Assembly (NCBI RefSeq): GCF_003351105.1
Contig: NZ_NKRG01000001.1
Coordinates: 62,001-126,000 of the forward strand
DNA from: Thermosipho africanus Ob7
GTDB lineage: Bacteria > Thermotogota > Thermotogae > Thermotogales > Fervidobacteriaceae
Length of the DNA stretch: 64,000 bases
Direction of reading: 5' to 3'
Of the stretch, positions 1-64,000 are shown one piece after another. Every line of letters starts with the position of its first letter. The first letter of the stretch is position 1. Under the pieces are notes generated by a model, which ran no database searches, was not told the origin of the DNA, and saw only the letters and a program-made list of their open reading frames with translations. The position numbers and the translations under genes were made by a program.

Positions 1-1
1 G

Positions 2-1120
2 CGTCAAATAAATCCTGATGTTGTTGCAGCTTACCCAATTACCCCTCAAACACCTGTCGTCGAATATTTTGCGCAATTTGTTGCAGATGGTGTTGTAGAA
101 ACTGAAATGATCCCAGTTGAAAGTGAACATAGTGCAATGAGTGCTGTTGTCGGTGCAGCAGCAGCAGGTGCTCGTGCAATGACAGCAACAGCAGCAAATG
201 GTCTTGCATTGATGCACGAAATTGTATACATAGCAGCATCTTCAAGGCTTCCAATTGTTATGGCTGTTGCAAATAGGGCTCTTTCAGGACCAATTAACAT
301 TCACTGTGACCACAGTGATGCTATGGCAGAAAGAGATTCTGGATGGATTCAACTTTGGGCAGAAAATGCTCAAGAAGCTTATGATTTTACATTAATGGCA
401 ATAAGAATTGCAGAACATGAAGATGTTAGATTGCCTGTTATGGTAAATTTTGACGGTTTTATTATTTCACATGGTGTTGAAGTAGTAGACTTTTTAGATG
501 ATGAAGTAGCAAGGAAATTTGTTGGTGAGCCAAAAGTTATGTATCCACTTCTTGATACAGAGCATCCAGTAACACACGGTCCACTAGATCTATATGATTA
601 TTATTTTGAACACAAAAGGCAACAAATTGAAGCAATGAAACATGTTAAAAAAGTATTTAAAGAAGTTGCAGAAGAATTTGCAAAGATTTCAGGAAGAAAA
701 TATGATCTTCTTGATAAATATAAAGTTGATGATGCAGAGTACATAATGATTGCACTTGGTTCAACAGCAGGAACGATTAAATATACTGTTGATCTTTTAA
801 GAGAAGAAGGACACAAAGTAGGAGTAATAAAGCCACAAATCTTTAGACCATTCCCAAAGAATGAATTGCAGGAATTACTAAATGGTCGAAAAGGTGTTAT
901 TGTATTAGATAGAGCAGCATCATTTGGTGCAGAAGCACCTCTATATGAGGCTGTAAAGAGTGCACTTTATGAAGTTGCTGTAAAACCACAAATCGGAAGT
1001 TATGTCTATGGACTTGGTGGAAGAGATATTAAGATTGAGCACATTAGAAAAGCATTTGAAGATGCATTTAGTGGTAACTTAATAGCTGATGAAGAAAGAT
1101 ACCTAGGACTCAGGGAATAA
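2..1120 (+). CDS. porA: Pyruvate:ferredoxin oxidoreductase alpha subunit (5'-truncated)
   Basis: The reading frame is open to the first bases of the window, so the N-terminus lies outside. About 372 residues are present. The visible start reads as the pyrimidine-binding core of 2-oxoacid:ferredoxin oxidoreductases (VVAAYPITPQTPVVEYF, then EMIPVESEHSAMSAVVGAA), followed by the domain II transketolase-C-like region with the GRDIKIEHI end. The alpha subunit works with PorB, gamma and delta to oxidise pyruvate to acetyl-CoA and reduce ferredoxin in the cytoplasm. porB follows after 13 bases, so they are one transcript. In Thermotoga the order is gamma-delta-alpha-beta, so the first two subunits should lie just upstream of the window. 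An internal ATG at 107 is not the real start. Confidence 0.95.
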   Translation, partial: RQINPDVVAAYPITPQTPVVEYFAQFVADGVVETEMIPVESEHSAMSAVVGAAAAGARAMTATAANGLALMHEIVYIAASSRLPIVMAVANRALSGPINIHCDHSDAMAERDSGWIQLWAENAQEAYDFTLMAIRIAEHEDVRLPVMVNFDGFIISHGVEVVDFLDDEVARKFVGEPKVMYPLLDTEHPVTHGPLDLYDYYFEHKRQQIEAMKHVKKVFKEVAEEFAKISGRKYDLLDKYKVDDAEYIMIALGSTAGTIKYTVDLLREEGHKVGVIKPQIFRPFPKNELQELLNGRKGVIVLDRAASFGAEAPLYEAVKSALYEVAVKPQIGSYVYGLGGRDIKIEHIRKAFEDAFSGNLIADEERYLGLRE

Positions 1121-1133
1121 GGAGGTGTAATTG

Positions 1134-2111
1134 ATGGCTTTAAATATAATGCAACTTGCAACAATGTTTGCAGATAAACACCCTGGTATAACATCTGGTC
1201 ACAGACTTTGCCCAGGTTGTGCTGCTCCAAATGTAGCAAAATTTGCCCTTATGACAGCTGAAGCACTTGGTTATACACCAGTTGTTGGATTTTCAACAGG
1301 ATGTATGGAAGTTTCAACTACAATCTATCCATACACAGCATGGAATGTTCCATATATTCATAATGCATTTGAAAATGTTGCAGCAACAGTTAGTGGTGTA
1401 GAAACTGCATATAGGGCCCTTTTGAAAAAAGGAAGACTTGTTGATCCAAACAAAAAATATGCATTCTTTGCATTTGGTGGAGATGGAGGAACATACGATA
1501 TCGGTCTTCAAGCACTTTCTGGTGCAGTTGAGAGAGGACACAAATTTATTTATATAGTATACGATAATGAAGGTTATATGAATACTGGAAACCAGAGATC
1601 AGGTGCTACACCTCCAGGCTCTCAAACAACAACACAGCCAGTAGGTAAAAAATTATCTGGTAAGATTCAGCTTAAAAAGAACATTGTAGAAATTATGGCT
1701 GCTCACGAAAATGTATACGTTGCAACAGTATCTACTTCTGAACCAATGGATTTCTTCAAAAAAATTGAAAAAGCACTAAACTTTGATGGCCCATCATTTA
1801 TAGCTGCAATGTCTCCATGTGTAAGATTCTGGAGAGTTAATGATGATAAAGCAGTTGAGATTTCAAAACTTGCAGTAGAAACTGGTTATTGGCCATTGTA
1901 TGAAGTAGAAAGAGGAGTATATAGAGTAACAAAGAAAGTAAAAGAATTAAAACCAGTTAGAGAATTCATTGAAAAACAAGGAAGATTTAGACCTCTCTTG
2001 AAGAGACCAGATGCTGATGAAATAATCAATGAATTGCAAGAATATGTAACAAGTAGATGGGAAAGACTTCTTGCACTTGAAGAAGCAACAAAAGATAAAC
2101 CAATTAGATAA
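1134..2111 (+). CDS. porB: Pyruvate:ferredoxin oxidoreductase beta subunit
   Basis: About 325 residues; this is the thiamine-diphosphate-binding subunit. Seen: the HRLCPGCAAP cysteine motif near residue 25, the GDGG thiamine-diphosphate signature near 125 (FAFGGDGGTYDIGLQ), YDNEGYMNTGNQRSG, and a conserved tail ending TKDKPIR. Length and motifs match Thermotoga PorB closely. The start was set at ATG 1134: GGAGG at 1121-1125 gives 8 bases of spacing, while the TTG at 1131 is too close. It is the last gene of the por operon, since a strong intrinsic terminator follows 20 bases after the stop. Confidence 0.96.
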   Translation: MALNIMQLATMFADKHPGITSGHRLCPGCAAPNVAKFALMTAEALGYTPVVGFSTGCMEVSTTIYPYTAWNVPYIHNAFENVAATVSGVETAYRALLKKGRLVDPNKKYAFFAFGGDGGTYDIGLQALSGAVERGHKFIYIVYDNEGYMNTGNQRSGATPPGSQTTTQPVGKKLSGKIQLKKNIVEIMAAHENVYVATVSTSEPMDFFKKIEKALNFDGPSFIAAMSPCVRFWRVNDDKAVEISKLAVETGYWPLYEVERGVYRVTKKVKELKPVREFIEKQGRFRPLLKRPDADEIINELQEYVTSRWERLLALEEATKDKPIR

Positions 2112-2130
2112 TTTATTTAGGAAGATAATA

Positions 2131-2159
2131 AAAGCAAGGCGTCATGCCTTGCTTTTTTT
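2131..2159 (+). terminator. Intrinsic terminator of the por operon
   Basis: A perfect 10-bp stem (AAAGCAAGGC at 2131-2140 with GCCTTGCTTT at 2146-2155) has a 5-base loop and runs into a T tract to 2159. It lies 20 bases after the porB stop and directly before the next gene's promoter. Confidence 0.92.
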
Positions 2160-2167
2160 GATATAAT
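2159..2167 (+). promoter_or_regulatory. Extended -10 promoter for the 2200 gene
   Basis: TGA-TATAAT lies at 2159-2167, immediately after the por terminator. No clear -35 is visible because the upstream bases are the terminator T tract. A transcript start near 2174 would leave a short leader with the ribosome site at 2188-2191. This also rules out the TTG at 2167 as a start codon, because it lies inside the -10 element. Confidence 0.65.
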
Positions 2168-2199
2168 TGAGTAGAGCAATTATAGAAAGAGGTGGAAAG

Positions 2200-3042
2200 A
2201 TGGGAGATTTGTTTACTATTATTTTTCAAATTTTTTGGATGGTATTGATTATTTCAAGTTTTGCACCATTATTTAAAAGTTTGTCTTTGCATTCTTCAAG
2301 AGATGGGCTAATAAGAGCTATTGAGAAAAAAAGAGGAAGTAGAGTTATAACATTGATACATAGGGAAGAATCCCTCAATTTCTTTGGCCTTCCTATTCGA
2401 AGGTATATAGATATAGAAGATTCTGAAGAATTGATAAGGGCTATTAAGATGACTCCAAATGATATGCCAATAGATTTAATTATTCACACTCCAGGTGGGT
2501 TAGTATTAGCTGCTGAGCAAATTGCAAATGCTTTGAAAAAGCATAAAGGAAAAGTAACTGTATTTGTTCCACATTATGCAATGTCTGGTGGAACTTTAAT
2601 AGCTTTGGCTGCTGATGAAATTGTAATGGATGAAAATGCGGTTCTTGGACCAATTGATCCTCAACTAGGACAGTATCCAGCTGCTTCTATTTTGTCTGTT
2701 GTTAAAAAGAAAGATATAAACAAAATAGATGACCAGACGTTGATTTTAGCAGATGTAGCAGAAAAAGCAATGAAACAAATGAAAGAATATGTAACTAATC
2801 TTTTAAAAGAAAAATATGAAGAAAACGCTGAAGATTTGGCTGACAAACTTGTAAGCGGATATTGGACACATGATTATCCAATTACAGTGGAAAAAGCAAG
2901 AGAACTTGGACTAAAAGTTTCTACAGATATGCCAAATGAGATTTATTTGCTAATGAGTCTTTATAAACAATCAGGAAAGAGAAGACCTTCTGTAAATTAT
3001 GTACCTGTTGATTATAGGGTATTTAAAGACAATCAAAAGTGA
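2200..3042 (+). CDS. Membrane-anchored SDH/SppA-class (ClpP-fold) serine protease
   Basis: 280 residues. One hydrophobic segment at about residues 3-23 anchors the protein in the membrane. A ClpP/crotonase-fold domain follows: LIIHTPGG near 92-99 (oxyanion glycines), then HYAMSGGT near 125, whose Ser is the expected nucleophile, and DENAVLGPIDPQLG. This matches the serine dehydrogenase proteinase family (SDH_sah, Pfam PF01972), thought to cleave membrane proteins or signal peptides; the substrate is unknown here. ATG 2200 was chosen because GAGG at 2189-2192 is correctly spaced. The gene is monocistronic, between its own promoter and a terminator. Confidence 0.82.
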   Translation: MGDLFTIIFQIFWMVLIISSFAPLFKSLSLHSSRDGLIRAIEKKRGSRVITLIHREESLNFFGLPIRRYIDIEDSEELIRAIKMTPNDMPIDLIIHTPGGLVLAAEQIANALKKHKGKVTVFVPHYAMSGGTLIALAADEIVMDENAVLGPIDPQLGQYPAASILSVVKKKDINKIDDQTLILADVAEKAMKQMKEYVTNLLKEKYEENAEDLADKLVSGYWTHDYPITVEKARELGLKVSTDMPNEIYLLMSLYKQSGKRRPSVNYVPVDYRVFKDNQK

Positions 3043-3055
3043 TATAATTTCTGAT

Positions 3056-3096
3056 AAAAAAGTGGCTTTCATTTTTTTAAGGAGCCACTTTTTTTT
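3056..3096 (+). terminator. Intrinsic terminator after the SDH-family protease
   Basis: A 12-bp stem (AAAAAAGTGGCT at 3056-3067 with AGCCACTTTTTT at 3083-3094) has a 15-base loop and ends in T residues. It is 13 bases after the stop codon at 3042. Confidence 0.9.
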
Positions 3097-3097
3097 A

Positions 3098-3106
3098 TGA
3101 TAAAAT
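3098..3106 (+). promoter_or_regulatory. Extended -10 promoter for priA
   Basis: TGA-TAAAAT lies at 3098-3106, directly behind the preceding terminator and 23-25 bases ahead of the priA ribosome-binding site. The -35 region falls in the terminator stem and has no recognisable hexamer. Confidence 0.5.
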
Positions 3107-3131
3107 AAACATAGAATCAAAAAATAATGAG

Positions 3132-5381
3132 GTGATTTTTCTGTTATATCAAGTAGCTTTGTCCAATTCCTCTTTAAAGAAAATTTTTTACTGTCAGTCA
3201 AACATACCGTTGGAAAAAGGAGAACGAATTATAGTAAAGTTTAAAGGAAAAAAAACAATAGGATATGTTTTGGGAGAAGTTAATAACAGTTTCAATAAAG
3301 ATAAAGATACATTAGTTTTTCAATCAAAACTAGATGGGAAGAGTTTTTTAAAAAGCTGGTTAGTTGATGCTTTGAAAGATGCTGCGTTTTATTATAACAC
3401 GCCTGTTGGCAAGCTTTTTGATTTATGTTTTCCAAAAGGCATAGAAAACTATTTTGTTCAAAGGGTAAAATTTAATAACCCTCTTTATGGTTTTGAAGAG
3501 TTTACCTTGGATGAATTTATAAATAAATTTGGTGAAAAGAAATTACAGCAATTTTTAAAAGATGGAACAATATCTGTGTTTAAGGATTTTAAATTGAAAG
3601 TTCCCACCCCAAGAAAGGAAATTTATTTGGAGTTAAAAGCAGATTTAAAAGAGATAAGCACTAAAAGATTGACAGAGAAGCAGAAAAAAGTAATTGACTA
3701 TCTTTTCTTAAATAAAATCGTTTCTTATAAAGAATTAAAAGAGCTTTTAGATATTAATAAAGATGTAATTTTGCAACTTAAAAGAAAGGAATTAATTGAA
3801 ATATATGAGAATATTCCGGAAAAGATTAAAAAAGTTGTTCTTAATGAAGAACAAGAGAAAGTTGTTGAAGAGATTGTTAAGAGTAAGTCCAAAGTATTGT
3901 TGCATGGTGTTACAGGTAGTGGTAAAACAGAAGTATATCTTTCAGTTATAGAAAGGTTAAATACAAAAGTTTTATATCTTGTTCCAGAAGTATCACTAAT
4001 AGAGCAAACACTTTCTAGAATTTATTCTAGATTTCCAGATTTGAAGGTAGAAGTTTATCATAGCTATTTAACAAAAAGTCAAAAGGTGGATGTTTGGCTA
4101 AAGGCTATAAAAGGAAAAATTGATATTTTAGTTGGAACAAGAAGCGCATTTTTTATACCTCATAATTATGGCTTAATAATCGTCGATGAAGCACATGATG
4201 AAAGTTATTATCAAGATGGTGAAGTAGTGTACGATATAAATTATCTTGCCGATAAGTTCCATGGTCCAGTTATTTTTGGAAGCGCAACACCAAGGCTTGA
4301 TCATTATTTGAAGGCAAAAAAAAATAAAATGAAAATTTGTAAGTTGACAAAGAGGTATGGTTCACATCTTCCTGATGTTGAAATTATAAATATGAAGAAA
4401 GAGGAAAAAGTGACATATCATCTTTCTAAAAAACTTGTAGATGAAATAAAAAACGAATTGGATAATTCAAAGAGTGTAATGTTATTTGTAAGGAGAAAGG
4501 GCTACTCACTTATTATGTGTACTAATTGTGGACATGTAGTAAAGTGTCCAAATTGTGATGTTGCCTTAACTTATCATAAATCTAATGAGAAGTTGAAATG
4601 TCATATATGCGGTTATGATACAGAAGTTATAACAACTTGCCCAGTATGTGGTTCAATAATGCTTTTAGAAAAGGGTGCCGGAACTGAAAGAATAGAAAAG
4701 GAAATTCAAAATCTTTTTCCTGCAAGGAATATTTCGCGTGTTGATACTGAAGTTATTCAGGATTATAGATTATTTCAAAGAATTTTGAAGGGTCTATACA
4801 ATGGAGAACTTAATATTTTGGTAGGAACAAAGATGATAACAAAAGGGTTGGATGTTTCCACTGTCAATTTAATTGGAGTAATTGATATTGATGCAATTCA
4901 AAGCTTGCCTGATTATAATTCCGCTCTTAATTTGTTTAGGCTTATTGTACAAGTTGTTGGCCGTTCAGGAAGAAAAGAAAAAGGAAAAGCATTAATTCAA
5001 ACATATGATCCTGAAAGTTTGGTATTAGAATATGCTGTCAAACAAGACGTAGAAGGTTATTATGACTATGAATTAAACCAAAGGAGGGCTCTAAATTACC
5101 CTCCATTTGTTGATATTATTCAAGTTGTTGTTTATTCTAATGAAAAGCAAAGTGGATTTAAAAATGCAGAGAAAATGGTTAAAGAGCTAAGAAAATACAA
5201 TATACAAATTCTTGGACCAACTGAATTTTTTATTCCAAAAATAAGAAACTTGTATTTGCATCATTTTATAATAAAAACAAATGAAGTGTTAGAGGTAAAT
5301 CAAACTTTAAACGATTTATTGGTTAAATTTCCAGCGAAAGTTAGTATAAGGGTCAATCCGCCATCATTGTATTTTATTTGA
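3132..5381 (+). CDS. priA: Primosomal replication-restart helicase PriA
   Basis: About 749 residues. Superfamily 2 helicase that reloads the replisome at stalled forks. Seen: Walker A GVTGSGKTE near residue 260, DEAHD near 351, SATPR near 382, a zinc-binding cluster of CxxC motifs at about 460-516, then the GTERIE and QVVGRSGR helicase motifs. The N-terminus (YQVAL...FYCQSNIPLEKGERIIVKF) matches the PriA DNA-binding domain, so the start must be upstream of residue 7. Coordinates use the first canonical codon, GTG 3132, but that GTG is the last G of the Shine-Dalgarno plus TG. GAGG at 3129-3132 is 8 bases from an in-frame CTG at 3141, which is the better-placed start. The gene overlaps the convergent cheW by 8 bases. 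Confidence 0.93.
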   Translation: MIFLLYQVALSNSSLKKIFYCQSNIPLEKGERIIVKFKGKKTIGYVLGEVNNSFNKDKDTLVFQSKLDGKSFLKSWLVDALKDAAFYYNTPVGKLFDLCFPKGIENYFVQRVKFNNPLYGFEEFTLDEFINKFGEKKLQQFLKDGTISVFKDFKLKVPTPRKEIYLELKADLKEISTKRLTEKQKKVIDYLFLNKIVSYKELKELLDINKDVILQLKRKELIEIYENIPEKIKKVVLNEEQEKVVEEIVKSKSKVLLHGVTGSGKTEVYLSVIERLNTKVLYLVPEVSLIEQTLSRIYSRFPDLKVEVYHSYLTKSQKVDVWLKAIKGKIDILVGTRSAFFIPHNYGLIIVDEAHDESYYQDGEVVYDINYLADKFHGPVIFGSATPRLDHYLKAKKNKMKICKLTKRYGSHLPDVEIINMKKEEKVTYHLSKKLVDEIKNELDNSKSVMLFVRRKGYSLIMCTNCGHVVKCPNCDVALTYHKSNEKLKCHICGYDTEVITTCPVCGSIMLLEKGAGTERIEKEIQNLFPARNISRVDTEVIQDYRLFQRILKGLYNGELNILVGTKMITKGLDVSTVNLIGVIDIDAIQSLPDYNSALNLFRLIVQVVGRSGRKEKGKALIQTYDPESLVLEYAVKQDVEGYYDYELNQRRALNYPPFVDIIQVVVYSNEKQSGFKNAEKMVKELRKYNIQILGPTEFFIPKIRNLYLHHFIIKTNEVLEVNQTLNDLLVKFPAKVSIRVNPPSLYFI

Positions 5382-5829
5382 TCATATTTTCAATGGCAAG
5401 CTTTTCCTCTTTTTTCAGTACTTTTTCAACATCTAAAATTAAAATCATCCTATCTTCAAGTTTAGCAATTCCAAGCAAGAATTCAGCAGATACTCCGCTG
5501 TATTCTGGAGTTTGATCTATTTGATCTCCACTTAATGTAATAACTTCTTTTACATCGTCAACTAGAAAGCCCATCTTTTTGCCATTTTCTTCAAATCTAA
5601 TAACTATTATCTTTGATTTTTCCTTATCTTCGAAATCTTCTAACATGAATTTTTTACGAAGGTTTATAATGGGGATAACTTCTCCCATGAGGTTGATTAT
5701 TCCTTCAACATAATCTTTGGAATTTGGTAGTTTAGTGGTTTTTTCATATTCTTTTACCCTATCTACTTTCATAATATCAATAGCAAATTCTTCATCTCCT
5801 AAAACAAAAGTTAAAACTTTTAATTCCAT
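5374..5829 (-). CDS. cheW: Chemotaxis coupling protein CheW
   Basis: 151 residues, a single CheW domain. It links chemoreceptors to the CheA kinase on the inner membrane face. Seen: N-terminal beta strand VLTFVLGDEEFAIDIMKV, the IINLMGEVIPIINLRKKF core around 45-60, and the VDDVKEVITLS segment near 94. The ribosome site GGAGG is 7 bases before the ATG at 5829. It lies 28 bases downstream of tex with no promoter or terminator between them, so co-transcription with tex is likely. No other che gene is in the window. Confidence 0.93.
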   Translation of the reverse strand: MELKVLTFVLGDEEFAIDIMKVDRVKEYEKTTKLPNSKDYVEGIINLMGEVIPIINLRKKFMLEDFEDKEKSKIIVIRFEENGKKMGFLVDDVKEVITLSGDQIDQTPEYSGVSAEFLLGIAKLEDRMILILDVEKVLKKEEKLAIENMIK

Positions 5830-5857
5830 ACTGTCACCTCCTCTGTATTTGATTATA

Positions 5858-7885
5858 TCATATTAATTTAACTTTTATATGCCTTAATTGCTGATCTAAA
5901 TCAATTATTTCAATATCTACAATATCATTAATATTTAGCTCTCTAGTTATAAGTTTTTTATATAAGAATGCAGATTCTTTGAGTCCTATATCAATAAATG
6001 CTCCAAAGTCTGTTATATTTGTAACTTTTCCCTGCAACCTTAATCCTATTCTTAAGTCTTCAAAGGTCAAGATATCATCAAATAATTTTGGCTTAGGAAT
6101 AGATTCTCTTGGGTCTAATCCAGGATTTTTTAACTCGTTTATTATGTCCTTTAAAGTTAATATTCCTACATTTAATTCTTTAGAAAGTTTTTCAATGTCA
6201 ATATTGTCTAAATTAAGACTAATTATTTTATTTGCTATTTCATATTGTTCAGGGTGAATTCTGCTCTTTTCAAGTGGATTTTTTCCATCAATTATTCTTA
6301 AAAAACCAGCACATTGTTCAAATGTTTTTTCTCCGAGACCTTCTATGTTTAGTAATTGCTTTCTTTCTATAAATTTACCATGTTTTTCCCTGTATTTTAC
6401 TATTTTTTTGGCAAGTGAAGGTGTAATTCCTGATACGTATTCAAGAAGTTTGGCAGAAGCCGTGTTTAGATTAACACCTACCATATTAACGACATCTTTT
6501 GTAACGTTGTTTAGTTCTTCTTCCAACTTTTTTTGATTTACATCGTGTTGGTATTGTCCTACACCAAGTGATTTTGGATCAATTTTTACAAATTCTGAAA
6601 GAGGATCTTGCACTCGCCTACCAATACTTATTGCGCTTCTTATTGTAGGATCAAGATCTGGAAATTCTTCCATAGCTAATTTTGAGACAGAGTATACTGA
6701 AGCTCCAGCTTCATTTGCAAAGATATACTTTACATCCAGATTAAATTTTTTTATTGTATTTACTATAAATTTCTGGGTTTCTCTGGATGCCGTGCCATTA
6801 CCTATAACTATTAAGTTTAGCTCAAATTTCTTGATTAATTCTATGACAATTTTTTCCGAATTTTCAATATCATTGTGTGGAGGAGTTGGGAAAATAATTG
6901 CTTTTTCAAGGAATTTCCCATTTTCATCAAGAACTGCAATTTTACATCCAGTTTTATTTCCAGGATCTATAGCAAGGATTCTTTTATCTTTTAATGGTGG
7001 TGTGAGTAATAGTTGTTTTAGGTTTTTTGAGAAAATTACAATGGCTCTATTTTCTGCCTTTTGGGTAAGTTGGTTTCTAATTCTTTTTTTTATAGAATCA
7101 AATAATTTTCTCCAACCCAACTCAAGCCCTTTTAGTATGACTTCATTTTTAAGATCAAGCTTTGTAAGCTTGAATATTTCATTTTTGAATTTATCATCAA
7201 GTACAATTTGAACTTTTAAAATGTTTTCCTTTTCTCCTCTATTTATAGATAGCACACTGTATTCTTTTAGGTTTTTAATTTTTTGAGAAAAATTTTCATA
7301 GGCGTCATATTTTGTTTTGTAATCAACTTTTTTAGTACATTTTAAATATCCATATTCAAATATAAGAAATTCTAATCTTTTTCTTATATTCTCATCATGA
7401 GAAAAATTTTGAGCAATAATATTTATCAAACCTTCTATTACTTTATCTCTTGTGTCGAAGGTTTTGCTAAAATATTTTGGAATTTCTTTTTCAAAGTTTT
7501 CGGGATTATTTATTAATTTATTGTAAAGCTCTAAAAGACCATTTTCAATTGCAATATCAGCTTTAGATTTCTTTTTCTTTTTATAAGGTAAATATATCTG
7601 TTCAAGTTCATCTAAATCGTATGAATTTTCGATTTTCTTTTTCAGCTCCATTGTGAGTTTATTTTCTTTTTCAAGTGCTTTTAATATTTTCTTTTTTTCC
7701 TTTTCTACTTTTTCATAGTAATGAAATAGGTTTTGGATTCCTCTTAATTGTTCTTCGTTTAATCCACCGGTTTGGTCTTTTCTATACCTTGCTACAAAAT
7801 GAATAGTATTTTCTTTTAAAAGTAATATTGCATTTTTAACTTGCCAGTTTTCTAGATTCATTTTTTTAGAAATTAGTTTTTCCAA
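5858..7885 (-). CDS. tex: Tex-family RNA-binding transcription accessory protein
   Basis: 675 residues, slightly shorter than typical Tex (about 720-780). Domains in order: N-terminal helical region rich in Lys/Glu, a YqgF/RNase-H-like domain starting at ILAIDPGNKTG near 324, helix-hairpin-helix repeats (VNLNTASAKLLEYVSGI near 480, LNIEGLGEKTF), and a C-terminal S1 RNA-binding domain (LQGKVTNITDFGAFIDIG near 620). The family binds nucleic acid and influences transcription; the exact role is unclear. The start is TTG 7885, with GGAGC 8 bases upstream. A promoter sits at 7910-7938 on the minus strand, and the gene probably leads a tex-cheW transcript. Confidence 0.92.
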   Translation of the reverse strand: MEKLISKKMNLENWQVKNAILLLKENTIHFVARYRKDQTGGLNEEQLRGIQNLFHYYEKVEKEKKKILKALEKENKLTMELKKKIENSYDLDELEQIYLPYKKKKKSKADIAIENGLLELYNKLINNPENFEKEIPKYFSKTFDTRDKVIEGLINIIAQNFSHDENIRKRLEFLIFEYGYLKCTKKVDYKTKYDAYENFSQKIKNLKEYSVLSINRGEKENILKVQIVLDDKFKNEIFKLTKLDLKNEVILKGLELGWRKLFDSIKKRIRNQLTQKAENRAIVIFSKNLKQLLLTPPLKDKRILAIDPGNKTGCKIAVLDENGKFLEKAIIFPTPPHNDIENSEKIVIELIKKFELNLIVIGNGTASRETQKFIVNTIKKFNLDVKYIFANEAGASVYSVSKLAMEEFPDLDPTIRSAISIGRRVQDPLSEFVKIDPKSLGVGQYQHDVNQKKLEEELNNVTKDVVNMVGVNLNTASAKLLEYVSGITPSLAKKIVKYREKHGKFIERKQLLNIEGLGEKTFEQCAGFLRIIDGKNPLEKSRIHPEQYEIANKIISLNLDNIDIEKLSKELNVGILTLKDIINELKNPGLDPRESIPKPKLFDDILTFEDLRIGLRLQGKVTNITDFGAFIDIGLKESAFLYKKLITRELNINDIVDIEIIDLDQQLRHIKVKLI

Positions 7886-7909
7886 AATTTCACGCTCCTT
7901 TATAGAAAA

Positions 7910-7938
7910 ATTATATCAGAAAAAGCAAGAATGTTTAA
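7910..7938 (-). promoter_or_regulatory. Promoter for tex-cheW
   Basis: On the minus strand TTAAAC (7938-7933) and TATAAT (7915-7910) are separated by 17 bases, with TGA directly before the -10 (extended -10). It diverges from the promoter of the binding-protein gene 10 bases away. Confidence 0.65.
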
Positions 7939-7945
7939 TTTTCCT

Positions 7946-7973
7946 TTTACATTCAAATGTGGTATAATATAAT
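7946..7973 (+). promoter_or_regulatory. Promoter for the exported binding protein at 8009
   Basis: TTTACA at 7946-7951 is followed 16 bases later by TATAAT at 7968-7973. A second overlapping TATAAT at 7963-7968 has an extended TGG in front. The doubled -10 (TATAATATAAT) and good -35 suggest a strong promoter, in keeping with an abundant periplasmic binding protein. Confidence 0.7.
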
Positions 7974-8008
7974 GCTGCAGGGAATTTTAGAAAAGGAGGG
8001 GAAAGTTT

Positions 8009-9268
8009 ATGAAAAAACTATTGGTAATTTTATTGTCACTTGTTGTTATTTTTTCGTTTGCAAAGACTAAAGTTGTATTCTGGCATGCTATGGGTGGAAA
8101 TCATGGGAAAACTTTAGAGCAGATTGTAAATTCATTTAATGAATCACATCCTGATATTGAAGTAGAAGCTATTTACGTTGGAAATTACGGTGCTTTATCT
8201 CAAAAACTTCTTGCTGGTGCACAAGCTGGGGAACTTCCAACAATTGCACAGGCTTATTCAAACTGGACAGCAAAATTAATTCAAAGTGGCGTTGTCCAAA
8301 AATTAAATGACTTTTTAAACGATCCAAAGATAGGTCTTGCAAAAGAGGAATGGGAAGATGTATACGAACCTTTGAGAAAAAATTGTATGTGGGGTAATGA
8401 CATTTATGCTGTTCCTTTCAACAAGAGTCTTTACATTTTATACTACAATGCAGATCTTCTAACACTTTACGGTGTTGATGTTCCAAAATCAATTAACGAA
8501 CTTTACTATGCTGCAAAAGTTTTAACAGAAGATGTTGATGGTGATGGTAAACCAGATCAATATGGATTTGGATTTAGAACAACTGCAGACTTGTTCCAAA
8601 TTCTTCTTTCACTTAGAGGCGGTTCTGTTTTAAGAATGGAAAATGGAAAATGGGTATCAAATATAGATAGTCAAGAAACAAGAGATGTTTTAAGCTTTGT
8701 TAGAAAATTAGTTGATGAAGGTATTGCATATTATCAAGGTGGATACATGAACGATCCATTTGGCCAACAAAAGGTTGTTATGTACATAGATACAATTGCA
8801 GGAAGAAAATACGTTGAGAGCTCTGTAAAAGGTAAATTCAATTGGGGTTGGGCACCTGTACCTGTTTGGAAAACAAGAAATGTTCCATTTGCAGGAACCG
8901 ACGTTATTATGTTTGCAAATGCAACTGATGAAGAGAAAAAAGCAGCTTGGGAATTTATGAAATACCTCATTTCACCAGATGTTACAGCATTCTGGTCAGT
9001 AAATACTGGTTATATTCCAGTGAGAAAGAGCGCTCTTGAAACAAATATTTGGAAGGAAAATGTAAAATCAGATCCTCTTGCAGAAATCCCACTTACTCAG
9101 ATTAACAATGCAATATTTGATCCACAAATTGGAGTATGGTATGAAATTAGAACAGTTGTTGGAAACATGTTCTCAGATTTTGTGAATGGAAAAGTTGATA
9201 TGGAAACAGCAATTAAAACGGCAGATGATCAAATTAAGAAATATTTGGCAGAAGAATACGGTGAATAA
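8009..9268 (+). CDS. ABC transporter substrate-binding protein, family 1 (UgpB-like)
   Basis: 419 residues with an N-terminal signal peptide (MKKLLVILLSLVVIFSFA). The mature part begins TKVVFWHAMGGNHGK, typical of the glycerol-3-phosphate/sugar-binding (MalE/UgpB) group. SYNWTAKL-like and PFNKSLYILYYNADLL segments and the FDPQIGVWYEIRTVVGNM end resemble the Thermotoga protein assigned to glycerol-3-phosphate uptake, but the ligand cannot be fixed from sequence. There is no Cys at the cleavage site, so it is not an obvious lipoprotein. No permease or ATPase gene is adjacent; the gene sits alone between its own promoter and a strong terminator, so its membrane partners are encoded elsewhere. 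Confidence 0.88.
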   Translation: MKKLLVILLSLVVIFSFAKTKVVFWHAMGGNHGKTLEQIVNSFNESHPDIEVEAIYVGNYGALSQKLLAGAQAGELPTIAQAYSNWTAKLIQSGVVQKLNDFLNDPKIGLAKEEWEDVYEPLRKNCMWGNDIYAVPFNKSLYILYYNADLLTLYGVDVPKSINELYYAAKVLTEDVDGDGKPDQYGFGFRTTADLFQILLSLRGGSVLRMENGKWVSNIDSQETRDVLSFVRKLVDEGIAYYQGGYMNDPFGQQKVVMYIDTIAGRKYVESSVKGKFNWGWAPVPVWKTRNVPFAGTDVIMFANATDEEKKAAWEFMKYLISPDVTAFWSVNTGYIPVRKSALETNIWKENVKSDPLAEIPLTQINNAIFDPQIGVWYEIRTVVGNMFSDFVNGKVDMETAIKTADDQIKKYLAEEYGE

Positions 9269-9288
9269 TTTTATCCTAGACAAAATAT

Positions 9289-9319
9289 AAAGCGTGGCGT
9301 AACGCCACGCTTTGTTTAT
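9289..9319. terminator. Bidirectional terminator between the binding protein and pyrE
   Basis: An 11-bp perfect stem (AAAGCGTGGCG 9289-9299, CGCCACGCTTT 9303-9313) has a 3-base loop. T-rich sequence follows on the plus strand; on the minus strand the stem begins 3 bases past the pyrE stop. It separates the two convergent units. Confidence 0.88.
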
Positions 9320-9882
9320 TTTTTAATGAATCTACTTCCTGGTTTTTCAAGTGGAATATTTTTTTTACAGAGAGGGCATTCATCTGGGGAGTAAATTGGA
9401 AGTTCTAATTTTATTAAATATTCATATGGAACATCGAATGGATTTGAATTAGACCTGTTTATGATTGAGCCAATACAGCAAAGGTCTCCTCCATTCTCAT
9501 TTACAATTTCTATTACTTCTTTTACTGATTTACCTGTAGTTATTACATCTTCAACTATTGCAACGCGCTCGCCTTTATTTATTTTAAATCCACGTCTGAG
9601 AGTCATAAGGCCGTTTTCTCTTTCTGCAAAAATATTTCTAATATTAAGGTATTTTGCAACCGAGTATGCTAGGTGTATTCCTCCCATTGCAGGACCAATT
9701 ATTAAATCTGGTTTGTATTTTTCTATCTTTTCGGCAAGCATTTTTGCTACCATGTCACCGTATTCGGGAAATTCAAAGAGCCTTGCGCATTGGACATATT
9801 TTTCAGAGTGATTTCCTGATGAAAGTAAAAAATGTCCCGTCAAAAGTGCCCCCGTTTTTTCAAGGATTTCTTTTATTTCCAT
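9316..9882 (-). CDS. pyrE: Orotate phosphoribosyltransferase
   Basis: 188 residues. Transfers ribose-5-phosphate from PRPP to orotate to give OMP. Seen: [15 protein letters not shown] near residue 18 (orotate side), and the PRPP-binding loop [15 protein letters not shown] near 107. A C-terminal CPLCKK pair (Cys residues near 168 and 171) may bind metal or simply be a local feature. The ATG at 9882 has GGAGG 7 bases upstream. It overlaps the end of pyrF by 10 bases and is the last gene of the pyr operon. Confidence 0.95.
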
Positions 9883-10484
9883 TTTAATTCCTCCTTGATT
9901 TTTTCTATTTTTTCTTTAGGATTTTTACTGAGGTAGATTTCTCTACCTAAAACTGCAAAGTCTGCAATATCCTTTATTTGATCCAATGTAATGATATCTT
10001 TTTGATCATCAGCTTTGACTTGCATTCTTATGCCTGGAACTAAAAATTTGCCACTGAGTTTTTTTCTTAAATTTATTGCCCAACGGCCAGGAAGAACAAA
10101 CGAGCTTTTTATGTTTTCAAGCTCTTCTATTGTTTTTAGATAGTCTGATAATTCTCCAACTTGAGAAGTTAGTTTGACTACTGAAAAAATGATTTTTTCT
10201 GTTGAATCAAGAGCTGCCTTAACACTTTCAATTCCCGCGGCACTATGAACTGTAAAACCTATTATAGCTGGATGATCCCAGCTTTTAATTGATCTAGAAA
10301 CTGTTGAAGGAATATCGCAAAATTTCAAGTCTAATATTACTTTGATGTTTCTCTTTTCAAATTCATCTAGAATTTTTTTGCCGAAAATAGCCAAGTTATG
10401 TCCTACCTTTACAGTATCAAAACTTCCGTATTTATCAATGAATTCTAAGGGGCTTTCCATATCCAAACTCAATACAGGTATCAT
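9873..10484 (-). CDS. pyrF: Orotidine 5'-phosphate decarboxylase
   Basis: 203 residues, a short-type TIM barrel. Decarboxylates OMP to UMP, the last step of the pathway. Seen: substrate-binding VLSLDME at the N-terminus, [10 protein letters not shown], the catalytic [11 protein letters not shown] near residues 52-62 (Asp-Lys-Asp charged network), and the phosphate-binding end VPGIRMQ and [13 protein letters not shown]. It overlaps pyrD by 4 bases and pyrE by 10 bases, consistent with translational coupling. Confidence 0.95.
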
Positions 10485-11299
10485 TTTTCCACTCCTTTCA
10501 AATATTTTCCAAGTTCTTCAATAACTTGTGGATCTTTAAATAACGCGCTTCCTATTGAAATAGCATTTGCTCCTACTAAAAGGAAATCATCCACATCTTT
10601 CTTTGTATATATACCTCCTGAAGCTATTATGTATATATCTTTTAGAACTTTTCTAACTTCATATATTGCGCGTAATGCTATAGGTTTTAAAATTGGTCCT
10701 GAAAGTCCTCCCGTAACTATTTTTCCATCTTTTATTAGAAGACCTCTAACACAGTTTATTAGTGTAAGTCCGTTCCATCCAAATTCTTTTACTTTTTTTG
10801 ATAAGACTTCAACAAAATTTCCTTCAATACTTAATTTTGCAATTAAAAATGAATTTGGAAGTATTTTTCGAACATTTTCAAGAATTTCTTGCCATTCATT
10901 TACGTCTGAAAGAATTGAAAGCCCGCCTTTTTTTACGTTTGGACAAGAAAAGTTAAATTCAATTGCCTCAAATTTTTTAGCGTATGGAGCTATTTTTTCT
11001 GCTATTTTTATGTATTCATCTTTACTATCTCCTCCAAGACTAAGTATTGTTTTTGTTTCTTTAAGTACGAATTTTTCAATGTTTGATATAACGTATTCTA
11101 TTCCAGGATTTTCAAGACCGATACTATTAATTATATAGTTTTCCGAATTTTCCATTCTTTTTGATTTGTTTCCTGGTTTTGGATTTAAAGTTATGGTTTT
11201 TAACGTATATGCACCTACATATTTTGGGTTTATAAGGCTTAGATATTCTCCACTTCCTCCCGGTCCAGAAGCTATAACTAGAGGCGGGTTTAGATTCAT
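10481..11299 (-). CDS. pyrD: Dihydroorotate dehydrogenase catalytic subunit (PyrD type 1B)
   Basis: 272 residues. FMN-dependent oxidation of dihydroorotate to orotate. Seen: NPPLVIASGPGGSGEYL at the N-terminus, FNFSCPNVKKGG near residue 125 carrying the class 1 active-site Cys, and the FMN-phosphate site IIASGGIYTKKD near 220 with ANAISIGSALF. Pairing with PyrK next door identifies the NAD-linked B type heterotetramer. GGAGG lies 8 bases before the ATG, and the gene overlaps pyrK by 4 bases. Confidence 0.95.
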   Translation of the reverse strand: MNLNPPLVIASGPGGSGEYLSLINPKYVGAYTLKTITLNPKPGNKSKRMENSENYIINSIGLENPGIEYVISNIEKFVLKETKTILSLGGDSKDEYIKIAEKIAPYAKKFEAIEFNFSCPNVKKGGLSILSDVNEWQEILENVRKILPNSFLIAKLSIEGNFVEVLSKKVKEFGWNGLTLINCVRGLLIKDGKIVTGGLSGPILKPIALRAIYEVRKVLKDIYIIASGGIYTKKDVDDFLLVGANAISIGSALFKDPQVIEELGKYLKGVEK

Positions 11300-11943
11300 A
11301 GTATATCCCTCCTAAATATTGGTCCGTCTGTACAGACGTGCTTTACACCATCTTTTGTAAAAACGGCACAGCTTTTACAAGCGCCAATACCACAACCCAT
11401 ATATTCTTCAAGTGATACAAAAACATTTTTGGATTCAATGTTTGAAAGAACAAATTCTTCCATTTGTTTTGAACCACTTACTAGGTACCAATCGTATGGC
11501 TTTAAAGTTTTTATTTTTTTGGAAAAATCTTCATTCCCAACTACGCTTTCAAAAGGAAGTTCGAAATTTATCTTGCTTTTGCTTCCAATAAGTACATTAC
11601 AAGAATATTTTTCATGTAAAAGATTTGCTAATGTAATGCATGTCGGAGATGCTATAACTATGCCATTGCCTGCAGGTGGGATGAATTTATTACCTAATGG
11701 AAAGTGGGCTTTAAATTTTTTTTCTTCGAAGACGATATATTTTGTTCCTTTTCCTTTTATCTGAACTGATACAGCTATATTGCTTTTCCATGTTCCAAGT
11801 ATAAAAGGTTTTCTTGTTAGTGAGGGAGTTTGAATCATTATAAATTGACCTTCATCAAATTTAAATTTTTCATTAAATGTAACTATAAATGTATCTTCAT
11901 TTATTTGAATTACATCTTTCTTAGTCAAATAAGTATTCTCCAT
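11296..11943 (-). CDS. pyrK: Dihydroorotate dehydrogenase electron-transfer subunit
   Basis: About 215 residues. Carries FAD and a [2Fe-2S] cluster and passes electrons from PyrD to NAD+. Seen: the FAD-binding strand TRKPFILGTWK, the nucleotide-binding VIASPTCITLANLL stretch, and the C-terminal cluster ligands CGIGACKSCAVF plus a fourth Cys in VKHVCTDGP. Two ATG codons are possible: 11964 lies before the GGGGG ribosome site, while ATG 11943 has it 7 bases upstream and was chosen. The 5' end overlaps the end of pyrC by 23 bases. Confidence 0.92.
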   Translation of the reverse strand: MENTYLTKKDVIQINEDTFIVTFNEKFKFDEGQFIMIQTPSLTRKPFILGTWKSNIAVSVQIKGKGTKYIVFEEKKFKAHFPLGNKFIPPAGNGIVIASPTCITLANLLHEKYSCNVLIGSKSKINFELPFESVVGNEDFSKKIKTLKPYDWYLVSGSKQMEEFVLSNIESKNVFVSLEEYMGCGIGACKSCAVFTKDGVKHVCTDGPIFRRDIL

Positions 11944-13066
11944 TCCAAAACCCCCATTTTCCATTTATTTTTACTCCAATAACTTTACCTTTTAATTTCA
12001 TACCATCAAAAGCGCAATTTTTTCCTTTACTGTAAAATTTTTTGCTGTCAACTATAAATTCTTGGTTTAAATCTACAACTACAAAATTTTCTGAATCGAA
12101 TTTTGGCTTTATTTTTAATCGTCTTCTTGGACTGTCACAAAGTTTGTTAATTACGATCATAAGGTCTTCAATGGCAGTATAAAAGGCAGAAAATGCAATT
12201 TCAATATTTGAAGTACCATATGGATCTTTTTCAAAGTCATTTTTTTTGTCAGGGTGTGGTGCATGATCAGTGGCAAGGATATCTATATAATTGTTTTTTA
12301 CAGCCTCAATTAAAAATTCTCTTGTTTGTTGGTCAGCAAGGGGTGGGTTGATTTTAAAGTTTGAATTTTTGATATGCTCATTTGTTAATAAAAGGTGGTG
12401 TGGAGTTACTTCACAGGTTATATTTGCATATTTTTTTAGAAATTTTATCATTTCCAGTGTGTAAATCGATGAAATATGCTGGATATGAAAGTCTCTAAAA
12501 CCAAATTCAATCCCTGTTAATATAGTTCTAGCTACTGCTACAGCTTCATTTGTTACTGGCCGTTTGGGCAGATTTTCTATTTTTTTGTAAAAAATTCCCG
12601 GGTGTTCAAACATTTGACTGTGGTCAAGAAGAAGGTGTGGTTTTTTCTTTGAAAAATTTTCTACTAACTCATTGTAATTGTATTCTATGCCATCTGTTGA
12701 ATAACATAAAATGTCTATGTTGTTTGGTTCTTGTGAGCCAAAAAATGATGTTGTCCTGTAAAATTTAACATATGGATTTTCAGAAAGTTTTTTGTGTCTT
12801 TCATGAACATTACTATTTTCTAGTCTTGGTTTTGTGTTTGGTTGTATTAGAACTTCTGAAAAACCACCAGCTATACAAGCTTTTTTTAAAGATTCATAAT
12901 CTTCTTGACCTTCTAATAGCCTTACATGGGTGTGAAAATCAAAAAATGTTGGAATGACAACTAAATTTTCAGAGTATATGTTTTTTGGTAGAGAAATTTC
13001 TTCATAGAAAAGCTTTTTTTGGTAAGGATCATACACTTTTACCGAAATAAATTTCACCTCCCCCAC
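11921..13066 (-). CDS. pyrC: Dihydroorotase
   Basis: About 375-381 residues, amidohydrolase superfamily. Cyclises carbamoyl-aspartate to dihydroorotate. Seen: the zinc motif FDFHTHVR near residue 42, HIQHISS near 198 and the catalytic TDHAPHPDKK near 268. It is the first structural gene of the pyr operon, behind the leader described below. The start is uncertain. The coordinate given uses GTG 13066, but this and the GTG at 13057 lie in or before the Shine-Dalgarno GGGGGAGG (13064-13057). The in-frame codon 8 bases after GAGG is ATT at 13048, followed by TCG GTA AAA. The next canonical codon, GTG 13036, is 20 bases from the ribosome site. Confidence 0.92.
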   Translation of the reverse strand: MGEVKFISVKVYDPYQKKLFYEEISLPKNIYSENLVVIPTFFDFHTHVRLLEGQEDYESLKKACIAGGFSEVLIQPNTKPRLENSNVHERHKKLSENPYVKFYRTTSFFGSQEPNNIDILCYSTDGIEYNYNELVENFSKKKPHLLLDHSQMFEHPGIFYKKIENLPKRPVTNEAVAVARTILTGIEFGFRDFHIQHISSIYTLEMIKFLKKYANITCEVTPHHLLLTNEHIKNSNFKINPPLADQQTREFLIEAVKNNYIDILATDHAPHPDKKNDFEKDPYGTSNIEIAFSAFYTAIEDLMIVINKLCDSPRRRLKIKPKFDSENFVVVDLNQEFIVDSKKFYSKGKNCAFDGMKLKGKVIGVKINGKWGFWNGEYLFD

Positions 13067-13074
13067 AGCTAAAG

Positions 13075-13104
13075 AAAAAGGGGCCCAATAGTGAGCCCCT
13101 TTTT
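13075..13104 (-). terminator. Terminator in the pyr operon leader (candidate attenuator)
   Basis: On the minus strand a perfect 10-bp stem (AAAAAGGGGC 13104-13095, GCCCCTTTTT 13084-13075) has a 10-base loop and a following T run. It lies upstream of pyrC and downstream of the pyr promoter, so it would end transcription before the first structural gene unless overridden. No plus-strand gene ends here, so it is not a terminator for anything on that strand. Confidence 0.8.
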
Positions 13105-13157
13105 CAAGGATTTATGTGAAAAATATTAATTTTTAATTTTTGCTCGAAAGTTTTCAT
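13104..13157 (-). CDS. Putative pyr operon leader peptide (17 aa)
   Basis: ATG at 13157 opens a 17-codon frame (MKTFEQKLKINIFHINP) that stops with TGA at 13106-13104. The ribosome site GGGGGG (13171-13166) is 8 bases upstream, the same spacing seen for most genes here. The last base of the stop codon is the first base of the attenuator stem, so a terminating ribosome would cover the 5' arm of the hairpin. The codons are very A/U-rich with a U run just before the stop, as in UTP-sensed leaders such as enterobacterial pyrBI. Function is inferred from arrangement only; expression is not shown by sequence. Confidence 0.55.
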   Translation of the reverse strand: MKTFEQKLKINIFHINP

Positions 13158-13190
13158 TTTTATAACCCCCCACTAAACTTACCTTATAAT

Positions 13191-13219
13191 TTTATATCAT
13201 ATTTGTGGAGATTTATCAA
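13191..13219 (-). promoter_or_regulatory. Promoter of the pyrimidine operon
   Basis: Minus-strand TTGATA (13219-13214) and TATAAA (13196-13191) are separated by 17 bases, with TGA just before the -10. Transcription would begin near 13184, giving a leader of about 120 bases that contains the 17-codon frame and the terminator hairpin before pyrC. Confidence 0.7.
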
Positions 13220-13268
13220 GTTGTTGAGTTTTTAAATAAATGATGTAGAATTAAATAGAGGTGAATTT

Positions 13269-14300
13269 ATGAGGGTATTTTTAAGCGTGGAAGAGTTAAA
13301 AAGAGTGTTAAAGTTAATTGATAAAACAGTTGGAACTGTTGAAAAAACAAATAGAATAGTTGGATTTAAATATGAAAACGGATTTTTAAATCTTTATGGT
13401 AGTGATGGATGTCTGAGTTTAAAGGCAAAAGTTTCAGAAATGAATCCGACAACTCTTTCTTTTTCTGTTCCATTAGATATATTAAAATTTTTTGTATTTG
13501 AACTCTCGGGAAACATCTCAATTTATTCTGATGGGAATTATGTTGTATTAAAAGCAAAAGATGAGAATTTGAAATTAAAGACAGAACGTTTTTCTTTCAA
13601 GAATTTTGAAGAAAGATATGAGGAATTAATTAACGTTCCTATAAATGTATTTGTAAATGATCTAGATTTTGTATCAAGTCACTTGGAAGAAGGAAGTTAC
13701 GTAGATTTTTACTTTGGAAATAAAGTAAGAATGGTAGCAGAAAATGGCAGTATCATTAATTATGTTGTAAGGGATAAGAAAAGTAAAGAATATTCATGGA
13801 GAATTCCTTATTATTCAGCACGGCATTTGATAAAGGCTTTATCTGAAATAAAAAGTGGAGAATTAATTGTTGGTGAAGGACTTAATAAATTGGTTTTGTC
13901 ATCTGATTATTTGTTTAATGTCTGTGGTGAAGAGCTCGATCACTTGGAGCTTGTACCATTAGAAAATGAAATTGAAAAGTCTGAAGAATTTTTAAGGGTT
14001 AGTTTAAAAAGTATAAGACGATTTTTAAGAAGAGCTATGATTTCTGGAAGATATTCAAGGCTAAAAATATTTGGTAATGAAAAAGGGCTTTATTTTTATG
14101 CTTTTTCTGAAAATATGGAGTATAGAGGGCATATAGATATTAGTAGTAAATACATTTTCCAAACAACAACAAACGCCTATTTTTTAAGAAGCGCTTTGAA
14201 TAGAATAGGTAGTGAAACATTATTGTTTTTCAAAGGCGAAAAGTATTTAATAATATCAACTATGCAAAAAAGAAGATTTATTCTTCTTCCACTTTTATAA
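13269..14300 (+). CDS. Divergent DNA polymerase III beta (sliding clamp)-like protein
   Basis: 343 residues, close to the usual 366 of DnaN. The overall pattern fits a three-domain clamp: an N-terminal [16 protein letters not shown] segment, repeated beta-rich blocks, and a C-terminal [27 protein letters not shown] segment ending RRFILLPLL, which resembles the DnaN tail (ending in a MPIRL-type motif). Similarity is weak elsewhere, so it may be a second, specialised clamp paralogue rather than the replicative DnaN. ATG 13269 has AGAGG 8 bases upstream. Its 3' end overlaps ispG by 23 bases in convergent orientation. A TTGAGT...TAGAAT pair with 16-base spacing at 13224-13251 may be its promoter. 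Confidence 0.6.
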
Positions 14301-15312
14301 TATAATCTTCTAGAACTTGAAAAATTTCTTCTTTTTTGAAAGTTCCTACTATCTTTCCTTTATAGAATAGCAAAAATCCATTTTGAACTCCCGCAATTCC
14401 AATTTCAGCATCTTTTCCTTCTCCAATACCATTTACAACACACCCTAAAACTGCTATTTTTATGTTTTTTTCAACCTTTGAAAATCTTTGTTCAATAATA
14501 CTAGACCATTTTTCAACATCTATTGTTGTCCTCGCACAAGTAGGACATGCTATTATTTGTATTCCTTTCCTAAGATTTAAAGATATTAAAAGTTTTTTTG
14601 CAGCCAGAACTTCTTTTACGGGATCCCCTGCAATGGAAATCCTTATTGTATCACCTATGCCTTTATATAAAAGATATCCCAAAGCAGCAGAAGATTTTAT
14701 AATTGCCCATTCGTATGTTCCAGCTTCTGTAACTCCAATATGAAGTGGATAGTCAGTCATTTTTGAAATTTTTTCGTATGCTTTTATCGTTTCAATGACA
14801 TCTGAGCTTTTTACTGAAATTACAATGTTTTCAAAATCAAACTTTTCAAGTAACCTAACTTCCTTCAATGCAGCCTCGCATAGTGCGTCAATTTTAGGAA
14901 GTGTCTCAAGTTCTTTAGGAATGGATCCTGAATTTGCACCTACTCTTATGGGGACATTATATTCTTTTGCAACTTTAATAATTTCTTTTACTTTTTCATC
15001 ATTTCCAATATTTCCAGGGTTTATTCTAACTTTACTTGCTCCATTTTTAATACTTTCTATTGCAAGCTTATAGTCAAAATGTATATCAGCTATAATTGGG
15101 ATTGGAGATTCTTTGGTTATTGTTTTTAAAGCTTTAGCAGCTTCAAAAGTGGGGACTGAAACTCTAACTAATTCGCATCCTGCATTGTATAAATTTTGAA
15201 TTTGTTGCAAAGTGTTTTTTATATCTTCGGTTTTTGTATTAGTCATAGATTGTATAACAATCGGATTTTTTCCACCAATTTTAACATTTTTAATATTTAT
15301 TTCTTTAGTCAT
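14278..15312 (-). CDS. ispG: 4-hydroxy-3-methylbut-2-enyl diphosphate synthase
   Basis: 344 residues, the compact bacterial IspG without an insert domain. Reduces the cyclodiphosphate MEcPP to HMBPP in the MEP isoprenoid pathway using a [4Fe-4S] cluster. Seen: [11 protein letters not shown] near residue 20, [10 protein letters not shown] near 95, cluster ligands in CPTCART near 256 and VLGCVVNG near 290, and the [16 protein letters not shown]-terminal signature. GGAGG precedes the ATG at 15312. It diverges from the c-di-GMP gene pair. Confidence 0.96.
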
Positions 15313-15327
15313 TTTAATGCCTCCTTG

Positions 15328-15336
15328 TGATAAAAT
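15328..15336 (+). promoter_or_regulatory. Extended -10 promoter for the HD-GYP/GGDEF/rseP operon
   Basis: TGA-TAAAAT at 15328-15336 precedes the gene at 15358 with a short leader and GAGGG ribosome site. It lies over the ispG ribosome-site region on the other strand, so the two units diverge from a very small space. Confidence 0.5.
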
Positions 15337-15357
15337 AATAGTTAAGAGGGTGATAAT

Positions 15358-17031
15358 ATGAGGTTAAAAGATGAATTAATATTATTACTTAGAAAAGGTT
15401 ACTATGTTTTATTAGTAGTATTTATCTTGATGTTTACTGTCATATCAATTTTACTATTTAATTTTGAAAAAAACAATCTAGTTAACTTTGCAAGTTTTGT
15501 AAAATCAGCGGTAGAAGAAAAAAGTTTTGAAAGCAGTGAGTCGGTCATAGATTATATAAACAAGTTGATAGCAAATGAAAAGGAATGTTTGTTTTTTTCT
15601 CCTGTCAAGGAAAATAGATTGTTCTTTGTTAGTGTTCCAATAAAGGTTTTAGGTTATAATTTCGTAATTTGCAAAGATTTAAGATCAAGTTTTTTTAAAC
15701 TTTTAATCGTTTTTGGAATATTTTTATTTATATTTTTGATTATATACTATAGACTAAAAAATTCTTATGTAAAATTTGCAAAAGAACTTGAAGATGGACT
15801 TAAGATTCTTAAAGCTTCTATGGACCATTTTCAAAATTATCTTGAAATTAGTACTGTTAATAGAGAATTGAGAATTGTCGAATTAGATGAACTCAAAGAA
15901 AGGTTTAATTATCTTCAAAAGGTTGTATTGGACAATGAAAAAGAACTGCAGGAAATGTTTTATTCAGAAGAAAGATTAAGGAAAGAAGTTGAACAATTAA
16001 ATAATTTACTTGTATCGGTTTATGACATACTTTCTGATATTGTTCCAGAAGAAGATTTAGAGGAAATTGCTCATAAAATACTAAAAAAGTTGATTTCTAT
16101 AATACCAGATGTAAATGCTGGAAGTATTATTTTAAAAGACGGTGGAAAGTACAGATTTTATGCTCAAATAGGTTATTCTGATGCTTTAAAAGATATAGTT
16201 TTTACAGATGAAGATGATGTGGTTGCAGTAAAGTATGAAGGATTTGTTGATGGAAAAATCTTTAAAGAATTAAATGAAAAAAGTGTATTTAAAGATAAAT
16301 TTGAAAAATTAGGTAGTAATAAAATAAAATCTTCGTATATAATTCCAATTTATGTTAATAACGAAAAGTTTGGTGGTATTTGTTTGGATTCGTTTGTGAA
16401 TGAAAAACTAGTTATACCAGAATATGCAACTCAAATATTTGGAAAACTATTTGGGAACTTTTTGTATCTAAAATTATATGGAAAGAGAATGGAGAAATTA
16501 TTTGAAGAAATTTTAACATTGCTTGTAGAAGTTGAAGAAAAATTATCAAATAAAAAGCATTCAAAAATGGTAGCAAATGTTTCTAAAATAGTAGCTGAAA
16601 AGATGGGACTAGATGTAGAAAGAGTGTATAGGGCTGCATATTTGCACGATATTGGAAAAATAATGGTAGACAAGACGGTTCTAAAAAAGCCTGGAAGGTT
16701 AACGAGAAAAGAAAGGGAAACAATTGAAAGGCATGTAGAGCATGGTTATAAATTATTGAGTAAATTTGAAGGTTTTAAAGATATTGCAGAGATAGTTTTA
16801 TACCATCATGAAAGGTGCGATGGGAAAGGTTATCCTAAAGGACTAAAATGTGAACAAATACCTATTGAAAGTAAGATAATAAGTGCGGTAGATGTTTGCT
16901 GCACACTATTGATAAAAGGTTATGGAAATGAAGAGATAATAAATTTACTTAGAAAAGATGTAGAGAATGGAAAATTGGATGGTAATATTGTTGAAATTTT
17001 GATAGAATTGTTAAGGAACAATATAATTTAG
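15358..17031 (+). CDS. Membrane GAF-HD-GYP protein, probable c-di-GMP phosphodiesterase
   Basis: 557 residues. Two hydrophobic segments at about 13-35 and 113-132 bracket a short extracytoplasmic region. A coiled region at about 140-225 follows, then a GAF-like domain (about 230-375), then the HD-GYP output domain: [17 protein letters not shown] near 401, HDIGK near 430, and [13 protein letters not shown] near 483, which contains the diagnostic HHExxDGxGYP. HD-GYP enzymes hydrolyse c-di-GMP. The diguanylate cyclase starts 10 bases after the stop, so synthesis and breakdown enzymes share one transcript. The signal sensed is unknown. Confidence 0.87.
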
Positions 17032-17041
17032 GGGTGAAGTT

Positions 17042-18436
17042 ATGAATAAAAAGGTATTGGTAATTGATGATAGTAAGTTGTGGAGAGAATTTTTAAAAAG
17101 AACAATTGAAGATTTTGGACACACAGTGGAAGTTGCAAGTGATGGTTTAGAAGGCATAAACAAATTTTTTGAGTTTATGCCTGAGATAGTTATAACTGAC
17201 TATATAATGCCTAATATGAATGGAGTGCATTTGACTAGATTTATAAGATCATATCCTCAATTTAAAAATGTTGGGATAGCTATTTTAACTGCTGAAAATG
17301 AATCTATAAATCCATTTTGGGCAAAAGAAAGTGGCGCAAATTTATTTTTGCAAAAGAATTTAGACAGAGAGAAAATTATTGAAAGACTAAAAAAGTTTTG
17401 TGAAAGAGATTATACGATTGAATGGTCTATGGAATTTTATAAAGTTAGAAAAGAGCCATATGGAGAATTAGTAGATGTTCTTGAAGAAAGACTCAGGAAT
17501 GAAATTATAACCTCGAAAATATTTAGTATGCTTCAGTACATTGAAGATGAAGAGTATCTTTTAAATAATTTCTTTAATATGAGTATAAGTTTTTTTGAAC
17601 CAAGATCAATTCACGTTCTTTTAATAACTTTATCAGAAGGACGTATATACAGCTATTCAAGAGATAATGAAAAATTTTCTCTTGAAAATGTTAAAGAAAA
17701 ACTTTTTGAGAATTTAAAAAGGCCAGTGACTCCATCAAATTGGAAATATGTTGGTAATTTTTCAAAAAATGGAAGAAATTTAAATAACATAAAAAGTTTT
17801 GTTTTGGAACATAGTGGTGTTGAACAAGGGGTAATATTATTTGAAGATGTTGAAAGAGAAAATGATTTCAAAAAAAATTTAAATGTTGCATTAGAACCTT
17901 TAGGATTGATTTCGAAAATTTTAAACGATTTTTCGGATTTTAAAATTAAAGTTGAAATTGATAGTTTAACACAAGTCTATAATAAACAATTTATTACTTC
18001 AAAGTTGAATGAACTTTTGAAATTGCATAGGAGGCAAAAATTACCACTTTCAATTGCAATGATTGATATAGATGATTTTAAGAAAGTTAATGATACTTAT
18101 GGTCATATAAAGGGCGACAAAGTATTGAAACAATTTTCTAAATTAATTAAAGAAGGACTCCGTGAAAGCGATTATTTGGGAAGATATGGCGGAGAAGAAT
18201 TTTTAGTTATATTTCCTGCAACAAACTGCTTTGATGCAAAAAAGGTTATGGAAAGAATTTTGGATAAAGTTAACAAGTATAACTGGAAAGAAGAGCTTGG
18301 AATAGAAAAAGTTACATTTAGTGCAGGTGTTTGTTGTGACATTTCAAAAACAGTACTTGATCTAATAAATATGGCTGATGAAAAACTTTATAGGGCAAAG
18401 AGAAATGGTAAAAATCAAGTAGTCGGAGGTGAGTAG
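17042..18436 (+). CDS. Response regulator with GGDEF diguanylate cyclase output
   Basis: 464 residues. N-terminal receiver domain with VLVIDDSK (acidic pair), phosphoacceptor Asp in IVITDYIMP near residue 53 and Lys in FLQKNLD near 106. A middle region of about 180 residues has no clear family. The C-terminal GGDEF domain has RYGGEEFLVIF near 383 and RESD five residues before it, which fits the RxxD product-inhibition site. It should make c-di-GMP from two GTP in a phosphorylation-dependent way. No histidine kinase gene is adjacent. The stop overlaps the start region of rseP. Confidence 0.9.
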   Translation: MNKKVLVIDDSKLWREFLKRTIEDFGHTVEVASDGLEGINKFFEFMPEIVITDYIMPNMNGVHLTRFIRSYPQFKNVGIAILTAENESINPFWAKESGANLFLQKNLDREKIIERLKKFCERDYTIEWSMEFYKVRKEPYGELVDVLEERLRNEIITSKIFSMLQYIEDEEYLLNNFFNMSISFFEPRSIHVLLITLSEGRIYSYSRDNEKFSLENVKEKLFENLKRPVTPSNWKYVGNFSKNGRNLNNIKSFVLEHSGVEQGVILFEDVERENDFKKNLNVALEPLGLISKILNDFSDFKIKVEIDSLTQVYNKQFITSKLNELLKLHRRQKLPLSIAMIDIDDFKKVNDTYGHIKGDKVLKQFSKLIKEGLRESDYLGRYGGEEFLVIFPATNCFDAKKVMERILDKVNKYNWKEELGIEKVTFSAGVCCDISKTVLDLINMADEKLYRAKRNGKNQVVGGE

Positions 18437-19919
18437 TATTTTTATAACCATTATTTCATTCATTTTGGTTTTCATGTTTGTAGTTATAGTTCATGAGTTT
18501 GGACATTTTTTGTTTGCAAAGATTTTTAAGGTGTCGGTTCTTGAATTTTCAATTGGTTTTGGACCTGCTATTTTTAAGAAAAAGTTCGGAGAAACTGTCT
18601 GGAAGATAAATATAATTCCCTTTGGTGGATACGTTAGATTAAAGGGTGAGGATTTTGATGAAAGTGAAGAAGATGGACTTTATGCAAAACCATCATGGCA
18701 AAGGTTATTAATAGCATTTGCTGGACCTTTATTCTCTGTTTTAGCTGCATATATACTTTTCATACCTATAGTATTAAATTGGGGTGTTCCTGCTGTAACA
18801 ATTGGGAAGGTAATAGAAAATTCACCTGCTCAAGAGTATGGCCTTCAACCCGGGGATGTTATTTACAAAATCAATGGTAAAAGAATATTCGATTCTTACG
18901 AAGTCACAAATACAGTATCAAAGGGAAAAGTTGTAAAGATGGAAATTTTAAGAAATGGAGAAATTATTAAAAAAGAAATTCCTCCTAGAATTTCTCCACC
19001 TGAATACATTTTTTTGTTAGATGATGTAAAAGGAGATATAAATGGGGAAATAGTAAAAATAAATGGTTATAAAGTTGGAGTTGATTTGAAACTTGAAAGT
19101 GGTACTTTTGTAGAGCTTGAAGATGAGTTCGGCAATACAATTTCTGGTGTATTAGTTCAATATTCTTATGTTCCTGAAAGACCAACAATTGGTTTTTATT
19201 ATGCTGGTTTTAAGCCGGTAGTTGAAAAAGATATGCATCCGTTTAAAAAAGGAGATATTATTTTAAAAGTTAATAATAGAGAAATTGATGATTATATTTC
19301 TCTTGTTAATGTTATAACCGCCATGAAACTTTCAGAAAATCAAGTGTATATAGACATCTGGGGGCAGCAGATAAGAGAAAAAATTGTACCTTTAGGTAAT
19401 GATTTGAATGTGCTTGTATCAAGAAATGGGGAAGAAATTTCTTTGAATTTAAACAAAAAAGAGTTTTTGAATATAATTTCATCACCTGGATTTTTCAAGC
19501 AAGAAAGTTATGTTATTAAACCAAAGAACTTTTTTGATGCAATCTCACTTGCAGTTGCAAGATGTAATTCAGCTGCAATATCTATATGGAAGGCATTTGG
19601 AAAATTGTTTACAACTGGGCAAGGTGTAGAACAAGTAGCAGGGCCTGTAGGTATTGCGGTTATAGTTGGTGAAGCTGCCAAAGCTGGATGGGAAACTATT
19701 TTAACGGTTGTAGCTTTGTTTACCCTTAACCTGGGAATATTTAATTTATTACCTCTTCCTGCACTTGATGGTGGAAGGATAGTGTTTTCTCTGATTGAAA
19801 TTATTTCTAGGAAAAAAGTGAATAGAAAGGTTGAAGCAATAGTTCATACTATAGGATTCTTTATATTGATGGCTTTAGCATTTTATTTTATGTTTGCTGA
19901 TTTTAGCAGGTTCTTTTAA
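18429..19919 (+). CDS. rseP: Site-2 intramembrane zinc metalloprotease RseP (M50)
   Basis: About 494-497 residues. Cleaves membrane-embedded substrates such as anti-sigma factors. Seen: first membrane segment with the zinc motif HEFGH near residue 22, a second segment near 90-108, two PDZ-like regions (ENSPAQEYGLQPGDVIYKING near 130 and a second near 270), and the third zinc-ligand motif LPALDGGRIV near 443. The coordinate uses GTG 18429, which is inside the Shine-Dalgarno. GGAGG at 18425-18429 is 8 bases from an in-frame ATT at 18438, the better-placed codon, and no ATG/GTG/TTG lies at suitable distance. It overlaps the diguanylate cyclase gene and ends at a terminator. Confidence 0.93.
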   Translation: MSSIFITIISFILVFMFVVIVHEFGHFLFAKIFKVSVLEFSIGFGPAIFKKKFGETVWKINIIPFGGYVRLKGEDFDESEEDGLYAKPSWQRLLIAFAGPLFSVLAAYILFIPIVLNWGVPAVTIGKVIENSPAQEYGLQPGDVIYKINGKRIFDSYEVTNTVSKGKVVKMEILRNGEIIKKEIPPRISPPEYIFLLDDVKGDINGEIVKINGYKVGVDLKLESGTFVELEDEFGNTISGVLVQYSYVPERPTIGFYYAGFKPVVEKDMHPFKKGDIILKVNNREIDDYISLVNVITAMKLSENQVYIDIWGQQIREKIVPLGNDLNVLVSRNGEEISLNLNKKEFLNIISSPGFFKQESYVIKPKNFFDAISLAVARCNSAAISIWKAFGKLFTTGQGVEQVAGPVGIAVIVGEAAKAGWETILTVVALFTLNLGIFNLLPLPALDGGRIVFSLIEIISRKKVNRKVEAIVHTIGFFILMALAFYFMFADFSRFF

Positions 19920-19948
19920 AAAAATGAGCGGCTAAGCCGCTCATTTTT
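19920..19948. terminator. Bidirectional terminator between rseP and the 19947 gene
   Basis: A 13-bp perfect stem (AAAAATGAGCGGC 19920-19932, GCCGCTCATTTTT 19936-19948) has a TAA loop. It carries T runs on both strands and touches the stops of both convergent genes. Confidence 0.92.
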
Positions 19949-20300
19949 ATTTCTTTAGATTAAAGTAGTCAGTATTTTCGTCATGTTCGATCTTTAGATA
20001 TCTATTTTTTGCAGCTTCAAAAATTCTTTCAATAATTGCATGTAAGTCACTATCTTTGAATTTTTCCAACTTTTCTTCCAATTTTTTAGAGAATTCGTAA
20101 TGCTCACCTTCAAATTTTATATCTTCTTGTGAAAATTCATTAAATTCAGGATCGATAGAAGAAAGTAATTCCAATAATGTGTTAATAAATACTTCTCTAA
20201 CATCTGATTTTCTTTTGGCATTGGCTAATTTTTCACGATATGAAGGTTCAATTTCATGTTCATACTTTACAAATGAGATGATCTTTTTGCCTTTTTCCAT
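19947..20300 (-). CDS. Small charged protein of unknown function
   Basis: 117 residues, no signal peptide or membrane segment, strongly charged (Glu/Lys) and mostly helical in appearance. I do not recognise a family. It starts with ATG 20300 behind GGGGG at 5-base spacing and lies 12 bases after rsmE, so it is probably co-transcribed with it. The stop abuts the shared terminator. The size and position suggest a conserved accessory protein rather than a spurious frame, but no function can be given. Confidence 0.65.
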   Translation of the reverse strand: MEKGKKIISFVKYEHEIEPSYREKLANAKRKSDVREVFINTLLELLSSIDPEFNEFSQEDIKFEGEHYEFSKKLEEKLEKFKDSDLHAIIERIFEAAKNRYLKIEHDENTDYFNLKK

Positions 20301-20312
20301 ATAATCCCCCCT

Positions 20313-20993
20313 TTAAATTTTGTTGAGTACAATTGCAAAATAGCTCAAAGCAACAAATGCTGCAGTTTCAAAACGTAAAATTTTATTTCCCAAACGTATT
20401 GCATTAAAATTTGAAAACAGAAAGTCTAGTTCTTCTTTTGAAAAACCGCCTTCTGGGCCAACTATTATTGAAACATCGCCATCAATATTGGCTGGTAATT
20501 TTTGACCGTTAAAATCTAGAAAATAGGTGTTTTTGGTTGCGTAGTTTTTAATGCCTTTAAAAGTAATAAAATCTACATTTGGAAAATGAAACCTCACACA
20601 TTGTTTTGCACTGTCTCTAATGACCATATTTATTTTTTCTACTTTATCTTTGTAATCTCTATTAGAAAAAGCAGTTTTTGTTATATAAATATTATCCACA
20701 CCAAGTTCTACAGATTTTTCAATGAGCCATCTAAGGCGTTCCCATCTTGAAGCCGGTGCAAAAAGGGCTAGAAAAGTTTTTTCGTTGTTTTCTATATATT
20801 TAGACTCGAGGATCTCTCCAAAAGATTTCTTTTTTCCAATTTGTGCTATTTTTACTTTGTAGTAGTATCCTTTTCCGTCTGTACATTCAATAATATCATT
20901 TTCTTTTTTCCTAACTGTTTTAAAATGAACAGTTTCATGCTCATCGAAAATTAGATTATTATCTTCTTTTATTCCAAAAAAAAGATTTGGCAC
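20313..20993 (-). CDS. rsmE: 16S rRNA (uracil-1498-N3)-methyltransferase RsmE
   Basis: About 226 residues, SPOUT family. Methylates U1498 of 16S rRNA with SAM. Seen: N-terminal PUA-like region with ETVHFKTVRKKEND, SRWERLRWLIEKSVELGV near 85, and the knot motifs IIVGPEGGFSKEEL near 178 and IRLGNKILRFETAAFVALSYF at the end. An upstream GTG at 21002 is the end of the Shine-Dalgarno; GAGG (21005-21002) is 8 bases from GTG 20993, which was chosen. It leads the 19947 gene and diverges from leuS. Confidence 0.94.
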   Translation of the reverse strand: MPNLFFGIKEDNNLIFDEHETVHFKTVRKKENDIIECTDGKGYYYKVKIAQIGKKKSFGEILESKYIENNEKTFLALFAPASRWERLRWLIEKSVELGVDNIYITKTAFSNRDYKDKVEKINMVIRDSAKQCVRFHFPNVDFITFKGIKNYATKNTYFLDFNGQKLPANIDGDVSIIVGPEGGFSKEELDFLFSNFNAIRLGNKILRFETAAFVALSYFAIVLNKI

Positions 20994-21010
20994 TTTTATC
21001 ACCTCAATCA

Positions 21011-21056
21011 GATTATACTACATTATTTGTTAACTATTACTATTTGTAGTATAATC
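21011..21056. promoter_or_regulatory. Divergent promoter region rsmE/leuS with 10-bp inverted repeat
   Basis: The leuS promoter is TTGTTA (21027-21032), 17 bases, TATAAT (21050-21055). Its -10 lies in a perfect inverted repeat: GATTATACTA at 21011-21020 and TAGTATAATC at 21047-21056. The left arm puts a matching TATAAT on the minus strand for rsmE, though its -35 is poor. The symmetry may simply reflect two back-to-back -10 boxes. Confidence 0.6.
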
Positions 21057-21090
21057 TTAATAAAACAAGATTAAGTAAGGAGGGATTTGT

Positions 21091-23568
21091 GTGAAAGAAT
21101 ATATTCCAGGTCAGATAGAAAAAAAGTGGCAAAAAGTATGGGAAGAGGAAAAAGTATTTGAAACACCACAATATTCTGAGAAACCAAAATTTTATGATCT
21201 AGTAATGTTTCCATACCCTTCAGGGACATTACATGTTGGCCACGTGAAGAATTACGTTATTGGAGATATAGTTGCAAGGTATAAAAGAATGAAAGGTTAT
21301 AATGTTTTACATCCATTTGGTTACGATGCATTTGGTCTTCCTGCTGAAAATGCTGCTATTAAAAATAAAATTCATCCCGAGGTTTGGACTTTTAAAAATA
21401 TAGAAACAATTAGAAACCAAATTAAAAAGATAGGAATAAGTTATGATTGGAAAAGGGAAATTGCAACATGTACAGAAGATTATTACAAATGGACTCAATG
21501 GTTGTTTGTCAAAATGTATGAAAAAGGACTTGCATATAAGAAGAAAGCAGCTGTTAATTGGTGTCCAAGCTGTCAAACAGTACTTGCAAACGAGCAAGTT
21601 GTTGACGGCAAATGTGAAAGGTGTGGTACAGAAGTTACTTTAAAACATCTTGAGCAATGGTATTTTAAGATAACTGATTATGCTGAAAGGCTTTTAAATG
21701 ATTTAGAAAAGCTAGAAGGTTGGCCTGAGAATGTAAAAACAATGCAAAAAAATTGGATAGGAAAAAGCACAGGTGCAGAAATTGATTTTAAAGTTGATGG
21801 TCTTGATATGAACATTAGAGTATTCACTACAAGGCCTGATACAATCTGGGGAGTAACCTTTATGGCTATTGCTCCAGAGTCACCTCTTGTTGAAACGCTT
21901 GTAACTGAAGATAGAAAGGAAGAATTAGAAGAATTTTTGAAAAAGGTTTCTTTGGAAGATAGGTTTAAAAGAACAAGCTTGGAAGCCGAAAAGGAAGGAT
22001 TTTTCTTGGGGAGATATGCTATTAATCCTGTTACTGGAGAAAAAATTCCTATTTACGTTGCAAATTATATATTGTATGAATATGGAACAGGTGCAATTAT
22101 GGCAGTTCCTGCACACGATCAAAGAGACTTTGATTTTGCAAAAAAATACAATATACCAATAAGACTTGTTATTGACAATCCTGAAAGTCCAATAGATGTA
22201 GAAAAAATGGAAAAAGCATACGAAGATGAAGGTATAATGGTAAATTCTGGACCATTTAATGGCATTTCAAGCAAAGAAGCAATTGAAAAAATAATAGATT
22301 ATCTCGAGGAAAAAAATATTGGAAAAAGAAGTGTTCAATATAAATTGAGAGATTGGCTTATCTCAAGACAAAGATATTGGGGAGCACCTATTCCAGTTGT
22401 TTATTGTGAAAAATGTGGTACGGTAGCTGTTCCGGAAGAACAACTTCCAGTGAAACTTCCAAAAGATGTTGAATTCTTACCAACTGGACAATCACCACTT
22501 TCATTGGATGAACAATTTTTGAATACATCATGTCCAAAATGTGGTGGCCCTGCAAGACGAGAAGCTGATACAATGGATACGTTTGTGGATAGTTCATGGT
22601 ATTATCTAAGATATGTAAATCCAAATCTTGAAGATAAACCATTTGAAAGTAAAGATGTTAACTATTGGCTGCCAGTTGATCAATACATAGGTGGTGTGGA
22701 ACATGCGGTTTTACACCTTTTATATTCAAGATTTATAACTAAAGTTTTGCATGATATGGGATATATTGATTTTGATGAGCCATTTACAAATTTGTTTACA
22801 CAAGGAATGATTTACAAAGATGGATGGAAGATGAGTAAATCTAAAGGAAATGTAGTATCTCCAGATGATATGATTGAAAAATATGGTGCAGATACACTCA
22901 GAACATACATATTATTTATGGCTCCACCAGAAAAAGATGCAGAATGGAGCGATGCAGGAATAGAAGGTGTTCATAGATTTTTAAAGAGACTTTGGAATAA
23001 TATTTATTCTGTGCTTGAAAAAATTAAAAATGTTAGTGCAGAAAAAATAGAATTAAAAAATAAGTTAGAAAAAGATTTAAGAAGGAAATTACATCAGTCG
23101 ATTAAAAAAATAACGGAAGATATAGAAGGTGGATTTAAATTCAATACTGCAATTGCAGGATTAATGGAATTAAACAACAGTTTTTCAGATTATTTGAATA
23201 AGACTGAAGAAAAAGATTTAAATTTACCTCTTTTGAGGGAATTGGTTGAAAAACTTGCACTTATACTTTCGCCGTTTGCACCACACATGGCTGAGGAGAT
23301 TTGGCATGACTTAGGCAATGATACATTAATTGTAAATGAAGAATGGCCAAAGTATGATGAAAAGGCTTTGGAAGTTGATGAAGTAACTGTAATAATACAA
23401 ATAAATGGTAAAGTTAGAGGAAAAATAAACGTTGATGTCAATGCAGATGAAGAGACAGTAAAAAAGATTGCTTTTGAAGAGCCTAAGGTATCTTCATATA
23501 TAGAAGGAAAAGAAATAGTAAAGGTTATTTATGTAAAGAATAAGCTGCTTAATATCGTTGTAAAATGA
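21091..23568 (+). CDS. leuS: Leucyl-tRNA synthetase
   Basis: 825 residues, class Ia. Charges tRNA-Leu. Seen: PYPSGTLHVGHVKNY near residues 42-56 (HIGH motif), zinc-like CPSCQTVLANEQVV...CERCG near 157-177, the editing domain with TTRPDTIWGVTFMA near 248, a second cysteine cluster (CEKCG and CPKCGGP) at 433-490, KMSKSKGNVVSPDDM near 580, and the C-terminal VTVIIQINGKVRGKI domain. The GTG start has AGGAGG 7 bases upstream. The foldase gene begins 12 bases later. Confidence 0.98.
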   Translation: MKEYIPGQIEKKWQKVWEEEKVFETPQYSEKPKFYDLVMFPYPSGTLHVGHVKNYVIGDIVARYKRMKGYNVLHPFGYDAFGLPAENAAIKNKIHPEVWTFKNIETIRNQIKKIGISYDWKREIATCTEDYYKWTQWLFVKMYEKGLAYKKKAAVNWCPSCQTVLANEQVVDGKCERCGTEVTLKHLEQWYFKITDYAERLLNDLEKLEGWPENVKTMQKNWIGKSTGAEIDFKVDGLDMNIRVFTTRPDTIWGVTFMAIAPESPLVETLVTEDRKEELEEFLKKVSLEDRFKRTSLEAEKEGFFLGRYAINPVTGEKIPIYVANYILYEYGTGAIMAVPAHDQRDFDFAKKYNIPIRLVIDNPESPIDVEKMEKAYEDEGIMVNSGPFNGISSKEAIEKIIDYLEEKNIGKRSVQYKLRDWLISRQRYWGAPIPVVYCEKCGTVAVPEEQLPVKLPKDVEFLPTGQSPLSLDEQFLNTSCPKCGGPARREADTMDTFVDSSWYYLRYVNPNLEDKPFESKDVNYWLPVDQYIGGVEHAVLHLLYSRFITKVLHDMGYIDFDEPFTNLFTQGMIYKDGWKMSKSKGNVVSPDDMIEKYGADTLRTYILFMAPPEKDAEWSDAGIEGVHRFLKRLWNNIYSVLEKIKNVSAEKIELKNKLEKDLRRKLHQSIKKITEDIEGGFKFNTAIAGLMELNNSFSDYLNKTEEKDLNLPLLRELVEKLALILSPFAPHMAEEIWHDLGNDTLIVNEEWPKYDEKALEVDEVTVIIQINGKVRGKINVDVNADEETVKKIAFEEPKVSSYIEGKEIVKVIYVKNKLLNIVVK

Positions 23569-23580
23569 GGAGGAGATTGT

Positions 23581-24582
23581 ATGAAACGTTTTTTGCTTTT
23601 ACTTTTGGTTGTTTTTTCAGTGGTGATTTTTTCCGAGGAACTTCCAGCAACATCAACTGTTGCAGTAGTAAACGGTGAGGCTATTACGCTTGAACAGCTA
23701 AATAGAGCTGCAGACGTGCAAAAACTTATGATCGGTATAAGTCAGGTGGACCAAACGTTTTTTAGTGTTTTATCGAACACCGAAGAGGGTGTAAAAGTAA
23801 TATTAAGATACAAAAGAGTAGTTTTAGATGATTTAGTAAATAAGTTGTTAATAGTACAGTTTGCTCAAAAGTATGGAGCAAGACCGACTGAGGAAGAAGT
23901 AAGAAATGTAGTTGATAAACAAATATCGGACTATTTAAACCAACAGGGAATTGATGAAAAAACATTTGATATGTATTTGCAGTATGCAAATATGGGAACT
24001 TTAGAAGATTTTAAAGAAAAGATGTATTTTGAAACTCTTGTTAATCTATCACTTGAAAGACTTTTCAATGTTGTTACAAAAGATGCAACAGTTTCTGATG
24101 AAGAATTGATGGATTATTATCAAAAACATATTGATGAGTATTCTACACCAACACAATATACTCTAAGCTTAATAGCTTTTGATAACGAAAAAGTTGCAAA
24201 TGCTGTAAAAACTAAGATAGTTTCTGGTGAAACGTTTGATAGTATTGCAAGTGAATATGGCATTTCTCAATTTAAATATGAAAATATAGCTGAGGATACT
24301 ACTTTCCCAGGTAAGTTATGGAACTATATAAAGAATGCACCTCAAGGCGCATTGTTGGGGCCAATAGATGTAGATGAAAAATATTACATCTTTAAAGTAG
24401 AAAATGTTGTTCCAATGCAATCTAAGAAATTTGATGAGGTAAGGGAAGAAATTTCAAATATGATTTTATCTGAAAAGAAGAAAAATATGTGGGCAAACTT
24501 TATTGACAGTGAATTTAGTAAATTTAAAAACGAAAGTACAGTCGAGGTTTATTATAAAGTGGATGTAGAACAGAATAATTAA
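23581..24582 (+). CDS. Exported SurA/PrsA-like peptidyl-prolyl isomerase (foldase)
   Basis: 333 residues with an N-terminal signal peptide (MKRFLLLLLVVFSVVIFS). The region VAVVNGEAITLEQLNRA near 28 is the SurA N-domain signature, followed by long helices with a RPTEEEVRNVVDKQISDYL stretch, then a parvulin-like PPIase domain (about 195-285: YTLSLIAFDNEKVANAVKTKI, GETFDSIASEYG, LLGPIDVDEKYYIFKV). It likely helps fold proteins in the periplasm, including the toga barrels. It is downstream of leuS on the same transcript and ends at a long terminator. Confidence 0.85.
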   Translation: MKRFLLLLLVVFSVVIFSEELPATSTVAVVNGEAITLEQLNRAADVQKLMIGISQVDQTFFSVLSNTEEGVKVILRYKRVVLDDLVNKLLIVQFAQKYGARPTEEEVRNVVDKQISDYLNQQGIDEKTFDMYLQYANMGTLEDFKEKMYFETLVNLSLERLFNVVTKDATVSDEELMDYYQKHIDEYSTPTQYTLSLIAFDNEKVANAVKTKIVSGETFDSIASEYGISQFKYENIAEDTTFPGKLWNYIKNAPQGALLGPIDVDEKYYIFKVENVVPMQSKKFDEVREEISNMILSEKKKNMWANFIDSEFSKFKNESTVEVYYKVDVEQNN

Positions 24583-24587
24583 TATCT

Positions 24588-24633
24588 AAAAAATAACCCC
24601 CAAGATGATTAAAATTCTTGGGGGTTATTTTTT
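24588..24633. terminator. Long bidirectional terminator between the foldase and alkaline phosphatase
   Basis: An 18-bp perfect stem (24588-24605 with 24616-24633, core AACCCCCAAGA / TCTTGGGGGTT) has a 10-base loop and six-base A and T flanks. It lies between two convergent genes, 5 bases from the plus-strand stop and 16 from the minus-strand stop. Confidence 0.93.
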
Positions 24634-24649
24634 ACCAAATGTTACTTAA

Positions 24650-25960
24650 TTAATGTCCACCTGATACTGGTAGTTTATAGGTAGGAAATGTAAGTGGGTA
24701 TCCCGCAAGTCTTGCAATAATTCTTGGTATTTCAGTGTTATCTATTAAACCTTTAAAGTTATCAGCGCCTTGTCCAAATGCGTATAGTGCAACAGGTGCG
24801 CCTGTGTGATCATATGTAGTCCAACCAAGGTGTGCCTTTTTACTTACTAATCTTCCTATTGCATTTGAAAATGCATAATATGAGTTTCCCTGTTCTTTTA
24901 CTAGAGAGTCAAAAAGCTCTAAGTCTTCATCGGTTAATTCTAATTGATAGTATTTTTTAATGAGCTCTTTTAATTTAATCTTGTCTTTATTTGACTCTTT
25001 TGATATAAAATCTGTGTTTTTACTAAATTTTCTTATCATTTCAACATCAAAATAATATCCACCACTTGAAAGGCCTAGGCCTCCAGTTTCGTGATCTGCG
25101 GTAACAATAATCAAGGTATCTGGGTTTTGTTTTAAAAATTCCATAGCAACTTTGAATGCTTCTTCAAATTCAATTATTTCTTTCCAAACGCCGTATGGAT
25201 CATTTCCATGTGCTTCCCAGTCTATTTGTGAGCCTTCTATCATTAAAAAGAAAGGTGAATTATCTTTTGACAGTATTTCAAGGGCTTTTTTTGTCATCTC
25301 AGAAAGTGTTGGTTCATTTACCCTATCAGTATACGCTGGTAAATGGCTTGAATTGAAAAGTCCTATTACTTTTTTTCCGTTGTAATTAAGTAGTTCTTCT
25401 TTTGTTGTAATATAATCAAATCCTTTTTCTTTTGCCAATTTAATTAGATCTTTTCCATCCTTTCTTTTTCCGCCAGTTGCTACAAAATGTCTCCAGCCGC
25501 CACCAAACGCAACTGTTATAGGGCTGTTAACTAATTGTTCTGCAAGAGTGTTTTCGTCACTTCTTGAATTTACATGACCGTACACTGCACCTGGAGTTGC
25601 GTGAGTGATTCTTGATGTTGCTATTATTCCAATTTTTACACCGTATTTTGCTGCAATCTCTGCAATTGTAGGAACAGTTGTACCATCTGGCAATATGCCG
25701 ATCATTCCATTGTTAGTTTTAAAACCAGTAAAAAGCGCAGTTCCAGCAGCTGCTGAATCCGTAACATTACTATTTGCAGAATGTGTAGTTACTAGTGCAA
25801 TATTTTGGGTTTTCATAAACTCTAGAAGTCTTCCTTCAAGATAGCTTGCAAGCATTACATGATTAATTCCCATACCATCCCCTATCATGTAGATAACGTT
25901 TTTTACAGAAAATGAAAATACAGAGACTAGTAAAAGCAATATAAGTAAAAGTTTTTTCAT
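24650..25960 (-). CDS. phoA: Exported alkaline phosphatase
   Basis: 436 residues with a signal peptide (MKKLLLILLLLVSVFSFS). Alkaline phosphatase superfamily, releasing phosphate from monoesters in the periplasm. Seen: metal ligand Asp in IYMIGDGMG near residue 27, nucleophile Ser in VTDSAAAGTA near 68, DWEAHGND near 242 and the TADHETGG zinc ligands near 288. It is monocistronic, with a promoter at 26020-26049 and an inverted repeat in its leader. The gene symbol is by family; regulation by phosphate is not shown here. Confidence 0.93.
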   Translation of the reverse strand: MKKLLLILLLLVSVFSFSVKNVIYMIGDGMGINHVMLASYLEGRLLEFMKTQNIALVTTHSANSNVTDSAAAGTALFTGFKTNNGMIGILPDGTTVPTIAEIAAKYGVKIGIIATSRITHATPGAVYGHVNSRSDENTLAEQLVNSPITVAFGGGWRHFVATGGKRKDGKDLIKLAKEKGFDYITTKEELLNYNGKKVIGLFNSSHLPAYTDRVNEPTLSEMTKKALEILSKDNSPFFLMIEGSQIDWEAHGNDPYGVWKEIIEFEEAFKVAMEFLKQNPDTLIIVTADHETGGLGLSSGGYYFDVEMIRKFSKNTDFISKESNKDKIKLKELIKKYYQLELTDEDLELFDSLVKEQGNSYYAFSNAIGRLVSKKAHLGWTTYDHTGAPVALYAFGQGADNFKGLIDNTEIPRIIARLAGYPLTFPTYKLPVSGGH

Positions 25961-25983
25961 AAGACTACCTCCCTTTCTTTTTT

Positions 25984-26003
25984 GGAGTCAAACAAATGAC
26001 TCC
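25984..26003. repeat. Inverted repeat in the alkaline phosphatase leader
   Basis: GGAGTCA (25984-25990) and TGACTCC (25997-26003) form perfect 7-bp arms around AACAAA, about 10-15 bases downstream of the expected transcript start of phoA and just before its ribosome site. On the minus strand it is followed by A residues, so it is not a terminator for that strand. It could be an operator or an RNA stability hairpin. Confidence 0.6.
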
Positions 26004-26019
26004 TATTTTGAGCCTTGAT

Positions 26020-26049
26020 ATTTTAACATAATTTGCAAACTTTCATCAA
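26020..26049 (-). promoter_or_regulatory. Promoter of alkaline phosphatase
   Basis: Minus strand: TTGATG (26049-26044), 18-base spacer, TAAAAT (26025-26020), with TGT directly before the -10. The transcript would start near 26013, upstream of the 25984-26003 inverted repeat. Confidence 0.6.
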
Positions 26050-26106
26050 AAGTTTAAAACATACATTTTATTTTACTATTTAGAAATATTTAGTTATTTT
26101 AAGATA

Positions 26107-26115
26107 TGATATAAT
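26107..26115 (+). promoter_or_regulatory. Extended -10 promoter for mtnA and the long downstream operon
   Basis: TGA-TATAAT lies at 26107-26115 with only a weak TATTTA at the -35 position. It is the same extended -10 word used by tex and by the gene at 2200. GGAGG at 26139-26143 precedes mtnA. Confidence 0.65.
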
Positions 26116-26149
26116 TAAATAATAGATAAAGTGAAAAGGAGGTTTTGAT

Positions 26150-27190
26150 ATGAAATTGAAAACTATGACTATGGAATGGACTGGAGATGAATTGATTTTA
26201 ATTGATCAGAGGAAAATACCACTTGTTGAAGAGTATGTCAGTTGCAAGTCATATAAGGAAGTTGCTGTAGCGATAAAAGATATGGTTGTAAGAGGTGCTC
26301 CTGCTATAGGTGCTTCTGCAGCTTTTGGATATGTTCTTGGAGCAAGAGAAATGTTTGTTGAAGATTTTAATGCATTTGTTAAAAAAATGGAAGAAGTAAA
26401 AGAAGTTTTAGCAAATACAAGACCTACAGCGGTTAATTTGTTTTGGGCTTTAAATAGAATGGAAGATTCATTAAAGAAATATGGAAAAATAGAAGGTATT
26501 TTAGAATATCTTGAAGAAGAAGCTATGAATATTGCAAAAGAAGATATTGAGGTAAATAAGGCAATTGGTAGATATGGTGCAGAACTTTTAAAAGATGGAG
26601 ATACTGTATTAACTCATTGTAATGCAGGTGCACTTGCAACGGTTGATTATGGTACAGCTCTTGGAGTTATAAGAGCGGCTGTTGAGCAAGGAAAGAAGAT
26701 AAAAGTTTTTGCTGATGAAACAAGGCCATATTTGCAAGGGGCTAGACTTACTGCTTGGGAATTGATGAAGGACGGAATAGATGTAACATTAATAAGTGAT
26801 AATATGTCTGGCTGGTCAATGAAACTTGGTAAAATAAACGCAGTAATTGTTGGTGCTGATAGGGTAGCTGCAAATGGTGATGTTGCAAACAAGATAGGAA
26901 CTTATATGGTCGCTGTTTTAGCAAAAAGGCACGGAATTCCTTTTTATGTAGCTGCACCAACGAGTACAATTGATTTAAATACAAAAACTGGTAAAGATAT
27001 TCCTATTGAAGAAAGAAAGCATACAGAGGTTACACATTGCGGTGGAAAACAGATTGCACCAGATGGGGTAAAAGTATTTAATCCTGCATTTGATGTTACA
27101 GATGCAGAGCTTGTAACTGCAATAATAACTGAAAAAGGCGTAGTTTATCCTCCTTACGAAGAAAATTTAAAAAAGTTGTTTGAGGAGTGA
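26150..27190 (+). CDS. mtnA: Methylthioribose-1-phosphate isomerase
   Basis: 346 residues, eIF2B-like family. Isomerises 5-methylthioribose-1-phosphate to the ribulose form in methionine salvage. Seen: [15 protein letters not shown] near residue 46, the [19 protein letters not shown] stretch near 156, [17 protein letters not shown] near 190 and [19 protein letters not shown] near 235 with the catalytic Asp. Full length for the family. It is the first gene of the long plus-strand run, and serS starts 5 bases after its stop. Confidence 0.95.
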
Positions 27191-27195
27191 TTAAA

Positions 27196-28476
27196 ATGAT
27201 TGATGTTAAATTATTAAGAAAAAATCCTGAAATATTTTATGATGCTTTAAAGAAAAGAAATATGGATACAGAAATTATTGCCAAAATTTTAGATGTAGAT
27301 AAAGAATGGAGACAACTCGTTGCAAAGGTAAATGAATTAAAAGCAAAAAGAAATGAGTTTTCTAAGTTGGTTGCAAAGGCAAAGGCTGAAAAGGATAATG
27401 AAAAAGCAAGCAAATTAATAGAGGAAAGTAAGAAAATAGGAGAAGAGATAAAGAAAATAGAAGAGCAAGAAAAACAATTAGAAGAAGAAATGCAAAATTT
27501 AGCATTAAATATTCCAAATATTCCAGCAGAAGATGTTCCATTTGGAAAAGATGAATCGGAAAATATCGAAATTAGAAGATGGGGAGAGCCTAGAAAGTTT
27601 GATTTTGAGCCAAAAGCTCACTGGGACCTTGGTCCTGAACTTTTAATGATGGATTTTGAAAGAGGTGCAAAATTAAGTGGTTCAAGGTTCACAGTTTTGT
27701 ATAGCTATTTAGCAAGACTAGAGAGAGCCTTGATTCAGTTTATGCTTGATGTTCATACAAAAGAACATGGATATACCGAAGTTTGGGTGCCACAACTTGT
27801 TAAGAGAGATGCAATGCTTTGGACTGGTAAACTTCCAAAATTTGAAGAAGATGCATATTGTATTGAAAAAGATGATATGTTTTTAATTCCAACAGCTGAA
27901 GTTCCACTTGTGGCACTTCATGCACAAGAAATACTTTCTGAAAAAGATCTTCCAATAAAATATACAGCGTATTCTGCATGTTACAGAAGGGAAGCAGGAA
28001 GCTATGGAAAAGATGTTCGTGGAATGATTAGACAGCATCAATTTGATAAGGTTGAGCTAGTATGGATAACAACTCCTGAAAGATCCTTTGAAGATCTTGA
28101 AAGGTTAACACAGGATGCAGAAAGAATATTACAGCTTTTGGAACTTCCTTACAGAGTTGTTTCTTTATGTAGCGGTGATTTGGGATTTGTTTCTGCAAAA
28201 ACTTACGATATAGAAGTATGGCTTCCATCTTACAATTCCTACAAAGAAATTTCTTCATGTAGTAACACTACAGATTTTCAAACAAGAAGATCTAATATAA
28301 GGTATAGAGGAAGTGATAATAAATTGCATTATGCACATGCACTTAATGGATCGGGACTTGCTGTTGGGAGAACTTTAGTGGCCATTGTTGAAAACTATCA
28401 GAACGAAGATGGAAGTATAACTGTTCCAAAAGTTTTAGTTCCCTACATGGGAGTTGAGAAAATAGAAGTTAAATAA
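27196..28476 (+). CDS. serS: Seryl-tRNA synthetase
   Basis: About 426 residues, class II. Charges tRNA-Ser. Seen: N-terminal [12 protein letters not shown] and a Lys/Glu-rich coiled-coil arm at about 30-100, motif 2 in [28 protein letters not shown] near 260, and motif 3 [20 protein letters not shown] near 390. ATG 27196 was chosen: GGAG lies 8 bases upstream, whereas GTG 27187 is inside the ribosome site. Confidence 0.97.
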
Positions 28477-28504
28477 GTTTTTCCAAAATTAAAGAGGTGA
28501 TTAA

Positions 28505-30346
28505 GTGGATTATATTTCTTATATAAGAAGAATGGATTACGATGAGTTAGAAAATTTTGCAGAGCACATAAGAGAATATATTATAGATGTCATATCAAAA
28601 AATGGTGGCCATCTTGCGTCAAACTTAGGTGTGGTTGAGTTAACTCTTGCACTTTATAGGGTTTACAATCCCTATGAAGATTTCATTATTTGGGATACGG
28701 GGCATCAGACTTACACCCACAAGTTGTTAACGGGAAGATGGGATTTGTTTTCAACTATTCGAAGATTTAATGGTTTGAGTGGATATACAAACATTTTTGA
28801 GTCTTATGTTGATAGATTTGGTGCAGGGCATGTTGGAACGGCTATTTCTGCTGCACTAGGAATTGAGCAGGCATTGCGATTAAATAATAGCAGTGCAAAT
28901 GTAGTAGTTGTTATTGGTGATGGTGCCCTAACCTCTGGTCAATCGCTTGAGGCATTAAATCAAATTAAGACTTTAAATTCAAAGATAAAAATAATTGTCA
29001 ATAATAATTCTATGTCAATATCAAAAAATGTAGGTGCGTTATCTCACCTTTTTGACAAGCTTAGATCAAGCAAAGTATATTTAGAGACAAAAAAAACTCT
29101 AAAAAAATCTATGAGTTTTGAATTAAAGAATGAATTGAAACGAATAAGAGATGCTATAAAGGTTTCAATAAGTGGAGAAGATTTCTTTGAGGGGCTTGGT
29201 TTGAAACATTTTGGGCCTGTAGATGGTCATAATTTGAAAGAACTTGAAGATGAATTAAAAAGAATTAAAGATTATGATTATCCAACAATATTAACTGTTA
29301 ATACTGTTAAAGGTAAAGGATTTGAAAATTCAGAAGTTGATCCTGAAAGTTTTCATAGTGCGGGTAAATTTGATGTTTCATCGGGAGTTTTCATAAAAAG
29401 TAAAGGAATAATTTCGTATAGTGAGGCATTTGGCAAAATGTTAACTAAAATTGCAGAAAAAGATGAAAAGGTTGTAGCAATTACCGCTGCCATGAAGAGT
29501 GGAACAGGTTTGAATGAATTTGCAAAAAGATTTCCAGAAAGATTTTTTGATCTTGGAATAACTGAGCAAATGTGCGTCACATTTGCTGGAGGAATGTCCA
29601 CTTTGGGTTTTAAACCTGTGTTTGCTGTGTATTCTACCTTTTTGCAAAGAGGATTTGATCAAATAATTCATGATATAGCTCTACAGAATCTTCCAGTAAT
29701 TTTTGCAATTGACAGAGCTGGTGTGGTGGGTGAGGATGGGCCAACCCATCATGGAGTTTTTGATATTGCATACTTGAAAATGATTCCCAATATGAAAATT
29801 TATGCGCCGATGGATATTCAAGATTTGCTTAATATAATGCATACTGTTTTTAAGTTTAATATAGATGGACCTGTTGCAATAAGATACCCACGTGATTATG
29901 AATTTGGAAAATTTGAAGAATTATATGATAAAATTAGATTGGTTGATTTAGATAAATGGCAAATTTTAAACGAAGGAAAAGATATTGCTATTATTGCAAC
30001 TGGATATCCTACAAAATCAGCACTTTCCGTTGCAAAAAGAAATGGCTGGACCTTAGTATATGCAAGATCTGTAAAACCAATTGATACAGAAACTTTAAGT
30101 TGGGTTTTTGAAAATCACGAAGAAGTTTTTTCGATCGAAGAAGGAGTTATAAATGGTGGTTTTGGAGAGTCTTTGAGTAGGTATGGAAAGATTAGAATAT
30201 TAGGAATTGAAGATAGATTCGTACCACATGGAAGTAGAAAAGAACTTTTAAAGATATTAATGCTTGATGAAGAGGGGATTGAAAATCAGATAAAAGGTGT
30301 TATTGAAAGGAGGAAGAATTATGAAGATTCAAACAGAACTTGGTGA
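28505..30346 (+). CDS. dxs: 1-deoxy-D-xylulose-5-phosphate synthase
   Basis: 613 residues. Condenses pyruvate and glyceraldehyde-3-phosphate to DXP, the first MEP pathway step, with thiamine diphosphate. Seen: GGHLASNLGVVELT near 35, the cofactor motif VVIGDGALTSGQSLEALN near 139, DRAGVVGEDGPTHHGVFD near 400 and the transketolase C-terminal part ending GIEDRFVPHGSRKELLKIL. GTG 28505 has GAGG 7 bases upstream. The 3' end overlaps the Asp23 gene by 26 bases. Confidence 0.97.
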   Translation: MDYISYIRRMDYDELENFAEHIREYIIDVISKNGGHLASNLGVVELTLALYRVYNPYEDFIIWDTGHQTYTHKLLTGRWDLFSTIRRFNGLSGYTNIFESYVDRFGAGHVGTAISAALGIEQALRLNNSSANVVVVIGDGALTSGQSLEALNQIKTLNSKIKIIVNNNSMSISKNVGALSHLFDKLRSSKVYLETKKTLKKSMSFELKNELKRIRDAIKVSISGEDFFEGLGLKHFGPVDGHNLKELEDELKRIKDYDYPTILTVNTVKGKGFENSEVDPESFHSAGKFDVSSGVFIKSKGIISYSEAFGKMLTKIAEKDEKVVAITAAMKSGTGLNEFAKRFPERFFDLGITEQMCVTFAGGMSTLGFKPVFAVYSTFLQRGFDQIIHDIALQNLPVIFAIDRAGVVGEDGPTHHGVFDIAYLKMIPNMKIYAPMDIQDLLNIMHTVFKFNIDGPVAIRYPRDYEFGKFEELYDKIRLVDLDKWQILNEGKDIAIIATGYPTKSALSVAKRNGWTLVYARSVKPIDTETLSWVFENHEEVFSIEEGVINGGFGESLSRYGKIRILGIEDRFVPHGSRKELLKILMLDEEGIENQIKGVIERRKNYEDSNRTW

Positions 30347-30650
30347 ACTTGATATTACATTAAATGCAATCAGAAAATTAGTATATTTTGCAATTTTAGA
30401 GACCTACGGTCCAGTAAGTATTTCATCAGATAGCTGGTTTTCAAAGCTACTAAGTAGTGAGGAAAGTAGAGTTAAGATTCAAGAAGATGAATTTGGACAT
30501 GTTAAAGTTGATGCCTATGTGGAGTTGGAATATGGCACAAAAATTTCAGAGGTTGGAAGGAATATTATAGAAAATGTGAAACATAAACTTCAAAATTTAG
30601 CTGGCTGTGAAAGTGTTGAAGTAAATGTCCATGTTATAGACGTGAAATAG
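30321..30650 (+). CDS. Asp23/Gls24 (YloU-like) family protein
   Basis: 109 residues. Begins MKIQTELGELDITLNAIRKLVYFAILETYG and contains the alternating beta pattern VKVDAYVELEYGTKISEVGRNI of the Asp23/Gls24 family, often linked to envelope homeostasis and lipid or phosphate stress. The start is ATG 30321 with AGGAGG 7 bases upstream, inside the end of dxs. It is followed by the FakA-like kinase, the same yloU-yloV pairing as in Bacillus. Confidence 0.85.
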   Translation: MKIQTELGELDITLNAIRKLVYFAILETYGPVSISSDSWFSKLLSSEESRVKIQEDEFGHVKVDAYVELEYGTKISEVGRNIIENVKHKLQNLAGCESVEVNVHVIDVK

Positions 30651-30666
30651 TAAGGAGGGTTATACA

Positions 30667-32280
30667 TTGGATAAAATAACAGCCAAAGAGCTGAAATATT
30701 TATTTATGAAAGGTGCAGAAAATCTTTTAAAACATAAAGATGAGATAAATGCACTAAATGTTTTCCCGGTTCCAGATGGTGACACCGGGTCAAACATGTC
30801 ATCAACTCTTTTGGAAGGTTGTAAATATCTTGAGAGTGTGGAAGATGAAAGAGCGGATAAGATAATAGAAGCTATAAGAAATGGAACACTGATGGGTGCA
30901 CGGGGAAATTCTGGAGTAATATTGTCACAAATTTTTAGAGGATTTACAGATTATTTGAAAGGAAAGTCTGAAATAACGATAGAAGATTTTGCATACGCAT
31001 TTAAAAGTGCAAAAGAAGTTGCATATGGTGCAGTTATGAAGCCAGTAGAGGGTACTATATTGACTGCTATAAGGTATTTGGCTGAGAATGTAGATTATTT
31101 AATTGACAGCAGTGATTTCAAAGAATTTTTCGAAAAAGTGCTTGAAGTTTTAGATAAGGCAGTTAAAGATACACCTAGTATGTTAAAAAAATTAAAGGAA
31201 GCTGGCGTTGTAGATGCTGGTGCGAAGGGATTATATTATATTGCTGAAGGATTTTATAAATATATACAAGGCGAAAAAGAAATAGATTTGAATATAAAAA
31301 CTACAACAATGCCAGTAGAAGAAATCAATATAATTCCTGAAGATTTGAAGTTTCAATACTGTACTGAGTTGATAATAAAATCTTATGAGACTTTGGAGTC
31401 TGATAAGGAAGAGGAATTAAGGAACTTTTTGTATGAAATTGGAGATTCAGTAGTATTTTTCGTCCAAGATAGTGTTATTAAGTTACATGTGCATACCAAT
31501 AACCCTGGAAATGTAATAGAAAAGTTCTTAACAGTAGGGGAATTGATGAAAGTTAAAATAGATAATATGAAAATGCAACATGAACATTTTGTTTCAAAAG
31601 AAGTAGAGCAAGAGAAAAAGAAAATAGGAATAGTAGCTGTGTCTCCTGGGGAAGGGATTTCAAGAATTTTAAAAGATTTAGGAGTTGATCAGATAGTTTT
31701 TGGTGGTCAAACAATGAATCCAAGTACAGCCGACTTGAAAGCGGCAGTTGAAAGTGTTAATGCCGAAAATGTGTTTGTTTTTCCAAACAATTCAAATATT
31801 ATACTTGCTGCAAAGCAAGTTGCAGAAACTGTTAAAGATAAAGCTGTATACGTTGTTGAGAGTAAAAATGTTCAAGAATGTATTGCAGCATTGATTAGGA
31901 ATATTCCTGATGAAGAGCCAGAAAAATTGTTTGAAGTTTTCAAAGAAGCAATTTTAGAAGTTGTAACTATATCTATTACTAGAGCGGTTAGAAATGCAAA
32001 ATTAAAAGGTGAGAAGATAAAGAAAGACGAGTATCTTGTCTTTTTAAATAATGATTTTTCAGTACATGATATGGATTTTAGAATTGCACTTGAAAAGACG
32101 TTTGAAAAAATTGAAGATATTGAAGATAGGGAAATTGTAACTGCAATAATTGGAAAAGATGCAACGGCAGTAGAAATTGATATTTTTGAAAGTTTTATTT
32201 CAAAGATATATCCAGATTTAGAACTTGAAACATATGAAGGTGGTCAGGTACACTATCCATTTTTAATTTTGATTGAATAA
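30667..32280 (+). CDS. fakA: DhaL/DegV-like fatty acid kinase (YloV/FakA family)
   Basis: 537 residues. An N-terminal DhaL (Dak2) ATP-binding domain has NVFPVPDGDTGSNMSSTLLEG near residue 34 and GARGNSGVILSQIFRGF near 79. A C-terminal DegV-like-related region contains FGGQTMNPSTADL near 348 and FPNNSNIILAAKQ. In Firmicutes FakA phosphorylates fatty acids bound to FakB for phospholipid synthesis. No FakB/DegV partner is in the window, so the assignment is by family. TTG start with GGAGG 8 bases upstream. Confidence 0.87.
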   Translation: MDKITAKELKYLFMKGAENLLKHKDEINALNVFPVPDGDTGSNMSSTLLEGCKYLESVEDERADKIIEAIRNGTLMGARGNSGVILSQIFRGFTDYLKGKSEITIEDFAYAFKSAKEVAYGAVMKPVEGTILTAIRYLAENVDYLIDSSDFKEFFEKVLEVLDKAVKDTPSMLKKLKEAGVVDAGAKGLYYIAEGFYKYIQGEKEIDLNIKTTTMPVEEINIIPEDLKFQYCTELIIKSYETLESDKEEELRNFLYEIGDSVVFFVQDSVIKLHVHTNNPGNVIEKFLTVGELMKVKIDNMKMQHEHFVSKEVEQEKKKIGIVAVSPGEGISRILKDLGVDQIVFGGQTMNPSTADLKAAVESVNAENVFVFPNNSNIILAAKQVAETVKDKAVYVVESKNVQECIAALIRNIPDEEPEKLFEVFKEAILEVVTISITRAVRNAKLKGEKIKKDEYLVFLNNDFSVHDMDFRIALEKTFEKIEDIEDREIVTAIIGKDATAVEIDIFESFISKIYPDLELETYEGGQVHYPFLILIE

Positions 32281-32289
32281 GGTGATAAT

Positions 32290-32697
32290 ATGAAAGAATT
32301 ATTTACTATAGCAAAAGTGGATGAGAAATATATTTATCTTGAGCGTGATACAAGTGGTTGTAGTTCATGTGCTATATCGGGTAGTTGTAATGTAAAGTCT
32401 GTGGAGCAATTAAAAGTGGAAAAAGATAATAAATTTGAATATTTTCCTGGAGATTTTGTTATTTTAGATTTAAAATATCGTCCGGCCTTGCTTGCCTTTC
32501 TTTTGTACGGACTTCCAGTGATACTTTTAGTTTTGGGAGTAAGTCTTGGGACGTATTTAAAACTTTCTGATTATTTTAGCTTTTTGATAGGTCTTTTATT
32601 TATGAGTGGAGCATTTGCAATATTTAGAATTTGGGATAAAAGATATAAACCAAAGATAGTTGATGTTAGACATGTAAACAAGGGGGGAGTGGGTTGA
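32290..32697 (+). CDS. rseC: RseC/MucC-family membrane protein
   Basis: 135 residues. N-terminal cysteine-rich motif GCSSCAISGSCNV near residues 22-34 (CxxC plus a further Cys), a beta-rich segment, then two membrane helices (about 63-82 and 88-106). This is the RseC/MucC arrangement, associated with redox control through SoxR reduction or sigma-E modulation, or with Rnf-type electron transport in anaerobes. It lies between fakA and a hydrolase gene whose start overlaps its stop. Partner not identifiable here. Confidence 0.85.
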   Translation: MKELFTIAKVDEKYIYLERDTSGCSSCAISGSCNVKSVEQLKVEKDNKFEYFPGDFVILDLKYRPALLAFLLYGLPVILLVLGVSLGTYLKLSDYFSFLIGLLFMSGAFAIFRIWDKRYKPKIVDVRHVNKGGVG

Positions 32698-33464
32698 TAT
32701 ATTCAATTAAAAAAGGTGAACCTAAAAAGGGATGGGTTGTTGTAGTTCATGGACTTGGAGAGCATATTGGAAGGTACGAAAAATTAATTGATGGCTTAGC
32801 TGAGAGGGGGTATGCTGTTCTTGGGTTTGATCTTCCTGGTCATGGGAGAAGTCCAGGAAAGCGTGGTCATACATCTATTGAAGAAGTTATATCTGTAATA
32901 AATGATCTGACTAGAGAAAATAATATAGAAAAGTTTCATATCTTTGGCCACAGTTTAGGCGGTCTAATTTCAATCAGGTACACCCAAGAAAACTTACAAA
33001 GAGTCAGATCTTTAGTAGTTTCTTCTCCTGCATTATTTCTTTCACCAAAGTTTTCACAACTATTGCTTTTAAATTTATTTAGCATAATTTATCCAGCGCT
33101 TACGTTAAGAAATGGAATAGATCCAAAAGATTTATCCAGAAACGAGGAAGCTGTTGAGAAATACATAACTGATGATCTTGTACATGATAAGATAAGTATA
33201 AAACTTGCAAAAAGTTTATTGAAAAATGTGAAATTAGCCCATGAAAAAGTTGGAATTATTTCTGTACCGACTATGATGCTTGTTGGTACTGCGGACAAGG
33301 TTACACCACCACAGGGTAGCTATTTATTTTTCAATAATTTACAGCTTATGAAGGAAAATAAAAAATTAGTTAGATTTGAAGGAGCTTATCACGAAATATT
33401 TGAAGATAATGAATGGTCTGAAGAATTTTACTTTACGATCTTTGAATGGTATGAAATGAGGTGA
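32694..33464 (+). CDS. Alpha/beta hydrolase (monoacylglycerol lipase-like)
   Basis: 256 residues. Catalytic triad positions can be seen: Ser in IFGHSLGGL near 86, Asp in GTADKVTPP near 204, His in GAYHEIFED near 235. The N-terminal VVVVHGLGEHIGRYEKLIDGLAERGY and FDLPGHGRSPGKRGH match the Hydrolase_4/lysophospholipase group. Likely cleaves acyl esters in the cytoplasm; the substrate is unknown. The start is TTG 32694 overlapping the rseC stop; an in-frame ATA at 32697 is slightly better spaced from GGAG, so the start is not certain. Confidence 0.85.
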   Translation: MIYSIKKGEPKKGWVVVVHGLGEHIGRYEKLIDGLAERGYAVLGFDLPGHGRSPGKRGHTSIEEVISVINDLTRENNIEKFHIFGHSLGGLISIRYTQENLQRVRSLVVSSPALFLSPKFSQLLLLNLFSIIYPALTLRNGIDPKDLSRNEEAVEKYITDDLVHDKISIKLAKSLLKNVKLAHEKVGIISVPTMMLVGTADKVTPPQGSYLFFNNLQLMKENKKLVRFEGAYHEIFEDNEWSEEFYFTIFEWYEMR

Positions 33465-33468
33465 AAAG

Positions 33469-33906
33469 TTGAAATATAATACTAGGTTAGGTGAAATTGA
33501 GATAAATGAAAATGAAATAATAACTTTTGAAAAAGGGATTCCTGGTTTTGAACACTTGAGAAAATTTTCTGTAATCTCATTAAAAGATACTTTGCCAATA
33601 CTTTGGCTTGTATCTCTCGAGGATGAAAATGTTTCACTTCCAATAATTGATCCATGGATTGTTGATAAAAATTATGAGATTGAAATTTCTAATGAAGATA
33701 TAAAGGAGCTTGAGATAGAGGATAAAGAAAAGGTTGCTGTATGGGCTGTTTTAACTATACCGTCGGGTCATCCAGAAGAAACTACAGTAAATTTAAGAGC
33801 ACCAATAGTTATTAATATGGAAAAAGGAAAAGGAAAACAGATCATTTTAGACACGGAAAAGTATAAAATAAAACACAAACTTTCGGAGTTTTCTTTTCAA
33901 GAATGA
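33469..33906 (+). CDS. fliW: Flagellar assembly factor FliW
   Basis: 145 residues, one FliW domain. It binds flagellin and also binds CsrA, relieving CsrA repression of flagellin translation. Seen: the N-terminal RLGEIEINENEIITFEKGIPGFEHLRKFSV and the central ILWLVSLEDENVSLPIIDP. TTG 33469 with GAGG 7 bases upstream. csrA begins 10 bases after its stop, the common fliW-csrA pairing. No flagellar structural gene is nearby. Confidence 0.95.
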   Translation: MKYNTRLGEIEINENEIITFEKGIPGFEHLRKFSVISLKDTLPILWLVSLEDENVSLPIIDPWIVDKNYEIEISNEDIKELEIEDKEKVAVWAVLTIPSGHPEETTVNLRAPIVINMEKGKGKQIILDTEKYKIKHKLSEFSFQE

Positions 33907-33916
33907 GGTGATTTAA

Positions 33917-34138
33917 GTGCTTGTTTTATCAAGAAAAATAGGTCAGAGCATAATAATTGGTAATGATATAGAAATTAAAATCTTAAGGATAGATGGAGGA
34001 GAAATAAAGATAGGAATAGAAGCTCCAAAAGATGTTAAGGTTTTAAGAAAGGAATTATATGAGGAACTTTTGAAAGAAAATAAAGAAGCAGTAAAATTTG
34101 ATATAAAGAATTTACCGGGGTTTTTTAAGAAAAAATAG
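33917..34138 (+). CDS. csrA: Carbon storage regulator CsrA
   Basis: 73 residues. RNA-binding dimer that represses translation by covering GGA motifs in leaders. Begins MLVLSRKIGQSIIIGNDIEIKIL, with conserved IGIEAPKDVKVLRKELYEEL; the basic tail GFFKKK is longer than minimal CsrA. GTG start with GAGG 8 bases upstream. It is coupled to fliW, so the ratio of the two proteins should track flagellar state. Confidence 0.96.
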   Translation: MLVLSRKIGQSIIIGNDIEIKILRIDGGEIKIGIEAPKDVKVLRKELYEELLKENKEAVKFDIKNLPGFFKKK

Positions 34139-34156
34139 TACATGGAGGTGTTTGAC

Positions 34157-34438
34157 TTGAAAATAGATGAAAAGTTGATTGAAGAAATTGCAAAATTAGC
34201 AAGACTGGAAATTGAAAATAAGCAAGAATTCATTAATGAAATGCAAAAAATAGTTGATTATTTTGAATTGTTAAATAACGTTGATACAGAATGTATTGAG
34301 CCAATGTATACTCCTTTAGAGTCTAGTGCATCTCTTAGGGAAAATGGTGCTGTTGATTTTGAAAATGTAGAAGGTATAAGGGAGAATTTTCCTGAAAGAG
34401 AAGGTAATTATCTAAAAGTTCCAGGAATACACAAGTAG
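34157..34438 (+). CDS. gatC: Asp/Glu-tRNA amidotransferase subunit C
   Basis: About 93 residues. Small helical subunit of GatCAB, which amidates Glu-tRNA-Gln or Asp-tRNA-Asn. Seen: DEKLIEEIAKLARLEI, a QKIVDYFELLNNVDT stretch, and PLRE-like SASLRENGAVD with the NFPEREGNYLKVPGI tail. The start was set at TTG 34157: GGAGG is 8 bases upstream, while the ATG at 34142 precedes the ribosome site. gatA and gatB are not in the window. Confidence 0.92.
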   Translation: MKIDEKLIEEIAKLARLEIENKQEFINEMQKIVDYFELLNNVDTECIEPMYTPLESSASLRENGAVDFENVEGIRENFPEREGNYLKVPGIHK

Positions 34439-34447
34439 GTGAAGCAT

Positions 34448-34897
34448 ATGAAGGTAATAGCTACAAACAAAAAGGCATATTCAGACTACAATATTTTGGA
34501 AACATATGAAGCTGGAATTGAACTTAGAGGAACAGAGGTTAAAGCTTTAAGGGAGTCAGGAGCAAATTTTAAAGACAGCTTTTGTCGAATTAAAAATGGA
34601 GAGGTTTTTCTTTTAAATTTGAATATCCCACAATATAGAAATGGCAATTTAAATAACCATGATCCAGAAAGACCTAGAAGATTACTCCTTCACAAAAAGG
34701 AGATTCATAGGCTTATTGGTAAAGTTAAGGAGCAAGGGCTTACCATAATACCTACAAAGATTTATTTTAATTCAAGAGGATTAGTAAAAGTTGAGATCGC
34801 TGTTGCTAAAGGAAAGAAAAAGTATGATAAAAGGGAAGATATTAAAAAGAGAGAAATTAATAGAAAAATAAATGAATATTTAAAAAGAAATAGGTAA
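34448..34897 (+). CDS. smpB: SsrA-binding protein SmpB
   Basis: About 149 residues. Binds tmRNA and brings it to stalled ribosomes. Seen: NKKAYSDYNILETYEAGIELRGTEVKALR near residues 5-33, the NLNNHDPERPRRLLLHKKEI core and the C-terminal KKKYDKREDIKKREINRKI tail. ATG 34448 was chosen, 8 bases after AGG; GTG 34439 is part of the ribosome site. No ssrA (tmRNA) gene was recognised in the window. Confidence 0.96.
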   Translation: MKVIATNKKAYSDYNILETYEAGIELRGTEVKALRESGANFKDSFCRIKNGEVFLLNLNIPQYRNGNLNNHDPERPRRLLLHKKEIHRLIGKVKEQGLTIIPTKIYFNSRGLVKVEIAVAKGKKKYDKREDIKKREINRKINEYLKRNR

Positions 34898-34912
34898 AGG
34901 AGTGTGAAAAAT

Positions 34913-35635
34913 ATGGATATAAAAAAAATTGTGGAGGAAAAAATTAGAGAGTTTAAAGAAAGCTACAAGTTTGAATTAAAAAACATAGAAGTTAAAGATG
35001 TTAATAAATACATTGAACATACAAACTTAAAGGCCACGGCAACTGAGGAAGATATTTTGAAGTTATGTGAGCAAGCAAAGGAATATAACTTTAGAGGTGT
35101 ATGTGTAAATCCTTCGTTTGTACCTCTTGTTAAAAAACAATTAGATGGAACGGATGTTAAAGTAGTTACAGTTATAGGTTTTCCATTGGGTGCAACATCT
35201 ACAAGAGCAAAGGTTGAAGAAACAAAAGTTGCAGTTGCAGATGGTGCTGACGAAGTTGATATGGTAATTCACATTGGTTATCTAAAGCAGAAAAATTATG
35301 AGTATATTTATAACGACATTAAAGCAGTTGTTGAAGCTGCTAATGTTCCTGTTAAGGTTATTATAGAGACATGTTATTTGACTGATGAAGAAAAGGTTGC
35401 AGCATGTGTGATTTCTAAAGAGGCTAGCGCAGAATTTGTTAAGACATCTACAGGTTTTGGAACAGCTGGAGCAAAGGTTGAAGATGTAAATTTAATGAGA
35501 TGGGTTGTTGGAGATAGTATGGGGGTTAAGGCATCGGGCGGAGTAAAAACATATGAGGATGCAGTAAATATGATAAGGGCAGGTGCAAATAGTATTGGAA
35601 CAAGTTCGGGAATTAGTATAGTTAAAGGTAGGTGA
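34913..35635 (+). CDS. deoC: Deoxyribose-phosphate aldolase
   Basis: About 240 residues. Cleaves 2-deoxyribose-5-phosphate to acetaldehyde and glyceraldehyde-3-phosphate. Seen: [17 protein letters not shown] near 28, GFPLGATST near 85, EVDMVIHIG near 111, [13 protein letters not shown], and the Schiff-base Lys in [10 protein letters not shown] near 174, then [16 protein letters not shown] 34913 was chosen over GTG 34904, which overlaps the ribosome site. glgD starts 4 bases after the stop. Confidence 0.96.
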
Positions 35636-35639
35636 TATA

Positions 35640-36755
35640 TTGAAAGTATTAGGCTTAATTCTTGCAGGGGGAAAAAGTGAGAACCTGGGAAAGCTAGTTT
35701 ACAAACGTGCAAGTGCAGCCCTACCTATAGCTGGAAAATATAGAGCAATAGATTTTACTTTGAGTAACATGGTTAATTCTGGAATTATAAAAGTAGGGGT
35801 TCTAACGCAATATAACCCTAGAAGTTTAATGGATCACCTTGGTTCTGGTAAAGAATGGGATTTAGATAGAAAAAAAGGTGGTTTATTTATTTTGCAACCT
35901 TATATAGGTTTTTCTGGTGAATATTGGTATAAAGGTACTGCAGATGCAATATTTCAAAATATGACTATACTAAGACGTGGGGAAGAAGATTATGTATTGA
36001 TAGGCTCAGGAGATCATATTTACAAAATGAATTATAGCGATCTTTATATGTATCATTTTTCAAAAGGTGCAGATATAACTCTTGTAACAAAAGAGCTCGA
36101 TGATACGTACGATATAAGTCAATATGGAAGTGTCGTTGTAGATGAAAATATGAAAATTACTCAATTTTATGAAAAAGTAGAAAATCCTCCAACTAGAAGG
36201 GCATTTTTGGGGATATACTTTATTAACAAACACCTTTTAATGGAGTTGCTATATTCTACGGTGCCTAATGGAGGAAACGATCTTTTACTAGACGTTATAT
36301 TACCTCGACTTGATGAACTTAATGTATATGCATATGATTTTAAGGGATATTGGAGAAATATTAAAAAAGGTATTGATGAATATTTCAAAATAAATATGGA
36401 TATTATTAATGATAGGAATGTAAGGGAAGAATTGTTTTATCAAAATGGTAAAGTGTACACTAAATTAAAAGATTTTCCACCTGCAAAATTTACATCTAAT
36501 TCCGAAGTTATAAACTCTATAGTTGCAGATGGAAGTATTATTTCAGGTAGTGTGAAAAATTCTGTTCTTTTTAGAGGAACTATTGTAAAGGCTGGTGCAA
36601 AAATAGAAAATTCGATAATTATGCAAGGTACAGTAATTGAAGAGGGTGCTGTTGTAAAGAATGCTATACTGGATAAAGATTGTCATGTTAGAGAAGGTCA
36701 AGTTATAATTGGTGAAGATGAATTAGTGGTACTTGAAAAGAGGACTATAATATAG
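35640..36755 (+). CDS. glgD: GlgD-like glucose-1-phosphate adenylyltransferase subunit (probably regulatory)
   Basis: 371 residues. Nucleotidyltransferase N-terminal domain and a C-terminal left-handed beta helix (hexapeptide repeats [34 protein letters not shown]). The catalytic P-loop-like motif is altered: [19 protein letters not shown] in place of GGxGTRL-LT-Rx-KP, so the usual Arg and Lys are missing, as in GlgD subunits that modulate GlgC. The next gene is the catalytic subunit, 11 bases away. TTG start 7 bases after AGG. Confidence 0.88.
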
Positions 36756-36766
36756 GGGTTGATAGC

Positions 36767-38005
36767 GTGAAGAATGTTGTTGCGCTTATTTTAGCTGGTG
36801 GTCAAGGTACAAGACTTGGAGTATTAACTGAAAAGATAGCAAAACCTGCTGTTCAATTTGGAGGGAAATATAGACTTATTGATTTTACATTAAGTAATTG
36901 TGTTAATTCAGGAATTTATAAAATTGGAGTTTTGACACAATATAAGCCACATCTTTTGAATCAGCATATAGGAATAGGTAAACCTTGGGATTTAGATAGA
37001 AAAGATGGTGGAGTAACTATTTTGCAACCCTATTATACTGAAAAAAAAGGTGTTTGGTATAATGGTACAGCAGATGCTGTTTATAGAAATATAGAATTTG
37101 TAGATGATTATAATCCAGAATATGTTGTTATTTTATCAGGGGATCATATCTATTCAATGGATTATAATGAACTGCTTGATTATCATAAAGCTAAAAGTGC
37201 ACTTGCAACTGTTGCTTGTATGGAAGTTCCACTATCAGAAGCTAGTAGGTTTGGTATAATGGTTACTGATCTTGAAAATAGAATAATAGAATTTCAAGAA
37301 AAGCCTAAACAGCCTAAATCTACACTTGCTTCATTAGGTATTTATGTTTTCCAGTGGAGTTTTATAAGAGAAGTATTAATTGAAGATGCGAAAAATGATC
37401 AGAGTTCTCACGATTTTGGTAAAGATATCATTCCAAAGATTATTCAAACAGAAAGAGTTTTTGCATTTCCATTTGATGGTTATTGGAAAGATGTAGGAAC
37501 AATTTATTCATACTGGGAATCTAACTTAGAACTTACAAGGCCAATACCACCTTTCAATATTCATGATGAAAATTGGCGTATTTATACTCACTCTAAAGAA
37601 ATGCCTCCTGCTTACATAGCAGATAGTACAAAAGTTAAAAATTCACTTATTAGTGAGGGATGTGAAATTTACGGTGCTGTTTCAAATTCCGTTCTTGCAC
37701 AAGGTGTGGAAATTGGGAAAGGTTCAGTTGTTAAAAATTCAGTTATAATGAGTAATGTAAGAATTGGTGAAAATTGTTATATTGAAAATGCTATAATTGC
37801 TGAAAATGTAGTTATTGGAGATTTTGTAAAGATTGGAGTTGGAGAATTTGCAGAAAGTAAATTAAATAAAAAGGTTTACAATTCAGAAATAACCGTCATT
37901 GGTATGGATAGTATTATTGAAAGTAAAGTTGAAATTGGTAAAAACTGTGTAGTTGGAATTGATAAGATTGTGAATAAGAATTTAAATTCAGGTGAATATA
38001 TATAG
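36767..38005 (+). CDS. glgC: Glucose-1-phosphate adenylyltransferase, catalytic subunit
   Basis: 412 residues. Makes ADP-glucose for glycogen. Seen: intact [23 protein letters not shown] with the catalytic Arg and Lys, [18 protein letters not shown] near 38, [11 protein letters not shown] near 97, VILSGDHIY near 120, and [11 protein letters not shown] sugar-phosphate site near 170, then beta-helix repeats to the C-terminus. GTG start with GGGG 8 bases upstream. It likely forms a heterotetramer with the preceding GlgD. Glycogen synthase is not in the window. Confidence 0.95.
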
Positions 38006-38017
38006 GGGGTTTAATGA

Positions 38018-39007
38018 ATGGACCTATATTTTGTTAAGGTAAAAGGAAGAAGTAAAGCTACTGCGGAAGAATTTGTTGGCTTTCTTTTTGGGAAAGCTAA
38101 TAATGCGCCGGATTTTGATTTTTTGATGGTACCACTTAGATTTTCTGAGCAACTAGAAGAGATAGACTTAAATGATAATATTTTAGATTTTAAGGAGAAA
38201 TATAACAAGTTAAAAAATGAACTGATGAAAGAATCAGTCGTTGAGGATTTGACAATTTCTTTTAATTCATTTTTGAATACAATTTTTAATAAAAGAGGGA
38301 AAATTGCTGTAGGTGTTGAAATTACGGCTGCAGTAAAGGAAAATGACATGGAACTTTTAAAAGTTATATTATCCGGTTTAATTGAAGAATGGTCTCCAAA
38401 ACCTGACTTGGAGGTAGTAGCAGATGGTTTAACGCTTGAGGAATATTCGGCTTATAACGTTCTAGATATGAAAGAAGACTTTGAAGATGTAATTGTAAGT
38501 GACTTGTATAAAAGATCCGACCTTGAAAAGCTGCCAGAATTTTTCCCTGTTATTGATCCAATAGGTGGAGAATCAATTACTAAATTTGACGTGGGAGATG
38601 TTATATATGTAGTTCCTGTGGATATAAATAAATTGGAGGAAAAATTAAGGCAAAAATATCCAAAAAATTTTGGCGAAGACAATAAAGTCTTACCATTTCC
38701 TGCAAGAATTTTGGCTAAGGAAATGGTTCCTACAAAAAAAGGATATTTGTATTTATGTAAAATAGACCTTGGCGATGAAATTTATGGAAAATTTGTAGTA
38801 AGTCCTTCATTTAAATTGTTATATGATGAAAATGTTTTGATAGAGAAGCAAAAAAATACAGAAAAGGTTTCAGAACATAAAGTAAAAATAGTAAAACCTG
38901 CTAATTTAAATGTTCCTGGCGGTTCTGAGCTTTTCTGGGCATTTATAACTACTATGATATTCTCTGGGCTTTTGATTATAATACTTTACTTTCTAAAGAT
39001 ACTATAG
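38018..39007 (+). CDS. Tail-anchored protein of unknown function
   Basis: 329 residues. The body is soluble and acidic with no recognised motif; a single hydrophobic helix at about 308-327 lies at the extreme C-terminus, followed by only a couple of residues, so it should be tail-anchored with its bulk in the cytoplasm. The family seems to be a Thermotogales-type uncharacterised protein, but I cannot assign it. ATG 38018 has GGGGG 8 bases upstream. It sits between glgC and the ispF fusion. Confidence 0.7.
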   Translation: MDLYFVKVKGRSKATAEEFVGFLFGKANNAPDFDFLMVPLRFSEQLEEIDLNDNILDFKEKYNKLKNELMKESVVEDLTISFNSFLNTIFNKRGKIAVGVEITAAVKENDMELLKVILSGLIEEWSPKPDLEVVADGLTLEEYSAYNVLDMKEDFEDVIVSDLYKRSDLEKLPEFFPVIDPIGGESITKFDVGDVIYVVPVDINKLEEKLRQKYPKNFGEDNKVLPFPARILAKEMVPTKKGYLYLCKIDLGDEIYGKFVVSPSFKLLYDENVLIEKQKNTEKVSEHKVKIVKPANLNVPGGSELFWAFITTMIFSGLLIIILYFLKIL

Positions 39008-39019
39008 GAGAGTGTATTA

Positions 39020-40018
39020 ATGAAATTTACGACAATTAACGAAGATAATTACATAGATTGCGCTAAATTCATATATGAAGAAAAAAAAGAATACTTTGAT
39101 TATTTATTTAAAAAAGATGCCTTTGAAATAATTAAAAAGGCAATACTTTTTAATATTCCTCCTTTCTTAATGGAAAATTCACTTGTAATTGAAAGTGATG
39201 AAGGAAAAATTTTAGGTGTTCTCCTTTATGCTTCTAAAAGTGCTTTTAGGCACAGATATGAAAAGTGGATTAAAATTTTAGGATTGAAAGTTTTGGGTAC
39301 AGGTGTTAAATTAGCATCTATAATAGGTCAAATTTTGTTGAATTTTTCAGTAGATGATGTATATATTATTTCTCTTTCTGCACAAGATTTTTACTTGGAA
39401 TATGAGCTTTTATATAGATTTGTAATATCACATGATTATAACAGAATTTTGACGGATGTTACAGAAGGATTAATTGAAAAGTATAAAAGAATGGGATTTG
39501 TTGTGGAGAAGGGGTTGGATAATAAGATATTTAGAATGTATAAAAAATCAAAATTGAATATTGCAAGTGGAATAGGATGGGATACCCATCCTATAAAAAA
39601 AGATCGAAAATTAATTTTAGGTGGTGTAGAGATAGAATCAGATATAGGGCTTGATGGTCATTCGGATGCAGATGTTTTGATTCATAGTATTGTAGATTCA
39701 TTTGTAGGTGTTTCACTGAAAAAAGATATAGGTGAACTTTTTCCAGAAAAAGATGTTCCAAAAGGTATAAGTAGTGTTTTTATTCTTGAAAATGTTCTAA
39801 AGAGTATGAAAGAAAATGGTTTTTTTCCAGAAAGCGTTGACTGCGTGTTAATTACCGATTTTAGACTTGGAAAGTATAGGGCTGAAATTTCAAAAAATCT
39901 AGAAAAGATTATTAATTGCCCTGTAAGTATAAAGTTTAAGACTGGAAATAATGTATATCCGGAAACTAATCTCAAAGCAATGACTGCAATGTGTGTGAGC
40001 AATATTATATCTATTTAG
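39020..40018 (+). CDS. Fusion of GNAT-like acetyltransferase domain and IspF-like MEcPP synthase
   Basis: 332 residues. Residues 1-175 look like a GNAT N-acetyltransferase (SLVIESDEGKILGVLLYAS strands near 54, GLIEKYKRMGFVVEKG near 150). Residues 180-332 match IspF, which converts CDP-methylerythritol phosphate to MEcPP: metal motif GWDTHP near 188, LILGGVEI, GHSDADVLIH near 212 and DIGELFPEKD. The C-terminal nucleotide-contact motif, normally ATTTEKLGF, is replaced by FKTGNNVYPETN, so activity may be changed. IspF is usually a stand-alone protein of about 155 residues. The start at ATG 39020 is well spaced from GGAGA, and the frame is continuous, so the fusion is not a sequencing join as far as the sequence shows. 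Confidence 0.78.
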   Translation: MKFTTINEDNYIDCAKFIYEEKKEYFDYLFKKDAFEIIKKAILFNIPPFLMENSLVIESDEGKILGVLLYASKSAFRHRYEKWIKILGLKVLGTGVKLASIIGQILLNFSVDDVYIISLSAQDFYLEYELLYRFVISHDYNRILTDVTEGLIEKYKRMGFVVEKGLDNKIFRMYKKSKLNIASGIGWDTHPIKKDRKLILGGVEIESDIGLDGHSDADVLIHSIVDSFVGVSLKKDIGELFPEKDVPKGISSVFILENVLKSMKENGFFPESVDCVLITDFRLGKYRAEISKNLEKIINCPVSIKFKTGNNVYPETNLKAMTAMCVSNIISI

Positions 40019-40031
40019 GAGCGTGAAATGT

Positions 40032-40637
40032 ATGAGAAGATTAAGCGTATTTTTGATTTTATCTATATTTATACTTTCTTTTTCAAGTGTGTATAACATA
40101 AAAATTGGTGAAACGTCGTTTGGAACTTCTGTACTGATTAAAGTTGATCCACAAACCTATAGAAGTATATCTACGATAGATTATGGAGTTGTATACACAG
40201 TTGACGCTACAACTGTATATGACGGCTTATGGTTTAAAAGTTATGTGGCTGCTTTTACTGTTGATGGAAGTTTTACTGGAGTTTTAAAAGCCGAAAATAA
40301 TGGAAATGAAATTAATTTTGTTTATGAGACTAGATATGGTTCAAAGACAAGTTATAAACTTTCAGGTGGAAAGTTTGTTATACTTGATAACAATTTTATT
40401 TTGGCACATATTGAAAGGCTATTAGAGTATCCTATACCTTATTTTCAACTTGTTGTACCACAGTTAATTTTTAATCCTTCAAAGACAGAATTTGCAACTG
40501 GACAAGCAAGTTTAAAGAAAAATGGAGAAATTTTTGAAATAAAATTTCAAGACGAGAGTATAAAAATAAAATATGAAAATGGGAAAATAATAAGTCTTGA
40601 GTATCCCGGATTTGTAAAGGTGGAGTTGAAAGAGTGA
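40032..40637 (+). CDS. Exported beta-rich protein of unknown function
   Basis: About 201 residues. An N-terminal signal peptide (MRRLSVFLILSIFILSFSS) is followed by alternating polar/aromatic strands and no helix-rich region. No family recognised; the pattern is compatible with a periplasmic lipid- or envelope-related beta protein. ATG 40032 was chosen over GTG 40023, which is in the ribosome site GGAGCGTG. It overlaps the rsmA start by 4 bases. Confidence 0.72.
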   Translation: MRRLSVFLILSIFILSFSSVYNIKIGETSFGTSVLIKVDPQTYRSISTIDYGVVYTVDATTVYDGLWFKSYVAAFTVDGSFTGVLKAENNGNEINFVYETRYGSKTSYKLSGGKFVILDNNFILAHIERLLEYPIPYFQLVVPQLIFNPSKTEFATGQASLKKNGEIFEIKFQDESIKIKYENGKIISLEYPGFVKVELKE

Positions 40638-41419
40638 AAATTGCTGATTATTTAAGGCAATATAAATTAAACTTAAAAAAGTCACTGGGGCAGAATTTTC
40701 TTACAAATATGGAAATTGCAAAGAAAATAGTAGAAAGTGCAGATATTCAAACTGGTGAGACTGTTCTTGAAATAGGTCCCGGCGCTGGAACGATTACGGA
40801 ACTTTTGATTAAAAAAGGAGCAAATGTTGTAGCGGTTGAAATTGACAAAAGATTAACTCCCATTTTGGACAGGTTTAATGAGTTTGAAAATTTTAAAATT
40901 TATTATCAAGATTTTTTAAAATTTGATATGAAGCTTCTGGGAGAAAATTTCAAGGTTGTTTCAAATATACCATATTCAATAACGGGAATGATAATAAAAA
41001 AAATACTTTTTTCCAAGTTTTCAACAGCTGTTTTAATGGTTCAAAAAGAAGTTGGAGATAGATTATTAGCAAAGCCCGGTGAGGATAGAAGTTTTTTAAC
41101 TGTTGTGGTTCAAACATTTACAGATATTGAGAAAGTATTACATGTTTCAAAAGGGAATTTTGTTCCACCACCTCAAGTTGATAGTGTAGTATTAAAATTT
41201 ACCCGTAAGGAAAATATTTATGAAAAATATAATATAGAAGAGTTTTGGACTTTTGTATCAAAATGTTTTGAAAAAAAGCGAAAAACTCTTTTGAATAATT
41301 TGAAAGGTTTTGTCAAAAATTTGGACTGTTTTTCGGAATTTGATCTAAAATTGCGTCCACAACAGCTTTCAAACGATGATTTCTTAAAACTTTTTGAAAA
41401 ATATAAAGGATGCAAATAG
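40634..41419 (+). CDS. rsmA: 16S rRNA dimethyladenosine transferase RsmA (KsgA)
   Basis: 261 residues. Dimethylates A1518 and A1519 of 16S rRNA with SAM during small-subunit maturation. Seen: SLGQNFLTNMEIAKKIV near 15, the SAM motif VLEIGPGAGTITELLI near 45, the catalytic NIPYSITG near 115, and FVPPPQVDSVVLKF near 178. GTG start. The last codons and stop lie in the left arm and loop of a terminator hairpin. Confidence 0.97.
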   Translation: MKIADYLRQYKLNLKKSLGQNFLTNMEIAKKIVESADIQTGETVLEIGPGAGTITELLIKKGANVVAVEIDKRLTPILDRFNEFENFKIYYQDFLKFDMKLLGENFKVVSNIPYSITGMIIKKILFSKFSTAVLMVQKEVGDRLLAKPGEDRSFLTVVVQTFTDIEKVLHVSKGNFVPPPQVDSVVLKFTRKENIYEKYNIEEFWTFVSKCFEKKRKTLLNNLKGFVKNLDCFSEFDLKLRPQQLSNDDFLKLFEKYKGCK

Positions 41420-41430
41420 CATCCTTTTTT
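41405..41430 (+). terminator. Intrinsic terminator overlapping the rsmA stop
   Basis: AAAGGATGC (41405-41413) and GCATCCTTT (41419-41427) form a 9-bp stem with a 5-base loop and a run of T residues. The rsmA stop TAG (41417-41419) lies in the loop and first base of the right arm. fmt starts only 18 bases later without a visible promoter of its own, so read-through or partial termination is probable. Confidence 0.75.
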
Positions 41431-41447
41431 ATTGAAGGAGGTAAGCT

Positions 41448-42362
41448 ATGAGAATACTATTTTTAGGAACCCCTTCTTTTGCAAGTGAACATCTTGAGTT
41501 TTTAATAAAAAATAATTTTGATGTTGTAGCAGTTATTTCGCAACCTGATAAACCAAAGGGGAGGGGTAAAAAGGTTCAACCTACTCCAGTAAAAGAGGTT
41601 GCACAAAAATATAATATTCCTGTCTTTCAACCAACAAAACTTACAAGTGAGGGACTTTCGATTATTGAAAGATATAAGCCAGATCTAGGAATTGTAGTTG
41701 CTTATGGAAAACTTTTAAAACCTCCATTTTTAAATGCAATTCCTTTTTATAATATACATGCTTCGCTTCTTCCAAAATACCGAGGTGCCGCACCAATTCA
41801 AAGGGCGTTAGAAAATGGTGAAAGTGTAACAGGAATTACTATTTTTAAAATTGGTGAAGGGATGGATGATGGACCTATTGCTTTGAAGAAAGAAATAAGT
41901 GTTGGTGAATTTGAAACATTTGGTAGCTTGTATGAAAAACTTTTAAGTCTTGGAAAAGAGGCATTGTTGGAGTTTTTAAATAATTATCCTCCTAATCTTT
42001 ATCCACAAGAAGGTGAGCCAACTTATGCGCCAAAAATTTCAAAAGAAGATTTGGAATTAGATTTTTCTGCTGATTATATGACTGTAAAAAATAAAATCAG
42101 AGCATATGATCCTATTCCTGGTGTTAGGTCGGTTTTGAAGGGAAAGATAGTAAAACTTTTCCAAGTCTTTTATGTTGAAGCAGATGAAAATATAAAAGAA
42201 TATGGAAAGGTGCTAAAGATAAATAATGAAGGTGGATTTATTAGTGCAAAGGGTGGAATTGTAGGGATTAAATATATTCAGTTTCCAGGTAAAAAGCCTA
42301 TAACTTTTCTTGATGCGAAAAATGGAGGGCTTGTAAAAGAGGGTGACAAGTTTGAGAGTTAA
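41448..42362 (+). CDS. fmt: Methionyl-tRNA formyltransferase
   Basis: 304 residues. Formylates Met-tRNAi using 10-formyl-THF. Seen: [19 protein letters not shown] at the start, [24 protein letters not shown], the catalytic [19 protein letters not shown] near 103-121, and the GEGMDDGPI motif near 140; C-terminal OB-like domain to residue 304. GGAGG is well placed before ATG 41448. It overlaps the trmFO start by 11 bases. Confidence 0.97.
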
Positions 42363-43641
42363 TATTGTTGGGGCTGGACTTGCTGGTGTTGAAGTTGCAT
42401 ATAAATTATTGAGGGAAGGATTTAAAGTTAGAATTTTTGAGCAAAAACCTGTGAAGTTCTCACCAGTACATAAAATGGAGACTTTTGGGGAACTTGTATG
42501 TAGCAATTCTTTAAAGTCCGAAAGTTTAAAAAATGCTGAGGGGATATTGAAAGAAGAGATGAAACTTCTTGATTCACTAGTTTTGAATTGTGCATACAAA
42601 ACAAGAGTTCCTGCTGGAAAAGCATTAGCTGTTGATAGAGAAAAATTTTCACAATGTATTACAAAAGTCTTAGAAAGTTTTGAAAATATTGAGATAGTAA
42701 GAAAAGAAGTTGAAAAAATAGATCTAGATACGAATGAAATTTGGGTAGTTGCAACTGGGCCTACTACAGATGGAAAATTTGCGCAATGGCTTTCTAAGTT
42801 AACAGGTGGATTTTTAAACTTTTTTGATGCAGTTGCACCAATAATTTCAAGAGATAGTATTGACTTTAATAAATGTTTTGTAGGCGATAGATATGGTGTT
42901 GGAACAGGAGATTATATTAATTGCCCTATGACAAAAGAAGAATATGAAAGATTTTATCGTGAATTAGTTAATGCTGAAATGATTGAAATGAAAGACTTTG
43001 ATAGAAAGCTTCTTTTTGAAAGATGCCAACCAATTGAAGAGATAGCAAAAAGTGGCGAAAAATCTTTGTTATTTGGACCACTACGCCCGGTTGGATTAGT
43101 AAATCCACACACGGGAGAAATTCCTTATGCAGTTATACAATTAAGGAAAGAAGATGAAGAAGGGAATATGTATAATATTGTTGGATTTCAAACGCGTTTG
43201 AAATGGTCTGAACAAAAAAGAATAATTAGGCTCATTCCTGGGCTTGAAAATGCAGAGATTTTAAGATACGGTGTTATGCATAGAAATACGTATATTGATA
43301 CTCCAAGAGTTTTAGACGAATTTTTAAGACATAAGAAATATAAAAATATATTCTTTGCAGGTCAAATCACAGGTGTTGAAGGATATTTAGAATCTGCAGC
43401 TTGTGGTATATATGTTGGTTTAAATATATCTAGAATTTTAAGTGGGAAGGAACCTGTAAAATTACCTCCTAAGACCATGATGGGTGCATTAATTAATTAT
43501 ATTACAAAAGCTGATGAATTAAAACCTATGTATGCAAATTTTGGTTTAATAAACGTTAAGATGAAGAAAAATGAAAAGAGAGAGAAACTTCATGAAATAT
43601 GTATAAATGAAATGAAAAATTTTTTGAATATGCTAAAATAA
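42352..43641 (+). CDS. trmFO: Folate-dependent tRNA (m5U54) methyltransferase TrmFO
   Basis: About 429 residues. FAD/folate enzyme that methylates U54 of the tRNA T loop. Seen: the dinucleotide-binding [16 protein letters not shown] at the N-terminus, [26 protein letters not shown] near 45, [13 protein letters not shown] near 162, [11 protein letters not shown] near 240 and [24 protein letters not shown] near 340. The start was set at TTG 42352, 8 bases after GAGGG; GTG 42343 is in the ribosome site. Confidence 0.96.
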
Positions 43642-43658
43642 GATAGAGGTGATTGATT

Positions 43659-44930
43659 TTGAAATATACACTACTTGGTTTTGGAATTAGTAATAAGGAA
43701 ATTTTGAAATATCTTTTAAAAAAAGGAGAAAGAGTTTTTGTAAGTGAAGGGAAAAAATTAAGTGAAGTTGATAAAGAGTTTTTGAATTCTTTTGGTGTGG
43801 ATTTTGAAGAAAATGGTCATACTGAAAAAGTATTAGATTCGGATGTTATCCTTGTTAGTCCTGGAATACATTTTGAGAATGATATAATCAAAAAGGCAAA
43901 GGAAAATAATATAAAGATAGATACGGAAATTTCTTTTTGTTTAAAAGAATTTGAAAAGATAAATTGGTTTCCTTATGTTATTGCAGTAACTGGTTCAGTG
44001 GGAAAGAGTACTACTGTATCTATGATTCAGCATGTATTAAACAAGTATAAAAGAACATTGCTTGCTGGAAATATAGGAATTCCTATAGCAAAGTTGTTGA
44101 ATGATGATTTAAGAGCTGATTATTTGGTCTTAGAAGTGAGTAGTTTTCAACTATTTTGGTCCGATAAATTCAAACCTAATATATCTTCGATTTTAAACAT
44201 TTATCCTAATCATTTGAATTGGCACCCGGAAATGAGTCACTATATAAATTCGAAATTTAAAATAACACTTTCCCAAGATGAGAATGATTTTTTTGTTTAT
44301 AACCCTAATGATGAATATATAGTTAAGAATCTTGGTAAAGTTAAAGCAAAGAAAGTTCCATTTAAATATGATTTTGAAATACATCAACTTCCAGAGCATT
44401 TAAGGTATAAACAAACTATTGAAAATGTAGCGGCTGCAAAGACTATTGTTGAAGTTGCAGGATTTGAATTTAATATAGATTTTTTGGAAGATTTTGAAAA
44501 GTTACCACACAGAATGGAATATGTTACTGAAATAAATGGAGTTAAATTTTTTAATGACTCAAAGGCAACTAATGCTGCTGCAGTAATAAGGGCAGTTGAA
44601 AATTTTGATGGAAAGCTGCATCTTATAATGGCTGGAATTGGGAAGAACGAAGATTATACTTTATTACGAAAAGTTCTGAAAAATTCTGTAAAAACTGTGG
44701 CTTTGGTTGGTCCAATCGCAAAAGATGTTAAGCCATATTTGGATGGGATTAATTTTATGGAATGTTCAAGTATAAATGAAGCTGTAAATCAATTATTTAG
44801 AATAGCAAATCCTGGCGATGTAATTATGTTAAGTCCAGGAGGTGCAAGTTTTGATGCATTTAAAAATTTTGAGGAGCGAGGAGAATATTTTAAGCAACTG
44901 GTGTTTCAATTAAAGGAGGGAAAATCTTGA
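43659..44930 (+). CDS. murD: UDP-N-acetylmuramoylalanine-D-glutamate ligase
   Basis: About 423 residues. Adds D-Glu to UDP-MurNAc-L-Ala in peptidoglycan synthesis. Seen: N-terminal Rossmann KYTLLGFGISNKEILKYL, the ATP loop AVTGSVGKSTTVSMIQHVL near 111, SSFQLFWSDKFKPNISSILNIYPNHLNWH near 160-190, LPHRMEYV near 285 and FFNDSKATNAAAVIRA. TTG 43659 has GAGG 9 bases upstream. An earlier TTG at 43653 is too close to the ribosome site. No other mur genes are adjacent. Confidence 0.95.
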   Translation: MKYTLLGFGISNKEILKYLLKKGERVFVSEGKKLSEVDKEFLNSFGVDFEENGHTEKVLDSDVILVSPGIHFENDIIKKAKENNIKIDTEISFCLKEFEKINWFPYVIAVTGSVGKSTTVSMIQHVLNKYKRTLLAGNIGIPIAKLLNDDLRADYLVLEVSSFQLFWSDKFKPNISSILNIYPNHLNWHPEMSHYINSKFKITLSQDENDFFVYNPNDEYIVKNLGKVKAKKVPFKYDFEIHQLPEHLRYKQTIENVAAAKTIVEVAGFEFNIDFLEDFEKLPHRMEYVTEINGVKFFNDSKATNAAAVIRAVENFDGKLHLIMAGIGKNEDYTLLRKVLKNSVKTVALVGPIAKDVKPYLDGINFMECSSINEAVNQLFRIANPGDVIMLSPGGASFDAFKNFEERGEYFKQLVFQLKEGKS

Positions 44931-46738
44931 GGAATGTAAGAAATATAAGTATTATTGCACATATAGATCATGGAAAAACAACATTAACGGATAGAATTTT
45001 AGAAATAACGGGTGCAATTGAGAAAAGAAAAATGAGAGAGCAGTTTTTAGATAGTATGGATATTGAAAGAGAAAGGGGAATCACTATAAAGTCTCACCCC
45101 TTAAGAGTTTTTTACAAATCCAAGAAAGATGGAAAAGAGTATGAAATAAATATAGTTGATACCCCTGGCCACGTAGATTTTTCGTATGAAGTTGATAGGA
45201 GTCTTGCAGCAGTTGAAGGTGCAATATTACTAGTTGATGCATCACAAGGTGTTCAAGCCCAAACTGTTGCTAATACCTACAAAGCATTGGAGCATAACTT
45301 GGAGATAATTCCAGCCATTAACAAAATAGATCTTCCAAATGCCAATGTTGCTGAAACAGAACTTGAAATTGAGGATTTAATAGGTATACCAAGTTCTGAA
45401 ATTTTGAAAATTAGTGCAAAAGAAGGAATAGGTGTTGAAGAGCTACTAGAAGAGATTATTGAAAAGGTTCCCGCACCAAGTGGTGATGAGGACGGAAAAT
45501 TGAAAGCATTAATATTTGATGCCAAATACGATAAATACAGAGGGGTAATAGTTTATATTAGAGTATTTGATGGTAAAGTTTCAATTGGGGATAAAATAAT
45601 GACGTTTTCAAACGGTCAAAGTTATGAAGTTATCGAGACTGGTGTATTTACTCCTGATATGACCCCTGTAGATGAACTAAAAGCTGGGGATATAGGGTAT
45701 ATAATTGCAGGTATAAAAGAAGTTTCGCTTGCAAGAATTGGTGATACAATTACCAATGCAATCGATCCAGTTGAAGAACCACTTGAAGGTTATAAAGAGG
45801 TTAAACCTATGGTTTTTGCTGGGATGTTTCCTGGAGTCCCAGAATATTACGAAGAACTTAGAAAGGCCCTAGAAAAATTAAAATTAAATGATTCGGCTCT
45901 TGTCTTTTACCCGGATCATTCACCAGCTCTTGGATTTGGTTTTAGGTGTGGTTTTTTAGGTTTGTTGCATATGGATGTTGTTAAAGAAAGACTTGAAAGA
46001 GAGTTTGAAATGACCGTTATATTAACAGCTCCAAATGTTGAGTATAAGGTTTTATTGAAGAATGGTGAAGAATTGATAGTAAATGATCCTGCAAAATTCC
46101 CAGATGAATCAACTATACAAGAAGTATATGAACCTTACGTAAAACTTTCGATTATAACGCCACCTGAATATCTTGGAAGATTGATGAATCTTGTTCAAAA
46201 TGAAAAGCGCGGAACAATGATAAGTACTGAAAATGCTGGTTTTGAAAGAGTTGTTTTGAATTTTGAAGTGCCTCTTGCTGAAATAATATTTGATTTCTTT
46301 GATAAAATGAAAGCGTTGAGTAGAGGATATGCATCTATGGATTATGAGTTTATAGGTTATAGGAAAAGTGATCTGGTTAAGGTTAGTATATTGGTAAATA
46401 AAGAACCAGTTGAGGCTCTTTCTATAATCGCTCACAAAGATAAAGCGTATTCAATGGCAAGAAAGTTAGTTGATAAATTAGCAGAACTAATTCCACAGCA
46501 TCAATTTGAAATTCCAATTCAGGCAAAAGCTGGAGGTAGAATTATAGCACGTTCTACAATTAAAGCTTTAAGAAAGGATGTTCTTGCAAAATGTTATGGA
46601 GGAGATGTTACAAGAAAAATGAAATTACTACAGAAACAAAAAGAGGGAAAGAAAAAATTGCGTGAGATTGGAAATGTTTCGATACCTCAGGAAGCATTTT
46701 TAGCATTATTAAAGGTTGGAGAAGATGAAAATAAGTAG
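44927..46738 (+). CDS. lepA: Elongation factor 4 (LepA)
   Basis: 603 residues. Ribosome-bound GTPase that affects initiation and elongation under stress. Seen: G1 IIAHIDHGKTTLTDRILE near residue 10, RERGITIKSH near 50, G3 DTPGHVDFSYEVDRSLAA near 77, G4 NKIDLPNA near 130, and the C-terminal LepA-specific region ending KLLQKQKEGKKKLREIGNVSIPQEAFLALLK. TTG start with GGAGG 7 bases upstream, overlapping murD by 4 bases. It overlaps the exported PLD gene by 14 bases. Confidence 0.97.
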   Translation: MRNVRNISIIAHIDHGKTTLTDRILEITGAIEKRKMREQFLDSMDIERERGITIKSHPLRVFYKSKKDGKEYEINIVDTPGHVDFSYEVDRSLAAVEGAILLVDASQGVQAQTVANTYKALEHNLEIIPAINKIDLPNANVAETELEIEDLIGIPSSEILKISAKEGIGVEELLEEIIEKVPAPSGDEDGKLKALIFDAKYDKYRGVIVYIRVFDGKVSIGDKIMTFSNGQSYEVIETGVFTPDMTPVDELKAGDIGYIIAGIKEVSLARIGDTITNAIDPVEEPLEGYKEVKPMVFAGMFPGVPEYYEELRKALEKLKLNDSALVFYPDHSPALGFGFRCGFLGLLHMDVVKERLEREFEMTVILTAPNVEYKVLLKNGEELIVNDPAKFPDESTIQEVYEPYVKLSIITPPEYLGRLMNLVQNEKRGTMISTENAGFERVVLNFEVPLAEIIFDFFDKMKALSRGYASMDYEFIGYRKSDLVKVSILVNKEPVEALSIIAHKDKAYSMARKLVDKLAELIPQHQFEIPIQAKAGGRIIARSTIKALRKDVLAKCYGGDVTRKMKLLQKQKEGKKKLREIGNVSIPQEAFLALLKVGEDENK

Positions 46739-47597
46739 CGTTTTAATTATTTTCCTTTCTTTAGTAGCATTTTCAGCTAATATTTATTTTACAGAATTTG
46801 TTGATTTAACGGATATTGTAATTGATTTTATAAATAATTCTAACAATTTTCTTTATGTTTCTTCCTACAGTTTGGATAATTATTATGTAGTTGAAGCAAT
46901 AAATAGATTAAGTGAAAAAGGATTGGATGTTAGGGTTATATTAGAAGTTTCAAACAAGGATTTAAAATGTAAGGTTTTAAAAGATTATGAAAAATCTCTT
47001 CATCACGCAAAATTCATGGTGAATGACAATGGCGTAATTTTTGGCTCAGCAAATTTTACAGATAGCGGGCTTTTTGAAGGATACAACGATATAGTTGTAT
47101 TTGAGAAAGATAAGGTAGAAGATTTTAAGAATTTATTTTTAAATTTATGGAATGAAGGCAAAGTATCTGGATGTAAAAATTTTTTTGTTGTGGGTTATGA
47201 TGATGTAGAATCAAAACTTTTAGAGTTCATTCAAAGTGCTAAGAAAAGAATCTATGTATGTGTGTACGCGCTTACCAATCAGAAAGTCTTTGCTCTTTTA
47301 AAATACAAAGAATCACGTGGAGTTGAAATAAAAATAATTACTGACAAATGGTTTAATAACTCAATTTTAAAGAAATATCCTATTAGAAATATTGTTATTG
47401 TAAGAGATAAAATGTTGCATCATAAATTTGTGATAGTGGATAATTCAGTTTTTTTAGGTTCGGTTAATATCACCGTAAATGGTCTAACAAAAAATTTTGA
47501 AATGGCATATATTTCAAATCAGTTTTTAAACAGCTATTTGAAGGTTTTTGATTATCTTTGGAGGAGATACAGTGAAAACAAAGATATTGAAGATTGA
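46725..47597 (+). CDS. Exported phospholipase D-superfamily protein with two HKD motifs
   Basis: About 290 residues with a signal peptide (MKISSVLIIFLSLVAFSA). Two PLD half-sites are complete: HHAKFMVNDNGVIFGSANFTD near residue 89 and HHKFVIVDNSVFLGSVNIT near 230, each with HxK and the downstream Asp and Ser/Asn. The small size and paired motifs fit a Nuc-type endonuclease or phosphodiesterase acting in the periplasm, as well as lipid hydrolysis; the substrate is not decided by sequence. ATG 46725 was chosen, within the end of lepA. It overlaps the next gene by 26 bases. Confidence 0.85.
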   Translation: MKISSVLIIFLSLVAFSANIYFTEFVDLTDIVIDFINNSNNFLYVSSYSLDNYYVVEAINRLSEKGLDVRVILEVSNKDLKCKVLKDYEKSLHHAKFMVNDNGVIFGSANFTDSGLFEGYNDIVVFEKDKVEDFKNLFLNLWNEGKVSGCKNFFVVGYDDVESKLLEFIQSAKKRIYVCVYALTNQKVFALLKYKESRGVEIKIITDKWFNNSILKKYPIRNIVIVRDKMLHHKFVIVDNSVFLGSVNITVNGLTKNFEMAYISNQFLNSYLKVFDYLWRRYSENKDIED

Positions 47598-48585
47598 TCC
47601 ATTAGATTTTAATGAAAAAGATTTAATAGAAGTATGTAATGTGATAAAAAGTGGTGGACTTGTTGCGTTTCCTACAGAAACGGTTTATGGTCTAGGTGCA
47701 AGTGCGTTTGAAGAAAAAGCAGTTGACAACATTTTTAAAGTTAAAGGTAGGGCAAAGGATAATCCATTAATAGTTCACGTAGATAGATTTGAAAAACTTT
47801 TAGAGATTGCAGAAGTAGCTGAAAAATATTTTGAAGCGATAAATAAGTTAACACCTGGGCCTGTTACATTTGTATTGAAACAAAAAATAAACTTGCCAAA
47901 AAATGTTACGGCTGGGCTTAAAACAGTTGGAGTTCGAATTCCTGCACATCCTGTTGCAAGAAAATTATGTAAATGTGCTGGCCCCATAGCTGCACCTAGT
48001 GCAAATTTATCAGGAAAACCAAGTCCTACGGATTCTCAAGCAGTTATTGAAGATCTTTTCGGGAAAATTGATTTTGTTATTGATGCTGGAAATTCAGAAT
48101 TTGGGCTTGAGTCTACAATTATTGATCTAACATCTGAAATTCCTATCGTATTAAGACCTGGACCTATAACAATAGAGCAACTTGAATCGATTTTTGGAAA
48201 AGTTGAAATCCCACAGTTTGTAATTGATGCAAGTTCTGTTGAAAATCCAAAAGCTCCTGGTATGAAATATAGGCATTATGCGCCAGAAAAACCAGTGTAT
48301 AGGTTCAATAAAGTTCAAAGAGAGAAAGTTATAAAGAAAGCATTAAGTGAAAATGGTGTTTTTATATGTCCTGAAGAACATAAAAAATTTTATCCTGATG
48401 ATCGTATAATGATCCTTGGAAAATTATCAGAACCTTATTCAATTGCTCAAAATTTGTTTAAAGTGCTGAGAGAATTTGATAGGTCTAATTTCAATGTTGC
48501 TTTTATAGAGGCTTTTGAAGAAAAAGGAATATTATTATCAGTCATGAATAGGTTAAAAAAGGCAAGTGTGGAGGTGGAATTGTGA
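47572..48585 (+). CDS. Threonylcarbamoyl-AMP synthase (Sua5/TsaC, two-domain)
   Basis: 337 residues. Makes threonylcarbamoyl-AMP for t6A37 in tRNAs decoding ANN codons. Seen: N-terminal YrdC domain with [20 protein letters not shown] near 24, [13 protein letters not shown] near 56, [24 protein letters not shown] near 136, GLESTIIDL near 177, then a Sua5 C-terminal domain from about 220 ([17 protein letters not shown]). GTG 47572 was set by GGAGG 7 bases upstream; upstream in-frame codons lie inside the PLD gene. Confidence 0.95.
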
Positions 48586-49112
48586 AATGGCGTTCGACTA
48601 CTGTGGTGTGTGTTAGAAGGAATGATTCGGTTGTTATGATTTCAGATGGACAAGTTACATATGGTAATACTATTTTAAAGGGAAATGCTAAAAAAGTTAG
48701 AAAGATGGGAGATGGTAATGTTCTTGCAGGTTTTGCCGGTTCTGTTGCGGATGCAATGGCGCTTTTTGATAGATTTGAAGCAAAATACAGGGAATGGGGA
48801 GGAAATTTATTAAAAGCAGCTGTAGAGCTCGCAAAAGATTGGAGAACTGATAGAGTCTTAAGAAGGTTGGAGGCAATGCTTCTTGTAGCAGATAAAAAAT
48901 ACACTTTTATAGTTTCAGGAACAGGTGAAGTTATTCAACCAGAAGATGATATTGCTTCAATTGGTTCAGGTTCTCCATATGCAATTGCAGCAGGAAAGGC
49001 GCTTTTAAGGCATACAGATTTAAGTGCAAAAGAGATAGCACTTGAAGCAATTAAAATAGCAAGTGAAATATGTATATATACGAATGATAACTTTACAATT
49101 GAGGAGTTATAA
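48582..49112 (+). CDS. hslV: HslV (ClpQ) peptidase subunit of the HslUV protease
   Basis: 176 residues. N-terminal-threonine peptidase. The sequence begins [15 protein letters not shown], so removal of five residues would expose the catalytic Thr. Conserved [22 protein letters not shown] and [27 protein letters not shown] stretches and the IGSGSPYA segment support the call. GTG 48582 has GGAGG 7 bases upstream. The unfoldase gene hslU, usually next to hslV, is not adjacent here: the following gene is a DUF503 protein. Confidence 0.96.
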
Positions 49113-49113
49113 G

Positions 49114-49392
49114 ATGTCTGCTAGTTATTTGGAGATTACTTTACGAATATTTGGTATTAAATCTTTAAAAGAGAAAAGATCAATTGTTAAAAGACTAATA
49201 AATGATTTAAGAAGTAATTTTAATATTTCTGTTGTAGAAATTGCCGACCAGGATTCAAAAGATTTTATTACGTTGGGTATTTCTTTGGTAAGTATAAATA
49301 AATCTCATGCATATAAAAGTATTGAAAGTATTGTTGAGTATATTGAAAGGTATTATACAGTTGAAAATGTCTACAAGGAGGTGTATGATTGA
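49114..49392 (+). CDS. DUF503 (YlxP-like) family protein
   Basis: 92 residues. Single domain: ASYLEITLRIFGIKSLKEKRSIVKRLINDLRSNFNISVVEIADQD matches the DUF503 signature (LRIxx..SLKEKR..VK.L...L...FNVSVAEVxxQD). Bacillus YlxP has been associated with ribosome biogenesis; the function is otherwise unclear. ATG 49114 was chosen, 9 bases after GAGG. The stop overlaps the next start by 4 bases. Confidence 0.9.
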   Translation: MSASYLEITLRIFGIKSLKEKRSIVKRLINDLRSNFNISVVEIADQDSKDFITLGISLVSINKSHAYKSIESIVEYIERYYTVENVYKEVYD

Positions 49393-49973
49393 TAGTAGAT
49401 ATAGATGAAATAAAGAATGTAGTAAATTTGCTTGTTAGCAAAGATAGGCTTTTACATGTTGAAGGAACTGCAAAGTTTGCAAAAACTCTTGCAAGAGTTC
49501 ATGGGTTAGATGAAAATATTGCAGAATTTATTGGATATGCACATGACATTTTTAGAGATATCAATCAAAGAAAACTTTTAAAACTTGCAAGAGGGTATAA
49601 TTTATCTTTAACTGATGAAGAAAAATTACATCCAATATTGCTTCATGGCAAACTTGCTGCTGAGTTTTTAAGATTTAGATTTAATGTTGATGATGAAGAG
49701 CTTTTAGATGCCGTTAGATATCATACATCTGGTTATAAGAATTTTGGAATATATGGAAAGCTTTTATTTTTAGCTGATTCATTGGAAGAGACAAGAAACT
49801 ATCCAAATGTTAATAAATTAAGAGAAATAGCATTTAAAGATATTGAAATGGGATATTTTGAGGTTCTTAGGAACAAGTTAATTTATGCTATTGAGAGGAA
49901 TTTATTTATTTTAAAAGAAAGCATAGAATCCTGGAATGAATTGATAAGGAAGAGAAAGGGAGGTTCAATATGA
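49389..49973 (+). CDS. yqeK: HD-domain Ap4A hydrolase (YqeK family)
   Basis: 194 residues. HD metal-dependent phosphohydrolase: HVEGTAKFAKTLARVHGLDE near 22, GYAHDIFRD near 49 (the HD pair), HGKLAAEFLRFRFNVDDEELLDAVRYHTSG near 84-113, LLFLADSLEETRNYP near 123. The YqeK group hydrolyses diadenosine tetraphosphate symmetrically to two ADP. TTG 49389 has GGAGG 7 bases upstream. In Firmicutes, yqeK is followed by an LytR-type gene and rsfS; here the next gene is a membrane protein that may be a distant relative. Confidence 0.92.
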   Translation: MIVDIDEIKNVVNLLVSKDRLLHVEGTAKFAKTLARVHGLDENIAEFIGYAHDIFRDINQRKLLKLARGYNLSLTDEEKLHPILLHGKLAAEFLRFRFNVDDEELLDAVRYHTSGYKNFGIYGKLLFLADSLEETRNYPNVNKLREIAFKDIEMGYFEVLRNKLIYAIERNLFILKESIESWNELIRKRKGGSI

Positions 49974-50650
49974 GAAGAAGGAGAAGAAATACCGGATGGA
50001 TTTGGATAGTGCTTACTTTAGTTATAATAGCAGGGATTATAGGAGCATTTTTTTGGAAAATTTATTCCGTTAAAAATAATGAGGAATTTAATCTTTCTTA
50101 TGTAAGTCAATATTTGTTCATTGACAAATCCAATGAGGAAGGTTTTTATGTTGTTGTTAATGGTTCAAAAAGAACAGTCAATATTTTAAAGATAAAAAAT
50201 CACACATTTGATCCAGAAAAAAAACAGGAAATTAATTTTTCAAGTCCAATACTTGCTTTAAAAATACTTGGTGAAATGTTCAATGTAGATTCCAATTATA
50301 AATATTATGTAGTAGTTGACACTGGAAAGATTGCAAGTGCTGCAAAAAAGCTCAATGTAAATGCAAGTAGTTTTGATGAATTATTTAATGTATTGAGTGA
50401 GAGAGGATTAAAAATATTTGATTTCTTTAAATTGAATTCGATTTTAAAAGAATTAAGGCCTGAAACTACTTTAAATGCTCCTTCAATCGCTAAGTTAATT
50501 TATTCCCTTGGCAATTTCAGTGTAAGATTTAAAGATATTCCAACACTAACCAAGCGTCCTTTGAGTATAACAGTTGGAGATAGTACATTTGAAAGGATTT
50601 ACATTGATACAGAAAAAATTCAGCAGTTAAAGAATGAAATAGGGGGATGA
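49970..50650 (+). CDS. Membrane-anchored protein, possibly degenerate LCP (LytR-CpsA-Psr)-like
   Basis: 226 residues: an Arg-rich cytoplasmic start (MRRRRRNTGW), one membrane helix at about 9-30 and a large exterior domain. The stretch YYVVVDTGKIASAAKKLN near 114 and its position after yqeK recall LCP glycopolymer transferases, but the usual arginine-rich catalytic motifs are not visible, so this is only a suggestion. GGGAGG precedes ATG 49970. It overlaps yqeK by 4 bases. Confidence 0.55.
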   Translation: MRRRRRNTGWIWIVLTLVIIAGIIGAFFWKIYSVKNNEEFNLSYVSQYLFIDKSNEEGFYVVVNGSKRTVNILKIKNHTFDPEKKQEINFSSPILALKILGEMFNVDSNYKYYVVVDTGKIASAAKKLNVNASSFDELFNVLSERGLKIFDFFKLNSILKELRPETTLNAPSIAKLIYSLGNFSVRFKDIPTLTKRPLSITVGDSTFERIYIDTEKIQQLKNEIGG

Positions 50651-50654
50651 TTTT

Positions 50655-51101
50655 ATGAAAAAGTTATACTTTTTCTTGTTAGTTATACTTGCATCTTTAG
50701 CTTTTTCTTTTGATTTTGAACCATATGCTGGATGGAATGTTACAATAGATTCTTCAAATACTAGCAGTTTTTATAGTGTCTTTTTAGATTTTCCACTAAC
50801 TGTAAATAATGATACAGAATTTGGGATATCTCTTGGTTATATAGGAACAAATAATTTTGTATTACAAAGTTTTGGAAAATATAATATTAAGACATCGTTT
50901 GGTATTTTTACAACTTATGGAAAAGGTGGGGCAGTGTTTTCTAGTGATTTTAAACTTAATTCTATTGGCTATTCAGTTTTGGCTGGAGTAAGGTATTATT
51001 TTAAAAACTTTTTTGTGGGCTTTTCATATGCTGTATATTATATTGAAAATGAAAAAATTGGGACAATCCCTTTAGAGATTGGTTATAAAATAGAATTTTA
51101 G
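50655..51101 (+). CDS. Small exported beta-barrel-like outer membrane (toga) protein
   Basis: 148 residues. Signal peptide (MKKLYFFLLVILASLAFS) then strands of alternating hydrophobic residues with Tyr/Phe pairs (DFEPYAGWNV, SFYSVFLDFPL, YSVLAGVRYYFKNFFVGFSYAVYY) and a C-terminal Phe (EIGYKIEF), the classic outer-membrane sorting end. Size fits an 8-strand barrel such as the OmpA/OmpW group. The exact family is not recognised. Confidence 0.75.
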   Translation: MKKLYFFLLVILASLAFSFDFEPYAGWNVTIDSSNTSSFYSVFLDFPLTVNNDTEFGISLGYIGTNNFVLQSFGKYNIKTSFGIFTTYGKGGAVFSSDFKLNSIGYSVLAGVRYYFKNFFVGFSYAVYYIENEKIGTIPLEIGYKIEF

Positions 51102-51114
51102 GGAGGAATATATA

Positions 51115-51885
51115 TTGATTAAAGAAGGAGATAAGGTTTTACTGTATGGAGATGATGGAAGTAAGATTATTATCACAGTTGAGGCTGGTAAAAAGAAAGG
51201 GACACATCTTGGACATGTTGATATGGATGAGCTTATAGGAAAGGAATATGGAGATACAATTGTCTTTGGAAAAAATAATAGGGTCTTTTATATTTTAAAG
51301 CCAACTTATATTGATCTTATTTTTAATATGAAAAGAAGAACTCAAATTATATACCCTAAAGATGCATCATATATTTTGTTTAAACTTGATATTAAACCTG
51401 GCGATAGAGTTATTGATACAGGTGTTGGTAGTGGAGCGATGTGTGGGGCTTTTGCAAGAATTGTTGGAAAAGATGGGAAAGTATATGGATATGAAAGAAG
51501 AGAAGATTTTTACAACTTAGCTAAGAAGAATTTAGAATATTGGGGATTAATAGACAATGTTGAGCTAAAATTAAGGGATATTTCAGGAGGTTTTGATGAA
51601 GTAAATGTTGACGCTTTAATGTTGGATGTTCCTGATCCGCACAATTATATTGAGCAATGTTGGCAAGCATTAAAAGGTGGAGGAAAGATGGGAATAATCT
51701 GCCCTACTACAAATCAAGTTCAAGAGGTTTTGGAAAAACTATATGAATATCCTTTTATAGATGTAGAAGTTTGGGAAAATCTTATGAGAAGATATAAGCC
51801 AAATCCTGAAAGGTTGAGACCTTTCGATAGAATGGTGGCTCATACAACGTATTTGGTGTTTGCCACTAAGGTTCTTAAAAAGTAG
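51115..51885 (+). CDS. trmI: tRNA (adenine-58-N1)-methyltransferase TrmI
   Basis: 256 residues. Methylates A58 in the tRNA T loop, which stabilises tRNA in thermophiles. Seen: TrmI N-domain with GKKKGTHLGHVDMDELIG near 24 and TYIDLIFNMKRRTQIIYPKDASYI near 63, the SAM motif VIDTGVGSGAMCGAFA near 100, VDALMLDVPDPHNYIEQCWQALKGGGKMG near 162. TTG start with GGAGG 8 bases upstream. Pairs with TrmFO as a second T-loop modification gene in this run. Confidence 0.95.
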   Translation: MIKEGDKVLLYGDDGSKIIITVEAGKKKGTHLGHVDMDELIGKEYGDTIVFGKNNRVFYILKPTYIDLIFNMKRRTQIIYPKDASYILFKLDIKPGDRVIDTGVGSGAMCGAFARIVGKDGKVYGYERREDFYNLAKKNLEYWGLIDNVELKLRDISGGFDEVNVDALMLDVPDPHNYIEQCWQALKGGGKMGIICPTTNQVQEVLEKLYEYPFIDVEVWENLMRRYKPNPERLRPFDRMVAHTTYLVFATKVLKK

Positions 51886-51897
51886 GAGGTGTATTAA

Positions 51898-53109
51898 ATG
51901 AAAAAGAAGAATTTTATAATTATAACTGCTGTTATTATATCTATTTTGGTTGGTACTATTGTTTTATCGGGTGCTACAACGGATAAAAATTTTCAGGATA
52001 ATCTGACACCACTTGCAGAAACCCTTTATTATATATTAAATTACTATTATGAAATTGATAAAGCAGATATTAATAAAGTAATTGATTATGGTATAGATGG
52101 TCTTGTTAAAGGATTAGGTGATGATTTTAGCTATTATTACAACAAAGATGTATATGAAGAAAAAGAGATTGAAAATAAAGGTGAATATGGTGGGCTTGGA
52201 ATTGAAGTTACATACGATGCAGATAGCAAGGCAATAAAGATAATAAGTCCTATGTATGGTACACCTGCCTGGAGAGCTGGTTTAAAAGCTGGAGATTTAA
52301 TAATTAGTGTTGATGGAAGTTCGGTTCAAGAAATGAGTTATATTGAAGCTGTTAATAGGATGAGAGGAGAACCTGGAACAAAGGTTAAGCTTACAATTTT
52401 GCGAGGAGAAGAAGTTTTGGAATTTGAAATCACAAGAGAAATAATAAAGATTACTCCTGTAAAATACGGTTTTGTGGAAACTCAAATAGGAAGGATAGGT
52501 TATGTAAGACTAACACAGTTTAATCAACCATCTTCTAAGAAACTTGAAGAAGCATTAAACAAAATTTATGAAAAAGGTGTTGTAGCGTTAATATTTGATT
52601 TAAGGGATAATCCTGGAGGTTATTTAGATAGTGCTATTGATGTTGCAAGTATGTTTTTAGATGCTGGGAAATTGGTGGTTACAGTAGAACCAAGAGTTGG
52701 AAGTATAGAGCGCTACGTAAGTAAAGGAAATGACTTTCCAAAGGTTCCAGTAGCTGTTCTTGTTAATGGTGGTTCAGCTTCAGCTTCGGAAATTGTTACG
52801 GGAGCATTAAAAGAAAATAATAGAGCGGTAGTTATAGGTCAAAAGACATTTGGAAAGGGTTCAGTTCAACAGGGTTTTCCACTAAGTAATGGTGGAGTAT
52901 TGTTTATTACAATTGCACATTATAAAACTCCAAGTGGGAATGATATTCACAGGGTTGGTATTGAGCCAAACATTTATGTAACACAAGAAGCAACAGATAA
53001 TGTTGCACATGAAGAAGAAGTGGTGGACTATACAAAAGAAATTACTGATGTAAATTTAGATGATCCTTATATAAAAAGAGCAATTCAGTACTTTATTGAA
53101 AAAAGATGA
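51898..53109 (+). CDS. ctpA: C-terminal processing peptidase (CtpA/Prc, S41)
   Basis: 403 residues. One membrane anchor at about 5-26, a short helical part, a PDZ domain (GLGIEVTYDADSKAIKIISPMYGTPAWRAGLKAGDLIISVDG near 98-140), and the S41 catalytic core: Ser in NGGSASASEIVTGAL near 297 and Lys in GQKTFGKGSVQQGFPLSNGG near 318-325. It cleaves exported proteins near hydrophobic C-termini. It overlaps the next membrane protein by 4 bases. Confidence 0.95.
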   Translation: MKKKNFIIITAVIISILVGTIVLSGATTDKNFQDNLTPLAETLYYILNYYYEIDKADINKVIDYGIDGLVKGLGDDFSYYYNKDVYEEKEIENKGEYGGLGIEVTYDADSKAIKIISPMYGTPAWRAGLKAGDLIISVDGSSVQEMSYIEAVNRMRGEPGTKVKLTILRGEEVLEFEITREIIKITPVKYGFVETQIGRIGYVRLTQFNQPSSKKLEEALNKIYEKGVVALIFDLRDNPGGYLDSAIDVASMFLDAGKLVVTVEPRVGSIERYVSKGNDFPKVPVAVLVNGGSASASEIVTGALKENNRAVVIGQKTFGKGSVQQGFPLSNGGVLFITIAHYKTPSGNDIHRVGIEPNIYVTQEATDNVAHEEEVVDYTKEITDVNLDDPYIKRAIQYFIEKR

Positions 53110-53633
53110 AAATAGCATTTGTTGCGTTTTTAATTACTTTAATAAATTTGGCTTTGATTTTAACTATTGCATTTGTATATCAGAAAAATATGGAGATTGT
53201 AGAGATACAATCTCCACCTTATTTTTATTTTACTAATCCTTATAGCAAATTTTTTTCTAATTTAAAAAAACAGCTTATTTTGCAGAAGATTTTGTCTGAA
53301 ACAAAAATATATGGTAAAAGTCCTTTCTTAGTTGAAAGTATACAAAAACTTGATGAAGTTAAGTATTTTTTAAAGGTTTTTAATGTAGACTATTTTGAGA
53401 AAACAATATCTAAGAAATATTGGTGGGGAACTTCTGAAATTGAAGTCTTGAGGTTTAAAGATATCATTTTTTATTACATACCGATTGTGGAAGTTGCAAA
53501 AAGCGATGAAAAATTTGGAAAAATATTGTTTTACTCTTTAAAAGGCAAGAAGATGTTTTTAGATCCAGAAGATTTAAATCCTATTTCCATTGAGTTATTA
53601 AAAAAGTATGGAGTGAAAATTCATGAAGAATGA
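53106..53633 (+). CDS. Single-span membrane protein of unknown function
   Basis: 175 residues. One N-terminal membrane helix (about 4-26) and an exterior domain with aromatic-rich strands (PPYFYFTNPYSKFF, YWWGTSEIEVL). No family recognised. It overlaps ctpA and the next gene (11 bases), so it belongs to a tight ctpA/53106/53623/MMPL group. Confidence 0.65.
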   Translation: MKIAFVAFLITLINLALILTIAFVYQKNMEIVEIQSPPYFYFTNPYSKFFSNLKKQLILQKILSETKIYGKSPFLVESIQKLDEVKYFLKVFNVDYFEKTISKKYWWGTSEIEVLRFKDIIFYYIPIVEVAKSDEKFGKILFYSLKGKKMFLDPEDLNPISIELLKKYGVKIHEE

Positions 53634-54021
53634 AAAGTATAAGTTAATAGTCTTTTTGGAGTTTTTGATTGTGTATGTTTTTTCGTCGTTTATATTGCGT
53701 GTAAATTATTTTACTTTATCACCCTTTGTAGTAAAATTTTTTATTTTTTACTTTTTAGTTTTAAGTTTGTTTTCATCTATAAAAGGTAAGCAATTTTTAT
53801 TTTCTGAAATTTCAAGATTGTGGATTTATTCATTTACTCCACTATTATGCTATTTGTTTTTTACAATAGGAATTTATTTTCATATTTTGATTGATTCAAG
53901 GTTTTCGTATTTTATTCCCTTTTTGTTTTCAAACTATTATAATCTTGAATATGATTCAAGAAAATATATAACCTTATTAAGACTTTTTTCATTTTCGCTC
54001 TTTATTTTGGGGGTGAAATAA
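53623..54021 (+). CDS. Polytopic membrane protein of unknown function
   Basis: 132 residues with four hydrophobic segments (about 6-26, 31-49, 67-90, 110-130). No conserved motif recognised. ATG 53623 has GGAG 9 bases upstream. The MMPL transporter starts directly after its stop, so it may be an accessory subunit of that transporter; this is inference from position only. Confidence 0.65.
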   Translation: MKNEKYKLIVFLEFLIVYVFSSFILRVNYFTLSPFVVKFFIFYFLVLSLFSSIKGKQFLFSEISRLWIYSFTPLLCYLFFTIGIYFHILIDSRFSYFIPFLFSNYYNLEYDSRKYITLLRLFSFSLFILGVK

Positions 54022-56343
54022 TTGATTGAAAGATTTGCAAAGTTTTTATTAAAGAAGTCCTCTCTTTTTATTCTTATACTATCACTAATTGGTCTATTAT
54101 TTGGGATATATAGCTTATTGAATTTAAAAGTTAATGCGGAACTTACTGAGCTTGCTCCAGAAAAAATACCGGAGTTTAAAGATATGGTTAAATTTACAAA
54201 TGAAAAAGTTGTTTCAAATACCTTGCTTTTAGTTATTGAATTGGAAAATAAAAAGATCAATGTAAATGAGTTTGTTGAAAAATTAAAGGATGCATTTGAA
54301 GAAACACCGTATATATCAAAGGCAGAAGCATTTGACGATCCTGAAACGATGCTAAAATATGGAATTTTCACTATTGATGAAAATAGTTTGACTAATGTTT
54401 TAAATTACTATAATGCAGTCATAAATGTTGAACCAAGGTCTGCTATAGATTTTAGATTTTGGAGAAACTTGGGAATAGCTATTTCTACGGTGTCGGAATA
54501 TGCTAATAGTTTTTTGTCAAGAAGTGGTATAAAAAAATACTATTTAATATCGAATGATGGAAATGTAATATTAATGAATTTTTCCATGAGCAAGCCCGTA
54601 ACGGATATTGATTTTCTAAACAAAGCAATTCCAGATTTAAAAAATATAGCTAGTAAATTGTCAAAAGAGTTTGAAGCAAATATTCTATTTAGTGGTTCTG
54701 CAATGAATAATTTTATAGGGAATAAGCAAGTAACAAAAGACTTTCAAATTACAACAATTGTTTCGCTTGTTGGTATATCGCTTCTATTATTAATTTCATA
54801 CGGTAGTTCTAAGACTATGTTATTCATGTTTTATTCGATGATACTTGCCATGGGTACAAGTCTTGGAATTATAGTATTACTTTTTAAGCAAATTAATATT
54901 ATTACTTCTTTTGTAAACGCAATGCTTCTTGGACTTGGAATTGATTATGGTATTCATATAACTGCAAAAATACATGAGAATTTGAGAATATATGGAAAGA
55001 CAAATGAAAGCATTGTTGAAGCTTTCAAGGAAAATTTTACTCCTTCATTTGTCTCTGCAATAACTACTTCTATTGCTTTATTAGCACTTGCTCTCAGTCC
55101 TTCAAAGCCTTTACAGGAAATGGGAATATCTTCTGGAATAGGTGTAATGATATTTTTTATTTATATGAACTTTCTAGTTCCTGCTTTTTATTCAAGGTTT
55201 AAACAAAGTATAAATATTCCTAAAAAAGAATACTTTTCAAGTTTTTTAGAGTTACTTAGAAGAATAAAACCTATAAAAGTACTTGTGTGGTTTGCAGTTA
55301 TTATTTTTTCAGCATTTTCATACCTTGCTGTAAAAAATTTTTCCTATACTCCACCAGGACTTGTACCAGAAAATTCTGAAGCTGTTAAAGCTCTTGAAAT
55401 TGCAGAAGAAAAGTTTGGAGAATTTGGTGTTGGACAAATTGTAATTGCTGCAAAGAGTATAGATGAGTTGAAAGAAATTAAAAATGAGATAGAAAATTCT
55501 AAGTATTTTTCAAATACTTTTTCATTACTTTCGTTTGTTGAAGAGCCTGAAAAACTGGAAGAAATAAGGCCGAGTTTTTATGAGACTGTTTACAAGGTTA
55601 TAAATGAGCCTATATTAGATGTAGTATTTAAAAAGTATGGTTTGTATAATAGTCTCTTAGAAACTTTGAGTTTGCTAAGAACAGCTAAAACATACGATGA
55701 TGTTATTTCAAGTATAGAAAAAGATATTCCGGCATTATTTTTCTACGATACAAATAATACTAGATATTATTTGCTTTATGCTAAAGAAAAAGTTTCATTG
55801 TGGAGAGATAACAACTTAAAAAAGATTTTTGATGAAGAACTTAAAGGAAAAAAGGTATTTGGCTATCCAGCATTATTTTACAAAGTAATGGTTTATTTGG
55901 TTAATTCAACAAGTAAAGCTGTATATTTTGTGTTTTTAGCGATAATAATTACGCTTTTGATTGATTTAAGAAGCTTTTTAAAGTCTTTGAAAGTGACTTT
56001 CTATGTTGTTCTTTCAATATTAGCTACTATTGGTATAGGTTATGTGGCTTTAAAAATAGATTTGACGTTTTTGAATCTTTTAATAATTCCAATTTTTCTT
56101 GGAATTGGTGTAGATAGTATGGTTCATTTATCACACAGCATACTTCATGGAAGAGATAGTATTATGAAGACAGAAAAGGCTGTAACTATTTCTGTTTTGA
56201 CTACAATAATTGCATTTGGAAGTTTTATTTTAGCGCAAGGAGAACTTTTAAAGGAATTTGGAGAGCTTGTTTCAATAGGCTTGCTTGTTTCGTGGTTTGT
56301 TAGTATTTTTATTTATTTGAGTAGTATTGATAAGAAAGGATAG
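54022..56343 (+). CDS. MMPL/RND-superfamily exporter
   Basis: 773 residues, a duplicated RND permease of about twelve membrane helices. First helix at about 12-33, a large outer loop, then clusters of helices near 240-400 and 635-770 containing GLGIDYGIHITAKIHE near 310 and LGIGVDSMVHLSHSI near 694, the Asp/Tyr-type proton-relay positions of hydrophobe/amphiphile exporters. The substrate, possibly hydrophobic compounds or lipids, is unknown. TTG 54022 has GGGGG 8 bases upstream. Its stop faces the convergent flippase-like gene with one base between. Confidence 0.9.
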   Translation: MIERFAKFLLKKSSLFILILSLIGLLFGIYSLLNLKVNAELTELAPEKIPEFKDMVKFTNEKVVSNTLLLVIELENKKINVNEFVEKLKDAFEETPYISKAEAFDDPETMLKYGIFTIDENSLTNVLNYYNAVINVEPRSAIDFRFWRNLGIAISTVSEYANSFLSRSGIKKYYLISNDGNVILMNFSMSKPVTDIDFLNKAIPDLKNIASKLSKEFEANILFSGSAMNNFIGNKQVTKDFQITTIVSLVGISLLLLISYGSSKTMLFMFYSMILAMGTSLGIIVLLFKQINIITSFVNAMLLGLGIDYGIHITAKIHENLRIYGKTNESIVEAFKENFTPSFVSAITTSIALLALALSPSKPLQEMGISSGIGVMIFFIYMNFLVPAFYSRFKQSINIPKKEYFSSFLELLRRIKPIKVLVWFAVIIFSAFSYLAVKNFSYTPPGLVPENSEAVKALEIAEEKFGEFGVGQIVIAAKSIDELKEIKNEIENSKYFSNTFSLLSFVEEPEKLEEIRPSFYETVYKVINEPILDVVFKKYGLYNSLLETLSLLRTAKTYDDVISSIEKDIPALFFYDTNNTRYYLLYAKEKVSLWRDNNLKKIFDEELKGKKVFGYPALFYKVMVYLVNSTSKAVYFVFLAIIITLLIDLRSFLKSLKVTFYVVLSILATIGIGYVALKIDLTFLNLLIIPIFLGIGVDSMVHLSHSILHGRDSIMKTEKAVTISVLTTIIAFGSFILAQGELLKEFGELVSIGLLVSWFVSIFIYLSSIDKKG

Positions 56344-56344
56344 G

Positions 56345-57352
56345 TTAATTGTTTTCTTTTATTTTTACAAATTTAATGAGGACCAATGTTCCAATGAGTA
56401 TTACAAGGTAATATGAGAGAAATCTAAAATATAAAACACCATTGACAATTAATGATGGCTTTTTTGAGAATGAGGAAAGAACATGAGAGTAAATTATTTC
56501 AAAGCTTCCACTTGCACCAGGGGTTGGAACTAAAAATGCTACAGCGTTTATTATATTTACAATTGAAAAAAAGTGTAGAAATGGAATGTTGAGCTCTGTG
56601 AATATGTTTATAGAATAGTAAAAAACATAACTTTGAAAAATTAGTAATGCAAACATCATGACAAAATCTATTGCAATAAGTAATTTATGATTTTTAAGAA
56701 TGTATCTTATAGTTTCATCTAATTCTATAAACCAATTTTCTAATTTTTCAAATTTTATAAATTTGTTTAAAAACTTAGATTTTTTGAAAACTTCCAGAAT
56801 TTTTATAAATATTTTCGGAAATAATATGCTAAATAAAATAACAGTTGAAGAAAGCAATGTTAGAATTAAACCTAAAGTTATAATACTTCTTGAAATTCCA
56901 ATAACGTTATTTTTCAAAATGAATATATAGGTAAGATCAACGAGAAACATTAGTAAGATCATCTCGAAAAGCCTTAAAAATACTACTTGTGTAGCATATG
57001 TTGATTTAATTCCCTTTTTATTTAGATAATAAATTTGAAATGGCTGACCGCCAACAGAAAAAGGAGTAACAGCAGAAAAATATCCTGTTACAAAACAAGA
57101 GTTTATAGACGAAATTAGTGAAATTTTTTGATTTAGACTTTTAAAAACAATATAATGTTTTATTCCATCAAAAACAAAACTTAAGATCATAAGTATAGCT
57201 GAGAAAAGTATTTTTTCAAATGATAGCTTTGAAAAAATACTCAATAAGATGTTTTTGTTAAGCGAAAAACTATAGAAAAATATTACTATTCCAGAGATTA
57301 TTATTGAAAGGATAATTCCAAATGTAATCATTTTTTTATCTTTATTTGTCAT
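56345..57352 (-). CDS. LPG-synthase-TM/UPF0104 flippase-like membrane protein
   Basis: 335 residues with about eight membrane helices. Conserved motifs of the family are visible: GQPFQIYYLNKKG near 100 and VPTPGASGSFEIIYSHVL near 275. Relatives include MprF flippase domains and dolichol-phosphate-type lipid carriers. It follows two GT2 genes and overlaps the GT2 upstream by 11 bases, so it may move a lipid-linked sugar or act in surface glycan assembly (inference). GGAG lies 6-7 bases before the ATG. Confidence 0.85.
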   Translation of the reverse strand: MTNKDKKMITFGIILSIIISGIVIFFYSFSLNKNILLSIFSKLSFEKILFSAILMILSFVFDGIKHYIVFKSLNQKISLISSINSCFVTGYFSAVTPFSVGGQPFQIYYLNKKGIKSTYATQVVFLRLFEMILLMFLVDLTYIFILKNNVIGISRSIITLGLILTLLSSTVILFSILFPKIFIKILEVFKKSKFLNKFIKFEKLENWFIELDETIRYILKNHKLLIAIDFVMMFALLIFQSYVFYYSINIFTELNIPFLHFFSIVNIINAVAFLVPTPGASGSFEIIYSHVLSSFSKKPSLIVNGVLYFRFLSYYLVILIGTLVLIKFVKIKENN

Positions 57353-58088
57353 TTTTTACTCCTTTCTTTTTGTAATATTCCTTACTATAGTAGTTATCAT
57401 ATTTTATTTTATTTAGATTAAAAGCAACATCTGCCCAAAATTTAAATGCTTTTTTCATTGATTTAAAGAATCCTTCTTCCTTTAACCGCCTATTTGAAGT
57501 TTTAACTATTAGTGATGGAACAAATTTTACTTTTCCAACCTTAGAAAGCTTTTTTGCAAGCCTAAAATCTTGGGAAGCAAGATTACTTTTAGTATCATAG
57601 CCTCCAACTTTTTCATATGCTTCTTTCTTTATTGCAAAATTTGCCGCACCAACTATGTAGGTTTTTGTAAATAATCTTGATAGAAAATCTAATAATATGT
57701 AGGTTAATATAGTAAAGAAATTTTTGAACTTGTTTTCTTCAATTAACGAAAATGGACCATAGACAGCGCAAACTTTACTGTCTCTCATAAAGGATTTTAC
57801 TATTTTTTCTAAATAGTTTTCAGGATATATACTATCTGCATCGCAGGTTACAAGTATATCACCTGTTGCATTTTTAAATCCTTTAGACATTGCATGAATT
57901 GATCCCTTTTTTGATTCAAACAAAACATTATTAGTGTACTTGGATGCTATTTCAACTGATCTATCAGTACTTCCATTGTCGACAACTATTAATTCGAAAT
58001 TTTTGTAGGATTGATTTATAATACTTTTTAAGGTATTTTCCAAAATTTTTTCTTCGTTTAAAACTGGTACGATTATCGAAATTTTCAT
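57342..58088 (-). CDS. Family 2 glycosyltransferase
   Basis: 248 residues, a single GT-A domain. Seen: IIVPVLNEEKILENTLKSIINQSYKNFELIVVDNGSTDRS at 5-44 (nucleotide-sugar binding), CDADSIYP near 93 (DxD metal site), and ANFAIKKEAYEKVGGYD near 150-166. A small non-processive GT2, donor and acceptor unknown. Sits between a processive GT2 and the flippase-like gene. Confidence 0.92.
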   Translation of the reverse strand: MKISIIVPVLNEEKILENTLKSIINQSYKNFELIVVDNGSTDRSVEIASKYTNNVLFESKKGSIHAMSKGFKNATGDILVTCDADSIYPENYLEKIVKSFMRDSKVCAVYGPFSLIEENKFKNFFTILTYILLDFLSRLFTKTYIVGAANFAIKKEAYEKVGGYDTKSNLASQDFRLAKKLSKVGKVKFVPSLIVKTSNRRLKEEGFFKSMKKAFKFWADVAFNLNKIKYDNYYSKEYYKKKGVKNDK

Positions 58089-58098
58089 TATACCACCT

Positions 58099-59238
58099 TT
58101 ATCCTTTAACTCTTTTTACTTTGTACCATTCAACAGCTTTACTAAAAGGTCCGATAATGTAGCTTAATAAAAGAACTAAATACTCAAATACTATTAATAG
58201 TGGGACAAATAAAAAAGAATAAGGAAAAGAAAATATCCCAAATTGTCGGCTATCAAGTGAGCTAACCCACATGAGTATGTAAACAGCAATAATAAAGCCA
58301 GCAGTGATTTTTAACATACCTATTTTAAATAAAATGTCTAATACTATAGAGATGATTGGTAAGAAAACAATTAAACCTACAAGAAGATAGTAGAATAGAA
58401 ATGCAATATTTCCTTCTTTTAATCTTTTGAACATTTCTCTGAATCCACCAACATACCATCTTTTATGTTGGTTCCATAGATCTTTAAAGTTAGTTGCATA
58501 TTGAATTTTTATAAAAGGATATGTTGAATAATATTCTTTTACTTTCATTTTAGAAAGTTTTGTTGCCATACTAAAATCATCTACAAGAGTGTCAGGATCT
58601 ATTGGAAGTATTTTTTCTAAGAGAGTTCTTCTAAAAAACACTCCATTTCCCATGAATATCATCTTAACAAATATGTTTGAATAAAATATTGCTTTTACAA
58701 AGTTAAAGTATAATTCTTGAATTATATACACTGGTTTAAATTTGAAATTGTAAGGTTCAAAATTTGTGAAAATCATATTTACGTTGTTATTTGAAAAACA
58801 AAATATATGCGATGAAATATAGTTTTCCGGAATTCTTGCATCGGCATCTATTAAAAGAATTATTTCACCTTTTGCAAATTCCATAGCTTCATTTATTGAT
58901 TGAGGTTTTCCTTTTTTTCCTTTTTTTTGAATAACTTTAAGGTTTGGATAAATTTTTTCAAGACTTTTTGCAATTTTAAATGTATTGTCTTTTGAGTTAT
59001 CATCTACAACTATTATTTCGATGTTCTTGTAGCTACTTTTTTCAACTGTTTTTATTGTATTTTCAATTACATCTTCTTCGTTATATGTAGGGATTATTAC
59101 TGTAACAAGTGGATTATACTCAGGATCTCTATTTTCGTGCAAATAGTTTGTTCTTTTTTCGTTTTTGTATTTTCCAAAAAGAACAATTATAAGACTTATT
59201 AGTATGTTTAATATGTAAAAAGAAACAGTAAAAAGCAT
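58099..59238 (-). CDS. Membrane GT2 glycosyltransferase (processive, PgaC/BcsA-like layout)
   Basis: 379 residues. N-terminal membrane helix (about 2-20), a GT-A domain with VIIPTYNEEDVIENTIKTVEKSSYKN near 46, DADARIPENYI near 130, DDFSMATKLSK near 222 and the QxxRW-type WNQHKRWYVGGF near 252, then three or four C-terminal helices. The layout matches polysaccharide synthases such as poly-N-acetylglucosamine or hyaluronan-type enzymes, so it probably builds a polymer. The product is not determined. Confidence 0.9.
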   Translation of the reverse strand: MLFTVSFYILNILISLIIVLFGKYKNEKRTNYLHENRDPEYNPLVTVIIPTYNEEDVIENTIKTVEKSSYKNIEIIVVDDNSKDNTFKIAKSLEKIYPNLKVIQKKGKKGKPQSINEAMEFAKGEIILLIDADARIPENYISSHIFCFSNNNVNMIFTNFEPYNFKFKPVYIIQELYFNFVKAIFYSNIFVKMIFMGNGVFFRRTLLEKILPIDPDTLVDDFSMATKLSKMKVKEYYSTYPFIKIQYATNFKDLWNQHKRWYVGGFREMFKRLKEGNIAFLFYYLLVGLIVFLPIISIVLDILFKIGMLKITAGFIIAVYILMWVSSLDSRQFGIFSFPYSFLFVPLLIVFEYLVLLLSYIIGPFSKAVEWYKVKRVKG

Positions 59239-59254
59239 CTAATTCCTCCTTTTG

Positions 59255-60670
59255 TTAAAAATTGACTTGTAAAGAAATAAAATAGTTTTTATCTATAAAT
59301 AAACTTTTAAATGATAAAAATTTATAACTAAATTCAATGCTAAAAATGTTATAAACTTGATCAAAAGTATTTATTACAGAAGATTCTGGTGTGGGGTTAA
59401 CATTTCCACTCCAGCTATCCCAAAACCATTTCCACCTAATTTTTCCACTACTATCATCTATTACCATACCCTTTACTAGAAAATTGTATTCTGTTGAAAT
59501 TTTAAAATCGTTCTTTGAAAAAGAAAAGCCCAGACTAATCATAGTAGCATCAGGTCCATATCTAAAGCCAAGAGGATAGTCCATCAAACTTCTTGATGGG
59601 GAAGAATTATTATCTATGTAAAAGTGTCTAACATTAACCCTTAAATATGGCAAATAATTTGTTATGTACATCCATTCAGTTGTAAAGTCATACTCAATCC
59701 ATACATTAAATGACTTATAGTCTAGAGACATTCCAAAATTGTATCCGTATGCATCTGATTTATAATTTTTTCCAACTTCGGTTGGGCCATTAATATCATC
59801 AAGACAAAATTCACCGTAAATTGAAATATTACTAACTTTTACATTAAAATCAATTGAAGATAATACGTTTGAATAGCCTTCACCGTAAGTATTATGGAAA
59901 AACATTAAAGGATTTATGTCAATTATGTCAGGAATTTTTCCACCAACTACATTTATTTCACCGATTCCAATTCTAAAATTGTCTATGAAAAAGTCGAATC
60001 TGTGAGCGGCGATAGTTTTTACAGGTTCAAAGAAATTTGTTGATGGAGTATGTTTTTCAAAATATTTTCTTTGAACTTCTTGTTCATATGATGATAGTAG
60101 TGGATAGGAAGATATCAAGTGGTATGTATATTTGAAAAAATTATTTTTAGTTGAAAAAGTGATATTGTCTTGGAAAGTTGTATCTGATATTGAAATAGGA
60201 TATTTTGAATCTCCCCAATGCAATGGGAACCTTCCAATTCCAATGAAAATATTATCAGATATATAACCTAGTAGAAAATTTTCAGGGCCATTCATATCAA
60301 AAGTAGGCTTTCCATCTACCAAGAAAAAATTGGTAGAAGGATCTTTTACTTTTGAGATGATTTCTTTTTGAAAAGGAATATTTGTGTACAATACAAGATT
60401 TTGAAAATTGTAGAAAAGACTTATTTCTAAAAATGGTTTTATATTATCAAACAAATAAAAAACGTTTTCTGCTGGATTTGTTGGATAACCATTTCCATCT
60501 CCATGGAAAACAACAAAGCCATTACTCCAATTAGAAAATGAGCACATAATATTAATTGAAAATTTATTTTCAAAATTATTTTCAAAATTATTTGAAGAGT
60601 AAAAAATAAATTCTGAAAAGTAAATACTTGAAAAGAGCAATAAAAAGATAATAAATTTTTGTTTTAGCAT
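59255..60670 (-). CDS. Exported outer-membrane beta-barrel protein, Wzi-like
   Basis: 471 residues. Signal peptide (MLKQKFIIFLLLFSSIYFS) and strand-rich barrel ending NYFISLQVNF with terminal Phe. Central pattern IGIGRFPLHWGDSKYPISISDTTF, AAHRFDFFIDNFRIGIGEI and DIIDINPLMFFHN follows the order of motifs in the capsule assembly protein Wzi, which anchors capsule at the outer membrane. Assignment is by pattern and neighbours (two GT2 genes), so moderate. It overlaps the upstream helical-repeat protein by 7 bases. Confidence 0.65.
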   Translation of the reverse strand: MLKQKFIIFLLLFSSIYFSEFIFYSSNNFENNFENKFSINIMCSFSNWSNGFVVFHGDGNGYPTNPAENVFYLFDNIKPFLEISLFYNFQNLVLYTNIPFQKEIISKVKDPSTNFFLVDGKPTFDMNGPENFLLGYISDNIFIGIGRFPLHWGDSKYPISISDTTFQDNITFSTKNNFFKYTYHLISSYPLLSSYEQEVQRKYFEKHTPSTNFFEPVKTIAAHRFDFFIDNFRIGIGEINVVGGKIPDIIDINPLMFFHNTYGEGYSNVLSSIDFNVKVSNISIYGEFCLDDINGPTEVGKNYKSDAYGYNFGMSLDYKSFNVWIEYDFTTEWMYITNYLPYLRVNVRHFYIDNNSSPSRSLMDYPLGFRYGPDATMISLGFSFSKNDFKISTEYNFLVKGMVIDDSSGKIRWKWFWDSWSGNVNPTPESSVINTFDQVYNIFSIEFSYKFLSFKSLFIDKNYFISLQVNF

Positions 60671-61845
60671 TTATTTCCTCCATAGACTATACAACAATGT
60701 TTTTCTGCAAAAAGAAGTCTAACAATCTCAGGGTCAAAATATTCAACAATGAAGTCATGTAAAGGATAATTATTTATAACTTCTAATATTTTTCCTCTTT
60801 CTTCCTTAAAAATGTTGCTTTTTATATTTTGATAGAATTGTCTCATACCAATGTATGAAATTGTTTTTGCAATAATTTTGACTGATACATTTTCAACTTG
60901 GTTTTCAAACTTTTCAAAATATTTTTTAGCGTTTTCTAATTCATGGTTATTTAAATAATAAAAACCATAAAAAAGATTATATTCTGGAGTTTTTTCAAAG
61001 ATCTTGAGTTTTGATTCGTCAAATTTTCTATTATTAACTATGCTCCACGCAGCTTGTGCAAAATTAGCTTTTATACAATACTCTTTTGGATTTGGAATTG
61101 TTCCCTCTTTTTTACTGTAGTTAACATTTAGACAATAGCTTTTCGTATTTTCTGTTTCCAAACTTTTCTGCTTTATTATGTATAACAAAAGTTCAGTAAA
61201 TTTTTTGTGTAATACTGCATTTTTAACGATTCCAACATCTTCTAAAGTATTTGTATAAACCTGATAAATAATTTTGAAAAAGTCATCTATTTTTGAAATT
61301 AAAGATAATATTTTAGAAAAGTTTGAAAAATTACCTTCTATTAGATAATATTCTAGTAGAAGGAGATATGGGTATATTGAATCTGGAAAATTTTTAACAA
61401 ATTGTATAATTTCTTTTATTACATCTTCGCGGTTATACATTCTAGAGAGAAGATAGTTATACTTAAAAATAACATCAGTTTGATTTTCTAGTAAGGTTTT
61501 ATTTTTTTCAAAATTACCTTCTAGAATATTTAATATTGCTAAGAATAATGTTCTTTTTTCAGGAGAATTTTCATTTATAAGAAATTTTCTTAATGTTTTT
61601 ATAACGTCCATTACTGAAGAATCATAATCTTGTGAATTAATATCAAATATTGACAAAGTTTTATCAGCGGCAAGATTTGCTTCTTTTATGATTTTTTCTT
61701 TTATGATCTTCATTTGTTCTAGATCCTGAACTTTTCTTGATTTTTGTTCTGACTTGTTTTTTATTTTTCCTTTTTTTATTAAATCTTTTTCCAATTCTTC
61801 TTTTAGCTTTAATATATTCTTTAATTTGTCATCGTTATTGTTCAT
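60664..61845 (-). CDS. Helical-repeat (TPR-like) protein of unknown function
   Basis: About 393 residues, no signal peptide, Lys/Glu-rich N-terminus and a series of helical pairs typical of TPR-type scaffolds (for example FYYLNNHELENAKKYFEKFEN near 310). The end is cysteine-rich (EKHCCIVYGGNKC). Cytoplasmic by sequence, although it sits with envelope glycan genes. ATG 61845 was chosen, 9 bases after GAGG; GTG 61860 precedes the ribosome site. Confidence 0.65.
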   Translation of the reverse strand: MNNNDDKLKNILKLKEELEKDLIKKGKIKNKSEQKSRKVQDLEQMKIIKEKIIKEANLAADKTLSIFDINSQDYDSSVMDVIKTLRKFLINENSPEKRTLFLAILNILEGNFEKNKTLLENQTDVIFKYNYLLSRMYNREDVIKEIIQFVKNFPDSIYPYLLLLEYYLIEGNFSNFSKILSLISKIDDFFKIIYQVYTNTLEDVGIVKNAVLHKKFTELLLYIIKQKSLETENTKSYCLNVNYSKKEGTIPNPKEYCIKANFAQAAWSIVNNRKFDESKLKIFEKTPEYNLFYGFYYLNNHELENAKKYFEKFENQVENVSVKIIAKTISYIGMRQFYQNIKSNIFKEERGKILEVINNYPLHDFIVEYFDPEIVRLLFAEKHCCIVYGGNKC

Positions 61846-61856
61846 GCACTTACACC

Positions 61857-62498
61857 TCACAATAGTTTATTGTGTTTAAAGCTATAAAATCCATTGCCAA
61901 TTATAACATGATCAAGCAGTTTAATTCCAATTATTTCTCCAGCCTTTTTAATTTTTAAAGTAACTTCTCTGTCTTCTTTACTTGGTCTAACATCACCAGA
62001 AGGGTGGTTATGTACTACCACAACATAGCTAGCAGAGTTTTTAATTGCTTCACGATATATTTCTCTTGGGTGTGCAAGACTTGTATCTGTGAGGCCAATT
62101 GTTATATCTTTGGTGGAGATTTCGTATAGTTTTGAATTTAAAGATATAACTCTAACAACTTCTTGTTCAAAGTGCTTCATGTCAAGGCAATGCTCGTATA
62201 TAAGCTCTGGAGAATTTAGAAATTTTCCTTTTCTATCTTCCAAAAGATATCTTTTTGAAAGTTCCATTGCAGCTAGTATAGTAACTGCTTTAACTGTTCC
62301 AAGACCTTTTACTTTGCACAGCTCATCAATTGAAGCGGTACTAATTTTTTTCAAGCTCTTGTCAAAAGTTTCAAAAAGGTTTTTTGAAAGTTTTAAAACA
62401 TCTAAGTCTTTTGTCCCTGTTCTTAAAAGTATAGCCAGTAGTTCTTCTGTGCTTAGATTTTCGACACCTTCATTTATTAATTTCTCCCTTGGAAGCAT
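61857..62498 (-). CDS. radC: RadC-family JAB/MPN domain protein
   Basis: 213 residues. N-terminal UPF0758 domain with a helix-hairpin-helix-like KVKGLGTVKAVTILAAMELSKR near 65, then the JAB metalloprotease-like domain with VVVHNHPSGDVRPSKEDREVT near 160 (HxHPxG and the downstream Asp). The family's role is unresolved despite its name. ATG 62498 has GGGGG 7 bases upstream and lies inside the end of maf (29-base overlap). Confidence 0.94.
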   Translation of the reverse strand: MLPREKLINEGVENLSTEELLAILLRTGTKDLDVLKLSKNLFETFDKSLKKISTASIDELCKVKGLGTVKAVTILAAMELSKRYLLEDRKGKFLNSPELIYEHCLDMKHFEQEVVRVISLNSKLYEISTKDITIGLTDTSLAHPREIYREAIKNSASYVVVVHNHPSGDVRPSKEDREVTLKIKKAGEIIGIKLLDHVIIGNGFYSFKHNKLL

Positions 62499-63045
62499 CT
62501 ATCATCCCCCTATCCCATAAAATATCCCAAACTTTTGAAATGGGAAGCCCAACTACATTAAAATAATCACCTTCAATTTTTTCTACCAAAACACTTCCAA
62601 GTTCTTGAATTCCATACCCACCAGCTTTATCAAAAGGTTTTGCAGTATTAATATAAAATTCAATTAATTCTTTTGAAAGATTTTTGAATTTTACATTTGT
62701 TTTTTCAGAGAAAGTAATAACTTCATCTTTAAATTTAATTGTAACTCCAGTAATTACAGTATGCCATTTTCCTGATAGACTTTTAAGCATTCTAAAGGCA
62801 TCTTTATAATCTCTTGGTTTTCCAAATATTTCTTTGTCGAGTGTTACTACAGTATCTGCAGCAAGAACTACGCCATCTTTTTTTATGCTCATTGCTTTTA
62901 AGTATGATAATTTTTCGGCTAAAAGTTTAGGATCTTTTTCGCTAATATTTTCGTCTATATTTGAAGATATAACTTCAAAATCTATTTTTAGTAATTTTAA
63001 TAACTCAATCCTTCTTGGAGATTTTGAGGCCAAAATTATTTTCAT
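62470..63045 (-). CDS. maf: Maf-family nucleoside triphosphate pyrophosphatase
   Basis: About 191 residues. Hydrolyses non-canonical or excess NTPs (dTTP/UTP type) to NMPs. Seen: ILASKSPRRIELLKLL at the N-terminus, ISEKDPKLLAEKLSYLKA near 40, VLAADTVVTLDKEIFGKPRD near 60-79, LSGKWHTVITGVTI near 90 and KAGGYGIQELGS near 140. TTG 63048 is also possible; ATG 63045 was chosen, 9 bases after GGAGG. It overlaps the Gx transporter gene by 41 bases. Confidence 0.95.
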   Translation of the reverse strand: MKIILASKSPRRIELLKLLKIDFEVISSNIDENISEKDPKLLAEKLSYLKAMSIKKDGVVLAADTVVTLDKEIFGKPRDYKDAFRMLKSLSGKWHTVITGVTIKFKDEVITFSEKTNVKFKNLSKELIEFYINTAKPFDKAGGYGIQELGSVLVEKIEGDYFNVVGLPISKVWDILWDRGMIDASKGEINK

Positions 63046-63559
63046 CAATTATTTCCTCCATTTTTTTTGCAAGATATGCATTAATAATTGCAGAAATTAG
63101 TCCTAATCCTATCATCAAAGGTAAAAAGGAAAAAATTGCTCTACTTTTTATTAAAAAACTTCCAACTAGAACTTGAACAAAGTTATTACTAATCATACCA
63201 ATGATACTCAAAGTTGTGTAGCTAAAGAACTTTGTTTTAGAAAATATCCATTCAAAAGTTGCAGCAGATATTATTCCAAAAAAGCCCATGAAAAAAGGTG
63301 GTGTAAATAAAATTCCTGAAAAGAGCGAGCCGATAATTGTTTTAAGTGTTCCTACAAGAAGTCCACCTCTAAGTCCAATATTTACAACGGTGTAGAGAAT
63401 AACAAAATTTGAAAATCCCCATTTTCCTCCAGGAACTGGATATGGTATAAAGCGCTCAACAACAAACATTACCGAAGAAATGGAAATAAGTAGTGAATAG
63501 ATTACCACGTTTGTAGTTCTTGAGTTTGTGACTCGATTACTATCTTGTTGGGAACGCAA
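63005..63559 (-). CDS. Gx-transporter family membrane protein (hepS-component-I-like)
   Basis: 184 residues with about five membrane helices. Pattern FIPYPVPGGKWGFSNFVILYTVVNIGLRGGLLVGTLKTIIGSLFSG near 33-80 is the Gx transporter signature, also annotated as heptaprenyl diphosphate synthase component I. Related to ECF-type S components; the cargo is unknown. TTG 63559 has GGAGG 9 bases upstream. It overlaps the NusG-II gene by 58 bases, a pairing common in anaerobes. Confidence 0.88.
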   Translation of the reverse strand: MRSQQDSNRVTNSRTTNVVIYSLLISISSVMFVVERFIPYPVPGGKWGFSNFVILYTVVNIGLRGGLLVGTLKTIIGSLFSGILFTPPFFMGFFGIISAATFEWIFSKTKFFSYTTLSIIGMISNNFVQVLVGSFLIKSRAIFSFLPLMIGLGLISAIINAYLAKKMEEIIDENNFGLKISKKD

Positions 63560-63849
63560 ATTATTTTTCCTCCTCTTTTTATTTTCCCAGTTTTTTCACA
63601 AATTTTTAGGGGACATGTTGAATCTGTAACCCAAACATTTTCACCATCATAGTGAACTATAGTTAATATTTTTCCTTCTTTATCTTTTACCGGATAGTCT
63701 CCAGGCTTTTTTAATTCAGTATATATTTTTCCGTCTAATTTTACCAAAAATATTTCATCTTCTCTATTGTTTGCTTTTAAAGCAAAAAAAACGGTTATTA
63801 ATATGACAGCAAGGATAAGAAAAACATCAATTTTCTTAAATGTTTTCAT
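63502..63849 (-). CDS. Membrane-anchored NusG domain II protein
   Basis: 115 residues. One membrane helix at about 8-23 and an outside domain with VKDKEGKILTIVHYDGENVWVTDSTCPLKICEKTGKI, then KIICVPNKIVIE. This is the NusG_II (domain II insert) family that occurs next to Gx transporters; the role is unknown. The three conserved cysteines (near 83, 88, 101) may bind metal or flavin. Its start overlaps the end of the hutI-like gene by 14 bases. Confidence 0.9.
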   Translation of the reverse strand: MKTFKKIDVFLILAVILITVFFALKANNREDEIFLVKLDGKIYTELKKPGDYPVKDKEGKILTIVHYDGENVWVTDSTCPLKICEKTGKIKRGGKIICVPNKIVIESQTQELQTW

Positions 63850-64000
63850 ATATTGTCACCTTGCCGTTAATTATTATTGCACTTAAGAAATTTTGATCGA
63901 ACATGTATGGAATGTCCAAAAGTTCATTTGTATTCCAAATCGCAATGTCACATTTGTAGCCGGGCTCAATTTTTCCGTTTTCTATACCCAAAACGTACGA
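63836..64000 (-). CDS. Imidazolonepropionase-like amidohydrolase, C-terminal end (truncated at window edge)
   Basis: The last 54 codons of a minus-strand gene, reading off the end of the window. The segment GIENGKIEPGYKCDIAIWN followed by PYMFDQNFLSAIIINGKVTIYE fits the small beta domain of amidohydrolases, most like HutI (histidine degradation). Too short to be sure of the substrate class. It is the upstream gene of the overlapping block down to radC. Confidence 0.65.
   Translation of the reverse strand, partial: SYVLGIENGKIEPGYKCDIAIWNTNELLDIPYMFDQNFLSAIIINGKVTIYENI

Follow-up and report, generated by a model that had tools for sequence, protein, structure and literature searches.

The best-known examples of pyrimidine biosynthesis attenuated by ribosome coupling, with no regulatory protein, come from enterobacteria, where a short leader frame (pyrL) and an intrinsic terminator precede the pyrBI operon of E. 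coli and Salmonella, and a ribosome that follows RNA polymerase closely disrupts the terminator. In Bacillus, the terminator that precedes the pyr operon is controlled by PyrR, and the PyrR box lies on an anti-antiterminator. PyrR-dependent repression in Mycobacterium is translational, with the box over or beside the ribosome site, and in the model for Thermus PyrR controls a leader peptide that is coupled to a terminator. We know of no purine operon that was previously recognized as a PyrR target. In E. coli, terminators a few bases past a stop codon are nearly fully repressed by coupled ribosomes and regain their activity when translation is removed or uncoupled; terminators less than about 100 bp from the start codon usually escape repression unless pausing enforces coupling (PMC4824070). 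No description of this kind of pyr leader attenuation was found for Thermotogota in the open literature.

Here, we describe the pyrC leader in the window, which is the whole stretch of 64,000 nucleotides from Thermosipho africanus Ob7 that was analysed. Read along the minus strand, the region in front of a pyrC-K-D-F-E operon contains first a promoter, then GGGGGG as a ribosome site, next a frame of 17 codons, and finally a strong intrinsic terminator. A sequence-only reading had described these four leader elements, with the promoter at 13219-13191, and they were confirmed on the minus-strand sequence. The leader comprises the following features.

13219-13214, minus strand: -35 element TTGATA, from sequence (TTGAT kept in four of four genus genomes)
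13191..13199, minus strand: extended -10 element TGATATAAA, from sequence (TGA-TATAAA, with the hexamer TATAAA at 13196-13191)
13166..13171, minus strand: leader Shine-Dalgarno (SD) of six G (GGGGGG), with an anti-SD duplex energy of -10.5 kcal/mol
13104..13157, minus strand: 17-codon leader frame MKTFEQKLKINIFHINP, from sequence (ATG 13157-13155, TGA 13106-13104)
13119..13125, minus strand: UAUUUUU stretch, proposed as a place of pausing (not kept in G002 and G003)
13092..13105, minus strand: 5' arm of the terminator, from sequence and RNA folding
13074..13087, minus strand: 3' arm of the terminator, which ends in UUUUUC and is followed by UUU, from sequence and RNA folding

The -35 and -10 elements are separated by a spacer of 17 bases, and transcription probably starts near 13184. 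Within the genus, AAATATGATATAA in the extended -10 element is invariant across the four genomes, as is the GGGG core of the leader SD. Runs of six G occur near the starts of 2.7% of the genes in the genome. RNA folding indicates that the leader SD is weakly structured, with an opening cost of 0.9 kcal/mol at 70 C. An automated scan for promoters and terminators, the criteria of which are strict, listed neither the leader promoter nor the terminator. Known Rfam riboswitches or leaders had no match at gathering score in the window. As to an amino-acid attenuator of the trp or his type, no codon run is shared by the peptides MKTFEQKLKINIFHINP, MYKIYSNKSKYVKNKS, and MKILFFNKRENKYYIKNT.

The operon and the gene that bounds the leader region are arranged as follows.

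13269..14300, plus strand: divergent gene bounding the leader region, without a match in NCBIfam or Pfam
13054..13064, minus strand: pyrC SD GGGGGAGGUGA, from sequence
11921..13066, minus strand: pyrC (dihydroorotase), open frame from GTG 13066 (NF006840, 635 bits)
11296..11964, minus strand: pyrK-like electron transfer subunit (PF10418; NF000798 below cut-off)
10481..11299, minus strand: pyrD (NF005574, 210 bits, under its cut-off of 269)
9873..10484, minus strand: pyrF (TIGR01740, over cut-off)
9316..9882, minus strand: pyrE (TIGR01367, over cut-off)

Because the neighbouring gene is transcribed divergently and the terminator is separated from pyrC by just some 25 bases, transcription of the operon must cross the terminator. 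This argument derives from gene layout and is independent of the statistics presented below. The true start of pyrC is likely the AUU at 13048-13046 (minus strand), judging from the SD spacing and from G003 and G002, two other genomes of the genus. AUU or AUA, preceded by a strong SD, appears to serve as the start codon of pyrC in the genus, and pyrC of G003 has no in-frame ATG, GTG, or TTG before codon +60, which is beyond the HTH metal-binding motif.

The terminator hairpin, GAAAAAGGGGCUCA-CUAU-UGGGCCCCUUUUUC (13105-13074), has a 14 bp stem and an energy of about -22 kcal/mol at 37 C and -10.8 kcal/mol at 70 C; it finishes in the U-tract because five A-U pairs sit near the stem base. The leader TGA had been said to meet this stem, and it indeed overlaps the first two stem bases when the stem is counted from G13105. 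Folding predicts that a ribosome at the stop codon, with its front 11 bases into the stem, would abolish the hairpin, in keeping with the masking of the 5' arm that the sequence-only reading envisaged; moving the front back by 9 bases would leave a hairpin of -17.7 kcal/mol. Before the 3' arm is made, RNA folding yields weak hairpins only. The same reading had suggested that the G runs of the leader and of the pyrC SD could form alternative folds with the C-run of the terminator. In RNA folding, such pairings are not competitive with the terminator, and pairing of the leader G run with the C-run was rejected, given that the minimum-energy fold retains the 14-bp terminator. Contact between stop codon and stem was likewise rejected as a diagnostic: among 31 gene-end terminators in 464 kb of the genome, 29% start no more than 2 bases from a stop codon. 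If transcription does end efficiently at these gene-end sites, a ribosome on a stop codon must sometimes fail to prevent it in this organism.

Conservation was evaluated in four genomes of the genus, the window genome (G000), G001, G002, and G003; G000 and G001 are near-identical, so that three leaders are independent. The pyrC proteins of the genus are 70-96% identical to that of the window. The TTGAT...TGATATAA promoter, the G run, the ATG, and the frame are kept in all four leaders, with frames of 17 (G000), 17 (G001), 18 (G002), and 16 (G003) codons, and, despite insertions in the leaders, the first base of the stop codon always lies 1 or 2 bases ahead of the stem. Both the frame and its stop-stem junction, the features that the sequence-only reading had proposed comparing, are thereby kept in four of four genomes. 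Neither G002 nor G003 encodes a leader peptide related to the one in G000. Conservation of the ribosome site, the frame, and the stop position, but not of the peptide, points to the act of translation rather than its product as what matters.

An SD-led frame that reaches the stem this well arose in 0.2-1.5% of dinucleotide shuffles per leader for the three independent leaders (Fisher combined p 3.6e-5). The openness of the frame given its start codon was not significant (p 0.11-0.41 each, combined 0.18) because the leader frame is short. It could be supposed that the frame encodes a small protein and has a terminator to itself, with pyrC served by a separate promoter, and the strong SD and terminator do resemble those of ordinary genes. 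This is extremely improbable, however, since the peptide is not conserved in the genus and the roughly 25 bases from terminator to pyrC leave no room for a promoter, none being found there by the scan.

The U-rich stretch at 13125-13119, which had been proposed as a site where polymerase pauses, did not withstand the comparison. The U-run itself (13123-13119) is present in the near-identical G000 and G001 only and is absent from G002 and G003, whose frame regions contain 23-28% U. Across the pyr leaders, U content is no higher in those lacking a PyrR box than in those carrying one, and a U-run of at least five arises in 8% of composition shuffles. A U-rich pause was therefore rejected as a shared feature, as it lacks both conservation in the genus and U enrichment. 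A CCU at the end of the frame (window 13109-13107, minus strand) is invariant in the four genomes, and the residue that it encodes differs (Pro, Ser, Thr). This CCU before the leader stop codon might be a nucleotide-sensitive pause or another nucleotide-level signal, with its conservation resting on three independent sequences, too few to carry the pause reading.

A wider test covered the pyr leaders of the order that are free of PyrR boxes (n = 17), using a shuffle-based search for SD-led frames. A frame that reaches or crosses the terminator was detected at p < 0.06 in 15 of the 17 leaders (combined p 3e-14); the pyrB leader frames of G022 and G020 (g6) lacked clear support (p 0.26 and 0.73, respectively). 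The stop codon is likewise at the stem in genus g8. Among genera g6, g10, and g11, the frame crosses the terminator in 9 of 13 leaders, as in pyrL, and ends from 5 bases before to 21 bases after the pyr start; in the remaining leaders it ends inside or near the hairpin. The frame of the Pseudothermotoga-like genus g10 crosses two tandem terminators, and its stop codon overlaps the pyrB start codon. Two families at a greater distance have a frame that enters the terminator before pyrC (G042, p 0.020; G093, p 0.001). The pyrC leader frame of G025 was not clearly supported (p 0.60).

Two further arrangements were observed before pyrB. In the Thermotoga-like genomes (L072-L079), none of which has PyrR, the terminator before pyrB contains in its loop the stop codon of the upstream gene. 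The pyrB genes of the family are also preceded by a TGGGGGG ribosome site (L080-L083, L085, L088-L091, L093, L095-L097).

The window genome encodes PyrR, and the gene and the boxes that are associated with it are located as follows.

G000:C2:114190-114705: pyrR (NF003548, 233 bits, over the cut-off of 218)
G000:C1:283894-283933 (L119): PyrR box of uraA, covering the permease SD
L055 at about 1487-1760, L102 (G000:C3:111269 onward), L056, L063, and L064: purE leader boxes

PyrR boxes were identified with a covariance model (R1) that was built from 18 boxes, some of them from pyrC leaders, and that includes two fully paired positions of the lower stem at which both sides change. R1 finds one or two boxes in each of the 28 genomes that encode PyrR; of the 13 genomes without PyrR, 12 yield no box, the exception being a 60% complete genome. 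It gives no credible match in any of the four pyrC leaders of the genus (best match in those loci, E about 1). Rfam at gathering score reports no PyrR hairpin in the window pyrC leader; it also gave no match in the other leader loci searched, and so missed boxes in pyrC leaders that were among those used to build R1. A PyrR-binding anti-antiterminator, which the sequence-only reading had named as a contrary sign, was seen in the pyrC leader with neither Rfam nor R1. The distinction from PyrR control drawn in that reading stands in that the pyrC leader has no box; it falls short in that PyrR is encoded in the genome and sister genera pair a box with a similar frame.

The two boxes of the window genome precede the uracil permease gene uraA and a purine operon that comprises purE, purC, and then purQ and purL, as identified by sequence. 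The 3' arm of the permease box contains the permease SD, an arrangement that recurs across two families (L119, L054, L057-L060, L120-L138) and suggests that PyrR directly represses translation of the uracil uptake gene. The purE box covers the SD of a leader frame of 21-31 codons, which enters or crosses an intrinsic terminator, in four of four genus genomes, suggesting that PyrR controls purine synthesis in the genus. In the Fervidobacterium-like genus, pyrC is preceded by a leader frame of 73-97 codons that passes through the terminator, and a PyrR box begins at the start codon of this frame; PyrR would stop leader translation there and thereby uncouple the ribosome. Across the pyrC leaders of the Fervidobacterium-like genus and a sister genus (L024, L025, L027-L030, L065, L067), the box is at or near the start of a frame of 65-97 codons, which passes the terminator and in many cases stops at the start of pyrC. 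The window pyrC leader has this chassis minus the PyrR switch.

The boxes bear on an alternative in which the signal acts on initiation of leader translation, with the ribosome site blocked by a repressor, either PyrR bound at some non-standard site or a different factor, so that the terminator forms when pyrimidines are plentiful. PyrR is available in this genome, its boxes co-occur with it in all 28 PyrR genomes, and they are positioned at the leader start codon of Fervidobacterium-like pyrC and over the leader SD of purE in this very genus. We nevertheless consider such a block unlikely at pyrC, where the covariance model has no credible match in the four leaders and the leader SD is the weakly structured one described above. 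Still less likely is a fixed damper, in which frame and terminator would give constant partial read-through in response to no nutrient. The leader has no conserved sensor element and stops beside terminators are common in the genome, as a damper would allow, but the layout of leader frame and terminator recurs before pyr genes in many genera while its sequence changes, and it is coupled to PyrR boxes in sister genera.

We regard it as very likely that the pyrC leader is a translation-coupled transcription attenuator as such, the leader frame presumably being translated and termination regulated. The best full explanation, a coupled attenuator for which polymerase speed set by pyrimidine nucleotides is the likeliest signal, appears probable. 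That UTP or CTP in particular is the signal, sensed via polymerase speed, is nearly as likely as not and is put forward tentatively. In such an attenuator, polymerase would start near 13184, and a ribosome would load at the G run and read the 17 codons. A ribosome at or near the stop codon when polymerase completes the hairpin would mask the 5' arm and allow read-through into pyrC-K-D-F-E, and a lagging ribosome would let the hairpin form and the RNA end near 13072. When nucleotides are short, a slow polymerase would permit the ribosome to catch up and the operon would be read; shortage of pyrimidine nucleotides would be the natural cause of such slowing at this operon. The layout, its conservation, the obligatory terminator passage, the masking geometry, and the lack of a PyrR box are features of the sequence itself. 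Counting against coupled attenuation, start-near terminators in E. coli need pausing for repression (PMC4824070), and no pause site was identified in the pyrC leader. The lack of conservation of the U-rich stretch, the frequency of stop codons beside ordinary gene-end terminators, and a genus sample of three independent leaders weigh on the same side. By analogy, escape of start-near terminators without pausing would suit an attenuator that is off by default and opened by slowed polymerase.

We lean toward the broader view that Thermotogota pyr operons and one purine operon share an exchangeable chassis, a leader frame up to or through a terminator, with differently wired sensors. At Fervidobacterium-like pyrC and at purE in the genus, the sensor would be a PyrR hairpin placed on the ribosome site or the start codon of the leader, and the chassis would operate without a protein sensor at pyrC here and at pyrB and pyrC in Pseudothermotoga-like genera. 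If this is true, PyrR in the genus controls purine synthesis and uracil uptake and not pyrimidine synthesis. Leader frames tied to terminators across a distant thermophilic phylum would mean either that this logic is much older or that it originated repeatedly. The occurrence of the same layout with and without a PyrR hairpin in one phylum makes sensor swapping directly testable, and the layout also makes transcription-translation coupling in thermophiles measurable.

Like pyrBI, the pyrC operon is preceded by a short leader frame, here predicted to be translated, and an intrinsic terminator, and we propose the same disruption of that terminator by a closely following ribosome. Frames in g6, g10, and g11 run through the terminator like pyrL, whereas the pyrC leader frame stops at the stem base with a two-base overlap and does not traverse it; pyrL is reportedly 44 codons long, as opposed to 17 here. 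Unlike pyrBI, the locus has no conserved U-rich pause tract, its leader sequence is unrelated, the operon is pyrC-K-D-F-E, and PyrR is encoded in the genome. The pyrBI logic invoked by the sequence-only reading accordingly holds for the layout, in this leader and its relatives, and not for the pause tract; because this defining tract is lacking, we class the leader as similar to pyrBI in its proposed working but outside that system. With Bacillus it shares a terminator before the pyr operon and an encoded PyrR, but the pyrC leader has no PyrR box, antiterminator, or anti-antiterminator, and boxes in the phylum lie on ribosome sites or leader-frame starts instead of on an anti-antiterminator. 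The pyrC leader of the genus also differs from the Mycobacterium and Thermus systems in having no PyrR box, whereas the leader-peptide control proposed here for Fervidobacterium-like pyrC and for purE in the genus is like that of the Thermus model.
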